From positions 124,001 to 188,000 of the forward strand of contig JAAYSV010000006.1 of assembly GCA_012518215.1 (NCBI GenBank): a stretch of DNA of 64,000 bases. The letters run 5' to 3'. The notes beneath the pieces were generated by a model. It saw only the letters and a list, made by a program, of their open reading frames with translations. It was not told where the DNA came from and made no database searches. The position numbers and the translations under genes were made by a program. Position 1 is the stretch's first letter, and each line of letters starts with the position of its first letter. Shown here piece by piece: positions 1 through 64,000 of this stretch. This stretch comes from Bacillota bacterium (GTDB lineage: Bacteria > Bacillota > Dethiobacteria > DTU022 > PWGO01).

Positions 1-1
1 A

Positions 2-379
2 ACAATTTTTGACGTTGAACCGCTGGGGCCGGGTAACATCCTGGATGTTCTCGTCATTGCCCCATGTACGGGTAATACCCTGGCAAAGTTGTCAAGGGGC
101 ATCACGGACACATCTGTTCTTATGGCGGCGAAAGCTCAATTTCGCAATCGCAAGCCCGTTGTGGTTGCCATATCAACCAACGATGGCCTGGGTATAAATG
201 CAATCAGTCTTGGCTATCTACTCAATTACAAGAATATTTATCTTGTGCCATTCATGCAGGATGAACCGTACAATAAACCGAATTCACTGGTTGCCCGGAT
301 GGATCTTCTTGTTCCTACCGTGATTTCCGCCCTTCAGGGAAAACAGATTCAACCGCTGCTTTTTACCCCGAATCAGTAA
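2..379 (+). CDS. spoVFB: Dipicolinate synthase subunit B (SpoVFB), 3' part
   Basis: This frame is open from base 2, so the gene begins before the window; 125 residues are visible. It is the flavoprotein-like subunit of dipicolinate synthase, which makes the spore-core compound dipicolinic acid from the lysine-pathway intermediate in the mother cell. The visible part holds the conserved stretch LDVLVIAPCTGNTLAKL followed by GITDT and STNDGLG, which are typical of SpoVFB. In Bacillus subtilis, spoVFAB lies upstream of rnjB in the same orientation, as here. The upstream part and subunit A cannot be seen. The stop is TAA at 377-379. Confidence 0.9.
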   Translation, partial: TIFDVEPLGPGNILDVLVIAPCTGNTLAKLSRGITDTSVLMAAKAQFRNRKPVVVAISTNDGLGINAISLGYLLNYKNIYLVPFMQDEPYNKPNSLVARMDLLVPTVISALQGKQIQPLLFTPNQ

Positions 380-710
380 TATCGATATCAGGGAATTTAC
401 GAGGGGTTTTGCACGGCAGCAAGCCGGAAGACGAAAAAAATGTTTTCAACAGGCAGGAGTGCACATTGTATTTGTACAGGGCTATCAATTCCGGGGTAGC
501 AATGGAATTTATTCAAGCTACTGCAGGAGCCTGCAGCTAGAAGCAGGGTTCTATCAGTCAATGTTTCATTCAGGCTGTATTTCTGGTATATTATATATAC
601 TGCAAGGTGATGATGGTATCAGGCATTGGTGCTGGTTTCTTGCCAAATTTGCAAATCGTGTTACGGTCGGTTTATGCAGTTGTACATAATCATACAAGAG
701 GTGCATACAG
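380..710. other. Intergenic region upstream of rnj
   Basis: This 331-base gap has no convincing coding frame. It contains an AT-rich stretch at about 570-602 (TATATTATATATA) that could hold a promoter -10 for the ribonuclease J gene, but no good -35 lies 16-18 bases upstream. A GAGGTG ribosome-binding site at 698-703 belongs to rnj. No terminator hairpin for spoVFB was recognised. Confidence 0.4.
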
Positions 711-2399
711 TTGCCGCACAATATGAAGAAACAGGATACGTTGCAGATTATCCCACTGGGCGGGGTGGGGGAAATCGGCAAAAATATGTTTGTGGTCAAG
801 TACGGGGAAGAAATACTGGTCCTGGATGCCGGCCTGGCTTTCCCTGAAGATGAGATGCTCGGTATTGATATTGTCATCCCCGATATTTCTTACCTTGTGG
901 AAAACAAGGAATGGGTCAAAGGAATAATCTTGACCCATGGCCATGAGGACCATATCGGGGCGATGCCCTATGTTCTGTCCGATCTGCCTGATGTCCCGGT
1001 CTGGGGAACCAAACTCACCCTGGGAATGTTAAAGGCAAAGTTCACCGAATTTCCGCAATTTGATGACCTTGAATTGCATGAAATTCACCCCAGGGACAGG
1101 CTGGAGATCACGCCCAGCCTGAAATTGGAATTTTTCCGTACCAATCACAGTATTCCCGATTCCGTGGGGGTAATCATAAAAACCCCTTCTGGCATCGTGG
1201 TCTATACCAGTGATTTCAAATTTGATCAGACACCGGTCAGTGGGTTGGTTACTGATTACAACCAGCTTGCCAAGCTGGGTCGGCAGGGTGTGCTGGTTAT
1301 GCTTTCGGACAGTACCAACGCTGATTTGCCCGGTTACACGCCTTCTGAAAAGGAGGTGGGTGAAACGTTGGACGATATCTTCAGGGTGGCCGAAAGCCGA
1401 ATTGTAATTGCCACCTTTGCCTCCAATATTCACAGGATTCAACAGGTCGTGGATGCTGCAGTACGATATGACAGGAAGATGGCCATCACGGGGAGAAGTA
1501 TCATCAACTCGACCAGGATAGCCATGGAACTGGGGTACCTGCACGTTCCCGAGGGGTTTCTTGTGGAATTGGAAGATCTGGAGAAAATGCCCAGAGAAAA
1601 GACAGCTGTACTCATGACCGGCAGCCAGGGGGAGCCGATGTCCGCCCTGTCGAGGATATCGAACTGCGAACACAGGGATATGGGAATCCACCGCGGAGAC
1701 ACGGTGATCATATCTGCATCTCCGATTCCAGGCAACGAGAAGATGGTTTTTCGCACAGTGGACAATCTGTTCAAACTGGGTGCAGAGGTTTTCTATCATC
1801 AATTTTCCGGGGTGCATGTATCCGGGCATGGTAGCGAAGAAGAGATAAAAATGATGATCAACATGGTTCGCCCCAGGTACCTTATCCCTGTTCACGGAGA
1901 ATACAGGCATATGATGCACCATGCCAAGATAGCGGTGAAAATGGGCATGCCCGAAGAAAATGTTTTCCTGACCGAAAACGGAACGGTGATGGAAATTGTT
2001 GGAAAGAAGGCCAGGATGCTTGACAAGGTTGCCGCTGGAAATATACTGGTCGACGGGCTGGGGGTAGGCGATGTCGGCAACGCTGTTCTCAGGGATCGTA
2101 GAATTCTTTCCGAGGATGGGATCGTTGTCGTGACGGCTGCTGTTGAAAATGATCGCCTCGTAGCTGGCCCCGAGATTGCTACCAGGGGTTTTGTTTACGT
2201 ACGTGAATCAGAAAATCTTCTTGAAACAGCCCGCAATTCTGTCCTGGAGTATTTTCAGGTGATAGATGATCGTAAAAAACGAAAGGATTGGTTGGTCCTC
2301 AAGGGGGAAATCCGCGAAAGAATGAGCCGTTTGTTCCGGGAAAAGACCGGAAGGCGGCCGATGATCATCCCTGTTATCATGGAAGTTGATAGGGAATAA
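711..2399 (+). CDS. rnj: Ribonuclease J
   Basis: This is an RNA exo/endonuclease of the metallo-beta-lactamase/beta-CASP family, which matures and degrades RNA in the cytoplasm. The zinc-binding motif HGHEDH is at residues 76-81. The beta-CASP region follows, with the SDSTNAD and TGSQGEP motifs, and the RNase J C-terminal domain ends the protein. At 562 residues it is a normal length. The start is taken as TTG 711 because GAGGTG at 698-703 lies seven bases upstream; ATG 723 is an alternative that would be 19 bases away. Gene order with spoVFB before and tepA after matches B. subtilis rnjB, but the sequence alone does not decide between J1 and J2. Confidence 0.95.
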   Translation: MPHNMKKQDTLQIIPLGGVGEIGKNMFVVKYGEEILVLDAGLAFPEDEMLGIDIVIPDISYLVENKEWVKGIILTHGHEDHIGAMPYVLSDLPDVPVWGTKLTLGMLKAKFTEFPQFDDLELHEIHPRDRLEITPSLKLEFFRTNHSIPDSVGVIIKTPSGIVVYTSDFKFDQTPVSGLVTDYNQLAKLGRQGVLVMLSDSTNADLPGYTPSEKEVGETLDDIFRVAESRIVIATFASNIHRIQQVVDAAVRYDRKMAITGRSIINSTRIAMELGYLHVPEGFLVELEDLEKMPREKTAVLMTGSQGEPMSALSRISNCEHRDMGIHRGDTVIISASPIPGNEKMVFRTVDNLFKLGAEVFYHQFSGVHVSGHGSEEEIKMMINMVRPRYLIPVHGEYRHMMHHAKIAVKMGMPEENVFLTENGTVMEIVGKKARMLDKVAAGNILVDGLGVGDVGNAVLRDRRILSEDGIVVVTAAVENDRLVAGPEIATRGFVYVRESENLLETARNSVLEYFQVIDDRKKRKDWLVLKGEIRERMSRLFREKTGRRPMIIPVIMEVDRE

Positions 2400-2769
2400 A
2401 TATTTTACCCGGCCAGGATCAACAGCAAAAAGGCTTCATTCCCCCGGGACATACCGCCATCAAAATCCTATTTAAAAATGATTCATGTAGGTCAGAACTG
2501 CATTCTCGCACCACCCTGCAGGCATACGTTGAACCGTGGAACGCCCTATAGAAAAAGGTATTCAAGGCTTGATGTAGAAATATTATGATGATTGGCACAA
2601 CGGCAAATTGCCCATGTGGATTTGCCGGCTATCAAATCCGGTATTTCTTGATCCAGGTGTAAAATATTTTATTTGCAGAATGCAGTAACCGGTTTCTTGA
2701 ATGTCACCTGATGTTATTTATTTATGTTCAAACGATAATATTTCCAACATTTGCTGAAGGAGAGAATCA
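2400..2769. other. Intergenic region between rnj and the acyl-CoA synthetase gene
   Basis: No coding frame is supported here. A small dyad is present: CGGCAAAT at 2601-2608 and ATTTGCCG at 2620-2627, separated by 11 bases and without a T-run, so it is not a clear terminator. The last 60 bases are AT-rich and could hold the promoter for the downstream gene, but no strong -35/-10 pair stands out. AAGGAGAG at 2758-2765 is the ribosome-binding site for the next gene. Confidence 0.4.
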
Positions 2770-4944
2770 GTGACAGACATCATAACATTCATGCAGAAGG
2801 ACAAGAACCTGAAGCCTTTTTTTGAAGCCCGTTCTGTAGCCATCATAGGTGCCTCCCCCCATTTTCACAAGCCCAACGGACGTCCCGTTCAATCACTCCT
2901 TTCCTCGGGTTACAAGGGAAAAATCTACCCGGTGAACCCCAATTATCGATCAATCGGAGATCTGGTATGCTATCCTTCCATAAAAGACATATCCAATCCG
3001 GTCGAGCTGGCCATAGTTGTCATACCGGCGGCCGGTGTTCTGCCCGCGTTGTATCAATGTGCAGAAAAGGGCGTCAAGGGAGCGGTAGTTATAACTTCAG
3101 GATTTTCGGAAACAGGAGAGGAAGGGCGGCTTCTGGAAGAAGAAATGTCCGAACTGGCTCGTCAATCTGGAATGCGCATCATGGGGCCGAACTGCATGGG
3201 GATGATCAACAATTTGAACGGGCTTTGGGCCAGTTTTGCACAATTGGTGATACAGAAAGAACAATTTTACGAACGCAGTTTCAGCTTGATTTCGCAAAGC
3301 GGTTTTTTTGGAGCGTTTATATACAGGATGGCGGGGCAGGATAAACTGGCTTTCAGCCATTTTGCCAGTGTCGGTAACCAGGCCGATCTTGATTTTACCG
3401 ATTTTCTTGCATACATGGTTGCTGATCCGGATGTGGAAATCATAAGCGGCTACATCGAGGGGCTGGAAGATGGGGGCAGGTTTCTGGCTGTTGCACGGGA
3501 AGCTTTACTCAGGCGGAGGCCCCTCGTGGTTATGAAAGTTGGACGGACCGCAGCCGGTGCCAGAGCCGCCTCGTCTCATACAGGCTCACTGGTTGGCATG
3601 GACAGGATATATGATGCCGCATTCAAGCAAGCCGGCATCATACGTGCGGAATCGCTGGAAAAATTTCTGGCTGCGATCACTCTCTTTGCGGCAAAAAGAA
3701 GGCCCGGTGGCCCACGGGCGGCTATTATTTCCACCTCCGGGGGGGGAGGAGTGATTCTTTCCGACGAGTGTGAGGAACATGGTCTGGATGTTGTTGAATT
3801 ATCAGCGGAAACAAGCCGTGAACTGGACAAAGTATTGCCATTCTTTGCTTCATCGGCCAATCCAGTTGATCTTACGGCTCAGATAATGACGGAGCCTGAC
3901 CTTCTTTTGAAATGTTTCAAACTGGTAGAAGCTGACCCCAACGTGGACATGATCATTGTCAGTCTGTACGTGAGTTTTGAACTGGCAAGGACCGTAACCG
4001 ATACCATGGTAGAACTCTATAAACAGGTGGAGAAGCCCGTTCTGGCCATCGGTTATCCCTTCGGGGATATTGCCGAGGTGGAGAAGATGCTGGACCGTAT
4101 GCGATCGGTTGGCATACCGGTGATCAAGGCGGCAGACAATGGGATCTGGGCGATATCAAGGTTCCTGGAATGGACAAAAAAAACGAAAACAATCACGCAG
4201 CCGGACAATATCGCGCCGGGGGCGGAACGCGATGCGGCTCTTCAGGTATTTCGTTCCCTTCCCGGAAACAGAAAATATCTGACCGAGTTCCAGGCGAGTG
4301 CCGTTTTAAAGGCTTATGATATCGATATCCCCGATGCGGGCCTGGCTTCTTCTTCCACGGAAGCAGTGCAGATTGCAGAACGCATAGGTTTTCCAGTTGT
4401 CTTGAAGATTCAATCTCCCGACATATTGCATAAAACTGATGTCGGAGGACTGGTTCTAGATTTGAACAATCCGGAGGAGGTCGAGGATGCATACCATCGT
4501 ATCCGTGCTGATGTCGCCCTGAAAGTCCCCGAGGCCAACCTGGAAGGTGTATTGGTGCAAAAAATGCTGCCTCCGGGCAGGGAAATGATCGTTGGCGTGA
4601 AACAGGATGATGTTTTTGGGCCGATAGTCATGTTCGGAGCGGGGGGGATTTTCGTGGAGGTTCTCGAGGATGTTTCCTTCAGGGTTGCTCCTCTTACCCG
4701 TGATGATGCTTCCGGCATGATCAGGGAAATTGATGGTTACCCGCTTCTGGCCGGCGTTCGTGGCGATTGCCGGGCAGATATTGCGGCTGTGGAGGAAATT
4801 CTTTTGAAAGTATCCCGCCTGGCCATGGAGTTGAAAGATGAGATAGAAGAGATGGATATAAACCCCTTGCTGGTTTTTGATGATGGGGAAGGGGTGGCCG
4901 TCGCCGATGCATTGATTGTCAGGAAAATCAACGGAGAAGAATAA
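2770..4944 (+). CDS. ADP-forming acyl-CoA (acetyl-CoA) synthetase, fused alpha-beta
   Basis: This enzyme family interconverts acyl-CoA plus ADP and phosphate with acid, CoA and ATP. The first roughly 460 residues form the CoA-binding and ligase domains, with the phosphorylated histidine at residue 270 in the motif ASSHTGSL. From about residue 500 an ATP-grasp domain follows (AYDIDIP, FPVVLKIQSPDILHKTD), equivalent to the beta subunit. At 724 residues it has the length of a single-chain AcdA-AcdB fusion. The start is GTG 2770 after AAGGAGAG. The gene sits between rnj and tepA, where B. subtilis has nothing comparable. The exact acyl substrate (acetate, propionate, aryl acids) cannot be told from sequence. 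Confidence 0.88.
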   Translation: MTDIITFMQKDKNLKPFFEARSVAIIGASPHFHKPNGRPVQSLLSSGYKGKIYPVNPNYRSIGDLVCYPSIKDISNPVELAIVVIPAAGVLPALYQCAEKGVKGAVVITSGFSETGEEGRLLEEEMSELARQSGMRIMGPNCMGMINNLNGLWASFAQLVIQKEQFYERSFSLISQSGFFGAFIYRMAGQDKLAFSHFASVGNQADLDFTDFLAYMVADPDVEIISGYIEGLEDGGRFLAVAREALLRRRPLVVMKVGRTAAGARAASSHTGSLVGMDRIYDAAFKQAGIIRAESLEKFLAAITLFAAKRRPGGPRAAIISTSGGGGVILSDECEEHGLDVVELSAETSRELDKVLPFFASSANPVDLTAQIMTEPDLLLKCFKLVEADPNVDMIIVSLYVSFELARTVTDTMVELYKQVEKPVLAIGYPFGDIAEVEKMLDRMRSVGIPVIKAADNGIWAISRFLEWTKKTKTITQPDNIAPGAERDAALQVFRSLPGNRKYLTEFQASAVLKAYDIDIPDAGLASSSTEAVQIAERIGFPVVLKIQSPDILHKTDVGGLVLDLNNPEEVEDAYHRIRADVALKVPEANLEGVLVQKMLPPGREMIVGVKQDDVFGPIVMFGAGGIFVEVLEDVSFRVAPLTRDDASGMIREIDGYPLLAGVRGDCRADIAAVEEILLKVSRLAMELKDEIEEMDINPLLVFDDGEGVAVADALIVRKINGEE

Positions 4945-5103
4945 AAAAATGTGAATCGTTTCGATTTCCCCGGGGTTTTCTCCATGGCTGTTCTGTGGCA
5001 GTTCCTTCCTGTCCGGCATGAAATCAACCTCGCATGTGTGCTTTCTTCAGGATGTATAATTGCAATCCTCCTTTCGTAAACTAGGGTTATTGACGAGGAG
5101 GAT

Positions 5104-5856
5104 GTGAGCAAATTGTGCCCTTCACCCCGAAGGCCAAAAACATATTTTCAAAGGCCGAGAGGAAAATTCAAACAAAACAAAACGGATGGTCGGGCTCTCG
5201 ACAATATAGAAAAGTTGGGTCAGACCGATATCGTAAGTTCCAACAGCAATATCCACACCATTTCCATCATCGGGCAGATAGAAGGCCACGTGGTTCTGCC
5301 TGCCCAGAACAAGACCACCAAATATGAACATGTTATCCCCCAGCTGGTGGCGATAGAACATAACCCCGATATCAAGGGATTGTTGATAATTTTGAATACG
5401 GTAGGCGGCGATGTTGAGGCCGGTCTGGCAATTGCCGAAATGATCAATACACTTTCCAAGCCGACAGTTTCCCTGGTCCTTGGCGGGGGGCACAGCATCG
5501 GTGTGCCGGTGGCCGTCTCTACCGATTATTCGTTTATCACGGAGACAGCCACGATGACAATCCACCCGATCAGGCTCACCGGTTTTTTGCTGGGAGTTCC
5601 GCAAACCTACGAATATCTGGACAAGATGCAGGACAGGGTCATCCGCTTCGTCTGCAGTCATTCCAGGATGTCTGAAAAAAAATATCGTGACTGCATGTTC
5701 AACACGGGGCAACTGGCCCGCGATATAGGTACCGTTCTGGTTGGGAAAGATGCAACACAGATAGGGTTGATAGACGAGGTAGGCGGCCTGGGGCAGGCGG
5801 TGGCTCATCTGGAAAGCCTGATCGAGGCGCGTGAAAAAAAAGGGGATGGTCATTGA
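5104..5856 (+). CDS. tepA: TepA-like ClpP-class peptidase
   Basis: This is a ClpP/crotonase-fold protein of the TepA family, which lies between rnj and ylzJ-ftsK in many Bacillota. Visible features are [10 protein letters not shown] around residues 98-107, the putative nucleophile Ser131 in GGGHSIG, and His154 in MTIHPIR. B. subtilis TepA has been linked to protein translocation and to degrading spore proteins; the role here is inferred. The start is unsettled. GTG 5104 lies only two bases after AGGAGG (5096-5101), while in-frame TTG 5113 has an 11-base gap. The stop overlaps the start of ylzJ. Confidence 0.85.
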
Positions 5857-6095
5857 TGGTATTGTATACCGTGTATCCCCTGGAAACTGTCCTTGAAGGG
5901 TACGCTTCCGTTCCCTCTGAATATCTTGAACTTGACTATGGCACCGGCTGCATTGTGGTTGAACCATTGCCTCCCCATTCTGGCAAGATTGTCAGGATTA
6001 TAAGTTCACGGCCGCAGGATTATCTCAATCCCCGGTTGCAACCAGGATCCTTGATTTCCTTCGACCCGCGTGGAAAGATTGGCAGAAGCCAGTAG
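5856..6095 (+). CDS. ylzJ: YlzJ-like protein
   Basis: This 79-residue protein of the YlzJ family has an unknown function. The ATG at 5856 overlaps the tepA stop in the arrangement TGATG, so the two genes are translationally coupled. The protein begins with VLYTVYPLE and carries the family signature around YLELDYGTGCIVVEPL. The position between tepA and ftsK/spoIIIE is conserved with B. subtilis, and this supports the name as strongly as the sequence does. No membrane segment or catalytic motif is visible. Confidence 0.8.
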   Translation: MVLYTVYPLETVLEGYASVPSEYLELDYGTGCIVVEPLPPHSGKIVRIISSRPQDYLNPRLQPGSLISFDPRGKIGRSQ

Positions 6096-6158
6096 GGCAT
6101 ACGTTTTCTCCGAAATTCATATTTTACAATAAAGAAACCGGGAGGGAAGGAGAAAATC

Positions 6159-7091
6159 GTGATATTGACCGCCTCCGGTGGGGTGGCTCTTTTTTTGTGG
6201 GGAATGGTCACCCTGAGCGATGCGCTGGAAGATTCCCTGGCCGAACGGGCAAAATATTTTATGAAAAAAATAACCGGTAGCATCGGTGGTGGCTTTCTGG
6301 TCGGGTTGGCTGTAACCGTTGTTTTACAGAGCAGCAGCTTGACCACGGTGCTGGTCATCAGCCTGGTAAACGCCAAAGTTCTTACCCTGAAGGAAGCTTC
6401 TGCCATCATTGTCGGGGCAAACGTGGGCACAACAGTTACCGCACATCTTGTTTCTTTCGATCTGCAGAAGATGGCACTGCCGCTTTTTACCGTGGGTTTT
6501 TTGATGTCCCTCTTGCCCGTGGCTGCAATACGGCAATGGGGAAGGATAACGATCAATTTTTCCATCCTGTTGCTTGGCTTCAATTTCATGGTGGAGGGAT
6601 TGTCACCGTTAAGCGAACTGGATGCAGTCAGGGAATATTTGAAGAACTCCGGGGAATATATCTGGAGGGGAATCAGCGGCGGGTTTTTGATCACGGCCAT
6701 CGTGCAGAGCAGCAGTGCAGTTATGGGCATGGCCCTGGCCATGGCCAGGGAAGGGAACATAGGTGTTTCCACCGCCATGGCTTTTTTTATAGGTGCCGAT
6801 ATAGGAACATGTGTTACAGCTTTGCTGGCGGCCGTTAGAACGGGAACGAACGCCCGGATGGCGGCTTTGTTCCATCTGTCGTTCAATCTGTTCAACATGT
6901 TGATCGTACTACCCTGGTTCAATCTTTTTGCAAGGATAGCATCTACTACATCACCATGCCTGGCACGCCAGCTGGCCAATGCCCATACCATGTACAATCT
7001 CTGGGGAGCATTTTTTGTACTTTTGATTTTACATCTTTTATTTTACCTCACGGGACAGGTAAAGGGAAATATGAGCAGACGACCATCCTGA
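6159..7091 (+). CDS. Na+/phosphate cotransporter family protein (NptA/PNaS type)
   Basis: This is an integral membrane transporter of the sodium-phosphate cotransporter II family. The inverted repeat architecture is clear: QSSS at residues 57-60 followed by GANVGTT at 86-92, and a second QSSS at 183-186 followed by GADIGT at 212-217. Eight or so hydrophobic segments are visible. At 310 residues it lacks the C-terminal PhoU-like domain found in longer relatives. The start is GTG 6159 after GGAGGGAAGGAG. It has no counterpart in the collinear Bacillus region, so it is an insertion between ylzJ and ftsK. The substrate (phosphate) is inferred from the family. Confidence 0.85.
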   Translation: MILTASGGVALFLWGMVTLSDALEDSLAERAKYFMKKITGSIGGGFLVGLAVTVVLQSSSLTTVLVISLVNAKVLTLKEASAIIVGANVGTTVTAHLVSFDLQKMALPLFTVGFLMSLLPVAAIRQWGRITINFSILLLGFNFMVEGLSPLSELDAVREYLKNSGEYIWRGISGGFLITAIVQSSSAVMGMALAMAREGNIGVSTAMAFFIGADIGTCVTALLAAVRTGTNARMAALFHLSFNLFNMLIVLPWFNLFARIASTTSPCLARQLANAHTMYNLWGAFFVLLILHLLFYLTGQVKGNMSRRPS

Positions 7092-7185
7092 ACACAATAT
7101 TTGCTGACCGTGAGAAGTATCGATTGGAGGAAAAACGCTATTTGAAAAGAAAAGGTATATAAAATACAATTACAAAGGAGAAAAT

Positions 7186-7974
7186 ATGAATACATTTGCA
7201 GCGATACTGTTGGGAATCATACAGGGACTGACCGAATTTTTGCCGGTTAGCAGCTCGGGACACCTGGTTATTTTCCAGAAATTCCTGGGTATAGAAAGTC
7301 CGGGTATGACCATGGAAATATTTCTTCATTTCGGCACGTTGTTATCCATATTCTGGGTTTTCCGCAAAGACTTCATTGCTCTTTTTTCTTTTTATCGTGA
7401 TCGAACACAGAAGCGTTTTTTGATGTTGCTGATCATCGGGGTGATACCTACAGGATTGATAGGGCTGGTTTTTAAATCCTGGGTGGAGCAGGCCTTTCAG
7501 TCGACACTTGTCGTGGGGCTTTCTCTTCTGGTTACCGGTGGCATCCTTTTTTTGATCAGACGCATACCACCGGGGAAAAATGATGTCAGCCGTATGCGAA
7601 TTGGCGATGCACTGTGGATCGGTACGCTGCAGGGTGTAGCGGTGATCCCCGGAATATCGCGCTCGGGGTCAACTATCGCCGGGGCTTTGTGGAGAGGGCT
7701 GGACCGTGAAACGGCCGTTCGCTATTCTTTCATACTTGCCGCGCCTGTTATCCTTGGTGCCACCATACTGGAAGCAAAGGATCTGATCGTGTGCGGCATT
7801 GAAAAAACTTTGCTATCCAACTATCTGGTGGGCGGTTTGTTTGCCTTTGGATTTGGTGTAATAGCCATAAAGCTGTTTATCAACCTTCTTCAAAATAGAA
7901 AGTTTCATTATTTTTCATATTATTGCTGGATAGTTGGAGGTATAACGGTATTGCTGAGCCTGTTATTATCATAA
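7186..7974 (+). CDS. uppP: Undecaprenyl-diphosphatase (UppP/BacA)
   Basis: This membrane enzyme removes one phosphate from undecaprenyl diphosphate so that the lipid carrier can be reused in cell-wall synthesis; the family also confers bacitracin tolerance. The two signature regions are present: GIIQGLTEFLPVSSSGHL at residues 10-27 and PGISRSGST at 155-163, which form the active site. Length (262) and about seven to eight hydrophobic segments fit the family. The start ATG has AAAGGAG seven bases upstream. It follows the Na/phosphate-type transporter in the same direction, an interesting neighbour because UppP releases phosphate. Confidence 0.95.
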   Translation: MNTFAAILLGIIQGLTEFLPVSSSGHLVIFQKFLGIESPGMTMEIFLHFGTLLSIFWVFRKDFIALFSFYRDRTQKRFLMLLIIGVIPTGLIGLVFKSWVEQAFQSTLVVGLSLLVTGGILFLIRRIPPGKNDVSRMRIGDALWIGTLQGVAVIPGISRSGSTIAGALWRGLDRETAVRYSFILAAPVILGATILEAKDLIVCGIEKTLLSNYLVGGLFAFGFGVIAIKLFINLLQNRKFHYFSYYCWIVGGITVLLSLLLS

Positions 7975-8028
7975 TAAAGGAAACCCGGGGGATGTTGAAG
8001 AAATATTCTCAAGGGGGCAGGAAATGAT

Positions 8029-10332
8029 ATGCGTTCAAAAAAAGGGCTCAACATGGAAATAAAATCGCAGATCAGGGGTATTCTGATGATAGCCCTTGCT
8101 GTTTTCTGTTACACAGGCTTGCAGTTCACAGAACAGACGGGAACTTTGGGCCAATTCGTAAACAATGTTCTGCGCATCCTGGCCGGAGAAACAGCGATAG
8201 TGATTCCTTTTATTGTCGGGGTTGTGGCACTGCGTTCAATAATTCCCGAAAAAACGATAAATATGAAGACCAGATTGGTGGGGGTTCTACTCCTTTTACT
8301 TCTTTTCACAGTCACATACCATCTGGATTTCATGTTGAATCAGGTCGATATTCTGGATGTTGAAGAGGGGTTTTTAAAGGCCAGTTTTCGTCTTGGCTAC
8401 CAGCATGAAGGGGGAGGCCTGGTCGGCGCACTTTTCACCGTCATCCTCTACTATTGTTTTGGAGAAGTGGCCAGTTACATCGTTATCGTTACCCTGGCCT
8501 TGATCGGTATTCTCCTGATCATGAATGTTTCGTTGACGCAGTTGTTTGCACAGATCAAAGCATTGGGAAAATTCCTGATAAAGGCGGCCAAATTTATCGG
8601 AAAGATTTTCAAGGATCTGTACAATGTGCTCGTTGTCGGTCCGGATATGGATGAGATTCCCGATAAAACAAAAAACGAAAAGACTGACAGGGAACTTCCG
8701 GTCCAGGAGGAAGAGGCAATTGTATTTCCCCATCGCGCCGCTGAAATGAGCGATATGGATATGCCCCCGAAGTCCGAGGTGGAGAAACCTTTGTACCGCG
8801 CGGAAGACATCGCTCAACAGAAAAGAGACACCGGGGAAATTGATGAATATATTCCCGCGGAAGATAAAATTATTTTGGATCCATCCGGTGAATACAATCT
8901 GCCTTCGTTGGACTTGCTGAGTAAATCTACCGGTGTGGTGGATCACAGCCAGGATCGCCATATCAAAGAAAGGGCACGACTGCTTGAAAATACGCTGCAT
9001 AGCTTCGGGGTGGGAGCAAAAGTGATCAATTATGAATCCGGCCCCACGGTAACCCGTTTCGAGGTCCAGCCCGAGGTCGGGGTTAAGGTGAGTAAAATAC
9101 TGAACCTATCAGACGATATCGCTCTGAATCTTGCTGCACCCGTCGTGCGCATCGAGGCTCCCATACCCGGAAAGGCGGCACTGGGTATCGAGGTGCCCAA
9201 CAAAGTTATTTCGCTGGTTCACTTCAGGGAGGTCATGGAATCTTCGGCTTTTCAAAGTTCGTTATCTCCTTTGACCATTGCACTTGGTAAGGATATCACC
9301 GGCGTTCCTGTAATCACCAGCCTCGAGCGGATGCCGCACCTGCTGATTGCCGGGGCTACCGGTTCGGGTAAAAGCGTATGCCTGAACATCATTATTTGCA
9401 GCATACTGTTCAAAGCACGTCCCGATCAGGTTCGCTTTCTGATGATCGACCCCAAAATGGTTGAACTCAATATCTACAATGGTATTCCCCACTTGATCGC
9501 GCCGGTGGTAACCGACCCCAAAAAGGCATCCCTGGCCTTGAAAAATATGATCAAGGAGATGATCAAGAGATATGATCTGTTTGCCCAGGAAGGAGTAAGG
9601 GATATCTCGGCGTACAACGAGAGGGTGGCGCGGGGGCAAGTGGAGGCTGATGTGCTTCCATATATCGTCGTTATCATTGACGAACTGGCCGATTTAATGC
9701 TAATATCTCCGTCAGAGGTAGAAGATTCAATTGCCCGCCTCGCCCAGATGTCGCGAGCGGCCGGAATTCACCTGGTTATTGCGACCCAGCGGCCATCGGT
9801 AGATGTATTGACCGGAGTTATCAAGGCAAATATTACTTCGCGCATTGCATTTACGGTGTCGTCACAGGTTGACTCAAGAACCATTCTTGATATGGCGGGT
9901 GCAGAAAAATTGCTTGGCAGGGGGGATATGCTTTTTTATCCGGTAGGCATGGTCAAGCCGTTGAGGGTACAGAATGCTTTTATCAGTTCCAAGGATCTGA
10001 AGTCGCTCACCAGATTTATAAAAAAACAGGATCGGGACAACAAGTATGGTGAGGAAATGGTGTTCACTCCCATGCCGGAAGATGAAACATGGGATGATGT
10101 CGATGTTTTGTTTCCGGATGCCGTGGAACTGGTGGTCCGTACCGGACAGGCTTCCATATCATTGCTGCAACGTAGATTGCGTATAGGCTATACTCGTGCC
10201 GCGCGCCTGATCGATGACCTTGAAGTTAAAGGAGTGGTTGGCCCACATGAGGGCAGCAAACCACGCGAAGTGATCATCACCCCCGAACAGGCTTCGCGCT
10301 TGTATGAAGAATTCAAGCAAAAATTATCTTGA
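8029..10332 (+). CDS. ftsK: DNA translocase FtsK/SpoIIIE
   Basis: This membrane-anchored, ATP-driven motor pumps DNA through the closing division or sporulation septum. Five hydrophobic segments lie in the first 170 residues (about 17-32, 55-72, 83-103, 129-147, 149-169). A charged linker follows to about residue 290, then the alpha/beta motor with Walker A GATGSGKS at 442-449 and Walker B around IIDELADLM. A C-terminal winged-helix gamma domain reads the DNA polarity sequences. Length is 767. The start is ATG 8029, with AAGGGGGC about ten bases upstream. Gene order (tepA-ylzJ upstream, HTH/RodZ-like downstream) matches spoIIIE of B. subtilis. Confidence 0.95.
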   Translation: MRSKKGLNMEIKSQIRGILMIALAVFCYTGLQFTEQTGTLGQFVNNVLRILAGETAIVIPFIVGVVALRSIIPEKTINMKTRLVGVLLLLLLFTVTYHLDFMLNQVDILDVEEGFLKASFRLGYQHEGGGLVGALFTVILYYCFGEVASYIVIVTLALIGILLIMNVSLTQLFAQIKALGKFLIKAAKFIGKIFKDLYNVLVVGPDMDEIPDKTKNEKTDRELPVQEEEAIVFPHRAAEMSDMDMPPKSEVEKPLYRAEDIAQQKRDTGEIDEYIPAEDKIILDPSGEYNLPSLDLLSKSTGVVDHSQDRHIKERARLLENTLHSFGVGAKVINYESGPTVTRFEVQPEVGVKVSKILNLSDDIALNLAAPVVRIEAPIPGKAALGIEVPNKVISLVHFREVMESSAFQSSLSPLTIALGKDITGVPVITSLERMPHLLIAGATGSGKSVCLNIIICSILFKARPDQVRFLMIDPKMVELNIYNGIPHLIAPVVTDPKKASLALKNMIKEMIKRYDLFAQEGVRDISAYNERVARGQVEADVLPYIVVIIDELADLMLISPSEVEDSIARLAQMSRAAGIHLVIATQRPSVDVLTGVIKANITSRIAFTVSSQVDSRTILDMAGAEKLLGRGDMLFYPVGMVKPLRVQNAFISSKDLKSLTRFIKKQDRDNKYGEEMVFTPMPEDETWDDVDVLFPDAVELVVRTGQASISLLQRRLRIGYTRAARLIDDLEVKGVVGPHEGSKPREVIITPEQASRLYEEFKQKLS

Positions 10333-10387
10333 AAGCTCGTTCTTCCCTACACTTACATAATTTCAAACCAAAGGAGTGTGTTATCGG

Positions 10388-11206
10388 ATGGAAGAACTGA
10401 TAAAACTTTTGCGGGATTCCCGTAAAGAAAAAAAGATCACCCTTCAGGATATAGCCGCACAAACGAAAATAAAGGTTTCCCGACTGGAAGCATTCGAAAA
10501 AGGCGATTTCTCCGTATTTGCAGGAGAGGTTTATTTGAAAGGTGCTATCAGCTCCTATGCAAAGGCAGTGGGGCTGGATCCGGCCCGGGTATTGAAGATT
10601 TACCAGAAAGCCCAGGTGAAAGTTGAACAGCCTCCGGTTGATGTGGCCAGGAAAGTTGAAAAACCCAGGACCAAAAAAAGAAAAGGTAAAAACCGGATCC
10701 TGTCCGTAGGGTTGTATACTGCACTGGCCCTGTTGTTTTTTGTTGCTATCTGGGTCTCGATCGGGAAAAACATGGGTAGGGGGCCTTTTGCGAATGGGGA
10801 CAATCGATATGACAACGCGGCTACCCAACAGGCGGATGATGATCGGAATTCTGCTGAAACCGGGATAGAAGAAAAGGAGAAGGTGGGGGAAAGCAAAAAG
10901 GCCGAAATAGCCCTGGAAAATTCCTCTGCATATGATACACACTGGACCTTTGAAGGTACGGATAGCCTGAATGTCAAGATCGATTTTGCCGGAAATTGCT
11001 GGATTGACCTGCATGTTGACGGTCAAAATATTCATCAGGAGAATTTTCACAACGGGGAAGAGCTTCTGCTGGAAGTTAAAGAGAGTATGAGACTGAGGTT
11101 GGGGAATCCCCCTGTTGTGAAAATGTTTGTCAACGGCATCGAACTGGAAGGCCTATCCGACAAAAACAGGCCTCACAACTATCATTTTAGCCGAAAAGAT
11201 GTTTGA
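10388..11206 (+). CDS. RodZ-like membrane protein with HTH and DUF4115 domains
   Basis: The N-terminal 70 residues form an Xre/HTH_25-type helix-turn-helix (ITLQDIAAQTKIKVSRLEAFEKG). A basic stretch, one membrane segment at about residues 105-125, an acidic linker and an extracellular DUF4115-like beta domain (about 185-272) follow. This is the layout of RodZ, a cytoskeletal partner of MreB in cell shape control, and of B. subtilis YmfM, which also lies downstream of spoIIIE. ATG 10388 is preferred over GTG 10376, because AAGGAG at 10371-10376 overlaps the GTG but sits 11 bases before the ATG. The product is 272 residues. Confidence 0.85.
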   Translation: MEELIKLLRDSRKEKKITLQDIAAQTKIKVSRLEAFEKGDFSVFAGEVYLKGAISSYAKAVGLDPARVLKIYQKAQVKVEQPPVDVARKVEKPRTKKRKGKNRILSVGLYTALALLFFVAIWVSIGKNMGRGPFANGDNRYDNAATQQADDDRNSAETGIEEKEKVGESKKAEIALENSSAYDTHWTFEGTDSLNVKIDFAGNCWIDLHVDGQNIHQENFHNGEELLLEVKESMRLRLGNPPVVKMFVNGIELEGLSDKNRPHNYHFSRKDV

Positions 11207-11374
11207 CAGGGGGGTCTGGAAGAGCATACCCTTCCCGGGGGGTTGACATGTTGACACATTTGCGTCAATCTGTTTCATGACACCGGTTATTTCAATACCA
11301 GTTTACTCCAGGTTTTCGTATCCAATCCAACATCGTTCAATTTTAACCAGCCATCCAAAGAGCAACAATTTGGT

Positions 11375-11403
11375 TTGCCTCGACCTTTGATCTTTGTTAT
11401 AAT
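11375..11403 (+). promoter_or_regulatory. Sigma-A-type promoter for the FtsH-like pair
   Basis: TTGCCT at 11375-11380 and TATAAT at 11398-11403 are separated by exactly 17 bases. Transcription would start near 11410 and read into the small membrane protein and the FtsH-like protease, so this pair can be expressed apart from the upstream ftsK-rodZ genes. Confidence 0.65.
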
Positions 11404-11452
11404 GGCTGACAGTTATGTTAACTAAAACTTTAAATTAACAATGGTGATCGAG

Positions 11453-11986
11453 ATGAACAAGATCAAATGGCATGTTATGTTAATAGTATTTTTGATCTCG
11501 CTCGTTTTCTTTTTTGGCGGATCATTTTTGTTTGAAAGATTTTTCAGGGAAAATCCCCTGGAAGAGGAATTGTGCAAGATCGAAGGAGTGGAAAGGGTGG
11601 AGATCAATGGAGATAGAAAGAACACCCTTCATGTCGATATTTTTACAGGATATACCGGGGATCTGCCCGAGATGGTGGAGGGGATAGACCGTGTACTTTC
11701 CGCACGTGTCAAAAAAGAGTACGATTTTGAACTTCATGACCGCAGAAACGAGAAAGTAGAAGTATTTTTCAGGGAAGTAAAGCCGGCAATCTATGAAGGG
11801 GCAAGGGTTGGCAATTACCGTTCAATCCAGGAGACGGTGGATCGGGCTGCGGCCGGGCATGAAGTTGAAGATTACTTTTTTTCTGTTGATGACAAATATG
11901 TTTACTTGCAGGCAAGGGATGGGAAGGACTTTCTTTACGTTGTTGTTCCACATCTCGGGCCGATGAGGGAGGATAAATTGTCATGA
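11453..11986 (+). CDS. Single-pass membrane protein of unknown function, partner of the FtsH-like protease
   Basis: I do not recognise this family. The 177-residue product has a short cytoplasmic start, one membrane segment at about residues 7-27 and a charged soluble domain with alternating beta and helix patterns. No signal-peptidase site or catalytic motif is evident. ATG 11453 is favoured because GGTGATCGAG lies just upstream, while ATG 11441 has no ribosome-binding site. The stop overlaps the start of the downstream FtsH-like gene by four bases (ATGA at 11983), so the two are translationally coupled. A substrate-adaptor or regulator role for the protease is an inference from this coupling only. 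Confidence 0.75.
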   Translation: MNKIKWHVMLIVFLISLVFFFGGSFLFERFFRENPLEEELCKIEGVERVEINGDRKNTLHVDIFTGYTGDLPEMVEGIDRVLSARVKKEYDFELHDRRNEKVEVFFREVKPAIYEGARVGNYRSIQETVDRAAAGHEVEDYFFSVDDKYVYLQARDGKDFLYVVVPHLGPMREDKLS

Positions 11987-13473
11987 TCGAAATCGGTGGC
12001 GGTGTGGCCCTCGCATTGATTCTGGTCCTTCTATGGTACAATTTGAATGTCCTGCCCTATCTATTTCTGGGGGGACTCCTTTACATGTTGTATCGGTTGA
12101 CCAGCGGGAAATTGCCCCAATTGAACCATCTGGGGTTCAAATCACGTCCGGTGTCCAAGATTCTTTTCGATCAGATAGGTGGGCAGGAGATGGCCAAGAA
12201 GGAGCTCCTGGAGGCATTGGAGTTTATCAAAAATCCAATGAAAATCAAAAAGATGGGTATCAGGCCGCTCAAGGGGATTTTGCTGATTGGACCACCGGGA
12301 ACTGGCAAGACATTGCTGGCACGAGCAGCTGCCGGTTATACCGACTCGGTTTTTGTCAGTGCGGTCGGCAGCGAGTTTATAGAAATGTACGCGGGCGTTG
12401 GTGCTCAAAGAGTAAGGCAGTTGTTCAAACAGTGCCGCGATCAGGCCAGGGCACAGAAGAAAAATAATGCAGTGCTCTTTATCGATGAATTGGATATCCT
12501 GGGAACCAAACGCGGTTCGCATAGCAGTCACATGGAATACGATCAGACTCTGAATCAGTTGCTTACGGAAATGGATGGGCTTACCCTGAATGAAGACGTG
12601 AACATTCTGGTCGTGGGAGCGACGAACAGACCTGAAGCACTTGACCCGGCTTTGGTCAGGCCGGGGCGGATGGATCGGATTGTACAGGTCGAGTTGCCGG
12701 ATCTGGAGGGAAGGAAAGAGATATTGGAACTCCATACCCGAAATAAACCGCTGGCCAGGGACGTGGATATTGATAAAATAGCCCGCGATGCTTTTGGTTT
12801 TTCGGGGGCCCAGCTCGAAAACCTGGCCAATGAGGCTGCAATCCTGGCCATGCGGGAAAACTGCAACCGGGTTGGACAGGCCCACATGATGGAAGCTATT
12901 GACAAGGTGATGATGGGGGAAAAGCAGGACAAGAAGGTCGATGAAACAGAAATATGGAGGATAGCGGTGCATGAATGCGGTCACGCCATGGTCAGCGAGA
13001 TTACGAAGCCGGGTTCGGTTTCGGTGGTGACAATTACCCCGCGTGGCAGTGCACTGGGTTATATGCGGCAGCATCCGGACAGGGAATACAAACTTTTCAC
13101 CAGGAGTTACATGGAAAGGGAGATCTGTGTTTTGCTTGGCGGGGCCGTCAGTGAGAAAATTGTCCTGGGACAGCAGAGCACAGGATCGTTCAATGATTTC
13201 AAACAGGCCGTGGAACTGGCACGCAAGATTATCGCTACGGGGCTTTCTTCACTCGGGGTTGTTTGTATGGATGACCTTTCCCGATCCATGATCCATCGCA
13301 CCGTCAGAAAAATAATTGGCGTCGAGGAAGAGAAGGTTACAGCGATGTTGACTCCTTATCTGTCGTCCATACGGAAAATTGCTTCGGTACTGGTGGAAAA
13401 AGAAAGGATTACCGGCGAGTTTCTGCGAAAGATACTGGCGGAGGCGAAAAAGGAAAAGTTGCTTCTTCGATAG
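11983..13473 (+). CDS. Short FtsH-type membrane AAA+ metalloprotease
   Basis: The protein starts with two closely spaced hydrophobic segments (about residues 5-20 and 22-38) and has almost no extracytoplasmic loop. The AAA+ domain has Walker A GPPGTGKT at 103-110, Walker B VLFIDELD near 164-171 and the second region of homology (NRPEALDPALVRPGRMDR). The M41 peptidase zinc motif is HECGH at 330-334, and the third ligand Asp405 lies in STGSFNDF, so the site looks intact. At 496 residues it is shorter than housekeeping FtsH (about 600-650), which has a periplasmic domain. It is therefore probably a paralogue. It occupies the place where B. subtilis has pgsA. Confidence 0.88.
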   Translation: MIEIGGGVALALILVLLWYNLNVLPYLFLGGLLYMLYRLTSGKLPQLNHLGFKSRPVSKILFDQIGGQEMAKKELLEALEFIKNPMKIKKMGIRPLKGILLIGPPGTGKTLLARAAAGYTDSVFVSAVGSEFIEMYAGVGAQRVRQLFKQCRDQARAQKKNNAVLFIDELDILGTKRGSHSSHMEYDQTLNQLLTEMDGLTLNEDVNILVVGATNRPEALDPALVRPGRMDRIVQVELPDLEGRKEILELHTRNKPLARDVDIDKIARDAFGFSGAQLENLANEAAILAMRENCNRVGQAHMMEAIDKVMMGEKQDKKVDETEIWRIAVHECGHAMVSEITKPGSVSVVTITPRGSALGYMRQHPDREYKLFTRSYMEREICVLLGGAVSEKIVLGQQSTGSFNDFKQAVELARKIIATGLSSLGVVCMDDLSRSMIHRTVRKIIGVEEEKVTAMLTPYLSSIRKIASVLVEKERITGEFLRKILAEAKKEKLLLR

Positions 13474-13535
13474 ATGGTTTTTCTTGCATGGGGCGTATGT
13501 TTTTCAATCTCGACGACTGGGGGTTTCTGTGTGTT

Positions 13536-14012
13536 ATGAGGACAGCTTCAAAAATTGTGAAATTGGCTCTGGAAAAAAAGATGACTCTGGCCGTGGCCGA
13601 ATCCTGTACCGGGGGGCTTCTGGCAGACAGGTTAACCGATGTTCCGGGATCCTCCGATGTCTTTTTGGCCGGAATTGTTTCGTATTCCAACCGATCCAAG
13701 GTTGAAATATTGAAAGTTAGCATCGATTGCTTGCAAAATGGGGCTGTCAGCGAGGCTGTGGCCCGGGAGATGGCCAGCAAAGCCCGGAAGATCATCGGAA
13801 GCGACATCGGGGTAGGAGTGACCGGCATTGCCGGGCCTTCCGGAGGATCGCCGGGGAAACCGGTGGGGACGGTCCATTATGCTATAGATATTGACGGCAA
13901 GGTTCGTGTCCAGCTTCTAAATCTTGGGGGTTCGCGTCGAGAAATCAAGGAGAAGGCAGTAAAGGCAATCCTGGCAGATTTGCTGGTGTTGCTGAAAAAA
14001 CCGGAGCAATGA
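13536..14012 (+). CDS. pncC: CinA C-terminal domain / nicotinamide-nucleotide amidase (PncC-type)
   Basis: This is a standalone CinA C-terminal domain, a family that deamidates nicotinamide mononucleotide for NAD recycling. The motif AESCTGG is at residues 21-27 and GVTGIAGPSGG with KPVGTVH follows further on, as in active amidases. The N-terminal molybdopterin-binding domain of full CinA is absent. ATG 13536 gives 158 residues, normal for PncC; an upstream ATG at 13488 would add 16 residues without a ribosome-binding site. Gene order cinA then recA is conserved in Bacillota, although here two genes lie between them. Confidence 0.85.
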   Translation: MRTASKIVKLALEKKMTLAVAESCTGGLLADRLTDVPGSSDVFLAGIVSYSNRSKVEILKVSIDCLQNGAVSEAVAREMASKARKIIGSDIGVGVTGIAGPSGGSPGKPVGTVHYAIDIDGKVRVQLLNLGGSRREIKEKAVKAILADLLVLLKKPEQ

Positions 14013-14015
14013 TCC

Positions 14016-15446
14016 ATGTGCAATAATTTTTCAAATGAAAAAATATTTGAATGGGTTAAAATTGTTTTCTTTTCCGTGGCAGGAATGATTGTCGCTATCA
14101 GTTTCTTCAACGAAACACGTATTTTGGCCGGTCCTTTTGAAGTCCTCGTTTCCCTGATTCCTTTCCGTGCTGGCAACACGATTGTAGCTATACCCCCCCT
14201 TGGAGAGATCAAGGTCCACACCCATGATTATTTCTTTCAGTTGAATGTGATGCTCAAGAATGTGGATATCGATCTTCTGTCCTCCAGTGTTCAAGGTTTG
14301 AACAACATTGAATCGTGGATAGAGGAATTGTTCTGGGGAGCACGAAAAGGAGTTGCCCTGTTTGGTTTGCGCAGTCTCCTGGTTGCTTTTGTGGGTGGCG
14401 GTATCCTCAGTTACCTGGGGTGTACACGAAAGATTGCCTATCGTTTCTGGAAAGGCGGCGGCATTGCCGCTATATGTTTTTTATTGATCGTGGCCTTTAC
14501 GGTGGTTGCACCGTTCAATATCGCTACTTTCAACAATCCGCGTTATTCAGGGACACTGAATGCCGCGCCATGGGCACTGAATATCTTCAATGTTGGGTTG
14601 AGTACGGTTCAAAATCTAAGCGAACAGCTTGAAACCATGGCCACCAATTTGATCTATCTGTTTGACCATCTAGAAAATTTTACACCCGTCGATACGGCCG
14701 GTAATCTGAAGATATTGCATGTTTCCGATATCCATAACAACCCGGCGGCCATTGATCTCATCAAGAAGGTTGTCAATGTGTTCAACATAGATATGGTTGT
14801 TGACACGGGTGACATTACTGACTACGGGACGCCTCTGGAAGCGGAACTGATTTCCGAAGTTGCCAATTTGCCCGTGCCCTATATCTTTGTTCCTGGCAAT
14901 CACGACGCTCCCCCTGTAACTTCCGTTCTACGGGAAAATGGGGTCCTGGTGCTCGATAATGAGATTGTCGAAGTTGAGGGCGTTGTTATCGCTGGGATTT
15001 CGGATCCGGCATACAAAGTAAATGAAATAATGGTGCCCGATGAAGAAATCGAGGCCTATGCCCGTTCATTGAACAGTATTTTTGAAGAGCAGGATGCAAA
15101 GCCCCACCTTCTGGCTGTTCATCATCCCCTTCTGGGAGAGTTGCTGGCGGACAAAGCAGAGACAATTCTTTGCGGCCATACACACAAAATAAGTGTGAAA
15201 GAAACAGCGGAGTCCGTGTTTATCAATGCCGGTTCAACGGGGGCTTCGGGCATACGCGGGTTGAACGATATCGAAAATGTATCGTACAGCATGTTTATCC
15301 TGTATTATAATATTGACGACGGGGAAGATCCGCTACTTTCGGCCGGGGATCTGATCAATATACCCAAAATTTCCGGTGGTTTCAAGCTGGAACGTCATCT
15401 GTTCAGTGAAGAAAGATCCGGGCCCGGAACAAGAAATGGAGGATGA
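14016..15446 (+). CDS. Membrane-anchored metallophosphoesterase
   Basis: The first 220 residues contain three or so hydrophobic segments (about 14-36, 118-140, 146-170) with a large loop between the first two. The C-terminal half is a calcineurin-type phosphoesterase with the expected metal-binding motifs in order: SDIH near 236, DTGDITD near 268, GNHD near 296 and GHTH near 388. The substrate is unknown. The catalytic domain follows the last membrane segment. The gene begins four bases after the pncC stop and overlaps the thpR frame at its end, so it belongs to a tight pncC-this-thpR cluster. I do not know a characterised homologue. Confidence 0.8.
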   Translation: MCNNFSNEKIFEWVKIVFFSVAGMIVAISFFNETRILAGPFEVLVSLIPFRAGNTIVAIPPLGEIKVHTHDYFFQLNVMLKNVDIDLLSSSVQGLNNIESWIEELFWGARKGVALFGLRSLLVAFVGGGILSYLGCTRKIAYRFWKGGGIAAICFLLIVAFTVVAPFNIATFNNPRYSGTLNAAPWALNIFNVGLSTVQNLSEQLETMATNLIYLFDHLENFTPVDTAGNLKILHVSDIHNNPAAIDLIKKVVNVFNIDMVVDTGDITDYGTPLEAELISEVANLPVPYIFVPGNHDAPPVTSVLRENGVLVLDNEIVEVEGVVIAGISDPAYKVNEIMVPDEEIEAYARSLNSIFEEQDAKPHLLAVHHPLLGELLADKAETILCGHTHKISVKETAESVFINAGSTGASGIRGLNDIENVSYSMFILYYNIDDGEDPLLSAGDLINIPKISGGFKLERHLFSEERSGPGTRNGG

Positions 15447-15448
15447 GA

Positions 15449-16027
15449 ATGCGACTTTTCATTGCCGCCGATATAAATGATGAGCAGAGGGGGAAATTGG
15501 CCGAGGTCCAGAACATGATGAAAAACCGCGTGGATGACGTTCGGTGGGTGAGGGCGCCCGCATTACATATCACCCTCAAATTTCTGGGCAAAGTGGAGAT
15601 CCCTGTAAAGAATATCATAACTCTTCTGGAACATTCCGTTCATCGATTCGGGGCGTTCAACATTTCCCTGGAGGGGTGGGGTGTTTTTCCCCATTTCAGG
15701 CGTCCGCGTGTTATCTGGGTGGGAATTGGCCGGGGCAATGATGAGCTACAGGCGTTGAACCGTATGATCAACCATTCCTTTGCAGGGAGTGGTCTTGATT
15801 TCGCAGAAGGTGGTTCCGGGGAAAAAAAATTTCTGCCCCACATTACTATCGGTCGTATTCGCAATCCCGCAAAAGATGCAACAGCTGCCTTGCAGGAAAT
15901 GAATGATGGCAAGTTCCCCGTTATCGATGCTGCTGACAACGAACTCGATTATATAAACCTTTATCGCAGTATTCTTTCCCCGCAGGGAGCCGAGTACATA
16001 TCCATGGCCAAAATATATTTAAAATAG
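15449..16027 (+). CDS. thpR: RNA 2',3'-cyclic phosphodiesterase (ThpR)
   Basis: This is a 2H-phosphoesterase that opens 2',3'-cyclic phosphates at RNA ends and is historically called 2'-5' RNA ligase. The two HxT motifs are HIT at residues 40-42 (HITLKFLG) and HIT at 131-133 (HITIGRIR). The product is 192 residues, normal for the family. ATG 15449 is chosen because GGAGG at 15437-15441 lies seven bases upstream and the protein then starts MRLFIAAD, like other members; ATG 15443 would overlap the upstream stop but sits too close to the ribosome-binding site. recA follows 72 bases downstream. Confidence 0.9.
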   Translation: MRLFIAADINDEQRGKLAEVQNMMKNRVDDVRWVRAPALHITLKFLGKVEIPVKNIITLLEHSVHRFGAFNISLEGWGVFPHFRRPRVIWVGIGRGNDELQALNRMINHSFAGSGLDFAEGGSGEKKFLPHITIGRIRNPAKDATAALQEMNDGKFPVIDAADNELDYINLYRSILSPQGAEYISMAKIYLK

Positions 16028-16099
16028 AATTGGCAGGAAAAAACAGTTTATAACCAGAAATATAATGCTGATGATCCTTAAATACAAGGGAGGTTTATC

Positions 16100-17134
16100 A
16101 TGGAAAAACAAAAAGCTCTGGACATGGCCATCTTGCAGATTGAGAAACAATTCGGCAAAGGGGCGATCATGAAACTGGGGCAGACAGTAAAAAATGGTAT
16201 CGAAACAATCCCTTCAGGTTGCCTGTCGTTGGATATAGCTCTGGGAATTGGCGGGTTTCCCCGGGGAAGGGTGGTGGAGGTTTACGGCCCCGAATCGTCG
16301 GGAAAAACAACCGTGGCACTGCATGCCATTGCCGAGGCCCAGAAAGGCGGGGGCAATGCTGCTTTTGTCGATGCCGAGCATGCTCTTGACCCTTACTATG
16401 CCAAAAAATTGGGTGTAAATGTGGAGGAACTGCTTGTTTCTCAACCTGATACCGGTGAACAGGCTCTCGAGATCGTGGAGATGCTGGTGCGCAGCGCGGC
16501 AGTCGATGTTATCGTGGTCGATTCCGTGGCCGCCCTGGCTCCCCGTGCGGAAATTGAAGGCGATATGGGGGATTCCCATGTTGGCCTGCAGGCACGGCTT
16601 ATGTCCCAGGCCATGCGCAAGCTATCGGCTATCATCAGCAAGTCGAATACCACGGCACTTTTTATCAATCAGATTCGTGAAAAGGTGGGCGTTATGTTTG
16701 GCAACCCTGAAACAACACCGGGTGGCAGGGCCCTGAAATTTTATTCCTCGGTCAGGCTGGAGGTCCGCCGCATAGAAACAATCAAGCAGGGAGACCAGAT
16801 GGTGGGTAATAGAACGCGGGCCAGAGTGGTGAAAAATAAATTGGCTCCTCCTTTCAAAACAGCCGAATTTGACATCATCTACGGGTACGGGATTTCTCGT
16901 GAGGGTTCGCTCATCGACCTGGGAGTGGAACTCGATATAATCAAAAAAAGTGGTGCCTGGTATTCATGGGATGAGGAACGCCTGGGGCAGGGCAAGGAAA
17001 ACGTGCGTGAGTATCTGAAAGACAACCCGGATGTTACCGCTGCCCTCGAGAAACAGATCAGGGAAGCTTACGGTTTGCCTACCAGGAAAGATGATGCTAC
17101 CGGGCCGGACAACGACGGTTCCGGCTTGATTTGA
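16100..17134 (+). CDS. recA: Recombinase RecA
   Basis: This is the central strand-exchange protein and co-protease for LexA cleavage. Walker A is GPESSGKTT at residues 63-71, Walker [11 protein letters not shown] follows, and the loop L2 region ([15 protein letters not shown]) is intact. Length is 344. The ribosome-binding site is GGGAGG, and the start is ATG 16100. TATAAT is present at 16061-16066, but no good -35 stands 16-18 bases upstream. No GAAC-N4-GTTC LexA box is seen in the 72 bases before the gene. The stop overlaps the recX start. Confidence 0.98.
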
Positions 17135-17625
17135 AGATGGCCGGGGCCGGGAAAGGGTCATCGGGTAACAGTGACCGGGATTACAGGGCTGCATGGAATA
17201 AATCCTTGAGGTGGTTGTCATATCGGCAAAGAAGCAAGAAAGAGATGGAGGGTTATCTATCTGGCAAGGGTTTTGATGCCGAAACATGTGCAGGTGTAAT
17301 TGAAAGACTGGAAGGTGTCGGCCTCCTGGATGACAGGGAATTTGCCAGGTCATGGGTGGAATTTTCCAGACGTAAACTGAAGGGTTCTTTAAAAATAAGA
17401 TGGGAATTGAAAAATAAAGGTATCGATGAAAAAATCATCGCCGACTTGTTGAAAAATGAGCTGTCAAGCGAATATGAACGGGCCAGAAAATTGATGGACA
17501 GATACCTGCCAACGGATTATGAGCGAGATGATAGAAATCTTTTGAGAAAAACAATGTCCTTTTTGAAAAGACGGGGATATCCGGGCGAAGTGGTTTTTAA
17601 AATTTCAAGAAAATATTTCGATTGA
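17131..17625 (+). CDS. recX: Regulatory protein RecX
   Basis: RecX proteins bind RecA filaments and restrain them. The 164-residue product has the three repeated helical modules of the family: [42 protein letters not shown] and the C-terminal [12 protein letters not shown]. The start is either TTG 17131, overlapping the recA stop by four bases, or ATG 17137 just after it. Both imply coupling to recA. The N-terminal 20 residues are polar and variable. Confidence 0.9.
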
Positions 17626-17646
17626 TGAAGCATTTTGGATATCTGT

Positions 17647-17675
17647 TTGACATAACCTTTTTCAAGGTATAGAAT
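17647..17675 (+). promoter_or_regulatory. Sigma-A-type promoter for rny
   Basis: TTGACA at 17647-17652 and TAGAAT at 17670-17675 are separated by 17 bases. This is a near-consensus promoter in the 266-base gap between recX and RNase Y, leaving a leader of about 210 bases before the rny start. No terminator hairpin for recX is obvious upstream. Confidence 0.7.
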
Positions 17676-17891
17676 ATTATTGTATCATGTCTTGTATATT
17701 GTAGTGAGAATACAACCTACTACAAAGAGAATCGATGTGCGCCGGGCACTAAAAATATATTTTAAATTGAATCTTGTCTGGTTAAGAAAAAATGTATTTT
17801 TTTCTCTTTTGAATAGTTGTGTTCTTGCACAACTTTTTTTGTTTGTCAGGCATCATTTTTCAGGAATCAAATTGCAGGAGGTGTTAAATTC

Positions 17892-19451
17892 ATGCCTATT
17901 CATTTTATTTTGATCTTGTCCGTAATAGGCTCTTTAATGGCTATCGGTGTTGCCTTTGCTGTCGGGTATTTTTCCCGCAAAAGGGTTGCAGAAAACAAAA
18001 TGATTTCGGCTGAAAACGAAGTGGAAAAAATAATCGAAAATGCAAAATCGGAAGCAAAGGCCATTATAAGGGAGAAGACCCTGGAAGCCAAAGAAGAGGC
18101 GCATCATCTAAGAAACGAAGTGGAAAAGGAAAGTCGAGAGAGGCGTTCCGAATTGAACCGTCTGGAACGTCGTCTGGTTCAGAAGGAGGAGGCTCTGGAC
18201 AAGAAGAACAATGCCATAGAGAAGAAGGAAGAGGACTTGCAACGGAAAAAGGAACATGCACAGAAGATGCAAAAAAAGATTGATGATCTGTACAAGCAAC
18301 AGCTGGCAGAGCTGGAGAGGCTTTCCATGTTGTCACAGAATGAAGCCAAGGAATTGCTGATGGAGAAAGTTGAAAAAGAGATCAAGCATGAAATGGCGAT
18401 CATGATCAAGGATATAGAAGATCGTGCTCATCAGGAAGCAAAAAAGAAATCGAGAGAGATTGTAACCATCGCTATACAGAGATGTGCTGCGGAACATACT
18501 TCCGAGTCAACCGTATCGGTTGTGAATCTTCCCAACGATGATATGAAGGGCAGGATCATTGGAAGGGAAGGAAGGAACATCCGTGCGCTGGAGAATCTTA
18601 CAGGTATAGACTTGATCATTGATGACACCCCGGGAGCGGTGATCATTTCCGGTTTTGACCCGATCCGCCGTGAAATTGCTCGCATTTCATTGGAAAAGTT
18701 GATCAACGACGGTCGTATCCATCCGGCAAGGATAGAAGAGATGGTGGAGAAGTCGCGTCAGGAGATCGAAAATACAATCAAGGAAGAGGGAGAGAGGGCC
18801 ATATTGAAGACTGGAGTACATGGCTTGCATGCGGAACTGGTCCACCACCTGGGTAAACTCAGGTACCGTACCAGTTATGGGCAGAACGTTCTTCAACATT
18901 CGATTGAAGTGTCAAAATTGGCGGGTATAATGGCTGCGGAACTTGGGCTGGACATCAACCTGGCCAAAAGGGCTGGCCTGCTGCATGATATAGGGAAAGC
19001 CATGGATCAGGAATTGGAAAGAACGGGGCCGCATGTGGCTCTGGGTGTTGAGCTGGCCAAAAAATACAAGGAATCCCCGGAGGTGTTGAATGCCATCGAG
19101 GCGCATCACGATGACGTTGACTTCAAGACCATGGAGGCCGTTCTGGTTCAGGCGGCAGATGCAATATCAGCATCCAGGCCGGGAGCCAGACGGGAAAGCC
19201 TGGAAAACTATATCAAGAGACTGGAGAAGCTTGAGGGTATTGCCGATTCGTTCGAGGGTGTAGATAAATGCTTTGCCATCCAGGCCGGAAGGGAAATAAG
19301 GATTATCGTGAAACCGGAAAGAGTCAGTGATAACAATGCTGCCATGATTGCCCGCGATATGGTGAAAAAGATCGAAAATGAAATGGAATATCCCGGGCAG
19401 ATCAAGGTAACGGTCGTCAGAGAAACCAGAGCCATTGAATATGCAAAATAA
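17892..19451 (+). CDS. rny: Ribonuclease Y
   Basis: This membrane-anchored endoribonuclease starts bulk mRNA decay in Bacillota. There is one N-terminal membrane segment (about residues 3-25), a long charged coiled coil (about 35-190), a KH domain with GRIIGREG at 220-227 and an HD domain with LLHDIG near residue 365. ATG 17892 is chosen because AGGAGGT at 17877-17883 lies eight bases upstream; the frame stays open to 17817 but that start has no ribosome-binding site. The product is 519 residues, normal for the family. Order recA-rny-ymdB-spoVS is as in B. subtilis. Confidence 0.96.
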
Positions 19452-19474
19452 AATAAGTAATTTTCAAGCCATCG

Positions 19475-19508
19475 ATATGGAAAGTGTTCACGTGAACACT
19501 TTCCATAT
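19475..19508. repeat. Perfect 34-bp palindrome between rny and ymdB
   Basis: Bases 19475-19491 are followed at once by their exact reverse complement at 19492-19508, centred on CACGTG, with no loop. It lies 23 bases after the rny stop and 57 before ymdB. It could fold in RNA as a long hairpin, but only TTTCG follows, so it is not a standard intrinsic terminator. It could be an RNA-stability or attenuation hairpin, or an operator for a dimeric regulator. Confidence 0.85.
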
Positions 19509-19565
19509 TTCGCTTATCAGATCATGTGAGAAGCAACGGCAACCGATCGGGAAAGGAAGATCATT

Positions 19566-20342
19566 TTGCGTATACTGTTCATCGGTGATATCATGGGGCG
19601 TCCGGGGAGGGAATGCCTGAAGACGGCCATTCCCGGGCTTGACAGCAATTATCGTATGGATGTGATCATTGCCAATGGTGAAAATTCCGCGGGGGGTTGG
19701 GGGATAACCCAAAAAGTTGCTCGCGAAATATTTGATGCGGGAGTTGATGTCATCACCGGGGGCAACCACATATGGGACAACAAGGATGTGTTCAATTTTA
19801 TCGATCAGGAAGAACGTCTACTGAGGCCGTTGAACTACCCTCCGGGCACCCCGGGGAGGGGGTCGGTAGTTTTTGAAAAGGCAGGAAGGAAGATAGGTGT
19901 TATCTGCCTGGCAGGCCAGGTGTTCATGCCCGAAATTGAGTGTCCCTTCAGAAAGTCGGTGGGCGAGATAGAAAGGTTGAAAAGAGAAACGCCGATCATC
20001 ATTGTTGATTTTCATGCCGAGGCAACTTCCGAAAAAAATGCAATGGGATGGTTTTTGAATGACAAGGCAAGTGCTGTTATCGGCACACATACACATGTGC
20101 AGACAGCTGACGAAAGAATCATCGGTCAACAGATGGGCTATATAACAGATGTGGGGATGACCGGGCCGTTCAACTCCGTAATCGGCGTGAATATCGATCA
20201 GGCTATAGAAAAATTCACCACCAAATTGCCAGTCAGATTCAGGTTGGGCGATGCACAACCCGCGCAATTGAATGCTCTTTTTCTTGAGGTAGACAACGAG
20301 GGCATCTGCACATACCTGGAAAGGATCAATATGGTCATTTAA
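19566..20342 (+). CDS. ymdB: YmdB-family metallophosphoesterase
   Basis: This is a dinuclear-metal phosphodiesterase; B. subtilis YmdB cleaves 2',3'-cyclic nucleotides and affects the choice between motility and biofilm. The metal ligands expected for the family are visible: Asp8, Glu39-Asn40 (NGENSAGG), Asn67-His68 (GGNHIWD), His150 (DFHAEATSEK) and His175/His177 (GTHTHVQTAD). Length is 258. The start is TTG 19566 with a GGAAGAT ribosome-binding site. It lies downstream of rny as in B. subtilis, separated by the palindrome. Confidence 0.93.
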   Translation: MRILFIGDIMGRPGRECLKTAIPGLDSNYRMDVIIANGENSAGGWGITQKVAREIFDAGVDVITGGNHIWDNKDVFNFIDQEERLLRPLNYPPGTPGRGSVVFEKAGRKIGVICLAGQVFMPEIECPFRKSVGEIERLKRETPIIIVDFHAEATSEKNAMGWFLNDKASAVIGTHTHVQTADERIIGQQMGYITDVGMTGPFNSVIGVNIDQAIEKFTTKLPVRFRLGDAQPAQLNALFLEVDNEGICTYLERINMVI

Positions 20343-20361
20343 AAATTTACTTTTTTTGATA

Positions 20362-20391
20362 GAAGGAATTTTGGTCATGATGATAGAATAG
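20362..20391 (+). promoter_or_regulatory. Sigma-H-type promoter for spoVS
   Basis: GAAGGAATT at 20362-20370 matches all nine positions of the Bacillus sigma-H -35 consensus (RNAGGAWWW). After 12 bases, ATAGAATAG at 20383-20391 matches eight of nine positions of the -10 (RNNGAATWW). spoVS is a known sigma-H target in B. subtilis, so this fits. Confidence 0.7.
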
Positions 20392-20464
20392 TATAAATAT
20401 TGAAAATATAATATTCTTCAACATTAGCGATTGAAAAACAGGTAGAAGGAGGATGTAGTAACAA

Positions 20465-20725
20465 ATGGACGTACTTAAAGTATCTGCCAAATCCAATCCC
20501 AATTCTGTAGCCGGTGCTCTGGCCGGGGTGCTCAGGGAACGGGGAGGGGCGGAAGTTCAAGCCATAGGTGCCGGTGCTCTAAATCAGGCAGTGAAGGCTG
20601 TTGCTATTGCAAGAGGGTTTGTAGCTCCCAGTGGTGTCGACTTGATATGTATACCTGCTTTTACCGATGTCCAGATAGATGGTGAGGAAAAGACGGCTAT
20701 CAAGTTGATTGTAGAGCCTCGATAA
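20465..20725 (+). CDS. spoVS: Stage V sporulation protein S
   Basis: This is a small Alba-like protein of 86 residues needed for normal spore development and nearly invariant across spore formers. The sequence MDVLKVSAKSNPNSVAGALA with AIGAGALNQAVKAVAIARG is diagnostic. The ribosome-binding site is GAAGGAGG. A sigma-H-type promoter lies about 75 bases upstream, and a strong intrinsic terminator follows 17 bases after the stop, so it is a monocistronic unit. Confidence 0.97.
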   Translation: MDVLKVSAKSNPNSVAGALAGVLRERGGAEVQAIGAGALNQAVKAVAIARGFVAPSGVDLICIPAFTDVQIDGEEKTAIKLIVEPR

Positions 20726-20742
20726 GGGAAATTATATTATTC

Positions 20743-20776
20743 AAAAAAACACCTGGCATTCTTGCCAGGTGTTTTT
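20743..20776 (+). terminator. Intrinsic terminator after spoVS
   Basis: The stem AACACCTGGCA pairs with TGCCAGGTGTT across a short TTCT loop, and a run of T follows on the plus strand. The A-run before the stem could also make it act on the opposite strand. Confidence 0.9.
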
Positions 20777-20827
20777 GTAATTGGTGATCCGTGTATAATT
20801 GATGGGGGAGCATGCAAGGAGGTAACC

Positions 20828-21817
20828 ATGAACAATATCTCCGGAAAAGCTTCAAAGCTTCTAAAGGAAGTAGGAGTCATCGATTGTCATTGTGACACCA
20901 TTTCCAATCTGTCACTTTCCACAAAGAGCAAATACAGATTTGCGGCAGAAAATATGCATGGGCATCTGGATTTGCCGAGGATGTGCAAAGGGGGGGTCAA
21001 AACCCAATTCTTTGCGGCTTGCACGGGAAAGAGAGGCAGGGGGGCAAAAGAAACGTTGCATATGATCTCATGCTATTACCGCAATATAATCTCTGGCAAC
21101 GAACATAAAATCGGACACGTGAATGCTTTTTCCGACATCGCGGCATTGAACAGGAGGGGAAAGATCGCGGCCGTTCTTTCGATAGAAGGTGGGGAAGCTC
21201 TGGATGGGGATATCTCGATGTTGGATATCTATTACATGCTGGGCGTGCGTTCTCTTTCGTTAACATGGAATTATGACAATCTGCTGGCCGGAAGTCATGG
21301 TGACAGAGGGGAAGGCAAATTGACCATGTTGGGGCGCAAGGTGGTCAAACGTATGGAGGCCCTGGGAATGTTGGTCGATTTGGCGCACATATCGCCACGT
21401 GCTTTTTATGATGTTATGGATTTTGCAAGTAAACCTCCAATTGTGTCACATGCTAATGCCAGGTCCATTTGTGACAATTCCCGCAATTTGAGCGATGAAC
21501 AGTTGAAAGTTCTGAGCAAAAAGGGAGGGGTTGTGGGCTTGACTTTTTACCCCCATTTTATTGCTGATAGTGTTGATGAATGCAGTATTGACAAGCTGAT
21601 CGATCATTTCGTTCACATTGCTACAATAGCCGGGGTGGAGGTGCTTGCCCTTGGTTCTGATTTTGATGGGATTGATATTACCATGGATGAACTTCATGAT
21701 TGCACCTGCTATGGATACCTGGTGTCCGGGCTGATAGGAAGAGGGTTTTCCCTTTCCGAGGTGGAACTGATTATATCGGGCAATGTCCTGAGAATACTTG
21801 AAGATAATATAAAATGA
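20828..21817 (+). CDS. Membrane dipeptidase (M19 family)
   Basis: This is a zinc peptidase related to renal dipeptidase, cleaving dipeptides including L,D forms. The motifs are HCDT at residues 21-24, SIEGGEAL with the bridging glutamate, DLAHISP, SHANARS with NSRNLSDEQL, and LGSDFDG. Length is 329. ATG 20828 is chosen because AAGGAGGT lies a few bases upstream; the frame stays open back into the spoVS terminator, which is not coding. A TATAAT at 20794-20799 could be its -10 element. No signal peptide is seen, so the enzyme is probably cytoplasmic. Confidence 0.9.
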   Translation: MNNISGKASKLLKEVGVIDCHCDTISNLSLSTKSKYRFAAENMHGHLDLPRMCKGGVKTQFFAACTGKRGRGAKETLHMISCYYRNIISGNEHKIGHVNAFSDIAALNRRGKIAAVLSIEGGEALDGDISMLDIYYMLGVRSLSLTWNYDNLLAGSHGDRGEGKLTMLGRKVVKRMEALGMLVDLAHISPRAFYDVMDFASKPPIVSHANARSICDNSRNLSDEQLKVLSKKGGVVGLTFYPHFIADSVDECSIDKLIDHFVHIATIAGVEVLALGSDFDGIDITMDELHDCTCYGYLVSGLIGRGFSLSEVELIISGNVLRILEDNIK

Positions 21818-21847
21818 AAATACCGATCAAGAAGGAGCAGTTGAATT

Positions 21848-22693
21848 TTGCTTGCGAAGGAAACTCCTCTGGCTGATATGCACCTGCATAGTTCATTTTC
21901 CGACGGTCTGTATCCCCCTAACAGGTTGGTGGAGATCTGTGCAAGAAATAACAGACTCAAGGCTATTGCCTTGACTGACCATGAATCAACAGAAGGTGTG
22001 GAAGAAGCGCAAAAAGCCGGGCGTCGCCTGGGAATAGAAGTGATACCCGGTGTGGAGATCGGCACTGTTTTTCAAGGCCGGGAAATTCATCTGCTAGGAT
22101 ATTTTGCATCTTCCGATTCCCGGTTGGGGAAAGAGCTTTCCTCGTTGAGAGCCGGACGTTACGAGCGTATGGCCGGAATGCTGGCACTCCTTTCTGGAAA
22201 AGGGGTCAAGGTGCGCATGGAAGATGTCGAGGAAGAAGCCGGGGAGGCTGCTCCGGGCAGGCTTCATCTGGCCAGACTGCTTTATAAAAAAGGTTATGTA
22301 ACGACAATATCGGAAGCATTTGAACGTTTCATCGGTCGAGGCAAGGTGGCATATATTCCCCGTTTGACACTGAAGACCGAGGATGCCATTTCACTTCTGA
22401 ACAGTTGTGGAGCGGTTCCCGTACTGGCACACCCCGGGATAACCAATGAAAACAGTCAATCTCTTTTTCATTTCAAAAAATCGGGTCTGAAGGGCATTGA
22501 AGTTTATCACCCCGAACATACCCCCGGATTGACTCTTTTCTACAGAGAATGGGCTCGAAGGGAAGGGTTGTTGATCACGGGTGGGTCCGATTTCCATGGG
22601 GACGACAAGGAATCCTGTCCCTTTCCGGGCTGTGCAAGTGTGGAATACAGGTGTGTTGAAGAAATTAAAAAAATGTGGGACAGGGCCCCATGA
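21848..22693 (+). CDS. PHP-domain phosphoesterase (RNase AM / nucleoside-bisphosphatase type)
   Basis: This 281-residue PHP-domain protein resembles YciV/TrpH, which acts on 3',5'-nucleotides and RNA 5' ends. Metal ligands are visible in DMHLHSSFSDG (residues 10-20), TDHES (43-47), Glu70 in GVEIG, LAHPG and GSDFHG. The start is TTG 21848 with AAGGAG about ten bases upstream. It follows the dipeptidase by 30 bases in the same direction and is probably co-transcribed with it. The substrate is inferred from the family only. Confidence 0.85.
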   Translation: MLAKETPLADMHLHSSFSDGLYPPNRLVEICARNNRLKAIALTDHESTEGVEEAQKAGRRLGIEVIPGVEIGTVFQGREIHLLGYFASSDSRLGKELSSLRAGRYERMAGMLALLSGKGVKVRMEDVEEEAGEAAPGRLHLARLLYKKGYVTTISEAFERFIGRGKVAYIPRLTLKTEDAISLLNSCGAVPVLAHPGITNENSQSLFHFKKSGLKGIEVYHPEHTPGLTLFYREWARREGLLITGGSDFHGDDKESCPFPGCASVEYRCVEEIKKMWDRAP

Positions 22694-22898
22694 TTGCTAA
22701 CCCATAGCGATAGCTCCCCGATCCTTGCCCGGAACGGCAATATAAAATTATTGTTATCTCGATGGTGTAAAATAATAATGATTCAGGTATAATGGTAAAG
22801 AAATACCAGCCAGTATTGATGCGGATGTTTTGTTGTTCCTTGCAATGCCGGGAGAAATGTTGTTTTGGCGGCATGTTGGATGACCAAAGGAGTAATAG

Positions 22899-23300
22899 AT
22901 GGAGTTCTTGTATTTTGGATTGCAGACCATGGCCATAGGCTTTACCCTTGTCTTGACGGTATTATTTGTATTGAATCTCTTGATAGTTTTGTTTAGCCGT
23001 TTGGTTGCTTTCAGATCCAATACATCGAGGAGCTCCACGATCATGCCTGTTGTAGATGAAAGCGATTCCGGTGTGGAGTCGGTCAGGGCCCGTCAAAAAA
23101 TCGTTGCTGCCATAAGCGCGGCCATTGACAGTTATTTGAACTCTGAAGACGGCATGGCTGATTACAGGATCACGAGAGTCGAACCGCATCATGGCAATTT
23201 TAGCAGTCAATGGGCTTTGCAAGGGCGGGAAGATCTGCTAAAAATGAATCTGATTTTAACAAACATCAGGAGGGAAAAATTTGGTCAGAAGATCATTTAG
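22899..23300 (+). CDS. Sodium-pump decarboxylase gamma subunit (OadG-like)
   Basis: This 133-residue protein has one N-terminal membrane segment (about residues 11-33) and a polar tail, as in OadG/MmdD, the small assembly subunit of Na+-translocating decarboxylases. Sequence conservation in this family is weak, so the call depends on the next two genes, which are the biotin carrier and the beta subunit. Its end overlaps the biotin-carrier start by 20 bases. The ribosome-binding site is AAAGGAG. A TATAAT at 22788-22793 may be the -10 of the operon, without a clear -35. Confidence 0.78.
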   Translation: MEFLYFGLQTMAIGFTLVLTVLFVLNLLIVLFSRLVAFRSNTSRSSTIMPVVDESDSGVESVRARQKIVAAISAAIDSYLNSEDGMADYRITRVEPHHGNFSSQWALQGREDLLKMNLILTNIRREKFGQKII

Positions 23301-23673
23301 AGTATCTGTAGATGGGGAAATATTCAGTGTCGAGGTGGAAGAAGTAAAAGAAGAGGATTCTACTTCCCGGGATGTTGAGAGTAAAAAACATGGAGATCCC
23401 GAACAAACAAAGCCGGTATCCATGAAAACCGAAAAGGTGCCACGGGATTTTTCCAATGGCGGAAAGCCGGTGAAAGCTCCCATGCCGGGTACAATAGTTG
23501 ATGTAAAGGTAACCGAAGGTGACGAGGTGAAGGAGAATGATGTTCTTGTTATCCTGGAAGCAATGAAGATGGAAAACGAAATAACATCACCTGTATCGGG
23601 CACGGTGATTAAGATATTGGTTCATAAAGCTGACACTGTTGACAGTGGCGAAGTTCTGATGATTATCGGATAG
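23281..23673 (+). CDS. Biotin carrier subunit of a decarboxylase/carboxylase
   Basis: The last 70 residues are a biotinyl domain with the attachment lysine at residue 96 in EAMKMEN and the PMPG turn at 67-70. An extended acidic and polar linker precedes it. At 130 residues it matches the separate carrier subunit (MmdC/GcdC type) of sodium-pumping decarboxylases. The start is TTG 23281 after AGGAGG, overlapping the gamma-subunit gene. The carboxyltransferase subunit that would load this biotin is not in the window. Confidence 0.9.
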   Translation: MVRRSFRVSVDGEIFSVEVEEVKEEDSTSRDVESKKHGDPEQTKPVSMKTEKVPRDFSNGGKPVKAPMPGTIVDVKVTEGDEVKENDVLVILEAMKMENEITSPVSGTVIKILVHKADTVDSGEVLMIIG

Positions 23674-23712
23674 ATAATGGTATAACTGCAGAAAAAAAGG
23701 AGGCCCCGTTCC

Positions 23713-24849
23713 TTGCTGGATATGCTTTCGGAGTTTACACGGACGATGGGATTTTTCGGTTTGACCATTCCCAGGGCTATCATGATAATCATATCGTGTA
23801 TCCTGCTTTATCTGGGGATTGCCAGGAAATACGAACCATTGTTGCTTGTGCCGATCGGTTTTGGTGCGTTACTGGTCAATCTGCCCTTGAATACACTCCT
23901 GGACATGCCCATGGCGGAAAACAATTTTTTGGGAGGGCTACTTTACTATCTTTCGCTTGGTGTTGAACTGGGCATCTATCCCCCTCTCATCTTTCTCGGC
24001 GTGGGAGCGCTTACTGATTTCGGGCCATTGATCGCCAATCCGATAACGCTCATGCTGGGGGCGGCTGCTCAACTGGGAATATTCGTTACACTTCTGGGCG
24101 CGCTTTTTCTGGGTTTTACCCCGCAGGAGGCATCGGCAATTGGCATAATTGGCGGAGCCGATGGGCCAACAGCCATCTATCTTACGAATCGCCTTGCACC
24201 GGAGTTGCTTGGTTCCATTGCCATTGCAGCATATTCATATATGGCTCTGGTGCCTATCATTCAGCCGCCGATCATGAAATTGTTGACGACACAGAAGGAA
24301 AGAGTCATCGTCATGGAACAACCGAGAGTAGTTTCGAAGAAGGAAAAGATTTTGTTTTCAATCGTGGTGACAATTCTCGTCGGGTTGCTCTTGCCCGAGG
24401 CAATTCCCCTGGTCGGGATGTTGATGCTAGGCAATCTTTTCCGGGAAAGCGGGGTAACGGACCGATTGAGCAAAACAGCCCAGAACGATCTGAACAACAT
24501 CGTGGTAATTTTTCTGGGGCTTTCCGTCGGGGCCAAGGCCACCTCCGAATTATTTCTCACCGTCGACACGGTCAAGATCATTCTTCTGGGATTGGCTGCT
24601 TTTGCTATCGGCACGGCTGGGGGTGTTCTGATGGGCAAGATCCTGTGCAAAATCACGGGGGGCAGGATCAATCCCTTGATCGGATCCGCAGGGGTTTCAG
24701 CTGTACCCATGGCGGCAAGAGTGTCGCAGAAAGTGGGCAAGGAAGCAAACCCCAACAATTATCTGTTGATGCACGCCATGGGGCCCAATGTGGCGGGAGT
24801 GATAGGTTCAGCCATAGTGGCCGGATTTCTTCTGTCTCTCTTCAAATAA
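23713..24849 (+). CDS. Na+-translocating decarboxylase beta subunit
   Basis: This polytopic membrane protein of 378 residues decarboxylates carboxybiotin and exports Na+. Family motifs are visible, including GADGPTAIY, the [14 protein letters not shown] region and the C-terminal [11 protein letters not shown]. Around ten hydrophobic segments are present. The start is TTG 23713 with AGGAGG at 23697-23702. With the gamma and biotin subunits it forms a three-gene unit. Without the alpha subunit nearby, the acyl substrate (oxaloacetate, methylmalonyl-CoA or glutaconyl-CoA) stays open. Confidence 0.93.
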
Positions 24850-25167
24850 TTTCCTTTTTGTGCCGCTGCAAAAATAGTCCAGTCAAAAGTATTGACCGCT
24901 GCGGGCGTTATCTGTTTCTGTCTGCTTCTTCCAGGGGGAAGGGATTTACGCTATTTATTCATGATGAGGACAGGGGGGTGAAACGCGGGTAAATTTGAAC
25001 CCCACGGATGGAGTGCGAGTTATGGTAAACATCATGTTTGACCTTGTGCATTTTCCACCCCATGGGGTTCTGCCTTTATTATTCACAATTTCTTGTTTTA
25101 TATTCATTCATATTAAAAAAACGAACTCATATTTTTAAGTATAAAATAAAGGAATGAAAGTGATCTG
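24850..25167. other. Intergenic region upstream of the first VanW gene
   Basis: No coding frame is supported in these 318 bases. GAACCCCA at 24997-25004 and TGGGGTTC at 25063-25070 form an inverted repeat, but the 58-base gap makes a terminator unlikely. The last 80 bases are very AT-rich and hold a sigma-E-like promoter, listed separately. Confidence 0.4.
25108..25135 (+). promoter_or_regulatory. Possible sigma-E-type sporulation promoter
   Basis: TCATATT at 25108-25114 fits the Bacillus sigma-E -35 (KMATATT). After 13 bases, CATATTTT at 25128-25135 resembles its -10 (CATACAHT, two mismatches). It lies 33 bases before the VanW start. AT-rich sequence makes chance matches easy, so the call is tentative. 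Confidence 0.35.
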
Positions 25168-26586
25168 ATGACAGGGGATACCACAGTCATGGTTCCGGAA
25201 CCATCAAAAAAGGAAGGGGTTCCCGTTTCCCGGAAAACCACAGTATCCGTCCTTTCAATCATCGTGGTGTTCTTGTTATTGCTGATCATCGTTCTGGATT
25301 GTATCTACTACAGGAATCGATTTTACCCGGGAATATTTATCGAGGATATCTACGTCGGGAACAGGCACAGCAACGAGGTGGCGCCTTTGCTTGAAAACAG
25401 TTTCGATGGCTTGAAGGCAAAGGAAATTATTTTTTTGCACGATCAGATCGAACCGTTCTCCGTGTCCTGTTCAGATGCAGGAATATCTTTCTCCGTGGAA
25501 GATACATTGCAAGAGGGGATGGCGACAGGGCGTTTCCGCTTGTTTGGAAAATTGTTGGTTGGCAACCCCATATCAAGGATTTCTTTGCTGGTCCATAATC
25601 ATCGGAGCCGAAAAAAAGTGACGCTTGAAGAAGAAATATTCTCGGAAATGATGAAGGGGCTGGCTAACCGGTACATGATATTGCCTCGTGATGCCTCCTT
25701 TGAGATACAGAATGACCATATAAACATATGCCCTGAAGAAAAGGGACGTTATTTGAAGGTCGCGGCCACACGGAACAAAATAATCCGTGCCGTTGAAAGG
25801 CATGGCAAAAACAAATCTTCTGCAAACAGCATCGAGATAAGGCCGTTGACAGGGGCCTGGCCGGCGGCAATAACAACATATGACCTGGAAAGGATGGGGA
25901 TCAAAGAAAAAATCAGCAGTTTTTCCACGCCGATAGGCCCGGGAAATGCGAACCGCACGCACAACATTGTACTGGCATGTTCCATGCTTGATGGATACAT
26001 ACTGGCTCCCGGGGAAATATTTTCTTTCAACAATGTCATCGGTGCTGCTTCGTGCAAGGATGGTTTCAGGGAAGCACCCATCATCAGCAATGGCAAGCTG
26101 GTTCCGGGGGTGGGAGGGGGGCTCTGCCAGGTTTCTTCAACATTGTACAACAGTGCCTTGCTGGCGAACTTGAAGATCGTTGAAAGACATGGCCATTCAC
26201 TCCCTGTGGGGTATGTGGAAATTGGCAGGGATGCCACCATAGCCTATGATTACCTGGATTTGAAATTTGAAAATACGCTGGGTAGTTACATCATGATCGG
26301 CACGGAGGTAAAAAATGGCCGCCTGATTGCCCGGCTATACGGCCAGGAAAATGAAACGAAGATCAGGATCACCTCCACGGACAAAATCCGCATTGCTCCA
26401 CCGATAGTTTTGGAGAATGACCGGGGCATGAAGCCAGGTGAAATCGAGATGATACAGAAAGGTTCCCCGGGCTACAGGATCACCACCTGGCGGCTCTTGC
26501 TGGAAGAAGAAGCCGAGATTGGCCGGGAAAAATTGTCCGATGATTATTATAAACCCGAACCATTCATTTATCGTGCCGCTCCGTGA
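25168..26586 (+). CDS. VanW-family protein, membrane-anchored
   Basis: The 472-residue protein has one N-terminal membrane segment (about 25-46), a peptidoglycan-binding-like domain (YoaR/PG_binding_4 type) in the middle and a VanW domain with the typical motif GGGLCQVSSTLYN near residue 315. A G5-like tail with the GYRITTWRLL pattern follows. The function of VanW is unknown; the family is tied to the cell envelope and occurs in some vancomycin-resistance clusters. There are no resistance genes here. The ribosome-binding site is AAAGGAATG, and a sigma-E-like promoter may place it under sporulation control. Confidence 0.85.
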   Translation: MTGDTTVMVPEPSKKEGVPVSRKTTVSVLSIIVVFLLLLIIVLDCIYYRNRFYPGIFIEDIYVGNRHSNEVAPLLENSFDGLKAKEIIFLHDQIEPFSVSCSDAGISFSVEDTLQEGMATGRFRLFGKLLVGNPISRISLLVHNHRSRKKVTLEEEIFSEMMKGLANRYMILPRDASFEIQNDHINICPEEKGRYLKVAATRNKIIRAVERHGKNKSSANSIEIRPLTGAWPAAITTYDLERMGIKEKISSFSTPIGPGNANRTHNIVLACSMLDGYILAPGEIFSFNNVIGAASCKDGFREAPIISNGKLVPGVGGGLCQVSSTLYNSALLANLKIVERHGHSLPVGYVEIGRDATIAYDYLDLKFENTLGSYIMIGTEVKNGRLIARLYGQENETKIRITSTDKIRIAPPIVLENDRGMKPGEIEMIQKGSPGYRITTWRLLLEEEAEIGREKLSDDYYKPEPFIYRAAP

Positions 26587-26628
26587 TGAATAGTGATATA
26601 CTTGAAAAAAAGTCCAGGGGGGAATAAA

Positions 26629-27201
26629 TTGGACAGGCCATACGATGTGGTAGCCATCGGTGATTCGATTACCCAGGGTTTCCCCTTTTCTGAGGAATGC
26701 TCATGGGTCAATATCATCTCGAAAAAATATGCTCTCAAGATCGGGAACCGTGGTATATGTGGTGACCTCACCGCTGATATGTGCAATCGTTTTATTCGGG
26801 ATGTGGTCAGGGAGAGGCCCCGGGTGGTGATCATTCTTGGGGGTTACAACGATGCCTTCTGCGGGGTGCCACTGGAAAAGGTGGCCTTGAACTTTCGCAA
26901 GATGCATGATGAAGCGCGGAAACATGGTATTGGAACTGTCATGGGGCTGCCTACCCCGGTAGCTTTTTACAACATTGAATCAACATTGGCGGAATACAGA
27001 AATTGGATCAGGGATTATGCCCGGGCGGAAGGAATCGGGCTGATCGATTTTTACAATCCATTTCTGGACTCATCCAACGGTGGTCCATTGCCCGGCCTGA
27101 CCGTCGATGGAGCGCATCCCGGCATCGAGGGTTACAGGGTGATGGCCGGGGCAGTCGATAAGGAGATTTTTGCTCCCTTTACATCGAAAAAAGGCGGGTA
27201 G
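26629..27201 (+). CDS. SGNH/GDSL-family hydrolase
   Basis: This is a small esterase- or lipase-type hydrolase of 190 residues. The four blocks are present: GDSITQG with Ser13, a glycine in GNRGICG, the oxyanion Asn74 in GGYND, and the Asp160/His163 pair in DGAHPG. TTG 26629 is chosen because AGGGGGG lies about eight bases upstream; a GTG at 26593 would add 12 residues without a ribosome-binding site. It follows the VanW gene closely and may act on an envelope or polysaccharide ester. No signal peptide is seen. Confidence 0.85.
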   Translation: MDRPYDVVAIGDSITQGFPFSEECSWVNIISKKYALKIGNRGICGDLTADMCNRFIRDVVRERPRVVIILGGYNDAFCGVPLEKVALNFRKMHDEARKHGIGTVMGLPTPVAFYNIESTLAEYRNWIRDYARAEGIGLIDFYNPFLDSSNGGPLPGLTVDGAHPGIEGYRVMAGAVDKEIFAPFTSKKGG

Positions 27202-27308
27202 ATGAAAGATTTTATCAACATGCATGCCTCTGGCGTTGACACCTTCTGTTGATCATTATCTTCTGAAAGGGAATACTAAAGACATCAAGATCGAGGAAGG
27301 TGACGGTT

Positions 27309-27491
27309 ATGCCTCAAATCAGACCCAGGATAGAAAAATGTATAGAGGGGCTCAAAGAATCATCGGCAGAACTGAGAATTGCAGCAGAAGAAACGGAAAA
27401 CGAACAGGCCCGAAATGCTTTCAATCAAACTGCCAGGATGGCAGACGAATGTGTACAAAAATGCCAGATAGCACTCAACCAGCTAAAATAA
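27309..27491 (+). CDS. Small helical protein resembling DUF1657
   Basis: This 60-residue protein reads as two amphipathic helices with a NEQARNAFNQTARMADECVQ region, resembling the DUF1657 family of Bacillota whose function is unknown. GAGGAAGGTG at 27293-27302 sits before ATG 27309, which is preferred over GTG 27300. An intrinsic hairpin follows 25 bases after the stop, so the gene ends its transcript. The family assignment rests on pattern memory, not alignment. Confidence 0.65.
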   Translation: MPQIRPRIEKCIEGLKESSAELRIAAEETENEQARNAFNQTARMADECVQKCQIALNQLK

Positions 27492-27515
27492 CATTGTCAA
27501 CAAACGAAAATTTTG

Positions 27516-27551
27516 ATAACAGGGCAGCTGCAGACGCTGCCCTGTTATTTG
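27516..27551 (+). terminator. Intrinsic terminator upstream of gltX
   Basis: ATAACAGGGCAGC at 27516-27528 pairs with GCTGCCCTGTTAT at 27536-27548 over a seven-base loop. Only a short T stretch follows. It separates the small helical-protein gene from gltX. Confidence 0.7.
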
Positions 27552-27629
27552 GAATCATGACATGGAACAATCAGGGCAAGAATGATATACTCAATAAGAA
27601 TTTCATTATTGTTTGGGAGTGTGACAGGA

Positions 27630-29084
27630 ATGCCAACAGTGAGAGTCAGATTTGCGCCGAGCCCTACAGGGGAATTGCATATCGGGGGAGCCAGAACGGC
27701 CCTTTTCAACTGGTTGTATGCTCGCAAGAAAAATGGCGTTTTCATTCTGAGAATTGACGATACCGATGCGGAACGTTCCCGGGAAGAATACTGGACGGGA
27801 ATCATCGAGGCCATGAATTGGCTCGGGCTGGACTGGGACGAGGGCCCCGACAGGGGCGGGGATTATGGGCCCTATGTCCAATCGGAGAGGTATACGTCCT
27901 ACATGAAAGAGATCAACCGCCTTCTTGAAACCGGTAAAGCATATCATTGTTATTGCTCAAAAGAGAAACTGGAACGGGGCCGGGAAGAAGCGCGCCGCCA
28001 GGGAAAACCTTATGTATATCCCGGTACCTGTCGGAAATTGGACAGGGCTCCGGAGGGGGATAGAGGGGTAAAGCCTGTAGTCAGGCTGCGTACACCGGAC
28101 ACCGGGCAGACGGTGGTTCATGATCGGATCAGGGGGGAGGTCAGTTTCGATAACAGCATCCTTGATGATTTTATCATTTTAAAATCGGATGGGGTCCCCA
28201 CCTATAACTTTGCGAGCGTCGTGGACGATTGGGAGATGAAGATAAGCCATGTCATACGGGCTGAAGAACACCTGTCAAATACTCCCCGCCAGCAACTTGT
28301 GGCCGAAGCATTGGGTTACAGCTTGCCTGTATATGCACATGTACCGATGATTCTGGCCCCCGATCGTAGCAAACTGAGCAAAAGGCATGGGGCTACTTCA
28401 GTTCAGGAATTCAAGAATAAAGGGTTCTTGCCGGAAGCGTTGATAAACTATCTGGCATTGCTGGGCTGGTCTCCACCCGGGGAGGAAGAGATATTGCCGC
28501 TGGGCAGGATCATTGACTATTTTACCCTCGATCGGGTTGTGAAAACTGCGGCCATATACGACATCAAAAAAATAATATGGATCAACGGCCATTATATAAG
28601 GGAAAGTCCTACACAAAAGATGGCCGCCCTGTCCATCCCCTTTTTACAGCAAGCCGGTCTTCTGCCTGCTTCCGTTTCCAGCAGCGATATGAGCAGGGTG
28701 AACGATATATTTGCTGCTCTAAGCGACCGGGTCAAAACGATCGAGGAATTTGTGGATGCATCCACATATTTTTTTAAAAAAGATTTTGACTATGATGAAG
28801 AAGCGGCCAGGAAGGTACTGGGTAAAGAGGATGCCAGGGACAATTTGAGGTTATTCATTGATGGGTTGAAAGCAATGGATGATTTTTCACGTGACAGCAT
28901 TCAGAAAATGATGGATGAACTGTTCGCAAAACATGAAATATCCCCGGGACGCTTGAACAGGCCGGTGAGGATTGCCATCAGTGGGCGCCCGATAGGGCCC
29001 GAACTGATCGACATTATACTTATCCTGGGGCGGGATGAAACCATCAGACGTTGCGAAAAAGCTGTGACATCCAATTGGTCATAG
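27630..29084 (+). CDS. gltX: Glutamyl-tRNA synthetase
   Basis: This class I synthetase charges tRNA-Glu, and possibly tRNA-Gln in organisms that use the amidotransferase route. The HIGH-type signature is PSPTGELHIGG at residues 10-20 and the KMSKS-type loop is KLSKR at 248-252. Length is 484. The frame is open back to 27582, but ATG 27630 gives the standard start MPTVRVRFAPSPTG, with GGGAG about ten bases upstream. The gene ends ten bases before the stop of the convergent capA-like gene. Whether it is discriminating cannot be told here. Confidence 0.96.
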   Translation: MPTVRVRFAPSPTGELHIGGARTALFNWLYARKKNGVFILRIDDTDAERSREEYWTGIIEAMNWLGLDWDEGPDRGGDYGPYVQSERYTSYMKEINRLLETGKAYHCYCSKEKLERGREEARRQGKPYVYPGTCRKLDRAPEGDRGVKPVVRLRTPDTGQTVVHDRIRGEVSFDNSILDDFIILKSDGVPTYNFASVVDDWEMKISHVIRAEEHLSNTPRQQLVAEALGYSLPVYAHVPMILAPDRSKLSKRHGATSVQEFKNKGFLPEALINYLALLGWSPPGEEEILPLGRIIDYFTLDRVVKTAAIYDIKKIIWINGHYIRESPTQKMAALSIPFLQQAGLLPASVSSSDMSRVNDIFAALSDRVKTIEEFVDASTYFFKKDFDYDEEAARKVLGKEDARDNLRLFIDGLKAMDDFSRDSIQKMMDELFAKHEISPGRLNRPVRIAISGRPIGPELIDIILILGRDETIRRCEKAVTSNWS

Positions 29085-29093
29085 CAACCGTGG

Positions 29094-30389
29094 TCAGGGG
29101 GCCTGAAATTTTTGCGGTTTGAATGCGGGCTCGAACCCTTCCAATCTCTGTACGATATCGTTCCAGACCGGCAACAGACGATCATATTTGTGGCCGGGCA
29201 TTTTGTAGGTTTCCGGGGTGGAATCGATCAGCAGGTGAAGTGGAATGATACGGTGCCGCCAATCGCGGTTAACCCTGGTAATGATATAATCAACATCCTT
29301 GATACGTGTATCGCCGGAGACCATTTCTTTTTCCAGTTTGATCTGCATCAGCAGTCCGTATTTTACCTCTTCGGTAGGTATTACACCCGGCCAGTGAAAC
29401 TGATTGGAAATAAAGTTACCCATCGAGTAAACCAAAAATGTGCGATGAGAGCCCCCATCATCCCTCTCCGTGGTGATATATTCCATGGGCTGGATGACAT
29501 GAGGATGGCATCCCAGAATCAGATCTGCTCCTGTTTCAGCCAATATTTGTGCCATTCGTTCCTGCCATGAATTGGGCGTAAATTTGTATTCATAACCCCA
29601 ATGCATGTATACAGCCACGATATCTGCACCTTCCTTGCGCGCTGCAGCAATATCCGTTTCAAAAATGTTTCGCGTTTTCTCGAGTTGTGGATCGGCATCA
29701 AGATCGATGAAGTTGATAATATATTCCTGGCCGGCAGGGATGATCATGCCGTTGATGATATCCGTGTAAGCCAGGAAAGCAATCTTGATTCCATTCACAT
29801 CCACAACAAGTGGGGTGTTTCTTTCCTCCGGACTTCTGAAAGTACCGAAGGTTTCGAGTCCGGCTTCCTGGAGAACATCGATCGTTCGTAGCAGGCCGGA
29901 GGCCCCCCTGTCAAGCGAATGGTTGTTGGCTGTGGCCATCAGGTCAAAGCCGACATCTTTCAAGTTACGCGCCAATGCATCGGGACTGTTGAACCGGGCC
30001 GGATCACCGCTGAAACCCCTTTCCTCACCGGCAAGCGTAGTTTCAAAGTTGCCCACGGCCAGATCGGCTTTCTTGATATACTCCTTGATAAATTCAAAAC
30101 TGGGTGAGAAGTCATATTCCCCTGTTTGCCGATCCTTTGCCCCCTCGAGTTGTGAAGGATGCACCATTATATCCCCGCATGCAACCAGAAGAACTTCGCG
30201 ATATTCCTCGGTTGGGGCTGGTTCATCGGCGATGGGGCTGTCCACGGTGGCTGGATTCTTGCCGGAATTGTAGAGGAAATAAAAGCCCAGGGCCAGGGAA
30301 AGAATTACAATTGCAGTGAGGGGTAAAATGTATTTTTTCTTTAATTTTTTACGGGTCTTTTTTTTGCTATAATTGTTGTATCCGTGCAT
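29094..30389 (-). CDS. CapA-family poly-gamma-glutamate/capsule synthesis protein
   Basis: The product of 431 residues has a basic start, one membrane segment (about 20-40) and an extracytoplasmic CapA/PgsA-type metallophosphatase-like domain. Motifs seen are ACGDIMVH, GNFETTLAG, TANNHSLDRG, HWGYEY and GCHPHVIQP. These proteins take part in making or anchoring poly-gamma-glutamate in some Bacillota, but capB and capC are not nearby, so the role is open. The start has AAGGAG, and a TATAAT -10 on this strand lies at 30415-30420 with a weak -35. Confidence 0.85.
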   Translation of the reverse strand: MHGYNNYSKKKTRKKLKKKYILPLTAIVILSLALGFYFLYNSGKNPATVDSPIADEPAPTEEYREVLLVACGDIMVHPSQLEGAKDRQTGEYDFSPSFEFIKEYIKKADLAVGNFETTLAGEERGFSGDPARFNSPDALARNLKDVGFDLMATANNHSLDRGASGLLRTIDVLQEAGLETFGTFRSPEERNTPLVVDVNGIKIAFLAYTDIINGMIIPAGQEYIINFIDLDADPQLEKTRNIFETDIAAARKEGADIVAVYMHWGYEYKFTPNSWQERMAQILAETGADLILGCHPHVIQPMEYITTERDDGGSHRTFLVYSMGNFISNQFHWPGVIPTEEVKYGLLMQIKLEKEMVSGDTRIKDVDYIITRVNRDWRHRIIPLHLLIDSTPETYKMPGHKYDRLLPVWNDIVQRLEGFEPAFKPQKFQAP

Positions 30390-30653
30390 GATTGCTCCTT
30401 GAATGTTCTACGGAATTATAACATAGTTTGCTGGCCGGAAAAACCCTTTTAAAAAAATATAACAATTTTGTAACAAAGCGTATTGAAGCTCGACAATTGA
30501 AAGACCGGGGCAAAAAAGAGGCGGAGCGAGGTGAATGAAACGCAACAGATATTTTGCAAATAACCGGGGGAGATCGATGTAACTGGAGGGGGCTGTTTTT
30601 TGCATACACGTTTTGCAAATAATAATGGTAAAACAGGGAGGAAGGTCCTTGAA

Positions 30654-31067
30654 ATGAAAACATATACCGAATATTTCACGATCAACACTGACAAACGTAG
30701 AGAATATCTTGGAATTACGGATAGGGTGGAGGAAGCGGTACGGAAAAGTGGAGTTGAAGAAGGGATGGCCCTGGTTTCGGCCATGCATATAACTGCCGGG
30801 GTATATATCAATGATGATGAACCTGGGTTCAGGGCAGATATGGACAGGATGCTGGAAGGAATCGCCCCTTTTGGCAGAAGCTACGAACATCACCGGACCG
30901 GTGAAGACAATGGTGATGCACACTTGAAAAACATTCTGATGGGGCATCAGGTGATCGTTCCAGTTACCGCGGGAAGGCTAGATCTGGGCCCCTGGCAGCA
31001 GATATTTTACGCCGAATTTGATGGACGGCGGCCCAAGCGCCTGGTAGTCAAAATCATGGGGAGCTGA
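30654..31067 (+). CDS. YjbQ-family protein (secondary thiamine-phosphate synthase)
   Basis: This UPF0047/YjbQ-family enzyme of 137 residues has a family member with weak thiamine-phosphate synthase activity. Conserved blocks are HITAGVYIN (45-53), DNGDAHLKN (85-93) and [18 protein letters not shown] (107-124). ATG 30654 is chosen after GGAGGAAGG; the frame is open to 30600, but that leader does not resemble the family. The physiological substrate of the family is not settled. It diverges from the capA-like gene. Confidence 0.88.
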
Positions 31068-31154
31068 CATCCAGGCAAGACAAATAACGTGAATAAATGA
31101 AGAAGTTTGCCCATATCATTTATTGATATTTGCTTTTGGCAAGGAGGGGCAGAT

Positions 31155-31415
31155 GTGGATCAATTCAGCGTTTACGGACTGGCATTAGTCCCTGTTGTTG
31201 TGGGTCTTACCGAATTGTTGAAAAGGGCAGGTGTTCCCAAGAGTATAATCCCTGTGGTGTCAATAGCCCTGGGTCTTCTTTTTTCCTTTTTCTATCTGGC
31301 TCCCGGCGATCCGAAAAAAGCCATACTGATCGGCCTGGTCCTCGGACTATCATCCATGGGATTGTACTCGGGAGCGAAGAATACATACTACAAGATCAAG
31401 AACAGGGAATTGTAA
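31155..31415 (+). CDS. Small two-pass membrane protein, holin-like
   Basis: This 86-residue protein has two hydrophobic stretches (about residues 5-20 and 27-45) plus a third weaker one around 53-66, and ends with a basic tail (YYKIKNREL). The pattern resembles small phage-holin-type proteins, but no phage genes are nearby, so I call it only by topology. GTG 31155 has AAGGAGGGG six bases upstream and is preferred. A strong terminator lies 30 bases downstream, so it appears to be a single-gene unit. Confidence 0.65.
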   Translation: MDQFSVYGLALVPVVVGLTELLKRAGVPKSIIPVVSIALGLLFSFFYLAPGDPKKAILIGLVLGLSSMGLYSGAKNTYYKIKNREL

Positions 31416-31445
31416 AGGAAAGGGACAATCGGGTTGATTGTTTGC

Positions 31446-31472
31446 AAACAGGCCGCACGGGCCTGTTTTTTA
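31446..31472 (+). terminator. Intrinsic terminator after the holin-like gene
   Basis: AAACAGGCC at 31446-31454 pairs perfectly with GGCCTGTTT at 31460-31468 over a five-base loop, with a T-run overlapping the 3' arm. Confidence 0.9.
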
Positions 31473-31579
31473 TTGTTCGTATGCTTATTAATTTGTTGAG
31501 AAGTGGCGTATTTAGAAGGATAATAATCAGCAGATGACGAATTAGAGAAATTACCTGCTCTTGCGAGGAGACACTATGG

Positions 31580-32542
31580 GTGAAGATATATTGTATTTTT
31601 ATCATATCGGTATCTTTTTTCTTTTTGGCTCTTGCTGTTGTATTGCATGCTGACAGGTTGTACCCGGTGACGTTGGTCTGGGGCCTGGTCAATGCTCTTC
31701 TATTTCCGTTGTATTTAAGCTATTTTCAGCCCTTGACCTCGTTTCTGTTGTATATGATCGTTTTTTTGGCCGGGGGAAGGGTAATCTATACTGTTTCCCG
31801 GAGGCGCCGGCAAGAAGTGAATACATCGCGTGTCAGCCGGGAAAACAAGCAGGCTCCGGAAGGAACGGAGCAAGAAAAGGGGGGAGATGTATCAAAAGAA
31901 ATAACCGATACGTCCCCGGTGGAGAGCGCCATGGCCGGGGATGGAAGGGCATGCCCATCCGGCCGCATCATGGAAACTCCCGGGAAAACCATTGTCACAT
32001 GCACGAGCAGTGAACCAGAAATACCGGCCGATATTGAAGAACGAGCCGGCAAGGAGGGGGTTCCCTGTCTGCCCATCCCGAGGCCATTGCCTTGTTTGCC
32101 TTTGATCACGATGGAAGATCGCAGGAAAGAGCTGGCAGTCCTGCTGGAAAGGGGCATCACGGTCGATGAACTGGTAAATATCTATCTCCGGTGTCGCATG
32201 GAGAACAATCTGCTTGTTTCGGTGGAATACCTGCAGGCCGCTTTTTCCAGAACCGATGATTCTGGCATAAAATTACTTCTCTGTGCCGATCTGGTCATCA
32301 TTTACAGGGAACTGGGCAGGTATTCGGAAGCCGCTACATTTGTTTCGTCATTTCTGAATGAAGAAGGCCAACTGCTGGAAACATCGACCCGGGAACATTT
32401 TGAGATGCTGCTGGTTTACCTGCAGGAATTGGACAAACTACTACAGAAGGATGGTCTTACGGGTACTTCTTATTCCGATTTGCCGGAAATGACAAAGTTG
32501 AAGGCCGGAAAAATATGGAAAAATAATACAATCTATCTTTAA
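31580..32542 (+). CDS. Hypothetical membrane protein with cytoplasmic helical domain
   Basis: I do not recognise this family. The 320-residue product begins with two to three hydrophobic segments (about residues 3-25, 30-48 and 52-70). A low-complexity polar linker follows (about 75-175, rich in Glu, Thr, Ser and Pro), then a helical C-terminal domain (about 178-300) with a pattern reminiscent of short helix-turn repeats. The start is GTG 31580 with GAGGAGA nine bases upstream; an overlapping ATG at 31576 is in another frame that soon stops. It is followed 18 bases later by the PRC-barrel gene, so the two probably share an operon. Confidence 0.7.
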   Translation: MKIYCIFIISVSFFFLALAVVLHADRLYPVTLVWGLVNALLFPLYLSYFQPLTSFLLYMIVFLAGGRVIYTVSRRRRQEVNTSRVSRENKQAPEGTEQEKGGDVSKEITDTSPVESAMAGDGRACPSGRIMETPGKTIVTCTSSEPEIPADIEERAGKEGVPCLPIPRPLPCLPLITMEDRRKELAVLLERGITVDELVNIYLRCRMENNLLVSVEYLQAAFSRTDDSGIKLLLCADLVIIYRELGRYSEAATFVSSFLNEEGQLLETSTREHFEMLLVYLQELDKLLQKDGLTGTSYSDLPEMTKLKAGKIWKNNTIYL

Positions 32543-32560
32543 GAAGGAGGAACAAAGCTC

Positions 32561-33547
32561 ATGAAGCGAAGCCAGGAATTGTTGGGGATACCGATTTTCA
32601 GCATTAGCGAGGGTGTCCAGATCGGAACTGTCAAAGGTTTGCTGATAAATCCCTGCGAAAAAAATGTCGAGTTTTTGTTAATTGACGAACCGGGAGCATC
32701 AGAAGAGCTCAGGGGAATTTCTTTCCTGTCCGCGAATGCAATTGGCGATTTTGCCATCACGGTGGAAAAAGATTGCGGTGTAATTGATCTTCTGAAGGTA
32801 AAAGTATTGAAGAATCTGGTCGATGTCGGATTGGATATTTTCGGGAAAAAGGTCGTTAGCAACAAAGGGGCTTATATCGGAGATGTTTCCGAATACTCCA
32901 TCAATACGGAGGACGGGAACATTGCCGAGTTCTTTTACCGTACAGAGGGAAACAATGAAACAGAATATGCCCTTTCTGCAGAACAGGTTATAACCATCGG
33001 CAAGGAGGCCCTGATAATCGATGATTCCATTGCTGCAGGAACAACCACTTCCGACCCGGTAAAACAGGAGGAGCAAGAACCGGCATCAACGCCTCAGGAA
33101 GAGTTGCGAAATTTTAAAGAGGGAGATGAAGGAACACCTGAATTGACGGAGGAGGTAGACATTGTTACCACGGGAGAAACAACAGCGGTTGAAACAGAAA
33201 TTCCGGTGGTAGAGGTCCCGTTGGACGCTTCCGCAAAAGAGGAGGTTCAGGATCCCGTTGCTATCGAAAATGATGATATAGGCGAAGAAATTGAAATAGA
33301 AAAGTCCGCAGAGCCGGAGGCAGGTTCAAAACAAGAAACCTCCGAAGGCCAGGAGAAAACACTTTCGAAACTGGTTCAGCAACAGAGACAGTATATACTT
33401 GGGAAAACACTGATCAGGGATATAAAAGATGAAAATGGGGAGATACTGGCCAGGGAAAACGAGAAGGTAACCGATGAAATATTTTACCGTCTGTACAGTG
33501 CCGGGCCACAAAAAATAGTTGAAGCGATGACCTATGTGAAGGACTAA
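32561..33547 (+). CDS. PRC-barrel domain protein with acidic linker
   Basis: This is a 328-residue protein. Residues about 1-75 and 80-155 look like two tandem PRC-barrel units (LLGIPIFSISEGVQIGTVKGL and FGKKVVSNKGAYIGDV). A long acidic, Thr/Glu-rich disordered stretch (about 160-270) and a short C-terminal domain (QYILGKTLIRDIKDENGEIL) follow. PRC barrels in Bacillota often accompany sporulation or photosynthetic and ribosome-maturation proteins; no specific role can be assigned. The ribosome-binding site is AAGGAGG. The VanW gene begins 47 bases downstream. Confidence 0.8.
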   Translation: MKRSQELLGIPIFSISEGVQIGTVKGLLINPCEKNVEFLLIDEPGASEELRGISFLSANAIGDFAITVEKDCGVIDLLKVKVLKNLVDVGLDIFGKKVVSNKGAYIGDVSEYSINTEDGNIAEFFYRTEGNNETEYALSAEQVITIGKEALIIDDSIAAGTTTSDPVKQEEQEPASTPQEELRNFKEGDEGTPELTEEVDIVTTGETTAVETEIPVVEVPLDASAKEEVQDPVAIENDDIGEEIEIEKSAEPEAGSKQETSEGQEKTLSKLVQQQRQYILGKTLIRDIKDENGEILARENEKVTDEIFYRLYSAGPQKIVEAMTYVKD

Positions 33548-33594
33548 TGCAGGGTATGCCGTAGAACAATTCCGCTTCAGGGTAATGTAACCGG

Positions 33595-34920
33595 ATGAAT
33601 AGAAAACGTTTGTTTTTTTTGCTGATGGTATTTTTCCAGGCTCTTGTCCTGGTCCTCGGGGGAGTGTGTTTTTCCTTCTTCGGGTATAACAAAGATACTT
33701 TTGGCCGCGAAATAACGATTTCCGGCATATCGGTGGCCGGGTTGTCGGAAAGTTCTGCAAGGGAAAACCTGAAGAAAGAACTTTCCTTGCCATCCAGGAT
33801 AGTTTTCGTCTGGAAGGAAGAGGAGTATGCCATTCCTGTTGATGCCGGAAATATCTCTCATGATATTGATCTGTCCATTGATAGGGCCCTTCAGGCAAAA
33901 AATATATTTCATGAAATCGCATGGTTTCCGCCAATGATTGACTTTGCCGTACCCCTCGCAATAACGAAAGATTTCCTCCGTGAGGAAATCACGAAGATCA
34001 AGGGTGAATTTGATCGTCCCCCTGAAAATGCGCGGTTATTTATCAAGGAAGGGGTTCCCTACCTGGAAGAAGGGGTTCCGGGCCGCTGCCTGGATATTGT
34101 TGCTACCGAGCAGGAGGCCGTAAAACGGCTGCAAAGGGGGCAGACTTCAAACATACCCGTCAGGGCCGAAATACTTGAACCGGATATCAAGAGCAAGAAC
34201 CTGCCCGATACCAACAATATTCTTTCCGAATACAAAACTTCGCTGGATGGGGTTCACGCCAACGCTGTCAACAACATCGGCATTGCGCTTGGTTTTTTGG
34301 ATGGAACCATTATCGGGCCGGGAGAAACCTTTTCCTTCAATCTTGCAGTGGGTCCTGTTACGTCCGATCGGGGTTACAGGGAAACGGAGGTCCTTGAAAA
34401 CCATGCGGAAACGATCGTGGGGATCGATGGCGGCTTGAATCAGCTTGCAACTACCACATATCAGGCAGCATTGCTTGCTGGACTGGAAATAATTGAGAGG
34501 CATCCGCATGGGGGAGAGGTTCCTTATGTCAGGCTGGGGCTCGGTGCCACGGTAAATTATCGTTCCAGGGATCTTGCGATCAAAAATACATATAAAGATC
34601 CGATTCTTCTGGTTGGCTCGGTAAATGACGGAGTCTTGAGAGTCAAATATTACGGTGCACCTGGACCCGATAGCGCATACACGGTTAAAATCGAGGCAAA
34701 TATCGCGGAGACGATCCCCCCGATCAAGTTTGAGCAGGAAGCTCCAGGTTTGCCCAGGGGGCAGACAGAGATCGTCCAGGAGGCACGCGATGGATACCGC
34801 GTGGAAGTATTCAGGGTTGTGTATGATGGGAATAAAGAAATCAGGAGAGAATTGATCTACGAGGATTTATATCAGCCGGTAAATGAAATCATCCGTATCG
34901 GTACAAGAAGTGCACAATAA
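33595..34920 (+). CDS. VanW-family protein with altered core motif
   Basis: The 441-residue protein has an N-terminal membrane segment (about 5-27), a PG_binding_4-type region, a VanW domain and a G5-like tail, the same layout as the VanW protein at 25,168. Its core motif reads GGLNQLATTTYQAALLAG, where the first protein and most relatives have GGxCQxSSTLYN. Here the cysteine is replaced by asparagine and the paired serines are lost. It follows the PRC-barrel gene and may be co-transcribed. Function is unknown; the changed motif suggests divergence rather than a frameshift, since the frame is intact. Confidence 0.83.
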   Translation: MNRKRLFFLLMVFFQALVLVLGGVCFSFFGYNKDTFGREITISGISVAGLSESSARENLKKELSLPSRIVFVWKEEEYAIPVDAGNISHDIDLSIDRALQAKNIFHEIAWFPPMIDFAVPLAITKDFLREEITKIKGEFDRPPENARLFIKEGVPYLEEGVPGRCLDIVATEQEAVKRLQRGQTSNIPVRAEILEPDIKSKNLPDTNNILSEYKTSLDGVHANAVNNIGIALGFLDGTIIGPGETFSFNLAVGPVTSDRGYRETEVLENHAETIVGIDGGLNQLATTTYQAALLAGLEIIERHPHGGEVPYVRLGLGATVNYRSRDLAIKNTYKDPILLVGSVNDGVLRVKYYGAPGPDSAYTVKIEANIAETIPPIKFEQEAPGLPRGQTEIVQEARDGYRVEVFRVVYDGNKEIRRELIYEDLYQPVNEIIRIGTRSAQ

Positions 34921-34930
34921 ATCCATCTTG

Positions 34931-34966
34931 CAGGGCTGATTGAAGGATCAAGGCGGCCCTGTATTT
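34931..34966 (+). terminator. Possible terminator after the second VanW gene
   Basis: CAGGGC at 34931-34936 pairs with GCCCTG at 34956-34961 over a 19-base loop, followed by TATTTT. The long loop and short T-run make this a weak candidate. Confidence 0.45.
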
Positions 34967-35112
34967 TAAATGGTAATTAGTTAACATAAGATATATTATC
35001 GGAAGATAACAAAGAGTCAGAATCTGGCAGGTCGGTTATTGGCCCGCGATCACTGGCTTCTTCTCTCTTTTGTTCTCTTTTGTGGTTCATAGTATTTTTC
35101 CAAAATTATTTA

Positions 35113-35134
35113 TTGACGATCATTTGACGATCAT
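35113..35134. repeat. Tandem duplication of an 11-mer
   Basis: TTGACGATCAT occurs twice in direct succession at 35113-35123 and 35124-35134. The second copy ends at the stop of the small minus-strand frame, which could mark the edge of an old insertion. Confidence 0.8.
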
Positions 35135-35358
35135 CAATCTTGAGATTTCGATTCGGTATATTCCATACAAATAATTTTTTTTAGCTTGAACACAACAAAC
35201 TGGATTTTTCCACCGAATGCCTTGAAGAACATCGACAATGTTAAACGTGGAATGAAATGCCTGTCCCCCACCTTCCAAGTTTTTATAAAACACTCATTTT
35301 TGCAAAATTCATTGAAGTTGGACTTGTAGAGATCACACATGGCGGAATACCGGAACAT
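35134..35358 (-). pseudogene. Possible remnant of a transposase N-terminus
   Basis: This is a 74-residue frame on the minus strand. The part FIKTWKVGDRHFIPRLTLSMFF resembles the early region of some IS4-type DDE transposases, where a short helical segment is followed by a (K/R)L-x-F-x-x-L pattern. After about 60 residues the similarity fades and the frame stops, and no DDE catalytic core follows. There is no ribosome-binding site. The assignment is from memory of family patterns and could be chance; the AT-rich surroundings and the tandem 11-mer fit a decayed element. Confidence 0.25.
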
Positions 35359-35386
35359 GGTAATGACATTGTACGGATAATACAGA

Positions 35387-35410
35387 CCCTGTCAAAGGTT
35401 ATTGACAGGG
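35387..35410. promoter_or_regulatory. Dyad overlapping the leuA -35
   Basis: CCCTGTCA at 35387-35394 and TGACAGGG at 35403-35410 form a perfect eight-base inverted repeat with an eight-base spacer. The right arm covers the TTGACA -35 of the leuA promoter, a position suited to a repressor. It lacks a T-run, so a terminator is less likely. Confidence 0.5.
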
Positions 35411-35430
35411 CATTTCAAATACAATAAGAT
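35402..35430 (+). promoter_or_regulatory. Sigma-A-type promoter for the leuA T-box leader
   Basis: TTGACA at 35402-35407 and TAAGAT at 35425-35430 are spaced by 17 bases. The transcript would start near 35437 and begin with the T-box leader. Confidence 0.7.
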
Positions 35431-35486
35431 AATCATGACAATATAGATAAAATCGAAGAACGGAAACAGTACGGGAAGTAAATCCT

Positions 35487-35688
35487 TACAGAGAGCCGTG
35501 ATCGCTGGTGGAAGACGGCAGGAAGCCCTTCTCCGAACTCCTCCGGGAGGTGCCCGGGTGAACGTAAAGAAACAAATAGCCCGGAGCCGCAACCCTGCGT
35601 TACGGGATCGAGTGGACTGGATATAAAGGCCTCCAGTCAAATAGAGTGGTACCGCGAAACTTTCGTCTCTTGACGGAAGTTTTTTTAA
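35487..35688 (+). promoter_or_regulatory. Leucine T-box riboswitch
   Basis: This RNA leader senses uncharged tRNA and controls leuA by antitermination. The stem I base (AGAGAG at 35490-35495) and the GCTGGTGGAAG bulge region (about 35504-35514) are visible. The specifier region reads GAACTC at 35535-35540, giving CTC (Leu) as the likely specifier codon. The T-box core is GAGTGGTACCGCG at 35644-35656. The terminator stem is AAACTTTCGTC at 35657-35667 with GACGGAAGTTT at 35672-35682, followed by T residues. The specifier agrees with the downstream leucine gene. Confidence 0.92.
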
Positions 35689-35713
35689 GAAAATGCATGG
35701 GAGGGATGGCCAG

Positions 35714-37246
35714 ATGGGTAACCGGGAAAAAATATTTATATTTGACAGCACGTTGAGGGATGGAGAGCAGACTCCGGGTGCAAAATTGAATCTTGACGAG
35801 AAGATCAGGATAGCTCACCAGTTGGCCAGATTGAATGTTGATGTTATAGAAGCTGGTTTCCCGATTTCTTCACCGGGTGAACTGAAAGCTGTTGAAAGGA
35901 TATCCAGGGATGTAAAAGGCCCTGTTATATGCTCCCTGGCCCGTTGCATCAAAAAAGATGTCGATGCTGCCTGGGAATCGGTTAGGGATGCCGAAAGGCC
36001 CCGTATTCATGTTTTTCTGGCGGCCTCCGAAATACACATGCGTCAGAAATTGAAGAAGGATCCGGAATTGCTTCTTGAACAGGCCAGGGAGGCAGTAAAA
36101 TATGCTCGCAGTTTTACATCTGATGTGGAGTACTCCCCCGAAGACGCCACGCGGGCGGATGAAGAGTATCTTTTTCGGGTCATCGAGGAGGTCATCAAAG
36201 CCGGTGCCACTGTGATCAACGTGCCGGACACGGTCGGTTATGCGCTGCCCGAGGAATTCGGGGAATTGATACGCCGGATCAGGGAAAATGTGCCGGGTAT
36301 GGAAAAGGTAGTGTTGAGTGTTCATTGCCATGATGACCTGGGGTTGGCGGTAAGCAATTCGCTGGCGGCCATAAAGAATGGTGCACGCCAGGTCGAATGC
36401 AATATCAACGGTATAGGTGAAAGAGCGGGCAACGCCTCGCTGGAGGAGATAGCGGTAGCGCTGCGTATACGCCAGGACAGAATGCCCTATTACACCGATA
36501 TCAACCTGACTGAAATTTACCGCACCAGCAGGCTGGTCAGCAAACTGACGGGGATCCCCGTACCGATCAACAAAGCCGTGATTGGCAAGAATGCCTTTGC
36601 TCACTCGTCCGGTATTCACCAGGATGGAGTCCTCAAGGACAAGCAGACCTACGAGATAATTGATGCCAGGCTGATTGGTGGGAAGGCTGCCAAGATGGTC
36701 CTCACGGCTCGTTCCGGAAGGCATGCCTTGAAAAATGAACTGCAGGAAATGGGCTACACCCTTACCGAGGAGGATTTCAATTCTCTCTATTCGAGGTTTC
36801 TTGAACTGGCAGACAAGAAGAAAGAAGTTTATCGTGAGGACCTGGAAGCGCTCATATTCGAGCATATTTCCTTTACCGTTCCTACCTACAAGCTCGATTT
36901 CCTGCAGACCGTGGGTGGTAGCAAGAGTATCCCCGCAGCGATCGTCAGGCTGCTGAAAGGAGACGAGGCATTTGAAGAGGTGGCTGTCGGGGCAGGCCCT
37001 ATCGATGCTGCTTACCTGGCCATCAACAAGATTACGGGCATAAACATCGAGCTTACTGCTTACCAGCTCAGTGCCGTTACCGGAGGTAAAGATGCGCTTG
37101 GCGAGGTTACGGTCAAGATATCCCATGACAACAAGATCATTACCGGCAGGGGGTTGAGCACCGATGTCATCGAAGCGAGTGTCAAGGCATATGTCAACGG
37201 GATAAATAAACTTATTGCCATCAACAATACCAGGAATGGCGCCTGA
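35714..37246 (+). CDS. leuA: 2-Isopropylmalate synthase
   Basis: The enzyme condenses acetyl-CoA with 2-oxoisovalerate, the first step of leucine synthesis. Residues about 8-280 form the HMGL-like TIM barrel with DSTLRDGEQTPG near the start, the HCHDD metal site and NGIGERAGN. A linker and the C-terminal regulatory domain (about 385-510) that senses leucine follow. ATG 35714 has GGGAGGG seven bases upstream, and in-frame ATG 35693 lies too close to the terminator. Length is 510. The gene stands alone without leuBCD. The Leu T-box favours LeuA over citramalate synthase. It meets yedK tail to tail with two bases between. Confidence 0.95.
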   Translation: MGNREKIFIFDSTLRDGEQTPGAKLNLDEKIRIAHQLARLNVDVIEAGFPISSPGELKAVERISRDVKGPVICSLARCIKKDVDAAWESVRDAERPRIHVFLAASEIHMRQKLKKDPELLLEQAREAVKYARSFTSDVEYSPEDATRADEEYLFRVIEEVIKAGATVINVPDTVGYALPEEFGELIRRIRENVPGMEKVVLSVHCHDDLGLAVSNSLAAIKNGARQVECNINGIGERAGNASLEEIAVALRIRQDRMPYYTDINLTEIYRTSRLVSKLTGIPVPINKAVIGKNAFAHSSGIHQDGVLKDKQTYEIIDARLIGGKAAKMVLTARSGRHALKNELQEMGYTLTEEDFNSLYSRFLELADKKKEVYREDLEALIFEHISFTVPTYKLDFLQTVGGSKSIPAAIVRLLKGDEAFEEVAVGAGPIDAAYLAINKITGINIELTAYQLSAVTGGKDALGEVTVKISHDNKIITGRGLSTDVIEASVKAYVNGINKLIAINNTRNGA

Positions 37247-37248
37247 TT

Positions 37249-37857
37249 TCAATCAAGGGCTTTTTCAGCCCTCAAGCCGATAATATTTTCCGATTGCAGG
37301 CAACCCTTGAGCAGATGAACGTCTCTGACGTTCTTATCGAGCCAGGCGGCTTCTTTTTCCGGCGAAAGGATCGCGGGCATGCGGTCATGGATGCTCCTGA
37401 TGGTGGGGAGCGGAGAAGTGGTGATAATAACAAAGGCGGCATACTCCTCTCCCCCATTATCTTCGAAGATATCGAACAATCCGGCCAGGGAAAACAGACC
37501 ATCTCCCTGGATATCGATCCTGTATTTGATTTTTTCAATACCTTCTTTCTTCCATTCGAAAAAAGCATTCACAGGCACGATGCACCTCTGTTGGCGAAAA
37601 CTTCTCCTGAACATGGGCCGGGTGTCGGCTGTTTCTGCCCGGGCATTGATGACCATCCCCCGCTTCTGGAAACCGGGGAATCCCCAGCGCATCAATCTCA
37701 GGCTGTTTCCTTGCCCGTGATCCCTTACCACAACAGGCACCCTGAAGGAGGGAAACACCTCCCCGGTGGGAATATATCCTTCCGGATTTTTCATTTCGGC
37801 ATCGTATCTCAGGCACAAACTGTCTATTTCATCACCCAGCCAGTACCGTCCACACAT
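37249..37857 (-). CDS. yedK: SOS-associated HMCES/YedK-type abasic-site protein
   Basis: This protein crosslinks to abasic sites in single-stranded DNA to shield them. The catalytic Cys2 (MCGRY, after removal of Met1) is present, together with Asn71 and Glu75 in NARAET, Glu101 in FFEW and His157 in HDRMP. Length is 202. It is transcribed away from lexA. Its own promoter (TGGACA, 17 bases, TATAAT) and a LexA box lie between the two genes, which supports a role in the SOS response here. Confidence 0.93.
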   Translation of the reverse strand: MCGRYWLGDEIDSLCLRYDAEMKNPEGYIPTGEVFPSFRVPVVVRDHGQGNSLRLMRWGFPGFQKRGMVINARAETADTRPMFRRSFRQQRCIVPVNAFFEWKKEGIEKIKYRIDIQGDGLFSLAGLFDIFEDNGGEEYAAFVIITTSPLPTIRSIHDRMPAILSPEKEAAWLDKNVRDVHLLKGCLQSENIIGLRAEKALD

Positions 37858-37903
37858 TTTTGACTATTCTCCTCCCCCATTGCTCAACATTTCCTCTGAA
37901 AAT

Positions 37904-37932
37904 ATTATAACTTCATGAATAATTGATGTCCA
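37904..37932 (-). promoter_or_regulatory. Sigma-A-type promoter for yedK
   Basis: On the minus strand, TGGACA (37932-37927) and TATAAT (37909-37904) are separated by 17 bases. The LexA box at 37942-37955 lies ten bases upstream of the -35, close enough to affect this promoter as well as lexA. Confidence 0.65.
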
Positions 37933-37941
37933 CAAAATAAT

Positions 37942-37955
37942 CGAACATATGTTTG
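37942..37955. promoter_or_regulatory. LexA (SOS) box between yedK and lexA
   Basis: CGAACATATGTTTG fits the Gram-positive LexA/DinR box (CGAACRNRYGTTYG) at every position. It overlaps the first three bases of the lexA -35 (TTGCCA at 37953), so bound LexA should block its own gene. Confidence 0.85.
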
Positions 37956-37981
37956 CCATTATTGCAAGAATGGTCTATAAT
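37953..37981 (+). promoter_or_regulatory. Sigma-A-type promoter for lexA
   Basis: TTGCCA at 37953-37958 and TATAAT at 37976-37981 are separated by 17 bases. The -35 is overlapped by the LexA box, and the coding start is 30 bases downstream of the -10. Confidence 0.8.
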
Positions 37982-38010
37982 ATTTACAGATTAACCACAG
38001 GAGCAGGACC

Positions 38011-38622
38011 ATGAAACCGTTGACCGACAAGCAGAAAGAAATATTTCAATTCATCAGGGATCATATCACCCGGAGGAACTACCCCCCGTCAATAAGGGAA
38101 ATTTGCAATGCTTTCGGACTCCGTTCCACCTCCACCGCCCATTTCTACCTTACCGCCCTTGAAAAAAAGGGCTATATTCGCCGTGAACCTGCCAGACCCA
38201 GGGCCATTGAATTGCTGGTTCCCGATGACGGGGGTGCCGATGATGCTGTTTTCGTTCCCATTGTCGGTACTATAACGGCCGGTAAACCTATCCTTGCTGC
38301 GGAAAATATCGAGGGATATTTTCCGCTTCCACTTGATCTTTTTCCTGGCACTGACGGAAAGTTCATGTTGCGCATCAGGGGAGACAGCATGATCAATGCC
38401 GGGATGATGGATGGCGATTATATCCTTGTTCAGCAACAGCGGGACGCCCGGAATGGAGACATTATCGTTGCTTTGATTGAAAACGATGAGGCGACGGTCA
38501 AACGTTTTTTCAAAGAAAGTGAATACATCCGGCTTCAGGCAGAAAATGATGACTACGAGCCCATCATTACCGAAAACATAACCGTGCTGGGCAAGGTGGT
38601 GGGGCTCTTCAGGAAATTTTAA
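38011..38622 (+). CDS. lexA: LexA repressor
   Basis: This is the SOS repressor that cleaves itself when RecA filaments form. A winged helix-turn-helix fills residues 1-65 (PPSIREICNAFGLRSTSTAH). The cleavage site is Ala90-Gly91 in TITAGKP. The catalytic Ser126 (RGDSM) and Lys164 (EATVKRFF) are present. Length is 203. The ribosome-binding site is CAGGAG. It is autoregulated through the box that overlaps its promoter, and it diverges from yedK. Confidence 0.97.
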   Translation: MKPLTDKQKEIFQFIRDHITRRNYPPSIREICNAFGLRSTSTAHFYLTALEKKGYIRREPARPRAIELLVPDDGGADDAVFVPIVGTITAGKPILAAENIEGYFPLPLDLFPGTDGKFMLRIRGDSMINAGMMDGDYILVQQQRDARNGDIIVALIENDEATVKRFFKESEYIRLQAENDDYEPIITENITVLGKVVGLFRKF

Positions 38623-38693
38623 ATTTTTCCAGGGAGCTGCCTTTTTTCTCTTCTTTCTTCTTTCCACCCCGTATATCCCCGTTCATGCCGGAA

Positions 38694-38758
38694 CAAAAAA
38701 CATCCCCAACTTCCTTTTCGCGACGATGGGAACGGAAGTAACGATGTGGGGTGTTTTA
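38694..38758. terminator. Possible bidirectional terminator between lexA and ynbB
   Basis: An imperfect long hairpin spans this convergent gap: AAACATCCCC with ACTTCC on the left and GGAAGT with TGGGGTGTTT on the right. A-residues on the left and TTTT on the right would allow action on both strands. Confidence 0.45.
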
Positions 38759-38760
38759 TT

Positions 38761-40059
38761 TCAAGGATGGCAAGCCATGTAAACCGCTTCTGCTGCCTTG
38801 CAGATAGCGATAAGAGCATGGGAAATGGTAAGAGCACCTTGCAGAAAAACAGTGAAGGGTTCCCGCATGGGAGCATCGGCGGAAAGTTCACCGGATGCAC
38901 CCTGGATAAAAGCCCCGGCAGCCATGATGACCGGATCCGTGTAACCTGGAACCGGGGAAGGTAGCGGCGCAAGGTACGACCCCACCGGGGAATACTTCTG
39001 TATCGTGCGGCAAAACAGCTCGACCAGCCCGGCATCTTCAAGGGTAATGGCCTGCACGGTATCCCCTCTTTTTCCATCATATGCCGGCCTGGTGTCGAAT
39101 CCCAGGTATGCAAAAAGTTTCGCGGCAAAAACAGCCGACTTGAGAGCATTTCCCACCAATGTAGGTGCATTAAAAAGCCCCATATAGAGATAGCGCTTTG
39201 TACCCATGGCACCCAGGTGCCCGCCCAGGCCAGGTGCGGACAGCCGATCCGCGATCCTGTCCACCAATGCGGCTTTGCCGACCAGGTATCCGCCTGTCAA
39301 TGCGAGTCCCCCGCCGGGGTTCTTGATCAGGGACCCGGCAAGAACATCCGCTCCTTCTCCGAGCGGCTCCACGGTTTCGACAAATTCACCGTAGCAGTTA
39401 TCAACCAGTACAGCTACATCCGGCCGATGTTTTCTGATCGCTGCAGTGATATTTTTTATGTCTTCAACGGTCAAGGCCACTCTTGAACTGTTGTATCCGA
39501 GTGAGCGTTGTATAAAAGCTACCCTCACATCTGCAGAAAGTTTCCCCTGCAGATGGGACAGGTCAGGGTAGCCGTTCTCATCGAGGGGCAGTTCATCGTA
39601 TTTGATCCCCCACTCCGCAAGGGTACCCGTTTCTGCCTTTTCCCGGCCGTCACTTTTACCGATGATCATCTGCAGGGTATCGTAAGGGGGGCCGGTGATG
39701 GAGAGCAATTTGTCACCGGGGCGCAGAAGACCGAAGAGGGCGACGGACAGTGTATGCGTACCGGAAATGAGGTGGGGCCTGACCAGGGCCTTATCACCAC
39801 AGAAAATGCGTGCATAAACTTTTTCGAATTTCTCCCTTCCTGCATCATCGTATCCGTAACCACTACTCTCATGGAAATCTTCTTCTGCTACCCGTTCTTC
39901 GCGGAAGGCTTCCAGGACCCTCGATTGGTTCTGCAGTGTGATCCGGTCGATTTTTTTCCACTCCGGCTCGACGGCGGGACAGGTGTTTTTGATTATTGTT
40001 TTCAGGTCAGCGGGCAAATCCAGGTCATCGACCCATTGCATGTTTTCCATGATTTTCAA
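38761..40059 (-). CDS. ynbB: YnbB-type PLP-dependent protein (methionine gamma-lyase family)
   Basis: This is a fold-type I PLP enzyme of 432 residues in the group annotated as aluminium-resistance or methionine gamma-lyase family. The cofactor lysine is probably Lys246 in GSLIKNPGGG, and the aspartate of the PLP pocket lies in LVDNCYGEF. The glycine-rich SGTHTLS block at 99-105 binds the phosphate. The physiological reaction is not established for this family. The gene start overlaps the hflX stop by four bases, and the order hflX-ynbB is conserved with B. subtilis. Confidence 0.88.
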   Translation of the reverse strand: MKIMENMQWVDDLDLPADLKTIIKNTCPAVEPEWKKIDRITLQNQSRVLEAFREERVAEEDFHESSGYGYDDAGREKFEKVYARIFCGDKALVRPHLISGTHTLSVALFGLLRPGDKLLSITGPPYDTLQMIIGKSDGREKAETGTLAEWGIKYDELPLDENGYPDLSHLQGKLSADVRVAFIQRSLGYNSSRVALTVEDIKNITAAIRKHRPDVAVLVDNCYGEFVETVEPLGEGADVLAGSLIKNPGGGLALTGGYLVGKAALVDRIADRLSAPGLGGHLGAMGTKRYLYMGLFNAPTLVGNALKSAVFAAKLFAYLGFDTRPAYDGKRGDTVQAITLEDAGLVELFCRTIQKYSPVGSYLAPLPSPVPGYTDPVIMAAGAFIQGASGELSADAPMREPFTVFLQGALTISHALIAICKAAEAVYMACHP

Positions 40060-41351
40060 TCATCCTTCCGTTCTTCAAGATAGGTATAGGCGTAATTGTT
40101 TTCCAGAAATCCTGCATTGACAGTGGCTTTTACCCGCATATGGGATCCGTCGTGGTCAGCTGTTTCAATTATTCTCCCTTCCCGGTAGAGCCTGGAAAGG
40201 AAGGGGTTGTCCCGGTAGGGGATGTAAAAGTCCACCGTATGGTAGCTCTTTTCATAATGTTTCACCATGATATTTTTTAAATCCTCCAACCCCTCCCGCC
40301 TGATGGCCGAGGTAAAACATGCACCGGGGTACTCCCGTTTCAATGCCTCGATGTTGATGTCCATCATGTTCAGCCGATCGAATTTGTTGAAGACCATCAC
40401 TTCCTTCCGGGCATCGATTCCCATCTCTTTCAGCATATCCCGGACTACATGTATCTGTTCCCTGAACTCGGGATGGCTGGCATCGACAACATGAAGGAGC
40501 AGATCCGCTTCACTTATTTCTTCCAGTGTGGCCTGAAAAGCGGTTATAACCGATGGGGGGAGGTTGCGGATAAAACCTACCGTGTCAGTAAGCAATACGG
40601 AGTTCCCTTCATTCAGGGGGACATTTCTGATCAGGGGATCAAGGGTGGCGAAGAGCTTGTCTTCCGTGAAAGCTTCTGCATCGGCAAGTGCATTCATGAG
40701 CGTGGATTTTCCGGCATTAGTATATCCCACAAGGCTTGCTACATAGTTGCCGTCTTTTTTCCGCCTTTGACGGTGGAGCTGGCGATGCTTTTTGATCTCT
40801 GCGATCCTTTTTTTCAGTTCCCCGATTCGTTTCCGGATACGCCTGCGATCCGTCTCAAGTTTGGTTTCACCCGGACCACGTGTTCCCACTCCGCCGCCCA
40901 GGCGCGATAGCTTGGCTCCGTAACCCGTCAGACGTGGCAGAATATATTGCATCTGAGCAAGTTCAACCTGGAGTTTTCCCTCCCTGGATATCGCCCTGGT
41001 GGCGAAAATATCCAGAATTATCCCCGTACGGTCAAGAACTTTGGCTTCCAACCTTTCTTCAAGGTTCCTCATCTGCATGGGGGATATTTCACACTCGAAG
41101 ACGACGAGGCCTATGTTGTCCCCTTCGAGAACTTGCGCCACTTCATCCACCTTGCCCGCACCGATACAGTGAGCAGGATCCGGGCTCTCCCTGCGTTGCA
41201 CGACCCGGGCCACTGTCCGGGCCCCCGTGGTGTTGACCAGCTGTTCCAGTTCGGTCAATGCAGAATCAATCTGTTCTTCCGATTCCTCCCTGTTTGCCAG
41301 ATAAACCAGCAGGGCCTTCTCCGGTCCATCGCTGTACCTGTGTTCCGTCAA
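40056..41351 (-). CDS. hflX: GTPase HflX
   Basis: This ribosome-associated GTPase splits stalled or idle 70S ribosomes and is often induced by stress. An N-terminal HflX domain (about 1-195) ends with the basic, coiled LETDRRRIRKRI helix. The G domain has the P-loop GYTNAGKST at 209-217, the DTVGFIRNLP switch and NKFD. Length is 431. It sits between spoVK and ynbB in the same order as B. subtilis, and its stop overlaps the ynbB start by four bases. Confidence 0.95.
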   Translation of the reverse strand: MTEHRYSDGPEKALLVYLANREESEEQIDSALTELEQLVNTTGARTVARVVQRRESPDPAHCIGAGKVDEVAQVLEGDNIGLVVFECEISPMQMRNLEERLEAKVLDRTGIILDIFATRAISREGKLQVELAQMQYILPRLTGYGAKLSRLGGGVGTRGPGETKLETDRRRIRKRIGELKKRIAEIKKHRQLHRQRRKKDGNYVASLVGYTNAGKSTLMNALADAEAFTEDKLFATLDPLIRNVPLNEGNSVLLTDTVGFIRNLPPSVITAFQATLEEISEADLLLHVVDASHPEFREQIHVVRDMLKEMGIDARKEVMVFNKFDRLNMMDINIEALKREYPGACFTSAIRREGLEDLKNIMVKHYEKSYHTVDFYIPYRDNPFLSRLYREGRIIETADHDGSHMRVKATVNAGFLENNYAYTYLEERKDD

Positions 41352-41419
41352 TTTGTAGATAGGATGATCATCCCTTCATTTTTATTGGAATCGCTATCGA
41401 AACGACTATTTATATATTA

Positions 41420-42307
41420 TCATAGTTGCTCATTGGTACTCAGATCTTCCGGATTGAGTATCATCAGTTTCTTGCGCGAATAGTGATTTTCTTTCACCAG
41501 ACGCATGGCCTGTTTCCGTGTTGCTTTTTCCAGCAGATTGCGAACGTAGCGAGCGTTGCTGCATTTCAGGCGCCCCTCGTTTGAGAGTCTGGTCAAATGC
41601 TTTCTAAGTGCATATTCGGCTTCGGGGGAGATCAAATATTCTTTTTCCGCAGCCATCGATTCGGCTATGGCCATCAACTCATCGATGCTGTAGTCAGGAA
41701 ATACGATCATCATGGGGAATCGTGATCTTAGCCCCGGATTCATGTTCAGGAAATAATCCATCTCCCGGAGATAACCGGCCAGGATGAGTATGAATTGATC
41801 CCGATAATCCTCCATGGCCTTGACCAGGACATCGATGGCCTCTTTTCCAAAGTCTTTCTGCCCTCCCCGTGCCAGGGAATATGCTTCATCAACAAAGAGT
41901 ATTCCTCCCAGTGCTTTTTTGATCTGGGATCTTGTTTTTTGTGCGGTGTGCCCGATATATTCGCCCACCAGGTCTGCTCTCTCCACTTCGACGATATGAC
42001 CCTGGGAGAGTATCCCGATTTCATGGAATGTTTTTCCCAGCAATCTGGCCACGGTGGTCTTTCCCGTACCGGGATTACCCTTGAAGATCATGTGCAGGGT
42101 GAGTGCATCGGTCTGCAGCCCGTAGAAGATCCTCTGCTGTTTTATTTCCGAATACGCCTGTATTTCCAGAACGATGTCTTTGACATCCTTCAGCCCGATC
42201 AGTGATCTGAATTCATCGATGATAAATGGTGAACTCTCCCCGCCCTGTTTTTTTTGGGGCCCGTGCGGAAGACACGCCTTGCCACTGCGAGAATATGTTT
42301 TCTGCAA
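41420..42307 (-). CDS. spoVK: SpoVK-type AAA+ ATPase
   Basis: This is a CbbX/SpoVK AAA+ ATPase required in B. subtilis for late spore maturation. Walker A is GNPGTGKTT at 77-85, and Walker B is ILFVDEAY around 136-143. The sensor and arginine-finger region GLRSRFP follows. Length is 295 when read from TTG 42307. The first 25 residues are polar and poorly conserved, so the true start may be slightly downstream. Gene order hfq-spoVK-hflX is conserved. No sporulation-type promoter was recognised upstream. Confidence 0.92.
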   Translation of the reverse strand: MQKTYSRSGKACLPHGPQKKQGGESSPFIIDEFRSLIGLKDVKDIVLEIQAYSEIKQQRIFYGLQTDALTLHMIFKGNPGTGKTTVARLLGKTFHEIGILSQGHIVEVERADLVGEYIGHTAQKTRSQIKKALGGILFVDEAYSLARGGQKDFGKEAIDVLVKAMEDYRDQFILILAGYLREMDYFLNMNPGLRSRFPMMIVFPDYSIDELMAIAESMAAEKEYLISPEAEYALRKHLTRLSNEGRLKCSNARYVRNLLEKATRKQAMRLVKENHYSRKKLMILNPEDLSTNEQL

Positions 42308-42439
42308 GCCTTCTGCGCCACCCCGTTGGGTGTTTTTCCCTACAAAATAAGCGATCTTTACTATTCCATTTCCCCCTTTGCATCAGGCGCAGGTCCTGAC
42401 CGTGCTTTTTTCATTATACGTCAATCCCGGCCAAACGGG

Positions 42440-42480
42440 ATAAATAAAAGCAGAGAACCTTTCCAAACAGGTTCTCTGCC
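42440..42480 (-). terminator. Intrinsic terminator after hfq
   Basis: The arms GCAGAGAACCT (42450-42460) and AGGTTCTCTGC (42469-42479) pair perfectly over an eight-base loop. On the minus strand the stem is followed by TTTTATTT, so it terminates the miaB-to-hfq operon before spoVK. A second small dyad (ATCCCG/CGGGAT) lies next to it at 42423-42440. Confidence 0.85.
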
Positions 42481-42529
42481 GCCCTCTGTATTTTATTGAT
42501 AGGATGATTCTGGATCATCCATCGTTCAT

Positions 42530-42808
42530 TCAAATTTCGCTTGCCGGGAATCCCCGACCGGAGTTTTCGCCCGGTTGCCCCCCCTCAACCTTCAAGGAAA
42601 TATTGCGAGCTGGTATGATGGTGGAGATGGCATGTTTATAGATCAGTTGCTGTCGGCCATCCACCTCCAGCATTATCGTAAAATTATCAAAACTACGTAC
42701 GGTTCCCTTTATCTGATAGCCATTTATCAGAAAGAAGGTCATCGGTATGTTTTCTCTTCTGACCTGGTTTAAAAAAGTATCCTGCAAGTTAATGCCAGTT
42801 TTGTTCAT
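42530..42808 (-). CDS. hfq: RNA chaperone Hfq
   Basis: This Sm-like protein forms a hexameric ring that binds small RNAs and A-rich tails. The Sm1 region ([20 protein letters not shown]) and Sm2 ([12 protein letters not shown], with Y-K-H-A) are clear. At 92 residues it has a short Gly-rich tail after about residue 74. The ribosome-binding site is GGAGGAG. It lies downstream of miaA, the order seen across bacteria, and a strong terminator follows. Confidence 0.96.
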
Positions 42809-42867
42809 ATCAGTTATTCTCCTCCATATTTATACAAGCAGTCAATATATTCGTCTTTTTTACCCCT

Positions 42868-43830
42868 TTATCCTCCCATCATGCCATTAATATTTTCTAC
42901 CAATTTTTCTATATCAATTCCCCGGGTATCAAACCAGCGGATGCGCCCATCACGACGGAACCATGTTAGCTGCCTTTTGGCATAGTTCCTCGTCTCTTTC
43001 TTGATAATCTCCGTTGCTTCTTCAAGTGCAAGCTTCCCTTCCAGATAATCGGTAAGCTGCCGGTAACCCATTACCTGGAGACCGGGCGCATCTTTCGGGT
43101 ACCTTAGCAGTAGATTCCTGACTTCTCCGACAAAATCGTTTTCCATCATCTCATCAGTTCTGCGGTTGATCCTCCGATACAGTTCTTCCCTGTCACGGGT
43201 AAGGCCTATGATGACAAAACGGTAACGGGGACTCTGTTTCCTGGTTTCCTGCCATTGTTTTGAGATCTGCCTCCCTTCACTGTGGTAAACCTCGAGGGCC
43301 CGGACAATCCTCCGTTTGTCCCGGGGATGAATCTTCATGGCGGATTGCGGGTCGTGCTTGGCCAGTTGGCGATGTAGATATTCGGACCCTCTATCCCGGG
43401 CAATCCCGTTCAATTCTTCCCGCAACCTTCTGTTTCGGCCGGAACTGCTGAAGACATAAGCATCAGTTATGGATCTGACGTACAACCCGGTACCCCCCGC
43501 GATGATGGGGAGCTTTCCGGCGGATAATACCTCCGGTATGGCCTTGAGAGCCAGCTTCTGGTAGTGGGCCACGCTGAATTGTACATCGGGATCTATGATG
43601 TCAATAAGGTGGTGCTTTATTCTCTCCTGTTCCGACAGTGATGGTTTGGCGGTTCCAACATTCAGATGGCGGTACACCTGGGCTGAATCCGCAGATACTA
43701 TCTCCCCATCCAACCGCGAAGCCATTTCCAGAGCCAGATTGCTCTTGCCTACCGCGGTTGGGCCAACAATGACCATCACCACCGGCAGTTTTTTGCCGTC
43801 ATCAGGTTGAAAATATTTAATGGTTTTCAA
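42868..43830 (-). CDS. miaA: tRNA dimethylallyltransferase MiaA
   Basis: The enzyme adds a dimethylallyl group to A37 of tRNAs that read UNN codons; MiaB, also encoded here, then methylthiolates it. The P-loop is GPTAVGKS at 23-30, and family motifs include SADSAQVYRHLNVGTAKP, GGTGLY and VMGYRQL. Length is 320. Its start overlaps the mutL stop by four bases, so it is coupled to the mutSL genes. Confidence 0.96.
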   Translation of the reverse strand: MKTIKYFQPDDGKKLPVVMVIVGPTAVGKSNLALEMASRLDGEIVSADSAQVYRHLNVGTAKPSLSEQERIKHHLIDIIDPDVQFSVAHYQKLALKAIPEVLSAGKLPIIAGGTGLYVRSITDAYVFSSSGRNRRLREELNGIARDRGSEYLHRQLAKHDPQSAMKIHPRDKRRIVRALEVYHSEGRQISKQWQETRKQSPRYRFVIIGLTRDREELYRRINRRTDEMMENDFVGEVRNLLLRYPKDAPGLQVMGYRQLTDYLEGKLALEEATEIIKKETRNYAKRQLTWFRRDGRIRWFDTRGIDIEKLVENINGMMGG

Positions 43831-45614
43831 TACCCCCCTTTGCGGCGGAATCCCTTTTCCAGTTCATGGCGGGTAAAGGAAATCAATATCGGACGTCCGT
43901 GGGGACAGTAAAACGGGGTTGCAGTCATCCCCCACTCCCTGATAAGTTTTCTGATTTCGGGAAGACTCATTTTCTGATTGGCCTTGACCGCATTCTTGCA
44001 GGCCATCATCCTGATGACCGGTTCATTCGCATCGGTGCCCGGCATCTCTTTATGTTCACCGATATATGCCAGCAAGTCAAGAAAAATTTCCCGGTTGAAG
44101 ATGTCGGCCAGCATCAGTGGTATTTCCCTTACCAGATAGGTATTCTCCCCAAATAATTCTATTTTGAACCCAGCATTTTCCAACAGGGAGATGAATTCAG
44201 GCATGTTTTCAGCCAGGGAGGCGGGGACTTCAATGCTGATCGGCGTGGCCAGGACCTGTGCATCATGCTCCGCTTCACTGTATTTTTTCTTGTAATGTTC
44301 ATACAGCACCCTTTCGTGGGCGGCATGCTGATCTATGAGCAGCAATTTGTCTCCTTTCTGGGCCAGGATGTATGACGACAGATACTGTCCTATCACCTGG
44401 TAATCCTCCTCGGGAAAGATTTGACTGCTCTCTTCCGGAGTGCTGACAAACGCCTCCTTGCCGAAATCATCGAAGGGAAGGCTGTCGGCGATCCTTTCAT
44501 CGTGGAGATGGTAGGTTCTGTCCCTCTGCCCTGTTTTCTTCTGAACGGGGGGAAAACCGGGCGAGCGGGCTCCAGGATTTCTTCTGCGAGCAAAACCCTC
44601 GCTTCCCAACGAAATGGAAGGCGAGGTGCGTTTCAAAGTGTCGCTGACAGCCCTGAAGAGCAATCCGGTTATTTCACGGTCATGATGGAACCTCACTTCC
44701 GCTTTGGCAGGATGAATATTCACATCCACTGTTTCCGGCGGGAGCCGAAGATGGATGACTGCCAGAGGAAAACGTTGTCCAGGTACAAGACCCTGGTAGG
44801 CCCGTTTCAGGGTGCCGCTCAGGAGGTTACTCCTTATCAGGCGGCGGTTGACCAGGAAGGTCTGGTATTGTCGCGTTGACCTGGTTAGCAACGGGGTGGA
44901 GATATAACCCTCGATACTCATGCCTCCCCGCTGTTCGCGCTGCAATTCCAACATGGACCGCGGTACATCCTTGCCGTAGGCTTCAGCAATGATTCCGGGT
45001 ACATCCCCGTCCCCCCTGGTCTGGAATATCAACCTCTCCCCATGCCAGAAGGAGAACGCCACATCAGGGAAAGAGAAGGCCAGTCCGGTCAACAGCAAGG
45101 AGATTTTCCTGGCTTCGTATGCCGGTGTTTTTAAAAATGCCTTGCGCGCCGGGGTGTTGTAAAAAAGATCGTTCACCACGACATCTGTCCCAACAGGGGC
45201 GCCAACTTCTTCCTTGCTCTGTTTCTTTCCGCCTGCCAGTTTGATGCGGATTCCTCCCAGTTCCCCCGGGGGGCGGCTGATCAGGGTTACCCTGGACACG
45301 GCGCTGATACTGGCCAGGGCCTCTCCGCGGAATCCAAGGGTATCGAGATGCTCAAGATCATCAGTTGTGGAAATCTTGCTTGTTGAATGCCTCTGAAAAG
45401 CATGGCTGATTTCTCCGGTGGGGATGCCTATACCATCATCCGTAACCCGGATTTCCTTCAGGCCGCTTTCACGGATGCGGACCTCTATCAGGGTGGCCCG
45501 GGCATCCAGAGAATTTTCAACCAGTTCCTTGACTACCGATGCCGGGTTTTCAACAACTTCTCCGGCAGCTATCTGCTCCACCACATCGGGGGCAAGTATT
45601 CTTATTCTGCTCAT
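43827..45614 (-). CDS. mutL: DNA mismatch repair protein MutL
   Basis: This GHKL ATPase links MutS mismatch recognition to strand incision. The N-terminal motifs are ENSLDA, DDGIG and GFRGEAL. The C-terminal domain carries the endonuclease motif DQHAAHERVLYEHY beginning near residue 428 and CPHGRP close to the end, so it is of the nicking type found in bacteria without MutH. A variable linker lies at about 335-400. Length is 595. Both ends overlap neighbours by four bases (mutS upstream, miaA downstream). Confidence 0.97.
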   Translation of the reverse strand: MSRIRILAPDVVEQIAAGEVVENPASVVKELVENSLDARATLIEVRIRESGLKEIRVTDDGIGIPTGEISHAFQRHSTSKISTTDDLEHLDTLGFRGEALASISAVSRVTLISRPPGELGGIRIKLAGGKKQSKEEVGAPVGTDVVVNDLFYNTPARKAFLKTPAYEARKISLLLTGLAFSFPDVAFSFWHGERLIFQTRGDGDVPGIIAEAYGKDVPRSMLELQREQRGGMSIEGYISTPLLTRSTRQYQTFLVNRRLIRSNLLSGTLKRAYQGLVPGQRFPLAVIHLRLPPETVDVNIHPAKAEVRFHHDREITGLLFRAVSDTLKRTSPSISLGSEGFARRRNPGARSPGFPPVQKKTGQRDRTYHLHDERIADSLPFDDFGKEAFVSTPEESSQIFPEEDYQVIGQYLSSYILAQKGDKLLLIDQHAAHERVLYEHYKKKYSEAEHDAQVLATPISIEVPASLAENMPEFISLLENAGFKIELFGENTYLVREIPLMLADIFNREIFLDLLAYIGEHKEMPGTDANEPVIRMMACKNAVKANQKMSLPEIRKLIREWGMTATPFYCPHGRPILISFTRHELEKGFRRKGGY

Positions 45615-48262
45615 GATTTTTCCCCATCAGTATTTTTTTTCAAAGCGGACTGTATGCGGAAGAGTTCCTGCATGGCTTCCAGCGGGCTTATAGTTTCCAG
45701 CTTTATCTCCAGCAATTCCTTCATGACACTGCGAGGCAATTTCACATGATTGCCATCATCCTGACCCCGCATCTCCTCTTTCCTCGCAGGGTTGTCCAGT
45801 TCGAAAAGACTGACCTGTTTTATACCCTTGCGGTCTGCTTTCTCGATCTCCGTCAATATGGCCTCGGCCCGCTCCACAACTTCTGCAGGCAATCCTGCCA
45901 GACGGGCTACATTGATGCCGTAGCTTCTGTCTGCCTTTCCAGGGATCACCTTCCTTAAAAAAATAACCCTGTTGCCGCGTTCCCTGACGGCCATTGTATA
46001 ATTTTTGATTCCCGGCAGCTCATTCTCGAGCACGGTCAGTTCGTGGTAATGCGTGGAAAACAGTGTCCAGGATCCAAGATATTTGTGGATATATTCCAGA
46101 ACGCTTCGGGCGATGCTCATACCATCGTAGGTGCTTGTCCCACGGCCGATTTCATCCAGGAGAATAAGTGTTTGCGGTGTAGCTTCCCTCAATATGGATG
46201 CCGTTTCATTCATCTCCACCATGAATGTGCTCTGACCTGCGCTGAGGTCATCGCTGGCCCCGATTCGGGCAAATATACGCTCCAGAACAGGCAATCGTGC
46301 CGATGTGGCGGGCACAAAGCTGCCCATCTGGGCCATCAGGCAGATCAGGGCTATACTCCGGCAGTAAGTGCTCTTTCCCGCCATGTTGGGTCCGGTAAGT
46401 ATCAGCATCTTCCGGTTTTCCCGGAGAAGAGCATCGTTGGGCACGAATCTTTCGCCCAGGTCCATCTTTTCGATCACAGGGTGCCGCCCATCCTTGATTT
46501 CGATAGGGCCGTCCAGGCCTATTTCCGGGCGGCAGTAGCGGTTGACCAACGCGGCCTCTCCCAAACTGCGCAGGCAATCCAGCTGAGCAATGTACTGTGC
46601 TGCCTGCTGGATGGAATCGGTATATTTCAATACCTCCTGGCGGAGCTCTTCGAATAACTGATATTCGAGACGGATCAATTTTTCATTGGCTCCGGTTATT
46701 TCTTCCTCGATCTTCTTCAATTTTTCGGTGATGAAACGCTCGGCGTTGACCAGCGTTTGTTTGCGATGGTACTCCGGCGGGACCAGGTGTAAATTGTTCT
46801 TTGTAACTTCGATATAATACCCGAATACCCGATTGTAAGCCACTTTCAGGGATTTGATTCCCGTCCGTTCCCGCTCCTCTCTTTCCACCTCAAGAAGCCA
46901 TTTGTTTCCCTGGCGGCAGATTTTTCGCAGATGATCAACCTCCGTGTGGAACCCTTCGCGAATAATTCCTCCTTCCTGCAATGCAAGGGGGGGATCATCG
47001 ATCAGTGCCCGATCCAACAAGGCAGTTAACTCGTCAAATAGCGGTAGGTGGGTGACGATTCTTTTCAGAAGAGGTGATTTTGCCTGTTTAAGTGTTTTTT
47101 TCACTGCAGGCAGTCGCCATAAAGTTTCTTTCAGGGCAGCAAGGTCGCGGGCATTGGTTGCTCCAAAATTGACTCTGGAGCAGAATCTTTCCAGGTCAAA
47201 GATCCGCGCAAGCTGTTTGCCGAGATCGGCTTTCAAAGAAGATTGGTTGTAAATTTCATCCACGGCTTCGATCCTCTCACCTATTGCCGTGACATCCCTG
47301 AGAGGCTGTTCCAGCCAGCTTTTCAGCAAGCGTCCGCCCATGGAGTTGCAGGTATAATCGAGGACACCGATCAGGGATCCTTTCCTTTTGCCTTCACGTA
47401 TCGTCTGCGTGAGCTCCAGGTTTCGGCGTGTGACCCCATCCAGAACCATGTATTCCCCGGGGAAATACAATTCCAGCGTTTTCAGATGTTTCAAGGAGGT
47501 TTTCTGGAGTGTTTGAAGATATGTAAGCAGGGCTCCGCTTGCCGAAATGGCAAGAGGGTATTTGTGCAGCCGGGTTTTCTTTATCTGCTTGCTACCCCAC
47601 TGGGCAAGAACCGCTTCCTGTGCTTCACGGTGGGAGAAATAGCTGTCGGGGACTTCCTCCAACAAGGTTTTTTCGTAGATTTTCCGGCATTCGGAGACAA
47701 TCCTGTCTTCCATCATCCACGAGGTGCAGATAACCTCGGCCGGAACCAATCGTTGCCACTCGGCCCTGATCAGGTCCTCTGCATTTTCGCCGGATACTTC
47801 CGTGGCCCAGAAGCCCCCCGTGGAAATATCCGTGATGGCCAGCCCGTAATAATTATCAGTATCCTTGAGAAGGGAAAGCAGGTAGTTGTTGTGGTTGTTC
47901 CGGAGCATGGACTCGTCGATAACCGTTCCCGGTGTAACGATACGGGTCACCTCGCGTTTTACCAGCCCACCCCCTGCCGTGGAGGGTTCCTCGGTCTGAT
48001 CGCATATTGCAACCTTGTGGCCCTTTTCAATCATACGCGGCAGATAGTTGTCGATGGCGTGTATGGGTATCCCGGCCATGGGAACGGGGTCTTTTTTGTC
48101 CGTATCCCTGGTAGTCAGCACCAGGTCCAGTTCATGCGATGCAACCCTTGCATCATCAAAAAAAAGCTCGTAAAAGTCCCCTACCTGAAAGAAGATAATT
48201 TTATCTGCATGTTCTTCTTTGATCGACATGTACTGCTCCATCATTGGCGTCAGCTTGCCCAA
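45611..48262 (-). CDS. mutS: DNA mismatch repair protein MutS
   Basis: This mismatch-recognition ATPase has 883 residues, typical of MutS1. The N-terminal mismatch-binding motif FFQVGDFYELF is at about residues 23-33. The connector, lever and clamp domains follow. Walker A is GPNMAGKST near 623-631, with DEIGRGTSTYDG downstream. It shows no MutS2 Smr domain. The start lies 33 bases after the miaB stop, in the same direction, so miaB-mutS-mutL-miaA-hfq looks like one operon. Confidence 0.97.
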   Translation of the reverse strand: MGKLTPMMEQYMSIKEEHADKIIFFQVGDFYELFFDDARVASHELDLVLTTRDTDKKDPVPMAGIPIHAIDNYLPRMIEKGHKVAICDQTEEPSTAGGGLVKREVTRIVTPGTVIDESMLRNNHNNYLLSLLKDTDNYYGLAITDISTGGFWATEVSGENAEDLIRAEWQRLVPAEVICTSWMMEDRIVSECRKIYEKTLLEEVPDSYFSHREAQEAVLAQWGSKQIKKTRLHKYPLAISASGALLTYLQTLQKTSLKHLKTLELYFPGEYMVLDGVTRRNLELTQTIREGKRKGSLIGVLDYTCNSMGGRLLKSWLEQPLRDVTAIGERIEAVDEIYNQSSLKADLGKQLARIFDLERFCSRVNFGATNARDLAALKETLWRLPAVKKTLKQAKSPLLKRIVTHLPLFDELTALLDRALIDDPPLALQEGGIIREGFHTEVDHLRKICRQGNKWLLEVEREERERTGIKSLKVAYNRVFGYYIEVTKNNLHLVPPEYHRKQTLVNAERFITEKLKKIEEEITGANEKLIRLEYQLFEELRQEVLKYTDSIQQAAQYIAQLDCLRSLGEAALVNRYCRPEIGLDGPIEIKDGRHPVIEKMDLGERFVPNDALLRENRKMLILTGPNMAGKSTYCRSIALICLMAQMGSFVPATSARLPVLERIFARIGASDDLSAGQSTFMVEMNETASILREATPQTLILLDEIGRGTSTYDGMSIARSVLEYIHKYLGSWTLFSTHYHELTVLENELPGIKNYTMAVRERGNRVIFLRKVIPGKADRSYGINVARLAGLPAEVVERAEAILTEIEKADRKGIKQVSLFELDNPARKEEMRGQDDGNHVKLPRSVMKELLEIKLETISPLEAMQELFRIQSALKKNTDGEKS

Positions 48263-48295
48263 TTTGTCTCCATACCTCCGGTTAAAATATGTCTC

Positions 48296-49654
48296 CTATA
48301 TTCTTTCTTTTTCTGGCTCCCCCGAAAGATGCCATGTCCCGGCTTGCTCTATGCGCAGATCAATCAGATGTCCTTCCATGTCCGGGTTGCCCTTGAAATG
48401 AACCAACTTGTTGGTCCTTGTTCTCCCGGTAAGTTTGTGGGGATCATTTTTGCTGACACCCTCCACGAGGACTTCCGCAACCGAACCGACCAGTTCAGAA
48501 TTGATCTGCAGGCCTATCTCCTGCTGTTTCCTGTTCAGGTCCATGATTCTAGCTCTTTTTACTTCCCGGGGTATCTTGTTTTTCATTTTGCTTGCCGGTG
48601 TGCCCCGGCGCTCCGAATAGAGAAAGGAAAATGCTGCATCGAATCTTATCTCCTCGATCAGGGCCATCGTTTCCATGAAATCTTCTTCTTCCTCACCGGG
48701 GAAACCGATGATGAAGTCGGTAGTTATCGCCGCATCGGGGATGTATTCCCTGATTGTCTCCACCAGGCGGATGTAGTATTCACGGGTATATCCGCGGTTC
48801 ATCTTCTTGAGAATGCGGTTACTGCCCGATTGAATGGGCAGATGAAAATGTTCACATATATTCTCCGAACGTGCAATCACATCGATAATCCTTTCTTCAA
48901 AATCACGCGGATGAGAGGTCATGTACCTGATCCTGCTGATTTCCGGCACTTTGCTCAATTCATCAAGTAGCTGGTGAAAACGGTTTTCACCGGCAAGGTC
49001 TTTCCCGTAAGCATTGACATTCTGCCCCAGAAGGGTAACCTCCCTGTAGCCCGACTGCCCCAGTTCCTTTACCTCGTTGACAATCTGGTGCAGGGGGCGG
49101 CTGCGTTCCCGCCCCCTCACATGAGGAACGATGCAATATGAACAGAAGTTGTTGCAGCCGTATATTACAGGAACCCAGGCCTGGAAACGGTTTTTCCTGG
49201 AGACCGGCAGGCCCTCCCTGTCAAGATCTACTTCGCCTGTTTCAATGACAATTTTTCCCGTGTTTCTGGCCATTTCCAGCAGGCGCGTAAAATGTGGCAG
49301 TACATGTGTACCAAAAAGAATATCTACATGCTTGAATTTACGGGCAAGTCGATCGGCCACATCGCGTTGCTGTACCATGCAGCCTCCCACAGCCAGCATA
49401 CGATCCGGGCGTTCTTTCTTCCATGGTATCAGTTCCCCCAGCAATGTTGATACTTTGTCCTCCGGCTTTTTACGGACGGCGCATGTATTGATGATCAGCA
49501 AATCGGCTGTATCGATACACGGCGCAGGAAACAGTCCCTCCTCCTTCAGCTGACCGGCCAACAATTCACTATCATGATCATTTATCTGACACCCCAGGGT
49601 GATGATATAGTAGCTGTGCGGTTTGTTGATATGATGCAAGAGACAACATCTCAT
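48296..49654 (-). CDS. miaB: tRNA-2-methylthio-N6-dimethylallyladenosine synthase MiaB
   Basis: This radical-SAM methylthiotransferase completes ms2i6A37 after MiaA. The auxiliary cluster is held by Cys22, Cys58 and Cys92, and the radical-SAM cluster by Cys167, Cys171 and Cys174 (GCNNFCSYC). A TRAM domain forms the C-terminus (about 385-450). Length is 452. The first ten residues are unusual and the start has no clear ribosome-binding site, so a downstream TTG near residue 6 is possible. The gene leads the mutS-mutL-miaA-hfq operon. Confidence 0.95.
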   Translation of the reverse strand: MRCCLLHHINKPHSYYIITLGCQINDHDSELLAGQLKEEGLFPAPCIDTADLLIINTCAVRKKPEDKVSTLLGELIPWKKERPDRMLAVGGCMVQQRDVADRLARKFKHVDILFGTHVLPHFTRLLEMARNTGKIVIETGEVDLDREGLPVSRKNRFQAWVPVIYGCNNFCSYCIVPHVRGRERSRPLHQIVNEVKELGQSGYREVTLLGQNVNAYGKDLAGENRFHQLLDELSKVPEISRIRYMTSHPRDFEERIIDVIARSENICEHFHLPIQSGSNRILKKMNRGYTREYYIRLVETIREYIPDAAITTDFIIGFPGEEEEDFMETMALIEEIRFDAAFSFLYSERRGTPASKMKNKIPREVKRARIMDLNRKQQEIGLQINSELVGSVAEVLVEGVSKNDPHKLTGRTRTNKLVHFKGNPDMEGHLIDLRIEQAGTWHLSGEPEKERI

Positions 49655-49908
49655 TTCTGATTGCTTCAGGTTAATACCCGGGCCAGGGCCCTTTCAAATC
49701 ATCTTTTATTATATCAAAGAAAACGATCGGATGGTAACCGCATCAATAAATAACAGCCCGTACCGGAGGCCAGATTCAAGAGCGGAACCCTCGTAGATAT
49801 TGCTCGCTGGAAAAGGCATCCCCGGGGTATTTTATCATGCAGACTGAATACTTTGGTTCAAGCGCCGCCGTGTAAGAGCAGGTATTCCGAGGATGTATCG
49901 GGAAAAGA

Positions 49909-50829
49909 CTAATCCGGGGGAAGAAGTAGTTTTCTGATGATAGAGGAAAGATCCTTGAAATCAGGCTTGCTCACCTGGGCATCCGCGCCGACACTGAAAC
50001 CCTTGTGGCGCAGATCATCCGTTATCAGCGATGAAAAGATGATCGTCGGCAATCTTTTGAGCAGAGGATCGGATTTGATCTTTTTGATCAGATGATGTCC
50101 ATCCATCTGTGGCATCTCGATATCCGTTATGACCAGTTGAACCGTATCCAGGAGATCTTCTTTCAATTCGCGGGCCAGGTTCTCCAGATATCCCCATGCC
50201 ATTGCCCCATTTTCAAAAACTTGCAAATTGTGATAGCCTATCTGCGGTAAATAATCGGTAAGGATCTTTCGCAGTGTCGGTGAATCTTCGGCTATGATGA
50301 TCTGTCTGGACGATTTGTCCGCGGGGATTTCCATGATTTCTTCCGGCCCTGATTCATCAACAGCATGGCTGAGTTTGACGTCAAAAAGAATATTTTCAAA
50401 ATCAAGCAACAACACGAGATGTCCTTCCACACCCCTGATCAACCCGATTATACAACCATTTGTTTGAAGAATATGCGGGGGTTTATGAATTTGCTCCCAT
50501 GAGACCCTGTGGATGCGGACAACAGAGTTGATCCGGAAAGCAGCCTTCAATTTGTTCAATTCAGCGATGATGATCTTGTCCTCATCGGTTGCCATGGCAT
50601 CGGGATAATCCAGGTAGGAAGTCAGGTCAATCAGGGGAATGGTCTCCTCCCTCAAGATGATCAGGCCCTCGATACTCCTGTGGGCATGAGGGGTTCTGGT
50701 CACGGGGACCAGGTTGATAACTTCCCTTACTTTGATTACGTTTATGCCCAGGGAATTCTCTCCAACCTTGAATTCGAGTATTTCTACTTCATTTGTTCCG
50801 CTTTCCAGCAAAATAGCGTCTTCTGCCAT
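49909..50829 (-). CDS. cheV: Chemotaxis coupling protein CheV
   Basis: The protein joins a CheW-like adaptor domain (about residues 12-155) to a response-regulator receiver (about 175-303) with the phosphoryl-accepting Asp236 in ITDIEMPQMDG and acidic residues EDS at 181-183. The receiver lysine is in VSKPDF. CheV couples chemoreceptors to CheA and tunes adaptation, so the organism is probably motile. GAGGAG gives the start. No other chemotaxis gene is near. Confidence 0.93.
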   Translation of the reverse strand: MAEDAILLESGTNEVEILEFKVGENSLGINVIKVREVINLVPVTRTPHAHRSIEGLIILREETIPLIDLTSYLDYPDAMATDEDKIIIAELNKLKAAFRINSVVRIHRVSWEQIHKPPHILQTNGCIIGLIRGVEGHLVLLLDFENILFDVKLSHAVDESGPEEIMEIPADKSSRQIIIAEDSPTLRKILTDYLPQIGYHNLQVFENGAMAWGYLENLARELKEDLLDTVQLVITDIEMPQMDGHHLIKKIKSDPLLKRLPTIIFSSLITDDLRHKGFSVGADAQVSKPDFKDLSSIIRKLLLPPD

Positions 50830-50861
50830 CGATGTGCTCCTCGTAAATCAGCCCATGTGGA

Positions 50862-51968
50862 TTAGAAGGGAAAGTTGTATTGCTGCAAGTTCAATTCACG
50901 CTGCAGTTCTTTCATTTCTTTTTGCAGTACCTCCCCCACGGGAACACCCCTGTTTTTCCGGTCCAGCCAGGCTTCGTATTCTTTTTCCCCTGCCGTGTAG
51001 ATCCTGCTTTCCCCGGGGGCTTTCATGGAGTTCCGCAATTCCCTCAAAATATTTCCGGTGGTCCTCTTGAACGATTCAATTTCAATGAAGTGGCTTATAT
51101 CTATAGCCATGAAAAAATGGCCGAGTCGATGCGGCACCTTCTTCCCGTTCTCCAACCCCACGAGCATTTTGAGAAAAGCGCCCCCTTGCAACGCCGAAGA
51201 TAAAATTTCCACCAATGTGGCATAACCGTAGCCCTTGTAACCAGCATTCTCATCTCCAATTCCGCCGAGGGGGGCGAGTGCAGCTTTGCCTTCGACCAGA
51301 TCGACCAGTACCTGATGGGGATCTGTCCTGGATTTTCCGTCGAGGTCAATCACCCAGCCGGAAGGCATTTCCCTGTTTTCACGTGCATACAATTCGATCT
51401 TGCCCCTCTGGGTAACCGAGGTGGCGCAATCGATAACAAAAGGAAATTCTTCGTCCGTGGGCAGCCCGAAAACAAGCGGGTTGGTACCAAGCATATTTTC
51501 GACCCCGAATGTGGGGGCTATGGAAGGCCTTGCATTGGATCCGGTAATACCGATCTGATCCTGATCAGCGGCCATGAGGGCATAATATCCGGCAATGCCG
51601 TAATGGGATGAATTTCTCACGGCAACCATTCCCAGGCCATATTTCTGTGCTTTCTTGATAGCCATTTCCATTGATTTTTTCCCGATAACATGCCCCATAC
51701 CATCATGTCCATCGATTACCGCTGTTGTCGGCCCTTCCTTGACAATTTCCATGTTGGTAATCGGGGACAGGATGCCATCCTTGATACGATCATAATAGAT
51801 CGGTTTCAGGCGCCCTATCCCGTGGGAGTCAATACCCCTTTTATCAGAAGTGATCAGCACGTCTGCACAGATGCGAGCATCATCTTCCGGAACTCCTGCA
51901 CCCATGAATACGTCTACCATGAATTTTTCCATCGTGTCAAAATCGATCCAGACAATTTTTTCCGGCAT
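50862..51968 (-). CDS. Ldh2-family malate/L-lactate-type dehydrogenase
   Basis: This NAD(P)-dependent oxidoreductase of the YlbC/Ldh2 family (368 residues) reduces 2-oxoacids or imines such as malate, L-sulfolactate or ureidoglycolate in different organisms. It is unrelated to the classical Rossmann LDH. Family motifs are SDKRGIDSHGIGRL with His49, NSSHYGIAGYY near 118-128 and the cofactor loop around TNPLVFGLP. AGGGGGAACC lies upstream of the start. The 3' neighbour is cheV in the same direction. The substrate cannot be decided. Confidence 0.85.
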   Translation of the reverse strand: MPEKIVWIDFDTMEKFMVDVFMGAGVPEDDARICADVLITSDKRGIDSHGIGRLKPIYYDRIKDGILSPITNMEIVKEGPTTAVIDGHDGMGHVIGKKSMEMAIKKAQKYGLGMVAVRNSSHYGIAGYYALMAADQDQIGITGSNARPSIAPTFGVENMLGTNPLVFGLPTDEEFPFVIDCATSVTQRGKIELYARENREMPSGWVIDLDGKSRTDPHQVLVDLVEGKAALAPLGGIGDENAGYKGYGYATLVEILSSALQGGAFLKMLVGLENGKKVPHRLGHFFMAIDISHFIEIESFKRTTGNILRELRNSMKAPGESRIYTAGEKEYEAWLDRKNRGVPVGEVLQKEMKELQRELNLQQYNFPF

Positions 51969-52096
51969 GAATGTGTTTGGTTCCCCCTTCGCTGGCCATT
52001 ATCCGTTCATTTCAATTATATCAATAATAACCACCTTGTAAAAGCATAGAAATAGATAACCCAATATTTTGGAGAAATTTTGCGGAGAAACCCTTT

Positions 52097-53437
52097 ATGT
52101 GGAAACGCCCCCTGGTAAAAGGCACCCTGATACTTACCCTGTCTGGACTGTTCATTAGATTTCTGGGCCTCCTGAACCGGGCAATACTGTCGCGACTTAT
52201 CGGCGCGGAAGGGCTTGGTTTCTTTCAGATCATCATTCCGGTGTACACTTTGCTGATTGTAGTTGCGGGAGCAGGCCTTCCCGGTGCTATCACCAAGATG
52301 ATTGCGGATCGTCATTCTACGGGGGATGTCGGAACCGGGGTTCTGATCAAGAACAAGGCAATCAAAATGGTATTGGCTTCCTCCGTATTGATCTTTCTTG
52401 TATACTATCCGCTCCTTCACCTGTATGTTTGCCATTCCAACCTCGATGGCCGGATTGTCAGTGCTTTGAAAATTGTTGCTGCGGGTATTCTTTTTGCTTC
52501 AGTCTCCCAGATTGTAAGAGGGTTTTTCCAGGGGTCCAAAATGATGACGCCGACGGCTGTTTCCCAGATGGGAGAACAAATTTGCAGGGTGGGTTCCGGA
52601 TTGGCCGCTGCTTACGTGCTGATGCCTTTCGGGCTCGAGTATGCCCTCTGCGGTATCACCGCCGGCATCGTCTTCGGGGAAATAATCGGTTTCATTATTT
52701 TGCTTCTCTACAGGCGTTTTCATCTACGGAAGATAGAACCGTGCGGGAGCAGTTTCCCGGTAACACTTGATCGGCAGCTCAAGAAAGAAATGGCAGTCCT
52801 TTCACTGCCATTGTTGCTGTTACGTGTCAGCGGGTCAGTCACGCATGTATTTGAATCCTTGCTTATCCCCGCAAGGTTGCAGAAGGCGGGTTTCAATGCT
52901 GCCGAATCAATCACCCTCCTGGGGGAATTGGCCGGAATGGCCCTGCCTCTTCTTTTTCTGCCCACTGTTTTTATTCTGCCTCTCAACACTGTCCTGGTTC
53001 CTTACGTTGCTCAGGCTGCCGTGACCAAACAGAAAAAGACACTGAACAACATAGTCAGGTTTTCCCTGTGGGGGACCCTGGGCATGGGGTTGTCCGTCTC
53101 CCTGGTTTTCAGGTTCTTCTCCCCCACGCTCACCTCTTTGTTTTACGGAAATTCGTCCGCAGCACCGTTGGTTACCATGCTTGCTCTCTGCGCCCCCCTG
53201 GTTTACATGCAATTTACCACCGCTTCCATACTGCACGGCCTTGGCCACCCTGGAATTGCCGTCTTCAACGATCTTGCCGGAACCGCAGTGGGACTTTTAC
53301 TGATATATTTTCTTACCGCCCTGCCTTCCATGGGCATATATGGCGCGGTCTGGGCTTACTCGGCTTCCTTTGCCCTGACTTCAATGCTTGGATGCATAAG
53401 CAGCAGGTTCCTCGTTTCTGGATTGATCAGGAGATAA
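52097..53437 (+). CDS. SpoVB-like polysaccharide/lipid flippase
   Basis: This is a MOP-superfamily exporter with about 12 to 14 hydrophobic segments in 446 residues, close to stage V sporulation protein B and related lipid-linked precursor flippases (MurJ-like). It starts with LVKGTLILTLSGLFIRFLG, a recognisable SpoVB pattern. The ribosome-binding site is GCGGAGA. SpoVB is needed for the spore cortex, which fits the sporulation genes in the window, but paralogues with other roles are common. The end overlaps the convergent metallo-beta-lactamase gene by 11 bases. Confidence 0.85.
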   Translation: MWKRPLVKGTLILTLSGLFIRFLGLLNRAILSRLIGAEGLGFFQIIIPVYTLLIVVAGAGLPGAITKMIADRHSTGDVGTGVLIKNKAIKMVLASSVLIFLVYYPLLHLYVCHSNLDGRIVSALKIVAAGILFASVSQIVRGFFQGSKMMTPTAVSQMGEQICRVGSGLAAAYVLMPFGLEYALCGITAGIVFGEIIGFIILLLYRRFHLRKIEPCGSSFPVTLDRQLKKEMAVLSLPLLLLRVSGSVTHVFESLLIPARLQKAGFNAAESITLLGELAGMALPLLFLPTVFILPLNTVLVPYVAQAAVTKQKKTLNNIVRFSLWGTLGMGLSVSLVFRFFSPTLTSLFYGNSSAAPLVTMLALCAPLVYMQFTTASILHGLGHPGIAVFNDLAGTAVGLLLIYFLTALPSMGIYGAVWAYSASFALTSMLGCISSRFLVSGLIRR

Positions 53438-54164
53438 TATACCGATGCCCTTCAACAGCCAGCCTGGCGGATGGATATTCCCTGGATGCCTCGAGCCTGG
53501 AACGTTCCGGTGGGTGGTGAGGTGAAAGATGGGTCAAGAGCAATTCTTTCACCCCGGCTTCCCGGGCGATCTTTCCGGCTTGCAATGCTGAAAGATGGTT
53601 GGCACGCGAAGGAGGGAGATTCTCTTCCAGAAAATTGGCCTCGCAGAGAAACAGGTCGCTGTTGTGTGCGAAAGGGGCCAGTTCATCAAGATATTCGGTA
53701 TCGGAACTGTAAACAAGTATTTTGTTTCCGGCTTGAATTTTCATGGCGAGGCAGGGAATGGAATGGGCCGTGGACAGAAACGTGAGAGAGAAAGAACCGA
53801 TGGGAATAGAATCCCGTGAGCCAATAAAATTTAATTTATAGACATCTTTGTATGGAATACGGGAAACTTCTTCCTCGGGTTCTGCCGGAAGGTAAAGATC
53901 AAGCGCGCCATCGGTATCCCCCCTTTTTTGAGCCATCAAGAGGGCATAGCGCAGGATGAACAAATCGGAGATATGATCACTGTGAAGATGAGAGATCACG
54001 ATGGCATCAAGTTCCCAGGGCGCAAGATGTTTCTGCAGGCGGCTCAGAACGCCGTTGCCGCAATCAACAAGGATCCTGTCCCCTTCATTTTCCAGCAAAT
54101 AACCCGAACAGGCACCACCGGCAGGCGGATAAGGGCCGAACGCCCCCAAAATTGTTAACTTCAT
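53427..54164 (-). CDS. Metallo-beta-lactamase-fold hydrolase (YhfI-like)
   Basis: This is a 245-residue binuclear metal hydrolase with HLHSDH at 59-64, the expected downstream histidine in STAHSIP, aspartate in SSDTEY and a final histidine in LLTHLSPHH. The fold resembles the RNase Z/YhfI branch, but the tRNA-specific exosite of RNase Z is not evident. The role is unknown. It lies 21 bases downstream of dedA and converges with the flippase gene. Confidence 0.83.
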   Translation of the reverse strand: MKLTILGAFGPYPPAGGACSGYLLENEGDRILVDCGNGVLSRLQKHLAPWELDAIVISHLHSDHISDLFILRYALLMAQKRGDTDGALDLYLPAEPEEEVSRIPYKDVYKLNFIGSRDSIPIGSFSLTFLSTAHSIPCLAMKIQAGNKILVYSSDTEYLDELAPFAHNSDLFLCEANFLEENLPPSRANHLSALQAGKIAREAGVKELLLTHLSPHHPPERSRLEASREYPSARLAVEGHRYIIS

Positions 54165-54185
54165 GATTTCCCCTCATGGTTGGAT

Positions 54186-54845
54186 TCATTTATTTTTGTG
54201 ATGCAAGAGTTTGCGATTGCGGTGATAAAGAACAAACAGCGAAACGAAAACAGCCAGCAGTACCAACCAGAACCATGCCGGAAGGTGGAGTAACTTACGG
54301 ACGATAAACACCAGCAGCTTGATAATCTGGTTAAGGAGCATGCTGCTTCCCACAGCCGCAATGCTGAATACAAAACCGCCCAGGGCCGTATAGAGCAAAA
54401 AAAGAAACACATTCATGTGCATTATCCCGGCCGGAAAAGAAATAAAAGTTCTGGTCGTTCCGAAAAGTTGCCCCATGAAGATCGAATATTTGCCGTACCT
54501 GTTGTAGAATTTCTCAAACCTCGATTTCTGAAAAGGCACTTTCTTTATTTTTTTGCTGAACAGACTGGTGTTGATGGCCGTTCCCAATTTCTGCCCCGCC
54601 GCTCCGATCAGGTAACTCAGGAAACTGCCGGCGGTGATACCGATGGAGGATGCGATGACGGCCACCGGAAAACTGATTTTCCCGGTGGCGATCATTTTAC
54701 CCGCCGTCAATATTACCAGGGCGGAGGCAAATGGAATTCCCGCGCTTTCGGCAAACATGGCCAGTGATATACCCAGTGCTCCATATTTCAATACGATTCC
54801 ATCCAGAACTTCTGCCAATTGTATGAAGATATCCGGCATCTCCAA
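54186..54845 (-). CDS. DedA-family membrane protein
   Basis: The 219-residue protein has five to six hydrophobic segments. The DedA signature is present: AMFAESAGIPFASALVILTAG with Glu33, and GQLFGTTRTFISFPAG with the conserved arginine. DedA proteins act in undecaprenyl-phosphate or phospholipid flipping across the membrane, which would suit the envelope genes nearby. It is preceded by the ROK gene and followed by the metallo-beta-lactamase gene, all in one direction with tiny gaps. Confidence 0.88.
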   Translation of the reverse strand: MEMPDIFIQLAEVLDGIVLKYGALGISLAMFAESAGIPFASALVILTAGKMIATGKISFPVAVIASSIGITAGSFLSYLIGAAGQKLGTAINTSLFSKKIKKVPFQKSRFEKFYNRYGKYSIFMGQLFGTTRTFISFPAGIMHMNVFLFLLYTALGGFVFSIAAVGSSMLLNQIIKLLVFIVRKLLHLPAWFWLVLLAVFVSLFVLYHRNRKLLHHKNK

Positions 54846-54847
54846 TT

Positions 54848-55768
54848 TCAGTCCCCCCAGGAATCATGCAATAACGAGTAGACTCCCCATATCCCTGACT
54901 CGGGGTCAAGCTTGGCTCTCACCAGTTTTACACTGTTGCGGAAAGGAGGTGACAAATATTTATCAATAATTTTCCCGATTTCTTTCAACAAAGGCTCCCC
55001 TTCCCTGGAAACACCGCCACCGACAACAATGTATTCGGGATTGAGCAGCGTGATCAAGTTGGAAAAAGTCAAACCCAGGCTTTCAAGGCCCTTGTTCACT
55101 ATACGCATTGCTTCTTTGTTTTCCCGACGGCTCTCTTCAAAAAGAGTTGCACATGACATCTGCGGTGAAATACGCTTGCGGGCAATACGGCCCATTGCAC
55201 CGCCGGATGCTACGCTTTCCAGGCATCCCTTCATTCCACATCCGCAGGGATCCTGACCGAATAATTTCAGATGGCCGATTTCACCTGCAAAGCTGTTATT
55301 TCCGCGGTAAAGTTCCCCGTTGAGGAAAAGCCCTCCGCCTATCCCGGTGCTTACCGTTACATATATGGCATTCCGCGCGCCGATTGCCGCACCGTATTTT
55401 ACTTCACCCAGCACGGCTGCATTGGCATCATTTTCGATGACAATCGGCAATTCAAGACGCTGATGGAGAATGTCCCTGAAGGCCACTTTTTCCCTGATTT
55501 TCAGGTTGGGCGCACCGTACAGATCGCCAGTTCGGTAATCGACAAAGGCGGCTATACATATACCCAGCCGGGCAAGTTCGGTTCCCTTTTTCAACTGCTG
55601 CCTGGCCCGTTCCACGGTATCACAGATCTGATCGACCAATGGATCGATAGTATTCCCGCTGATGGTGGGAAATTTTTCTTTATAAAGCACCCGTCGCCGG
55701 GAGTCCACAAGTAGTGCCAGTAACTTTGTCCCCCCGATGTCCAGGATGCAGTAATATTCATTTTTCAT
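54848..55768 (-). CDS. ROK-family sugar kinase
   Basis: This kinase has ATP-binding DIGGTK at residues 10-15, IENDANAAVLGE, the STGIGGG turn and the zinc-binding motif of ROK proteins (GHLKLFGQDPCGCGMKGC). The product is 306 residues, and glucokinase or N-acetylmannosamine kinase activities are typical. ATG 55768 is chosen because GGAGAT precedes it by six bases; the frame continues upstream but that extension does not resemble the family. There is no HTH, so it is a kinase rather than a ROK repressor. It is followed by dedA two bases later. Confidence 0.9.
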   Translation of the reverse strand: MKNEYYCILDIGGTKLLALLVDSRRRVLYKEKFPTISGNTIDPLVDQICDTVERARQQLKKGTELARLGICIAAFVDYRTGDLYGAPNLKIREKVAFRDILHQRLELPIVIENDANAAVLGEVKYGAAIGARNAIYVTVSTGIGGGLFLNGELYRGNNSFAGEIGHLKLFGQDPCGCGMKGCLESVASGGAMGRIARKRISPQMSCATLFEESRRENKEAMRIVNKGLESLGLTFSNLITLLNPEYIVVGGGVSREGEPLLKEIGKIIDKYLSPPFRNSVKLVRAKLDPESGIWGVYSLLHDSWGD

Positions 55769-55954
55769 GACAATATCTCCGTTCAATATATTATTGTCCT
55801 GAATTTTTTTTGAATCCGGATTTATTTTCATGCTGTTTGATCCATCAGCAGGCAAGGGAAAAACAGAAAAACAGACGGTAGCCAGTATTTTGTTCAGCAT
55901 ATCAGTACACTGGAAAAGGATTCCGGGGTTCTGGTGACGGGGCCCGAAACCCGA

Positions 55955-56239
55955 TCAAATGGATTGCAATTCTTTGTTCAACCTGTCTATTTTACGTTCG
56001 AGCTCGTCGATTTCCTGTTTGGTTACAATGGTTTTTCTCAATGTTTCTACTCCTTCTGCCAATTTAAGGAGTAGATTGGCCTTCTCTCCTTCGCCTCTTT
56101 CCATGACATCATTCATGAAACAGGCAAATTCCTTGCGTTTAACATCATTGTTGTCCTGAATCAATTTCAGTATCAGATCTTTTTTTTCCCTTGAAACGGA
56201 TATCAACCCCAACAACATGGTCAAGAAATTTCCGATCAT
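55955..56239 (-). CDS. Small coiled-coil, phasin-like protein
   Basis: This is a 94-residue, highly helical protein ending in a clear coiled coil (TKQEIDELERKIDRLNKELQSI). ATG 56239 has AAGGAGG ten bases upstream and is preferred over an in-frame ATG ten codons earlier. The layout resembles small phasin-like proteins of Bacillota, but no polyhydroxyalkanoate genes are nearby, so the function is unknown. Confidence 0.7.
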   Translation of the reverse strand: MIGNFLTMLLGLISVSREKKDLILKLIQDNNDVKRKEFACFMNDVMERGEGEKANLLLKLAEGVETLRKTIVTKQEIDELERKIDRLNKELQSI

Positions 56240-56326
56240 CTGTTCTTCAACCTCCTTTTTTATAACCATATTTTACCGTTCGGAAATAATGGGTACGCAA
56301 AATAACTGTTGTTCTACAAAAAGCTG

Positions 56327-57499
56327 CTACTCTCCTGATTCCTTTTCGGCTTTTTCCCTCAGATATTCTTCATAAATGTACATTATTTCCTTGTCAAAAG
56401 GGGGTCTTTTCAAATTGATAGTGGTACTTCTCAGTATGGGCAATATTTTTTCGGCTTCTTCATTGGAAAGGTTTATGCCATATTCCTTGAATTTCATGAT
56501 GATTGCATTTGAACCCGAATGTTTACCCAGCACAATTTGCCTTTCCAGCCCCACCTCTTCGGGGCTGAATATTTCATAGGTATTGGGGTTCTTGATTACT
56601 CCATCGGCATGGATGCCGGATTCATGTGCGAACATATTGTTACCGACGATAGGCTTGCAGATGGGTAACGGTCTTCCGGAGGCCATGGCAACATAATCGG
56701 AGAGTTCCCGGAAATCCTTTGTTTTTACATCCATCTTGACATTGAACAGAAACTTCAATGCCATGGCCACTTCTTCCAACGGAGCGTTCCCTGCCCTCTC
56801 GCCCAATCCATTGACAGTCACCCCGACAAAACGTGCTCCTGCTTTGACACCGGCAAGTGCATTGGCAGTGGCCAGGCCAAAATCATTGTGGGTATGCATT
56901 TCGATTTCCAGGTCAGTTTTCTCCAGGAGACGGGAAATCACTTCGTAAGTTTTGAAAGGTTCAAGTGCTCCCACCGTGTCACAGAAACGCAGGCGGTCTG
57001 CGCCCAGATTTCCGGCCACACGGGCAAATTCAATCAAAAAATCCAGATCCGAACGGGAAGCATCCTCGGCATTGACCGAAACATAAAGTTGGTTCGATTT
57101 GGCAAATTCAACCGTCTCCGCCATGCTGTTCAGTACCCATTCCCGTGATTTTTGAAGTTTATGAGCTATGTGTATATCGGAAGTGGATATGGATATTGCC
57201 ACCGCATCGACGCCGCAATCCATGGAATGCTTGACGTCTTCAATATGGGCCCGGTTCCAGGCCATGATACTGGCGCCGAGACCCAATTGGGTCAACCTGG
57301 AGATGACTTCCTTCTCATCACCGCCCATCACCGGTATACCCGCTTCTATCTGATGAACACCAACCCCGTCAAGCATTTTTGCTATACGAATCTTCTCGTT
57401 GTTGGAGAAGACCACCCCGGCAGTCTGTTCACCATCCCTCAGGGTGGTGTCAACCAGCATGATGTTGGATCCGTTCAAACTGTCCTTGAATCTTTTCAT
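56327..57499 (-). CDS. Homocitrate synthase / Re-citrate synthase-like protein
   Basis: This HMGL-family acyltransferase of 390 residues condenses acetyl-CoA with a 2-oxoacid. The motif TTLRDGEQTAG starts near residue 18, and HTHNDFGLATAN and NGLGERAGN follow. The pattern VGNNMFAHESGIHADGV is like NifV-type homocitrate synthases. It lacks the C-terminal regulatory domain of LeuA. ATG 57499 is chosen from GGAGTGATAGT. It lies 61 bases after proA in the same direction. No nitrogenase genes are seen, so a role in nitrogenase cofactor synthesis is only one option. Re-citrate synthase, which would feed glutamate, is the other. Confidence 0.85.
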   Translation of the reverse strand: MKRFKDSLNGSNIMLVDTTLRDGEQTAGVVFSNNEKIRIAKMLDGVGVHQIEAGIPVMGGDEKEVISRLTQLGLGASIMAWNRAHIEDVKHSMDCGVDAVAISISTSDIHIAHKLQKSREWVLNSMAETVEFAKSNQLYVSVNAEDASRSDLDFLIEFARVAGNLGADRLRFCDTVGALEPFKTYEVISRLLEKTDLEIEMHTHNDFGLATANALAGVKAGARFVGVTVNGLGERAGNAPLEEVAMALKFLFNVKMDVKTKDFRELSDYVAMASGRPLPICKPIVGNNMFAHESGIHADGVIKNPNTYEIFSPEEVGLERQIVLGKHSGSNAIIMKFKEYGINLSNEEAEKILPILRSTTINLKRPPFDKEIMYIYEEYLREKAEKESGE

Positions 57500-57559
57500 A
57501 CTATCACTCCTCTCCCGACTTCCTTTTTGACTCACCGGAAAAGTCAGGGCTGTAGAATG

Positions 57560-58813
57560 TCATGATCTTGTCTGCCCATCACCGAGAATGACATACTTCA
57601 GTCCCGTGAGGGCATCCAACCCCATCGGTCCACGTGCATGAAGTTTCTGGGTGCTGATTCCCATTTCTCCGCCAAGCCCGAATTCAAATCCATCCGTGAA
57701 CCTTGTTGAAGCGTTGACATAAACTGCCGCTGCATCTACGAGTCGGAGAAACTTTCTTGAGCGCTGATAATCATCGGTAACGATGCACTCCGAATGCCCC
57801 GTGCCGTATTTGTGAATGTGATCTATGGCTTCTTGCATGCTGCTGACTACACGAACAGCCATCACGAGGCTCAAGTATTCGGTGAACCAATCTTCTTCAT
57901 CAGCCAATTTTACCTTTTCATGATATTTTCGGGCAAGTTCGCACCCTCTGATTTCAACATGTTCGGCAATCAATGCCTCGATGATAGGGGGCAGTACCCT
58001 GTCCGCGATCCGCTCGTTTACGAGGAGGGTTTCCAACGCGTTGCATACGCCTGGACGATGAATTTTCGCGTTGATTGCGATGGAGACGGCCATCCCAACG
58101 TCGGCGCCCTCATCAATATAGGTATGGCAATTGCCCGCTCCGGTCTGGATAACCGGAACGGTGGCATTTTCTATGACGGCCTTGATCAAAGCCGGCCCCC
58201 CCCGGGGTATCAGAACATCGAGATACTGATTCATACGCATCATTTCTCGTGCTGCAGCCCTGTCCGCTTCCCGGATCAGGACAACGCTGCCATCGGGAAG
58301 CCCGCAAGATACCAGTGCCTCTCTCAACACTTCGGCCAACGCAATATTGGAATTCAGCGCCTCTGAACTGCCACGGAGAACAACCGCATTTCCCGATTTC
58401 AGGGACAACCCGGCGGCATCAACGGTGACATTTGGCCTGGCTTCGTATATTATACCTACCACGCCCAGCGGTGTGCGCATCCTTCCCACGAGGAGACCGT
58501 TGGGACGGGGCGACATGGATTCAATCTCTCCCACCGGGTCAGGCAAAGCAGCGATATCTTCAATGCCTTCAGCCATAGCTTCAATCCGTTGGGAATTCAG
58601 AAGCAGGCGGTCATAGAATGCTTCGTTGAATCCTTCTTTCTGGCGAAGCTGGTCCAGATCCATTTTGTTGGCATCCAGTATTTTTTTCTCCTGTTTTTCA
58701 AGTTCCTCCGCCATTGTACGCAGGGCCTTGTTTTTTATCTCGGTGGAGGCAGCAGCAAGAACGTACGAGGCCTGTTTTGCCGATTCAAGCAGTGTTTTCA
58801 TTTCAGAAGCCAT
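57560..58813 (-). CDS. proA: Glutamate-5-semialdehyde dehydrogenase (ProA)
   Basis: This enzyme reduces glutamyl-5-phosphate with NADPH in the second step of proline synthesis. The catalytic cysteine is Cys257 in HRPGVCNALE, and the C-terminal signature is the GFEFGLGGEMGIST region. Length is 417. It follows proB by 25 bases, which together with proC makes a full proline operon in the order proC-proB-proA. Confidence 0.97.
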   Translation of the reverse strand: MASEMKTLLESAKQASYVLAAASTEIKNKALRTMAEELEKQEKKILDANKMDLDQLRQKEGFNEAFYDRLLLNSQRIEAMAEGIEDIAALPDPVGEIESMSPRPNGLLVGRMRTPLGVVGIIYEARPNVTVDAAGLSLKSGNAVVLRGSSEALNSNIALAEVLREALVSCGLPDGSVVLIREADRAAAREMMRMNQYLDVLIPRGGPALIKAVIENATVPVIQTGAGNCHTYIDEGADVGMAVSIAINAKIHRPGVCNALETLLVNERIADRVLPPIIEALIAEHVEIRGCELARKYHEKVKLADEEDWFTEYLSLVMAVRVVSSMQEAIDHIHKYGTGHSECIVTDDYQRSRKFLRLVDAAAVYVNASTRFTDGFEFGLGGEMGISTQKLHARGPMGLDALTGLKYVILGDGQTRS

Positions 58814-58838
58814 TGTTTCCGATTTCCCCTTTCTTGAT

Positions 58839-59981
58839 TTACATTTTGATAACCATGTTATCCCGGTGGATTACTTCTTCTTCCAGGCAAAACCCCAGAA
58901 GATCATCGATCATCGAACTCGGGTGTCCCATGATCTTCTTGATCTCTGCAGAACTGTAGTTGACGAGCCCTCGACCGATCTCTTTTCCTTTCAGATCGCT
59001 GACGATGACCAGATCTCCGCGTGCAAAGTCTCCTTTTACCTCTACGATGCCCACGGGCAGAAGGCTCTTTCCGTTTGAAAACAAAGCTTTTCTGGCCCCT
59101 CCATCTATTTTGAGTTCCCCTTCGATAACACGTCCGAAAGCTATCCAACGTTGCCGCTGTCTCAAGCCATGATCTTTGGCCATAAACAAGGTGCCCACTT
59201 TTTCCCCATCAAAAAGACGCAACAGGTTTCCGGGATCGGTTCCGTTGGCGATGACCATGTTGATTCCTGATTTTACGGCAATCTGGGCTGCCTGTATCTT
59301 GGTGATCATTCCCCCCGTGGATAGATCGTCATGTGTGTTGCCGGCGCATTTCTTGATTTCCGGTGTAATGTTTTCCACCACGGGTATCAATCTGGACCCT
59401 TCATGTGCTGCCGGATCGGCATCATGGAGGCCGTCGATATCGGTTAAAATGACGAGCAGGTCAGCATCGATCAAAGACGAAACCAGCGAGGAAAGACGGT
59501 CGTTATCACCGAATTTGATCTCCTCGACTGATACGGAATCATTTTCATTGATAACGGGAATAACTCCCCAGCGAAGAAGCGTATGGATCGTGTTACGTGC
59601 ATTTACATATCTTTGCCTGTCAACAAGGTCTCCCCTGGTTAGCAAAATCTGCGCAACGGGAAGATGATACCTGGCAAAACACCTTTCGTAATGCTGGATA
59701 AGCAACCCCTGTCCCACTGCTGCAGTTGCCTGTTTTTCAGGAATTGTCACTGGCCTGCGTTCCATATTCAATCGGCCGACTCCCGCTCCAATGGCTCCGG
59801 ATGAGACGATAGCGATGTGTCTTTCCTTGCCTTTGATTTCAGAGATAACCTTGACGAGGTTCTCCATGTATGTCAAATTCAGTTTTCCGGATGCATCCGT
59901 CAGCAGTCGGGTACCGATTTTTATGACCACATTCTTCGCGGCATTGATATCCACATATTTGCCGTTATCATGATCAGCCAA
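58839..59981 (-). CDS. proB: Glutamate 5-kinase (ProB) with PUA domain
   Basis: This kinase phosphorylates glutamate in the first, feedback-controlled step of proline synthesis. The amino acid kinase domain (about residues 13-260) has VVIKIGTRLLT, SSGAIGAG and NENDSVS. A PUA domain forms the C-terminal 95 residues. TTG 59981 with AAAAAGGAG about a dozen bases upstream is preferred and gives 380 residues. The frame stays open back into the end of proC, but that extension does not match the family. Confidence 0.94.
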   Translation of the reverse strand: MADHDNGKYVDINAAKNVVIKIGTRLLTDASGKLNLTYMENLVKVISEIKGKERHIAIVSSGAIGAGVGRLNMERRPVTIPEKQATAAVGQGLLIQHYERCFARYHLPVAQILLTRGDLVDRQRYVNARNTIHTLLRWGVIPVINENDSVSVEEIKFGDNDRLSSLVSSLIDADLLVILTDIDGLHDADPAAHEGSRLIPVVENITPEIKKCAGNTHDDLSTGGMITKIQAAQIAVKSGINMVIANGTDPGNLLRLFDGEKVGTLFMAKDHGLRQRQRWIAFGRVIEGELKIDGGARKALFSNGKSLLPVGIVEVKGDFARGDLVIVSDLKGKEIGRGLVNYSSAEIKKIMGHPSSMIDDLLGFCLEEEVIHRDNMVIKM

Positions 59982-60012
59982 TTTAGCAGAAACTCCTTTT
60001 TGGTTTATTCTG

Positions 60013-60819
60013 TCATTCCTCCAGATCCCCGGCCCTGGCAGCCGCTCTGGCCAAAGCATTGATGACCGTACCTTTGAAAGCATTTTCTTCAAACACTTTC
60101 AGAGCGGCCATGGTCGTACCGCCGGGCGAGGCCACCATATTTTTCAGATCGACTACACCGGTATCCGTTTTTTGGGCCATTTGCGCTGAACCCAGAATGG
60201 TTTGCAGAGCCAGACGGGTAGATAGGTGACGGTCCAGGCCCAGGTTCACCCCGCCATCTGCAAGTGCTTCGATAAACAGAAATACATAGGCCGGGCCGCT
60301 ACCGCTCAGGGCAGTAACCGCATTCATGTTTTTTTCGGGTATGCGCACGGTCATCCCCAGCGGTTTGAAGATCTTTTCCATCATGTCCAGGTCGGCAGGC
60401 CGGGCATATTTTCCCGCCGCAAGGGCCATGACCCCTTCCCCTACCAGGCAAGGTGTATTGGGCATCACCCTTACCACCCTCCTGTTCCCCAGGATCCTTT
60501 CGATGGAAGCCGTACTTACCCCGGCGGCAACAGACACGATTATCCGGTCCTCTCCCAGGAAGGGTTCGATCTCCCTGAGGAGCGAATCGAAACCATCGGG
60601 TTTTATGCTTATGATGATGACATCGCTCTTCTGGCAAAGTTCTGAAACATTGTCAGTTATGTTAACAGCAAAGTTTTTCCCCAGTGATGCAGTTTTGGCA
60701 GTATCACGATCGTTGATCCATACATTCTGTTCGGCAAACAGACCGCTTTTCAAGACACCATTTACAATGGCAGAACCCATGACTCCACAACCGATAAAAC
60801 CTATTTTTATGCGTTCCAT
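60013..60819 (-). CDS. proC: Pyrroline-5-carboxylate reductase (ProC)
   Basis: This enzyme performs the last step of proline synthesis, reducing pyrroline-5-carboxylate with NAD(P)H. The Rossmann start GFIGCGVMGSAI is at residues 7-18, and the C-terminal signature GSGPAYVFLFIEAL and ASPGGTTMAAL is intact. Length is 268. It is the first gene of the proC-proB-proA operon, and a promoter lies about 45 bases upstream. Confidence 0.97.
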   Translation of the reverse strand: MERIKIGFIGCGVMGSAIVNGVLKSGLFAEQNVWINDRDTAKTASLGKNFAVNITDNVSELCQKSDVIIISIKPDGFDSLLREIEPFLGEDRIIVSVAAGVSTASIERILGNRRVVRVMPNTPCLVGEGVMALAAGKYARPADLDMMEKIFKPLGMTVRIPEKNMNAVTALSGSGPAYVFLFIEALADGGVNLGLDRHLSTRLALQTILGSAQMAQKTDTGVVDLKNMVASPGGTTMAALKVFEENAFKGTVINALARAAARAGDLEE

Positions 60820-60861
60820 GGCAGATTCCCCCGGATTCCGAATTGACGGGATAACATGATT

Positions 60862-60890
60862 ATTTTATTATAAACTCCGTTTCTTTGCAA
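60862..60890 (-). promoter_or_regulatory. Sigma-A-type promoter for the proC-proB-proA operon
   Basis: On the minus strand, TTGCAA (60890-60885) and TAAAAT (60867-60862) are spaced by 17 bases. The proC start is about 40 bases downstream. No T-box or other leader structure was recognised between them. Confidence 0.6.
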
Positions 60891-61150
60891 GAAACGCAGG
60901 CGCAGAGACGGTATCAAGTTGTTGACGGGAATCATTTTCTGCTTCATTCCCGGGAGAGGAAACGATATCCATATTATCGTGACAATCATATTTTGCCGTT
61001 GCACACGAACCCCGGAAACCCTGGCAATACCTTCAAGTCAAAAAAAGGAATCAATAATATCTTGACGAATTGAAACGTATGGCAGATATGGTTTTGCCTG
61101 ATCCCGGGGATTGCAAAATGGCAGGGTATCCAATAAAGGAGGATGTCGTT

Positions 61151-62143
61151 TTGTTTTGTATTATTTTTCAGAAACAAAATATTGTAAAGATGGTTCTGGT
61201 TGTTCTTGCTGCTGTCATGCTTTTCATTTTTGCCGGTTGCAGCCCCCTCCTTGAACGTTTCGGAATCGGAAAAGAAGAATCCAATCCCGTTCATCAGCTC
61301 ACCGAGCTTGAAGAAATCAGCAGCTTGGAGGAAGATCTGAATGAACCTGAAACCGAAGTCGAGAAAATGAAAGAGCCTGAATTGTACATTGTCAATGTTA
61401 AACCGGGGAGTAACCTGACTCTGCGCAAAACAGCCGGATCAAAAAACAAGAAGGACAGCGATGTAATAGACAAGTTTCCCAGGGGCTGTGTCTTCGAGGT
61501 CGTGAGCAAGCATGAAGATTTACAGAGCCCCGATGAGTTCACATGGTGGGAAGTGAAGGATCCCCACACGGGGGCCGTCGGATGGGTGGCAAAAGAATAT
61601 CTTGATATACCAGGCAACCAGCCGTTTACTGGCTGTGAATTTGGTCTGGAAACTATCGGTTTGAGGCGGGATATGAGTCTTGATGGCATTGTAAAAGTAA
61701 TGGGTCCTCCCCTCAGGGAGGAGAAAGGTTTCAACGATTACGGGGGACACTACCATCTTCTGTATTATGACGGGTTGGTATTGAAATATTATGAGGATGT
61801 GTATTCTTACCTGGAATATACGATAAGCAGCCCGGAATATCCGGGCCCCAGGAACATACACGTGGGCGACAGTTTCGATGCGGTGATAAACAAATATCTG
61901 AGGCAAAGCGGCAATATACGCAACCGCCTGGGAGATCCGGATGCGGAACCCCTTTACTATCTTGAGGAAGTAGAAAAGGATGGAATGATTATTGGGATGG
62001 AGGGTTCCTGCTATTATAACAAGGAGACAGGCAAGCCTAGCGATTTGATTTATAGTGACTATGTAGTTGAATCGGAGTTCAACGATTATGTCCGTTTCGA
62101 GTTTAATGATGACGGAGTGGTGGAATCCATAACCAGAAGGTGA
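61151..62143 (+). CDS. Lipoprotein with SH3-like domain
   Basis: This is a 330-residue predicted lipoprotein. The hydrophobic stretch (residues 14-28) ends in the lipobox FAGC with Cys30. An acidic linker leads to a bacterial SH3-type domain (about 80-155, LTLRKTAGS and WWEVKDP with GWVAKEYL), then a beta-rich C-terminal domain (about 160-330) of unknown kind. TTG 61151 is chosen because AAAGGAGG at 61135-61142 lies eight bases upstream; the frame is open to 61070 without a better site. It diverges from the proline operon. Confidence 0.75.
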   Translation: MFCIIFQKQNIVKMVLVVLAAVMLFIFAGCSPLLERFGIGKEESNPVHQLTELEEISSLEEDLNEPETEVEKMKEPELYIVNVKPGSNLTLRKTAGSKNKKDSDVIDKFPRGCVFEVVSKHEDLQSPDEFTWWEVKDPHTGAVGWVAKEYLDIPGNQPFTGCEFGLETIGLRRDMSLDGIVKVMGPPLREEKGFNDYGGHYHLLYYDGLVLKYYEDVYSYLEYTISSPEYPGPRNIHVGDSFDAVINKYLRQSGNIRNRLGDPDAEPLYYLEEVEKDGMIIGMEGSCYYNKETGKPSDLIYSDYVVESEFNDYVRFEFNDDGVVESITRR

Positions 62144-62591
62144 TGTTTTACATCCCAAAGGAACCGTAGATTCGAATCTGCCACAACTCCGGAAAACTCT
62201 TGCGGATACCCGGGGATAGAAACGGACATCGGCAGAATTTTCCCCCTCTGTCAGCAATATTGAATGATTGTTTTCCCGGTTTCGAATGAAAAAAGAAGTG
62301 ATGATTGGTCTTTTATATGTCGGTTGCTGTATTCCTATTCCTGGTCTGTTCTTTCCGGACGATCCCTGAGCAGTATTTTTCTGATCAAAAAAGAAAAACC
62401 CACAAAAAACGCAACGATCATGACGATGTTCAAGATATTGGGCATCGTCGATCACCACCCTGATGCCATCGAAAAGGATCCCTCAAAAAAGGATGAAGAT
62501 GGCCTACTATGACCATTATGGCATTGGCGGAAGGAATTGTCAATGAATTTGCGCAATATTCTGATATCTTTGCCTCTGCAATCCATCGGAA
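62144..62591. other. Gap between the SH3 lipoprotein and dockerin genes
   Basis: These 448 bases lie between convergent genes. No hairpin terminator with a T-run was recognised. The only coding candidate is a 36-residue single-pass membrane peptide on the minus strand, listed separately. The rest shows nothing I can name. Confidence 0.4.
62335..62445 (-). CDS. Possible small single-pass membrane protein (36 residues)
   Basis: A short frame starts MPNILNIVMIVAFFVGFSF and ends with a basic and polar tail (RKILLRDRPERTDQE). The hydrophobic run (about residues 4-21) followed by positive charges is what a real membrane peptide looks like. GGTGGTGATCGACG upstream offers a weak ribosome-binding site. 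I know no homologue. It may be chance, since the frame is short and unsupported by neighbours. Confidence 0.35.
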   Translation of the reverse strand: MPNILNIVMIVAFFVGFSFLIRKILLRDRPERTDQE

Positions 62592-63428
62592 TTATTTTGT
62601 GTTCAGGATACCGTCAAGATAAACATCGGCGATGCTCTGCCCGTATGCGGGATTCGGGGCCCAGCGCCCCCCCAACTCCTCGACATAGCGGATTGTGCCT
62701 GCCGAGGGGGTTGTCAGGACAACATGGTAACGCGGGTGGGGGGTGCCGATAGGCGTTCCGGATTTTCCGAAGATGTAGGCATTTATATGGTTGTAATGCC
62801 CCCTTACCCCATCCTCGGGGCTGTCAAAGGCCTGGTGGTCCTCGGTCTCATCCCCGGTGGGGTTACCGGTCTTTATCCCTGCCCAATTGTTCTGATAGGG
62901 CCGGACATTGCCCGTGAACAGGCCGAAATTGGTCTCCTTGGCAGACTGTGCATAGAGCACTTCCGGCCTGATACCGGTGAGTTCTCCATATTGCCAGTAT
63001 GTCGGGGCAATATCGATGAATCTCTGATGATACTTGTAGTTTCCCTCATTATCTTTCCCCCGCTTCCTGACCCACCGTTGTGCCTTCTCCACGGTGGCCA
63101 GGGCCGGGCCGAGCAGCGGGGTCTTCTCGATAGGGAATTTTTGAACCAGCTCCACGGTTTTTCTCAATATCATGATTGCATCTCCGACATCGATTTCCTT
63201 CCCGATGGTTACCTTTGCCCGGCGGGCGCCTTCCATGCCGTAAATTTCTTTTATCTTTTCGTGGCCGACCACATCCCGCAGAACCAGGATGGCATCATTA
63301 ACGTCTGTATGCCCGTCATTGTTGACGTCACCGTAATGAATCACATCGGCGGCTGCCCTGCCGGGAAACCATATCGAGGCCAGCAACAAAATGGCAAATA
63401 CCAGTGCCACGCTTTTGAAAGATTTCAT
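62592..63428 (-). CDS. Secreted dockerin protein with glucosaminidase-like domain
   Basis: The 278-residue protein has a signal peptide (residues 1-27, ending GRAAA), then a type I dockerin-like module: DVNNDGHTDVNDAILVLR at 34-51 is a canonical calcium loop, while the second repeat (AKVTIGKEIDVGDAIMILRK) has lost loop aspartates. Residues about 130-278 resemble a glucosaminidase/lysozyme-type domain with the likely catalytic Glu165 in SAKETNFG and NNWAGIK after it. ATG 63428 has GGAGAT eight bases upstream. The enzyme probably acts on peptidoglycan. No cohesin or scaffoldin is in the window. Confidence 0.8.
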   Translation of the reverse strand: MKSFKSVALVFAILLLASIWFPGRAAADVIHYGDVNNDGHTDVNDAILVLRDVVGHEKIKEIYGMEGARRAKVTIGKEIDVGDAIMILRKTVELVQKFPIEKTPLLGPALATVEKAQRWVRKRGKDNEGNYKYHQRFIDIAPTYWQYGELTGIRPEVLYAQSAKETNFGLFTGNVRPYQNNWAGIKTGNPTGDETEDHQAFDSPEDGVRGHYNHINAYIFGKSGTPIGTPHPRYHVVLTTPSAGTIRYVEELGGRWAPNPAYGQSIADVYLDGILNTK

Positions 63429-63453
63429 CTGCAGCATCTCCAATCGATAGCGT

Positions 63454-64000
63454 TCAATCTTGCTGAAGGAGGCCGTCTTCCCATCTCCCGTGCTGTTCCA
63501 CCCCGTCGGGAAAGGTAAGTACGCCTTCCCCATGCATCCGGTTGTCCCTGAATGACCCGCTGTACCGGGTGCCATCACCCATCGTCAGTATGCCCTGACC
63601 TTCACGTTTGTTGCTTTTGTATTCTCCTTCGTAACTGGTGCCGTCTTCCTGCAGGTAGATACCTTTCCCATGCATCAGCCCTTTTTCAAAGGTTCCTATG
63701 TAAATATCGCCGTTATCGTTGATCAATGCCCCCGTTCCATGCGGCAGCCCCATCTGCAGTTCTCCGACATATCTGATTTCCGGATAGGTGATCGTTCTCA
63801 TTTTGGAGCTATGATGACGGGGCTTTCCCTCCAGGATCAGCACCCCCTTTCCGTGTGGTTCCCCCTTTCTGGTTTCACCCAGATACTCGATGTTGCCGAA
63901 GGCGAGTACCTGAAAAGAACCCTGGTAAACAACATTGCCATCGACGGTCAATATCCCTTTTCCCCGTGGCACCCCGTCTTCCGTTTCTCCTGCAAAGGTC
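63454..64000 (-). CDS. MORN-repeat protein, 5' end beyond the window
   Basis: The minus-strand frame is open to the window edge, so the N-terminus is missing; about 181 residues are visible. It consists of some seven MORN repeats of the form YxGxxxxGxxHGxGxL followed by a DG turn. Examples are GEPHGKGVLI, GLMHGKGIYL and NRMHGEGVLTF. MORN repeats form an elongated beta sheet that binds lipids or partners. A GTG at 63972 could serve as a start, but the repeat pattern continues upstream of it. The dockerin gene follows 25 bases downstream. Confidence 0.85.
   Translation of the reverse strand, partial: TFAGETEDGVPRGKGILTVDGNVVYQGSFQVLAFGNIEYLGETRKGEPHGKGVLILEGKPRHHSSKMRTITYPEIRYVGELQMGLPHGTGALINDNGDIYIGTFEKGLMHGKGIYLQEDGTSYEGEYKSNKREGQGILTMGDGTRYSGSFRDNRMHGEGVLTFPDGVEQHGRWEDGLLQQD

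Follow-up and report, generated by a model that had tools for sequence, protein, structure and literature searches.

The window, by which we mean the whole 64,000-nucleotide stretch of DNA that was analysed, carries on its forward strand the genes for RNase Y (rny), for a YmdB-like protein (ymdB) and for SpoVS, in that order. RNase Y is the main endonuclease that initiates mRNA decay in Bacillus subtilis. The gap between rny and ymdB contains a perfect palindrome of 34 bp, in which the 17 bases at 19475-19491 are followed, without a loop, by their exact reverse complement at 19492-19508. This is what the initial annotation of the stretch had described. The palindrome begins 23 nt past the stop codon of rny, and 57 nt separate its end from the TTG start of ymdB. 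Upstream of rny lie a promoter-like site and a leader with a terminator of its own, which are listed together with the other features in Table 1.

Table 1. Positions of genes and RNA or DNA features around rny, numbered from the first base of the window
Feature	Position	Strand	Basis or description
Promoter-like site of rny, TTGACA-17-TAGAAT	17647-17675	+	11 of 12 consensus matches
Conserved rny leader with terminator	17701-17841	+	Model R1, 38.5 bits (17703-17841); model R2, 32.4 bits (17701-17841); window in neither training set
Possible antiterminator strand of the leader	17704-17716	+	13 pairs with 17816-17828; 0 of 100 shuffles as good
Leader terminator hairpin and T-run	17815-17841	+	Terminator scan; score 31.8
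rny, RNase Y, 519 aa	17892-19451	+	Pfam RNase_Y_N (3.2e-60), KH_1, HD
Perfect loopless palindrome, 34 bp	19475-19508	.	RNA of the + strand: hairpin of about 16 bp, loop ACGU
Terminator-like core	19484-19512	+	Stem GTGTTC/GAACAC (19484-19499) and interrupted U-tract TTTCCATATTTCG (19500-19512); from the sequence and the GTGCC/GGCAC + U-tract cores of relatives
ymdB, 258 aa, TTG start	19566-20342	+	Pfam YmdB (YmdB-like), 9e-103
spoVS, 86 aa	20465-20725	+	Pfam SpoVS, 1.6e-39

An inverted-repeat scan of the window, allowing up to 80 bases between the copies, gave 13 repeats. The palindrome is the longest perfect one among them, the perfect runners-up having arms of 14 nt. Dinucleotide-preserving shuffles of the window (n = 100) produced loopless arms of no more than 11 nt, compared with the 17 nt of the palindrome. 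The RNA from 19440 to 19580 has a folding energy of -41.4 kcal/mol, whereas its shuffles average -24.9 (z -4.89), and none of 200 folded as low. The scan and the fold thus place a stable stem after the gene, as in intrinsic terminators. Terminator-type loopless hairpins are rare in this genome, though not unique. A sample of 464 kb of the same genome (the window and a further 400 kb) holds four loopless perfect palindromes with arms longer than 9 nt, namely the one after rny, one with arms of 15 nt and two with arms of 11 nt. Perfect hairpins with arms of 10 nt or longer, counted without overlap, number 39 in the same sample; 23 fall between simple ORF calls and 16 inside them. The second longest loopless palindrome (L128:9008-9037; 30 bp, 15-nt arms) lies 33 nt past another predicted gene end. 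It resembles the rny palindrome in having no loop and in following a gene, but differs in sequence and has the shorter arms.

Perfect dyad symmetry would suit a DNA operator bound by a dimeric regulator, a reading that the initial annotation had offered. The rest of the genome argues against it. Nowhere else in the 2.14 Mb of the genome does the 17-mer arm recur exactly, so that the scattered copies for which a search had been proposed are absent and a dispersed repeat is ruled out. At exactly three mismatches the arm has five other genomic sites against three control matches. For the 16-bp core the same mismatch level yields four other sites, each on both strands, with two forward and two reverse matches for the controls. 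The other sites thus all have three mismatches and stay near the control level, with no real excess of near-copies, which speaks against a regulon operator. The length of the loop between the arms also differs among relatives, and the site sits after a gene, away from any visible promoter. We regard a DNA operator for a dimeric regulator at this position as extremely improbable.

Hairpins after rny in related genomes

Regions 3' of rny were gathered from the order to which the genome belongs and from 80 named loci, nearly all of which carry Bacillota or a group within it in their titles (L047 and L085 are the exceptions). Setting aside 13 of the 166 loci, which had no usable rny end, and merging regions with identical starts left 141 regions, 64 from the order, the window included, and 77 named. 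Hairpins were called by a simple rule, which picks the wrong hairpin in some loci (for example L023, L148 and L185; a score-based choice still mispicks L023). By this rule a hairpin follows rny in 59 of the 64 distinct order regions, the window among them, and in 69 of the 77 named regions. A core with AGTG on the 5' side of the stem and CACT on the 3' side is present in 34 of the 59 order hairpins and the longer AAGTG/CACTT in 25, the window being counted in both; 18 of the named regions have the AGTG/CACT core. Elsewhere we found AGTG/CACT in 2 of 155 terminator-like hairpins in the 464-kb sample, one of the two being the palindrome itself, and in 3 of 133 in 395 kb of relatives (20 stretches). 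The window hairpin therefore has both the position after rny and the AAGTG/CACTT core that would be expected of an orthologue.

The loopless form was not seen in the relatives compared. The initial annotation had named the absence of the palindrome from close relatives as grounds for doubt, and for the palindrome as such this doubt applies; a hairpin, on the other hand, does stand in its place. Two other members of the family were found, and both have looped hairpins, AAAAAGTGCC/GGCACTTTTT in G002 and a variant of it in G001. The loop between the arms varies in length among relatives. Pairing in the stem could be counted in the 44 of 64 order regions that can be anchored on GTG/CAC, where 275 of 308 stem cells are paired; the highest count in 1000 shuffles was 263. 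At the fourth pair outward from the core, A-T (28) alternates with G-C (11) in the anchored order hairpins. These counts bear on the idea that the palindrome is a decayed terminator with no present function. Decay would agree with the private loopless form and with a terminator score well below that of the spoVS terminator in the same window (10.6 vs 45.0). It is, however, hard to square with relatives whose pairing exceeds that of all 1000 shuffles, and perfect pairing over 34 bp would hardly outlast neutral drift. We consider decay of this kind very unlikely.

The 3' regions of spoVS in the same genomes served as a control. Hairpins are present in 35 of 40 of them, and the spoVS terminators hold a stem motif of their own, with at least six shared letters in 20% of 5'-arm pairs compared with 41% for rny. 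Since the spoVS terminators also keep their own stem motif, conservation of the rny stem shows descent rather than a special function, and the control weakens the case for the stem as a signal specific to rny.

The tail of the hairpin and gene order

According to the initial annotation the palindrome lacks the T-run of a terminator. The tract is in fact interrupted rather than absent, reading TTCGCTTATC directly 3' of the palindrome, or TTTCCATATTTCG when counted from the CAC of the stem. The longest run of T in this tail is three. What did stand is the negative result of a strict scan, which asked for at least 5 T in 8 bases beginning 0-2 bases past the stem: the palindrome is absent from the seven sites that it found in 17000-21900, its U-tract being too poor. 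By a d'Aubenton-Carafa-type formula the palindrome scores low when read on the + strand, at +10.6, and falls to -8.5 when read on the - strand; the spoVS terminator scores 45.0. The hairpin after spoVS (window 20745-20776) scores 45.0 and 50.0 on its two strands and is unlisted by the simple scan. Because the window hairpin fails the strict U-tract scan, termination there is uncertain, and we have not filed the palindrome as a canonical intrinsic terminator. It would act like a weak one and is the orthologue of strong terminators.

We asked how the tail relates to the position of ymdB. Order regions were called adjacent where ymdB starts within 165 nt with no sigma-H-like motif between (16 regions), and far where such a motif is present, where ymdB lies beyond 400 nt, or where no ymdB was seen within 600 nt (43), the remaining five being in between. 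A C within six bases after CAC occurs in 11 of 12 adjacent regions against 2 of 29 far ones (anchored order regions, with three in-between regions uncounted). Ten of the 11 adjacent regions with this C have a G opposite, which keeps the stem. With the hairpin of each region chosen by score, the median terminator score is 8.4 in adjacent regions (n = 16) and 35.0 in far regions (n = 43; p 5.9e-5), against 10.6 in the window, and the contrast persists when counted by genus (10 vs 19; p 4.5e-4). When placed on a tree built from 41 RNase Y proteins (11 adjacent, 26 far and 4 in between), these data come down to just two independent contrasts, which puts significance out of reach. The tail score follows the expected direction in 1.4 of the 2 on average (sign test not significant); for the C criterion 0.8 of the 2 agree, 0.2 run the opposite way and 1.0 show no difference. 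Named loci of other groups showed no link between U-tract and gene order (28 adjacent vs 45 not; p 0.74). On account of the two contrasts and of the named loci, we hold tuning of the U-tract with gene order to be suggestive and do not claim it as a proven adaptation. The pattern suggests how one terminator could be retuned, by exchanging A-U for G-C pairs in the U-tract while the stem stays.

A sigma-H-like motif follows rny in 37 of the 64 order regions. The + strand of the window contains five matches to this type of motif, and one of them (AGGAAT-16-GAATA, 20364-20390) precedes spoVS. In L028, rny and ymdB are separated by a 185-aa ORF (L028:930-1487) that follows a sigma-H-like motif; Pfam gave no match at E 0.001 for the final 170 residues of the product. 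L020 and L022 resemble this arrangement when judged by eye.

It is also conceivable that the hairpin does not terminate at all. In that case rny and ymdB would be transcribed through, and the stem would either be a processing site (for RNase III, for example) or block 3' exonucleases, so that the two cistrons differ in stability. A strongly folded stem of about 16 pairs (z -4.89), an interrupted U-tract with a negative strict scan, and adjacent relatives that keep the stem by G-C replacement while the U-tract breaks (10 of 11 with C) would all fit such a role. Against this, the score is positive on the + strand only (10.6 vs -8.5), as in a residual terminator, and many relatives outside the adjacent group have kept a long U-tract. 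We judge a purely non-terminating hairpin to be unlikely.

A conserved leader upstream of rny

A hairpin of one kind, with GCTGTG or a close variant in its 5' arm and a T-rich stretch after it, lies 5' of rny in 29 of 30 order loci, the exception being L164. It is found 45-101 nt upstream of the estimated rny start, with terminator scores from -1.1 to 45.8 across loci, and ends a leader of about 150 nt. Mean column identity of this leader is 76% over 25 sequences chosen for likeness. These form alignment A3, 25 leaders picked for likeness out of 41 and counted with a hand-written structure, and the high percentages given here lean that way. In many aligned relatives a TTGACATAA..AAT block occupies the position of the promoter-like site of rny.

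Two models were used to follow the leader through genomes. R1, built from 20 training rows, matches 43 of 71 order genomes, including the genome of the window, and 23 of the 43 were outside training. Every full-length R1 match is upstream of rny on the same contig and strand (coordinates compared by eye), and two genomes have an extra antisense terminator fragment. R2, which includes structure and has 25 training rows, matches 39 of 97 class genomes, 14 of them outside training, and none of the 26 class genomes outside the order. Held-out rows match R2; for the window the match scores 32.4 bits, with E 2.4e-4 over the 42 sources selected for that search. In a stricter whole-genome scan R2 misses the genome of the window, both models miss the two other family members in whole-genome scans, and another family (f5) gave three weak matches with R1 and none with R2, which together make the window leader a divergent member. 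A search of Rfam with window 17600-20900 at E up to 1 returned two weak matches that fall short of the gathering score and lie away from both the palindrome and the leader, and the leaders of ten relatives had no Rfam match.

Within the leader, 98% of the cells of helix P2 are paired, and three of its pairs show changes on both sides; helix P1 is 94% paired and has no pair of that type. Over the whole A3 structure the number of pairs changed on both sides shows no excess (4 vs 4.4 in shuffles). Counted by cell, changes on both sides amount to 15 against 5.7, and these cells, the percentage paired and the covariation score each lie above 500 of 500 shuffles. RNAalifold on alignment A1 recovered the terminator helix alone, which we read as misalignment of the inner helices. 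The strand before P1 can pair with the 5' arm and apex of the terminator in 98.4% of 250 cells of the aligned set, compared with 13-51% when slid, and shows no covariation there. In the window this gives 13 contiguous pairs of a possible antiterminator and in G002 13 other pairs, in each case with 0 of 100 shuffles as good; as the two sets differ, this looks like compensation between lineages. A test of the longest complementarity found no excess of antiterminator pairing (7.0 vs 6.7). When the pairing was scored, 13 of 30 leaders stood at no more than 5 of 100 shuffles, with one more leader, that of L164, having no recognised terminator.

We give even weight to the proposal that this is a new rny-specific cis-regulatory RNA that governs RNase Y expression in the order. 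The leader would comprise a conserved domain closed by AAGAGAAAG/CTTTCTCTT and, besides it, a strand that either pairs with the 5' arm and apex of the terminator (on) or leaves the terminator free (off), in response to RNase Y or to a signal of RNA turnover. The palindrome 3' of the gene would then be a second, static control point that sets the flow to ymdB. RNase Y of B. subtilis autoregulates by cleaving the rny transcript, within the 5' UTR and in the opening ~100 nt of the ORF (PMC10303841). With self-control acting there, the suggestion that the palindrome shields rny mRNA from RNase Y finds no support. A switch-like leader specific to rny, if true, would add a second, transcriptional route to RNase Y autoregulation. 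We found no mention of such an rny RNA leader in the accessible portions of the literature on RNase Y and rny and of two surveys of candidate RNAs (PMC2864571, PMC6429828), a search whose scope lay outside most subscription journals and bioRxiv. The leader looks more novel than the palindrome; it matters more, and is the part that deserves the attention of specialists.

A putative leaky terminator and its known counterparts

On the + strand of the gap between rny and ymdB (19452-19565), two simple motif scans found no sigma-70-like site at the scan threshold and no sigma-H-like motif, so that ymdB is probably transcribed by read-through from rny, although a promoter-like site within the rny gene (18904-18931) may be an alternative source. 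The initial annotation had proposed an RNA hairpin that sets the ratio of rny to ymdB expression, and this idea survives in part. The hairpin and its position are evident from the DNA, as are the broken U-tract, the hairpins of relatives with compensated changes in their stems, and a gap with no promoter-like motif on the + strand. We think it likely that the palindrome is a weakened, read-through orthologue of the intrinsic-terminator hairpin found after rny in most genomes of the order.

RNA polymerase leaving rny would make the hairpin. Because the stem core is poorer in GC pairs than those of relatives and the U-tract is broken by CC, only part of the polymerases would be expected to stop, giving a monocistronic rny mRNA with the hairpin at its 3' end. 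The remaining polymerases would continue into ymdB, for which no separate promoter is visible, and the hairpin would in this way set the ratio of rny to rny-ymdB transcripts. That transcripts stop here in part, and that this fraction is important, are inferences. The loss of the loop may represent the neutral end state of arm correction.

A leaky terminator is in itself ordinary. In B. subtilis a potential terminator is described downstream of rny, but ymdB fell when transcription of rny was shut off (PMC3297567), and from this polar effect read-through past the rny terminator was inferred for that species. A polar effect on ymdB is also described in PMC3542257, and an rny mutation without a polar effect on ymdB in one later study (PMC8266666).

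A close counterpart to the window hairpin comes from locus L248, the 807-kb record NZ_CP083716.1, which is labelled a Bacillus velezensis plasmid. The record carries recA, rny, a YmdB-type phosphoesterase gene and spoVS, and given this content it may be a piece of chromosome under a plasmid label. Its rny-ymdB terminator occupies the same place, directly before ymdB, with AAAGTG/CACTTT at the base of the stem. The B. velezensis hairpin has a 5-nt loop and a run of seven T, in contrast to the window hairpin with no loop and a broken U-tract. Compared with intrinsic (Rho-independent) terminators in general, the window hairpin is alike in lying a few tens of bases past a stop codon and in having a U-containing tail, and differs in the weakness of that tail, in its symmetric AT-rich outer arms and in the absence of a loop.
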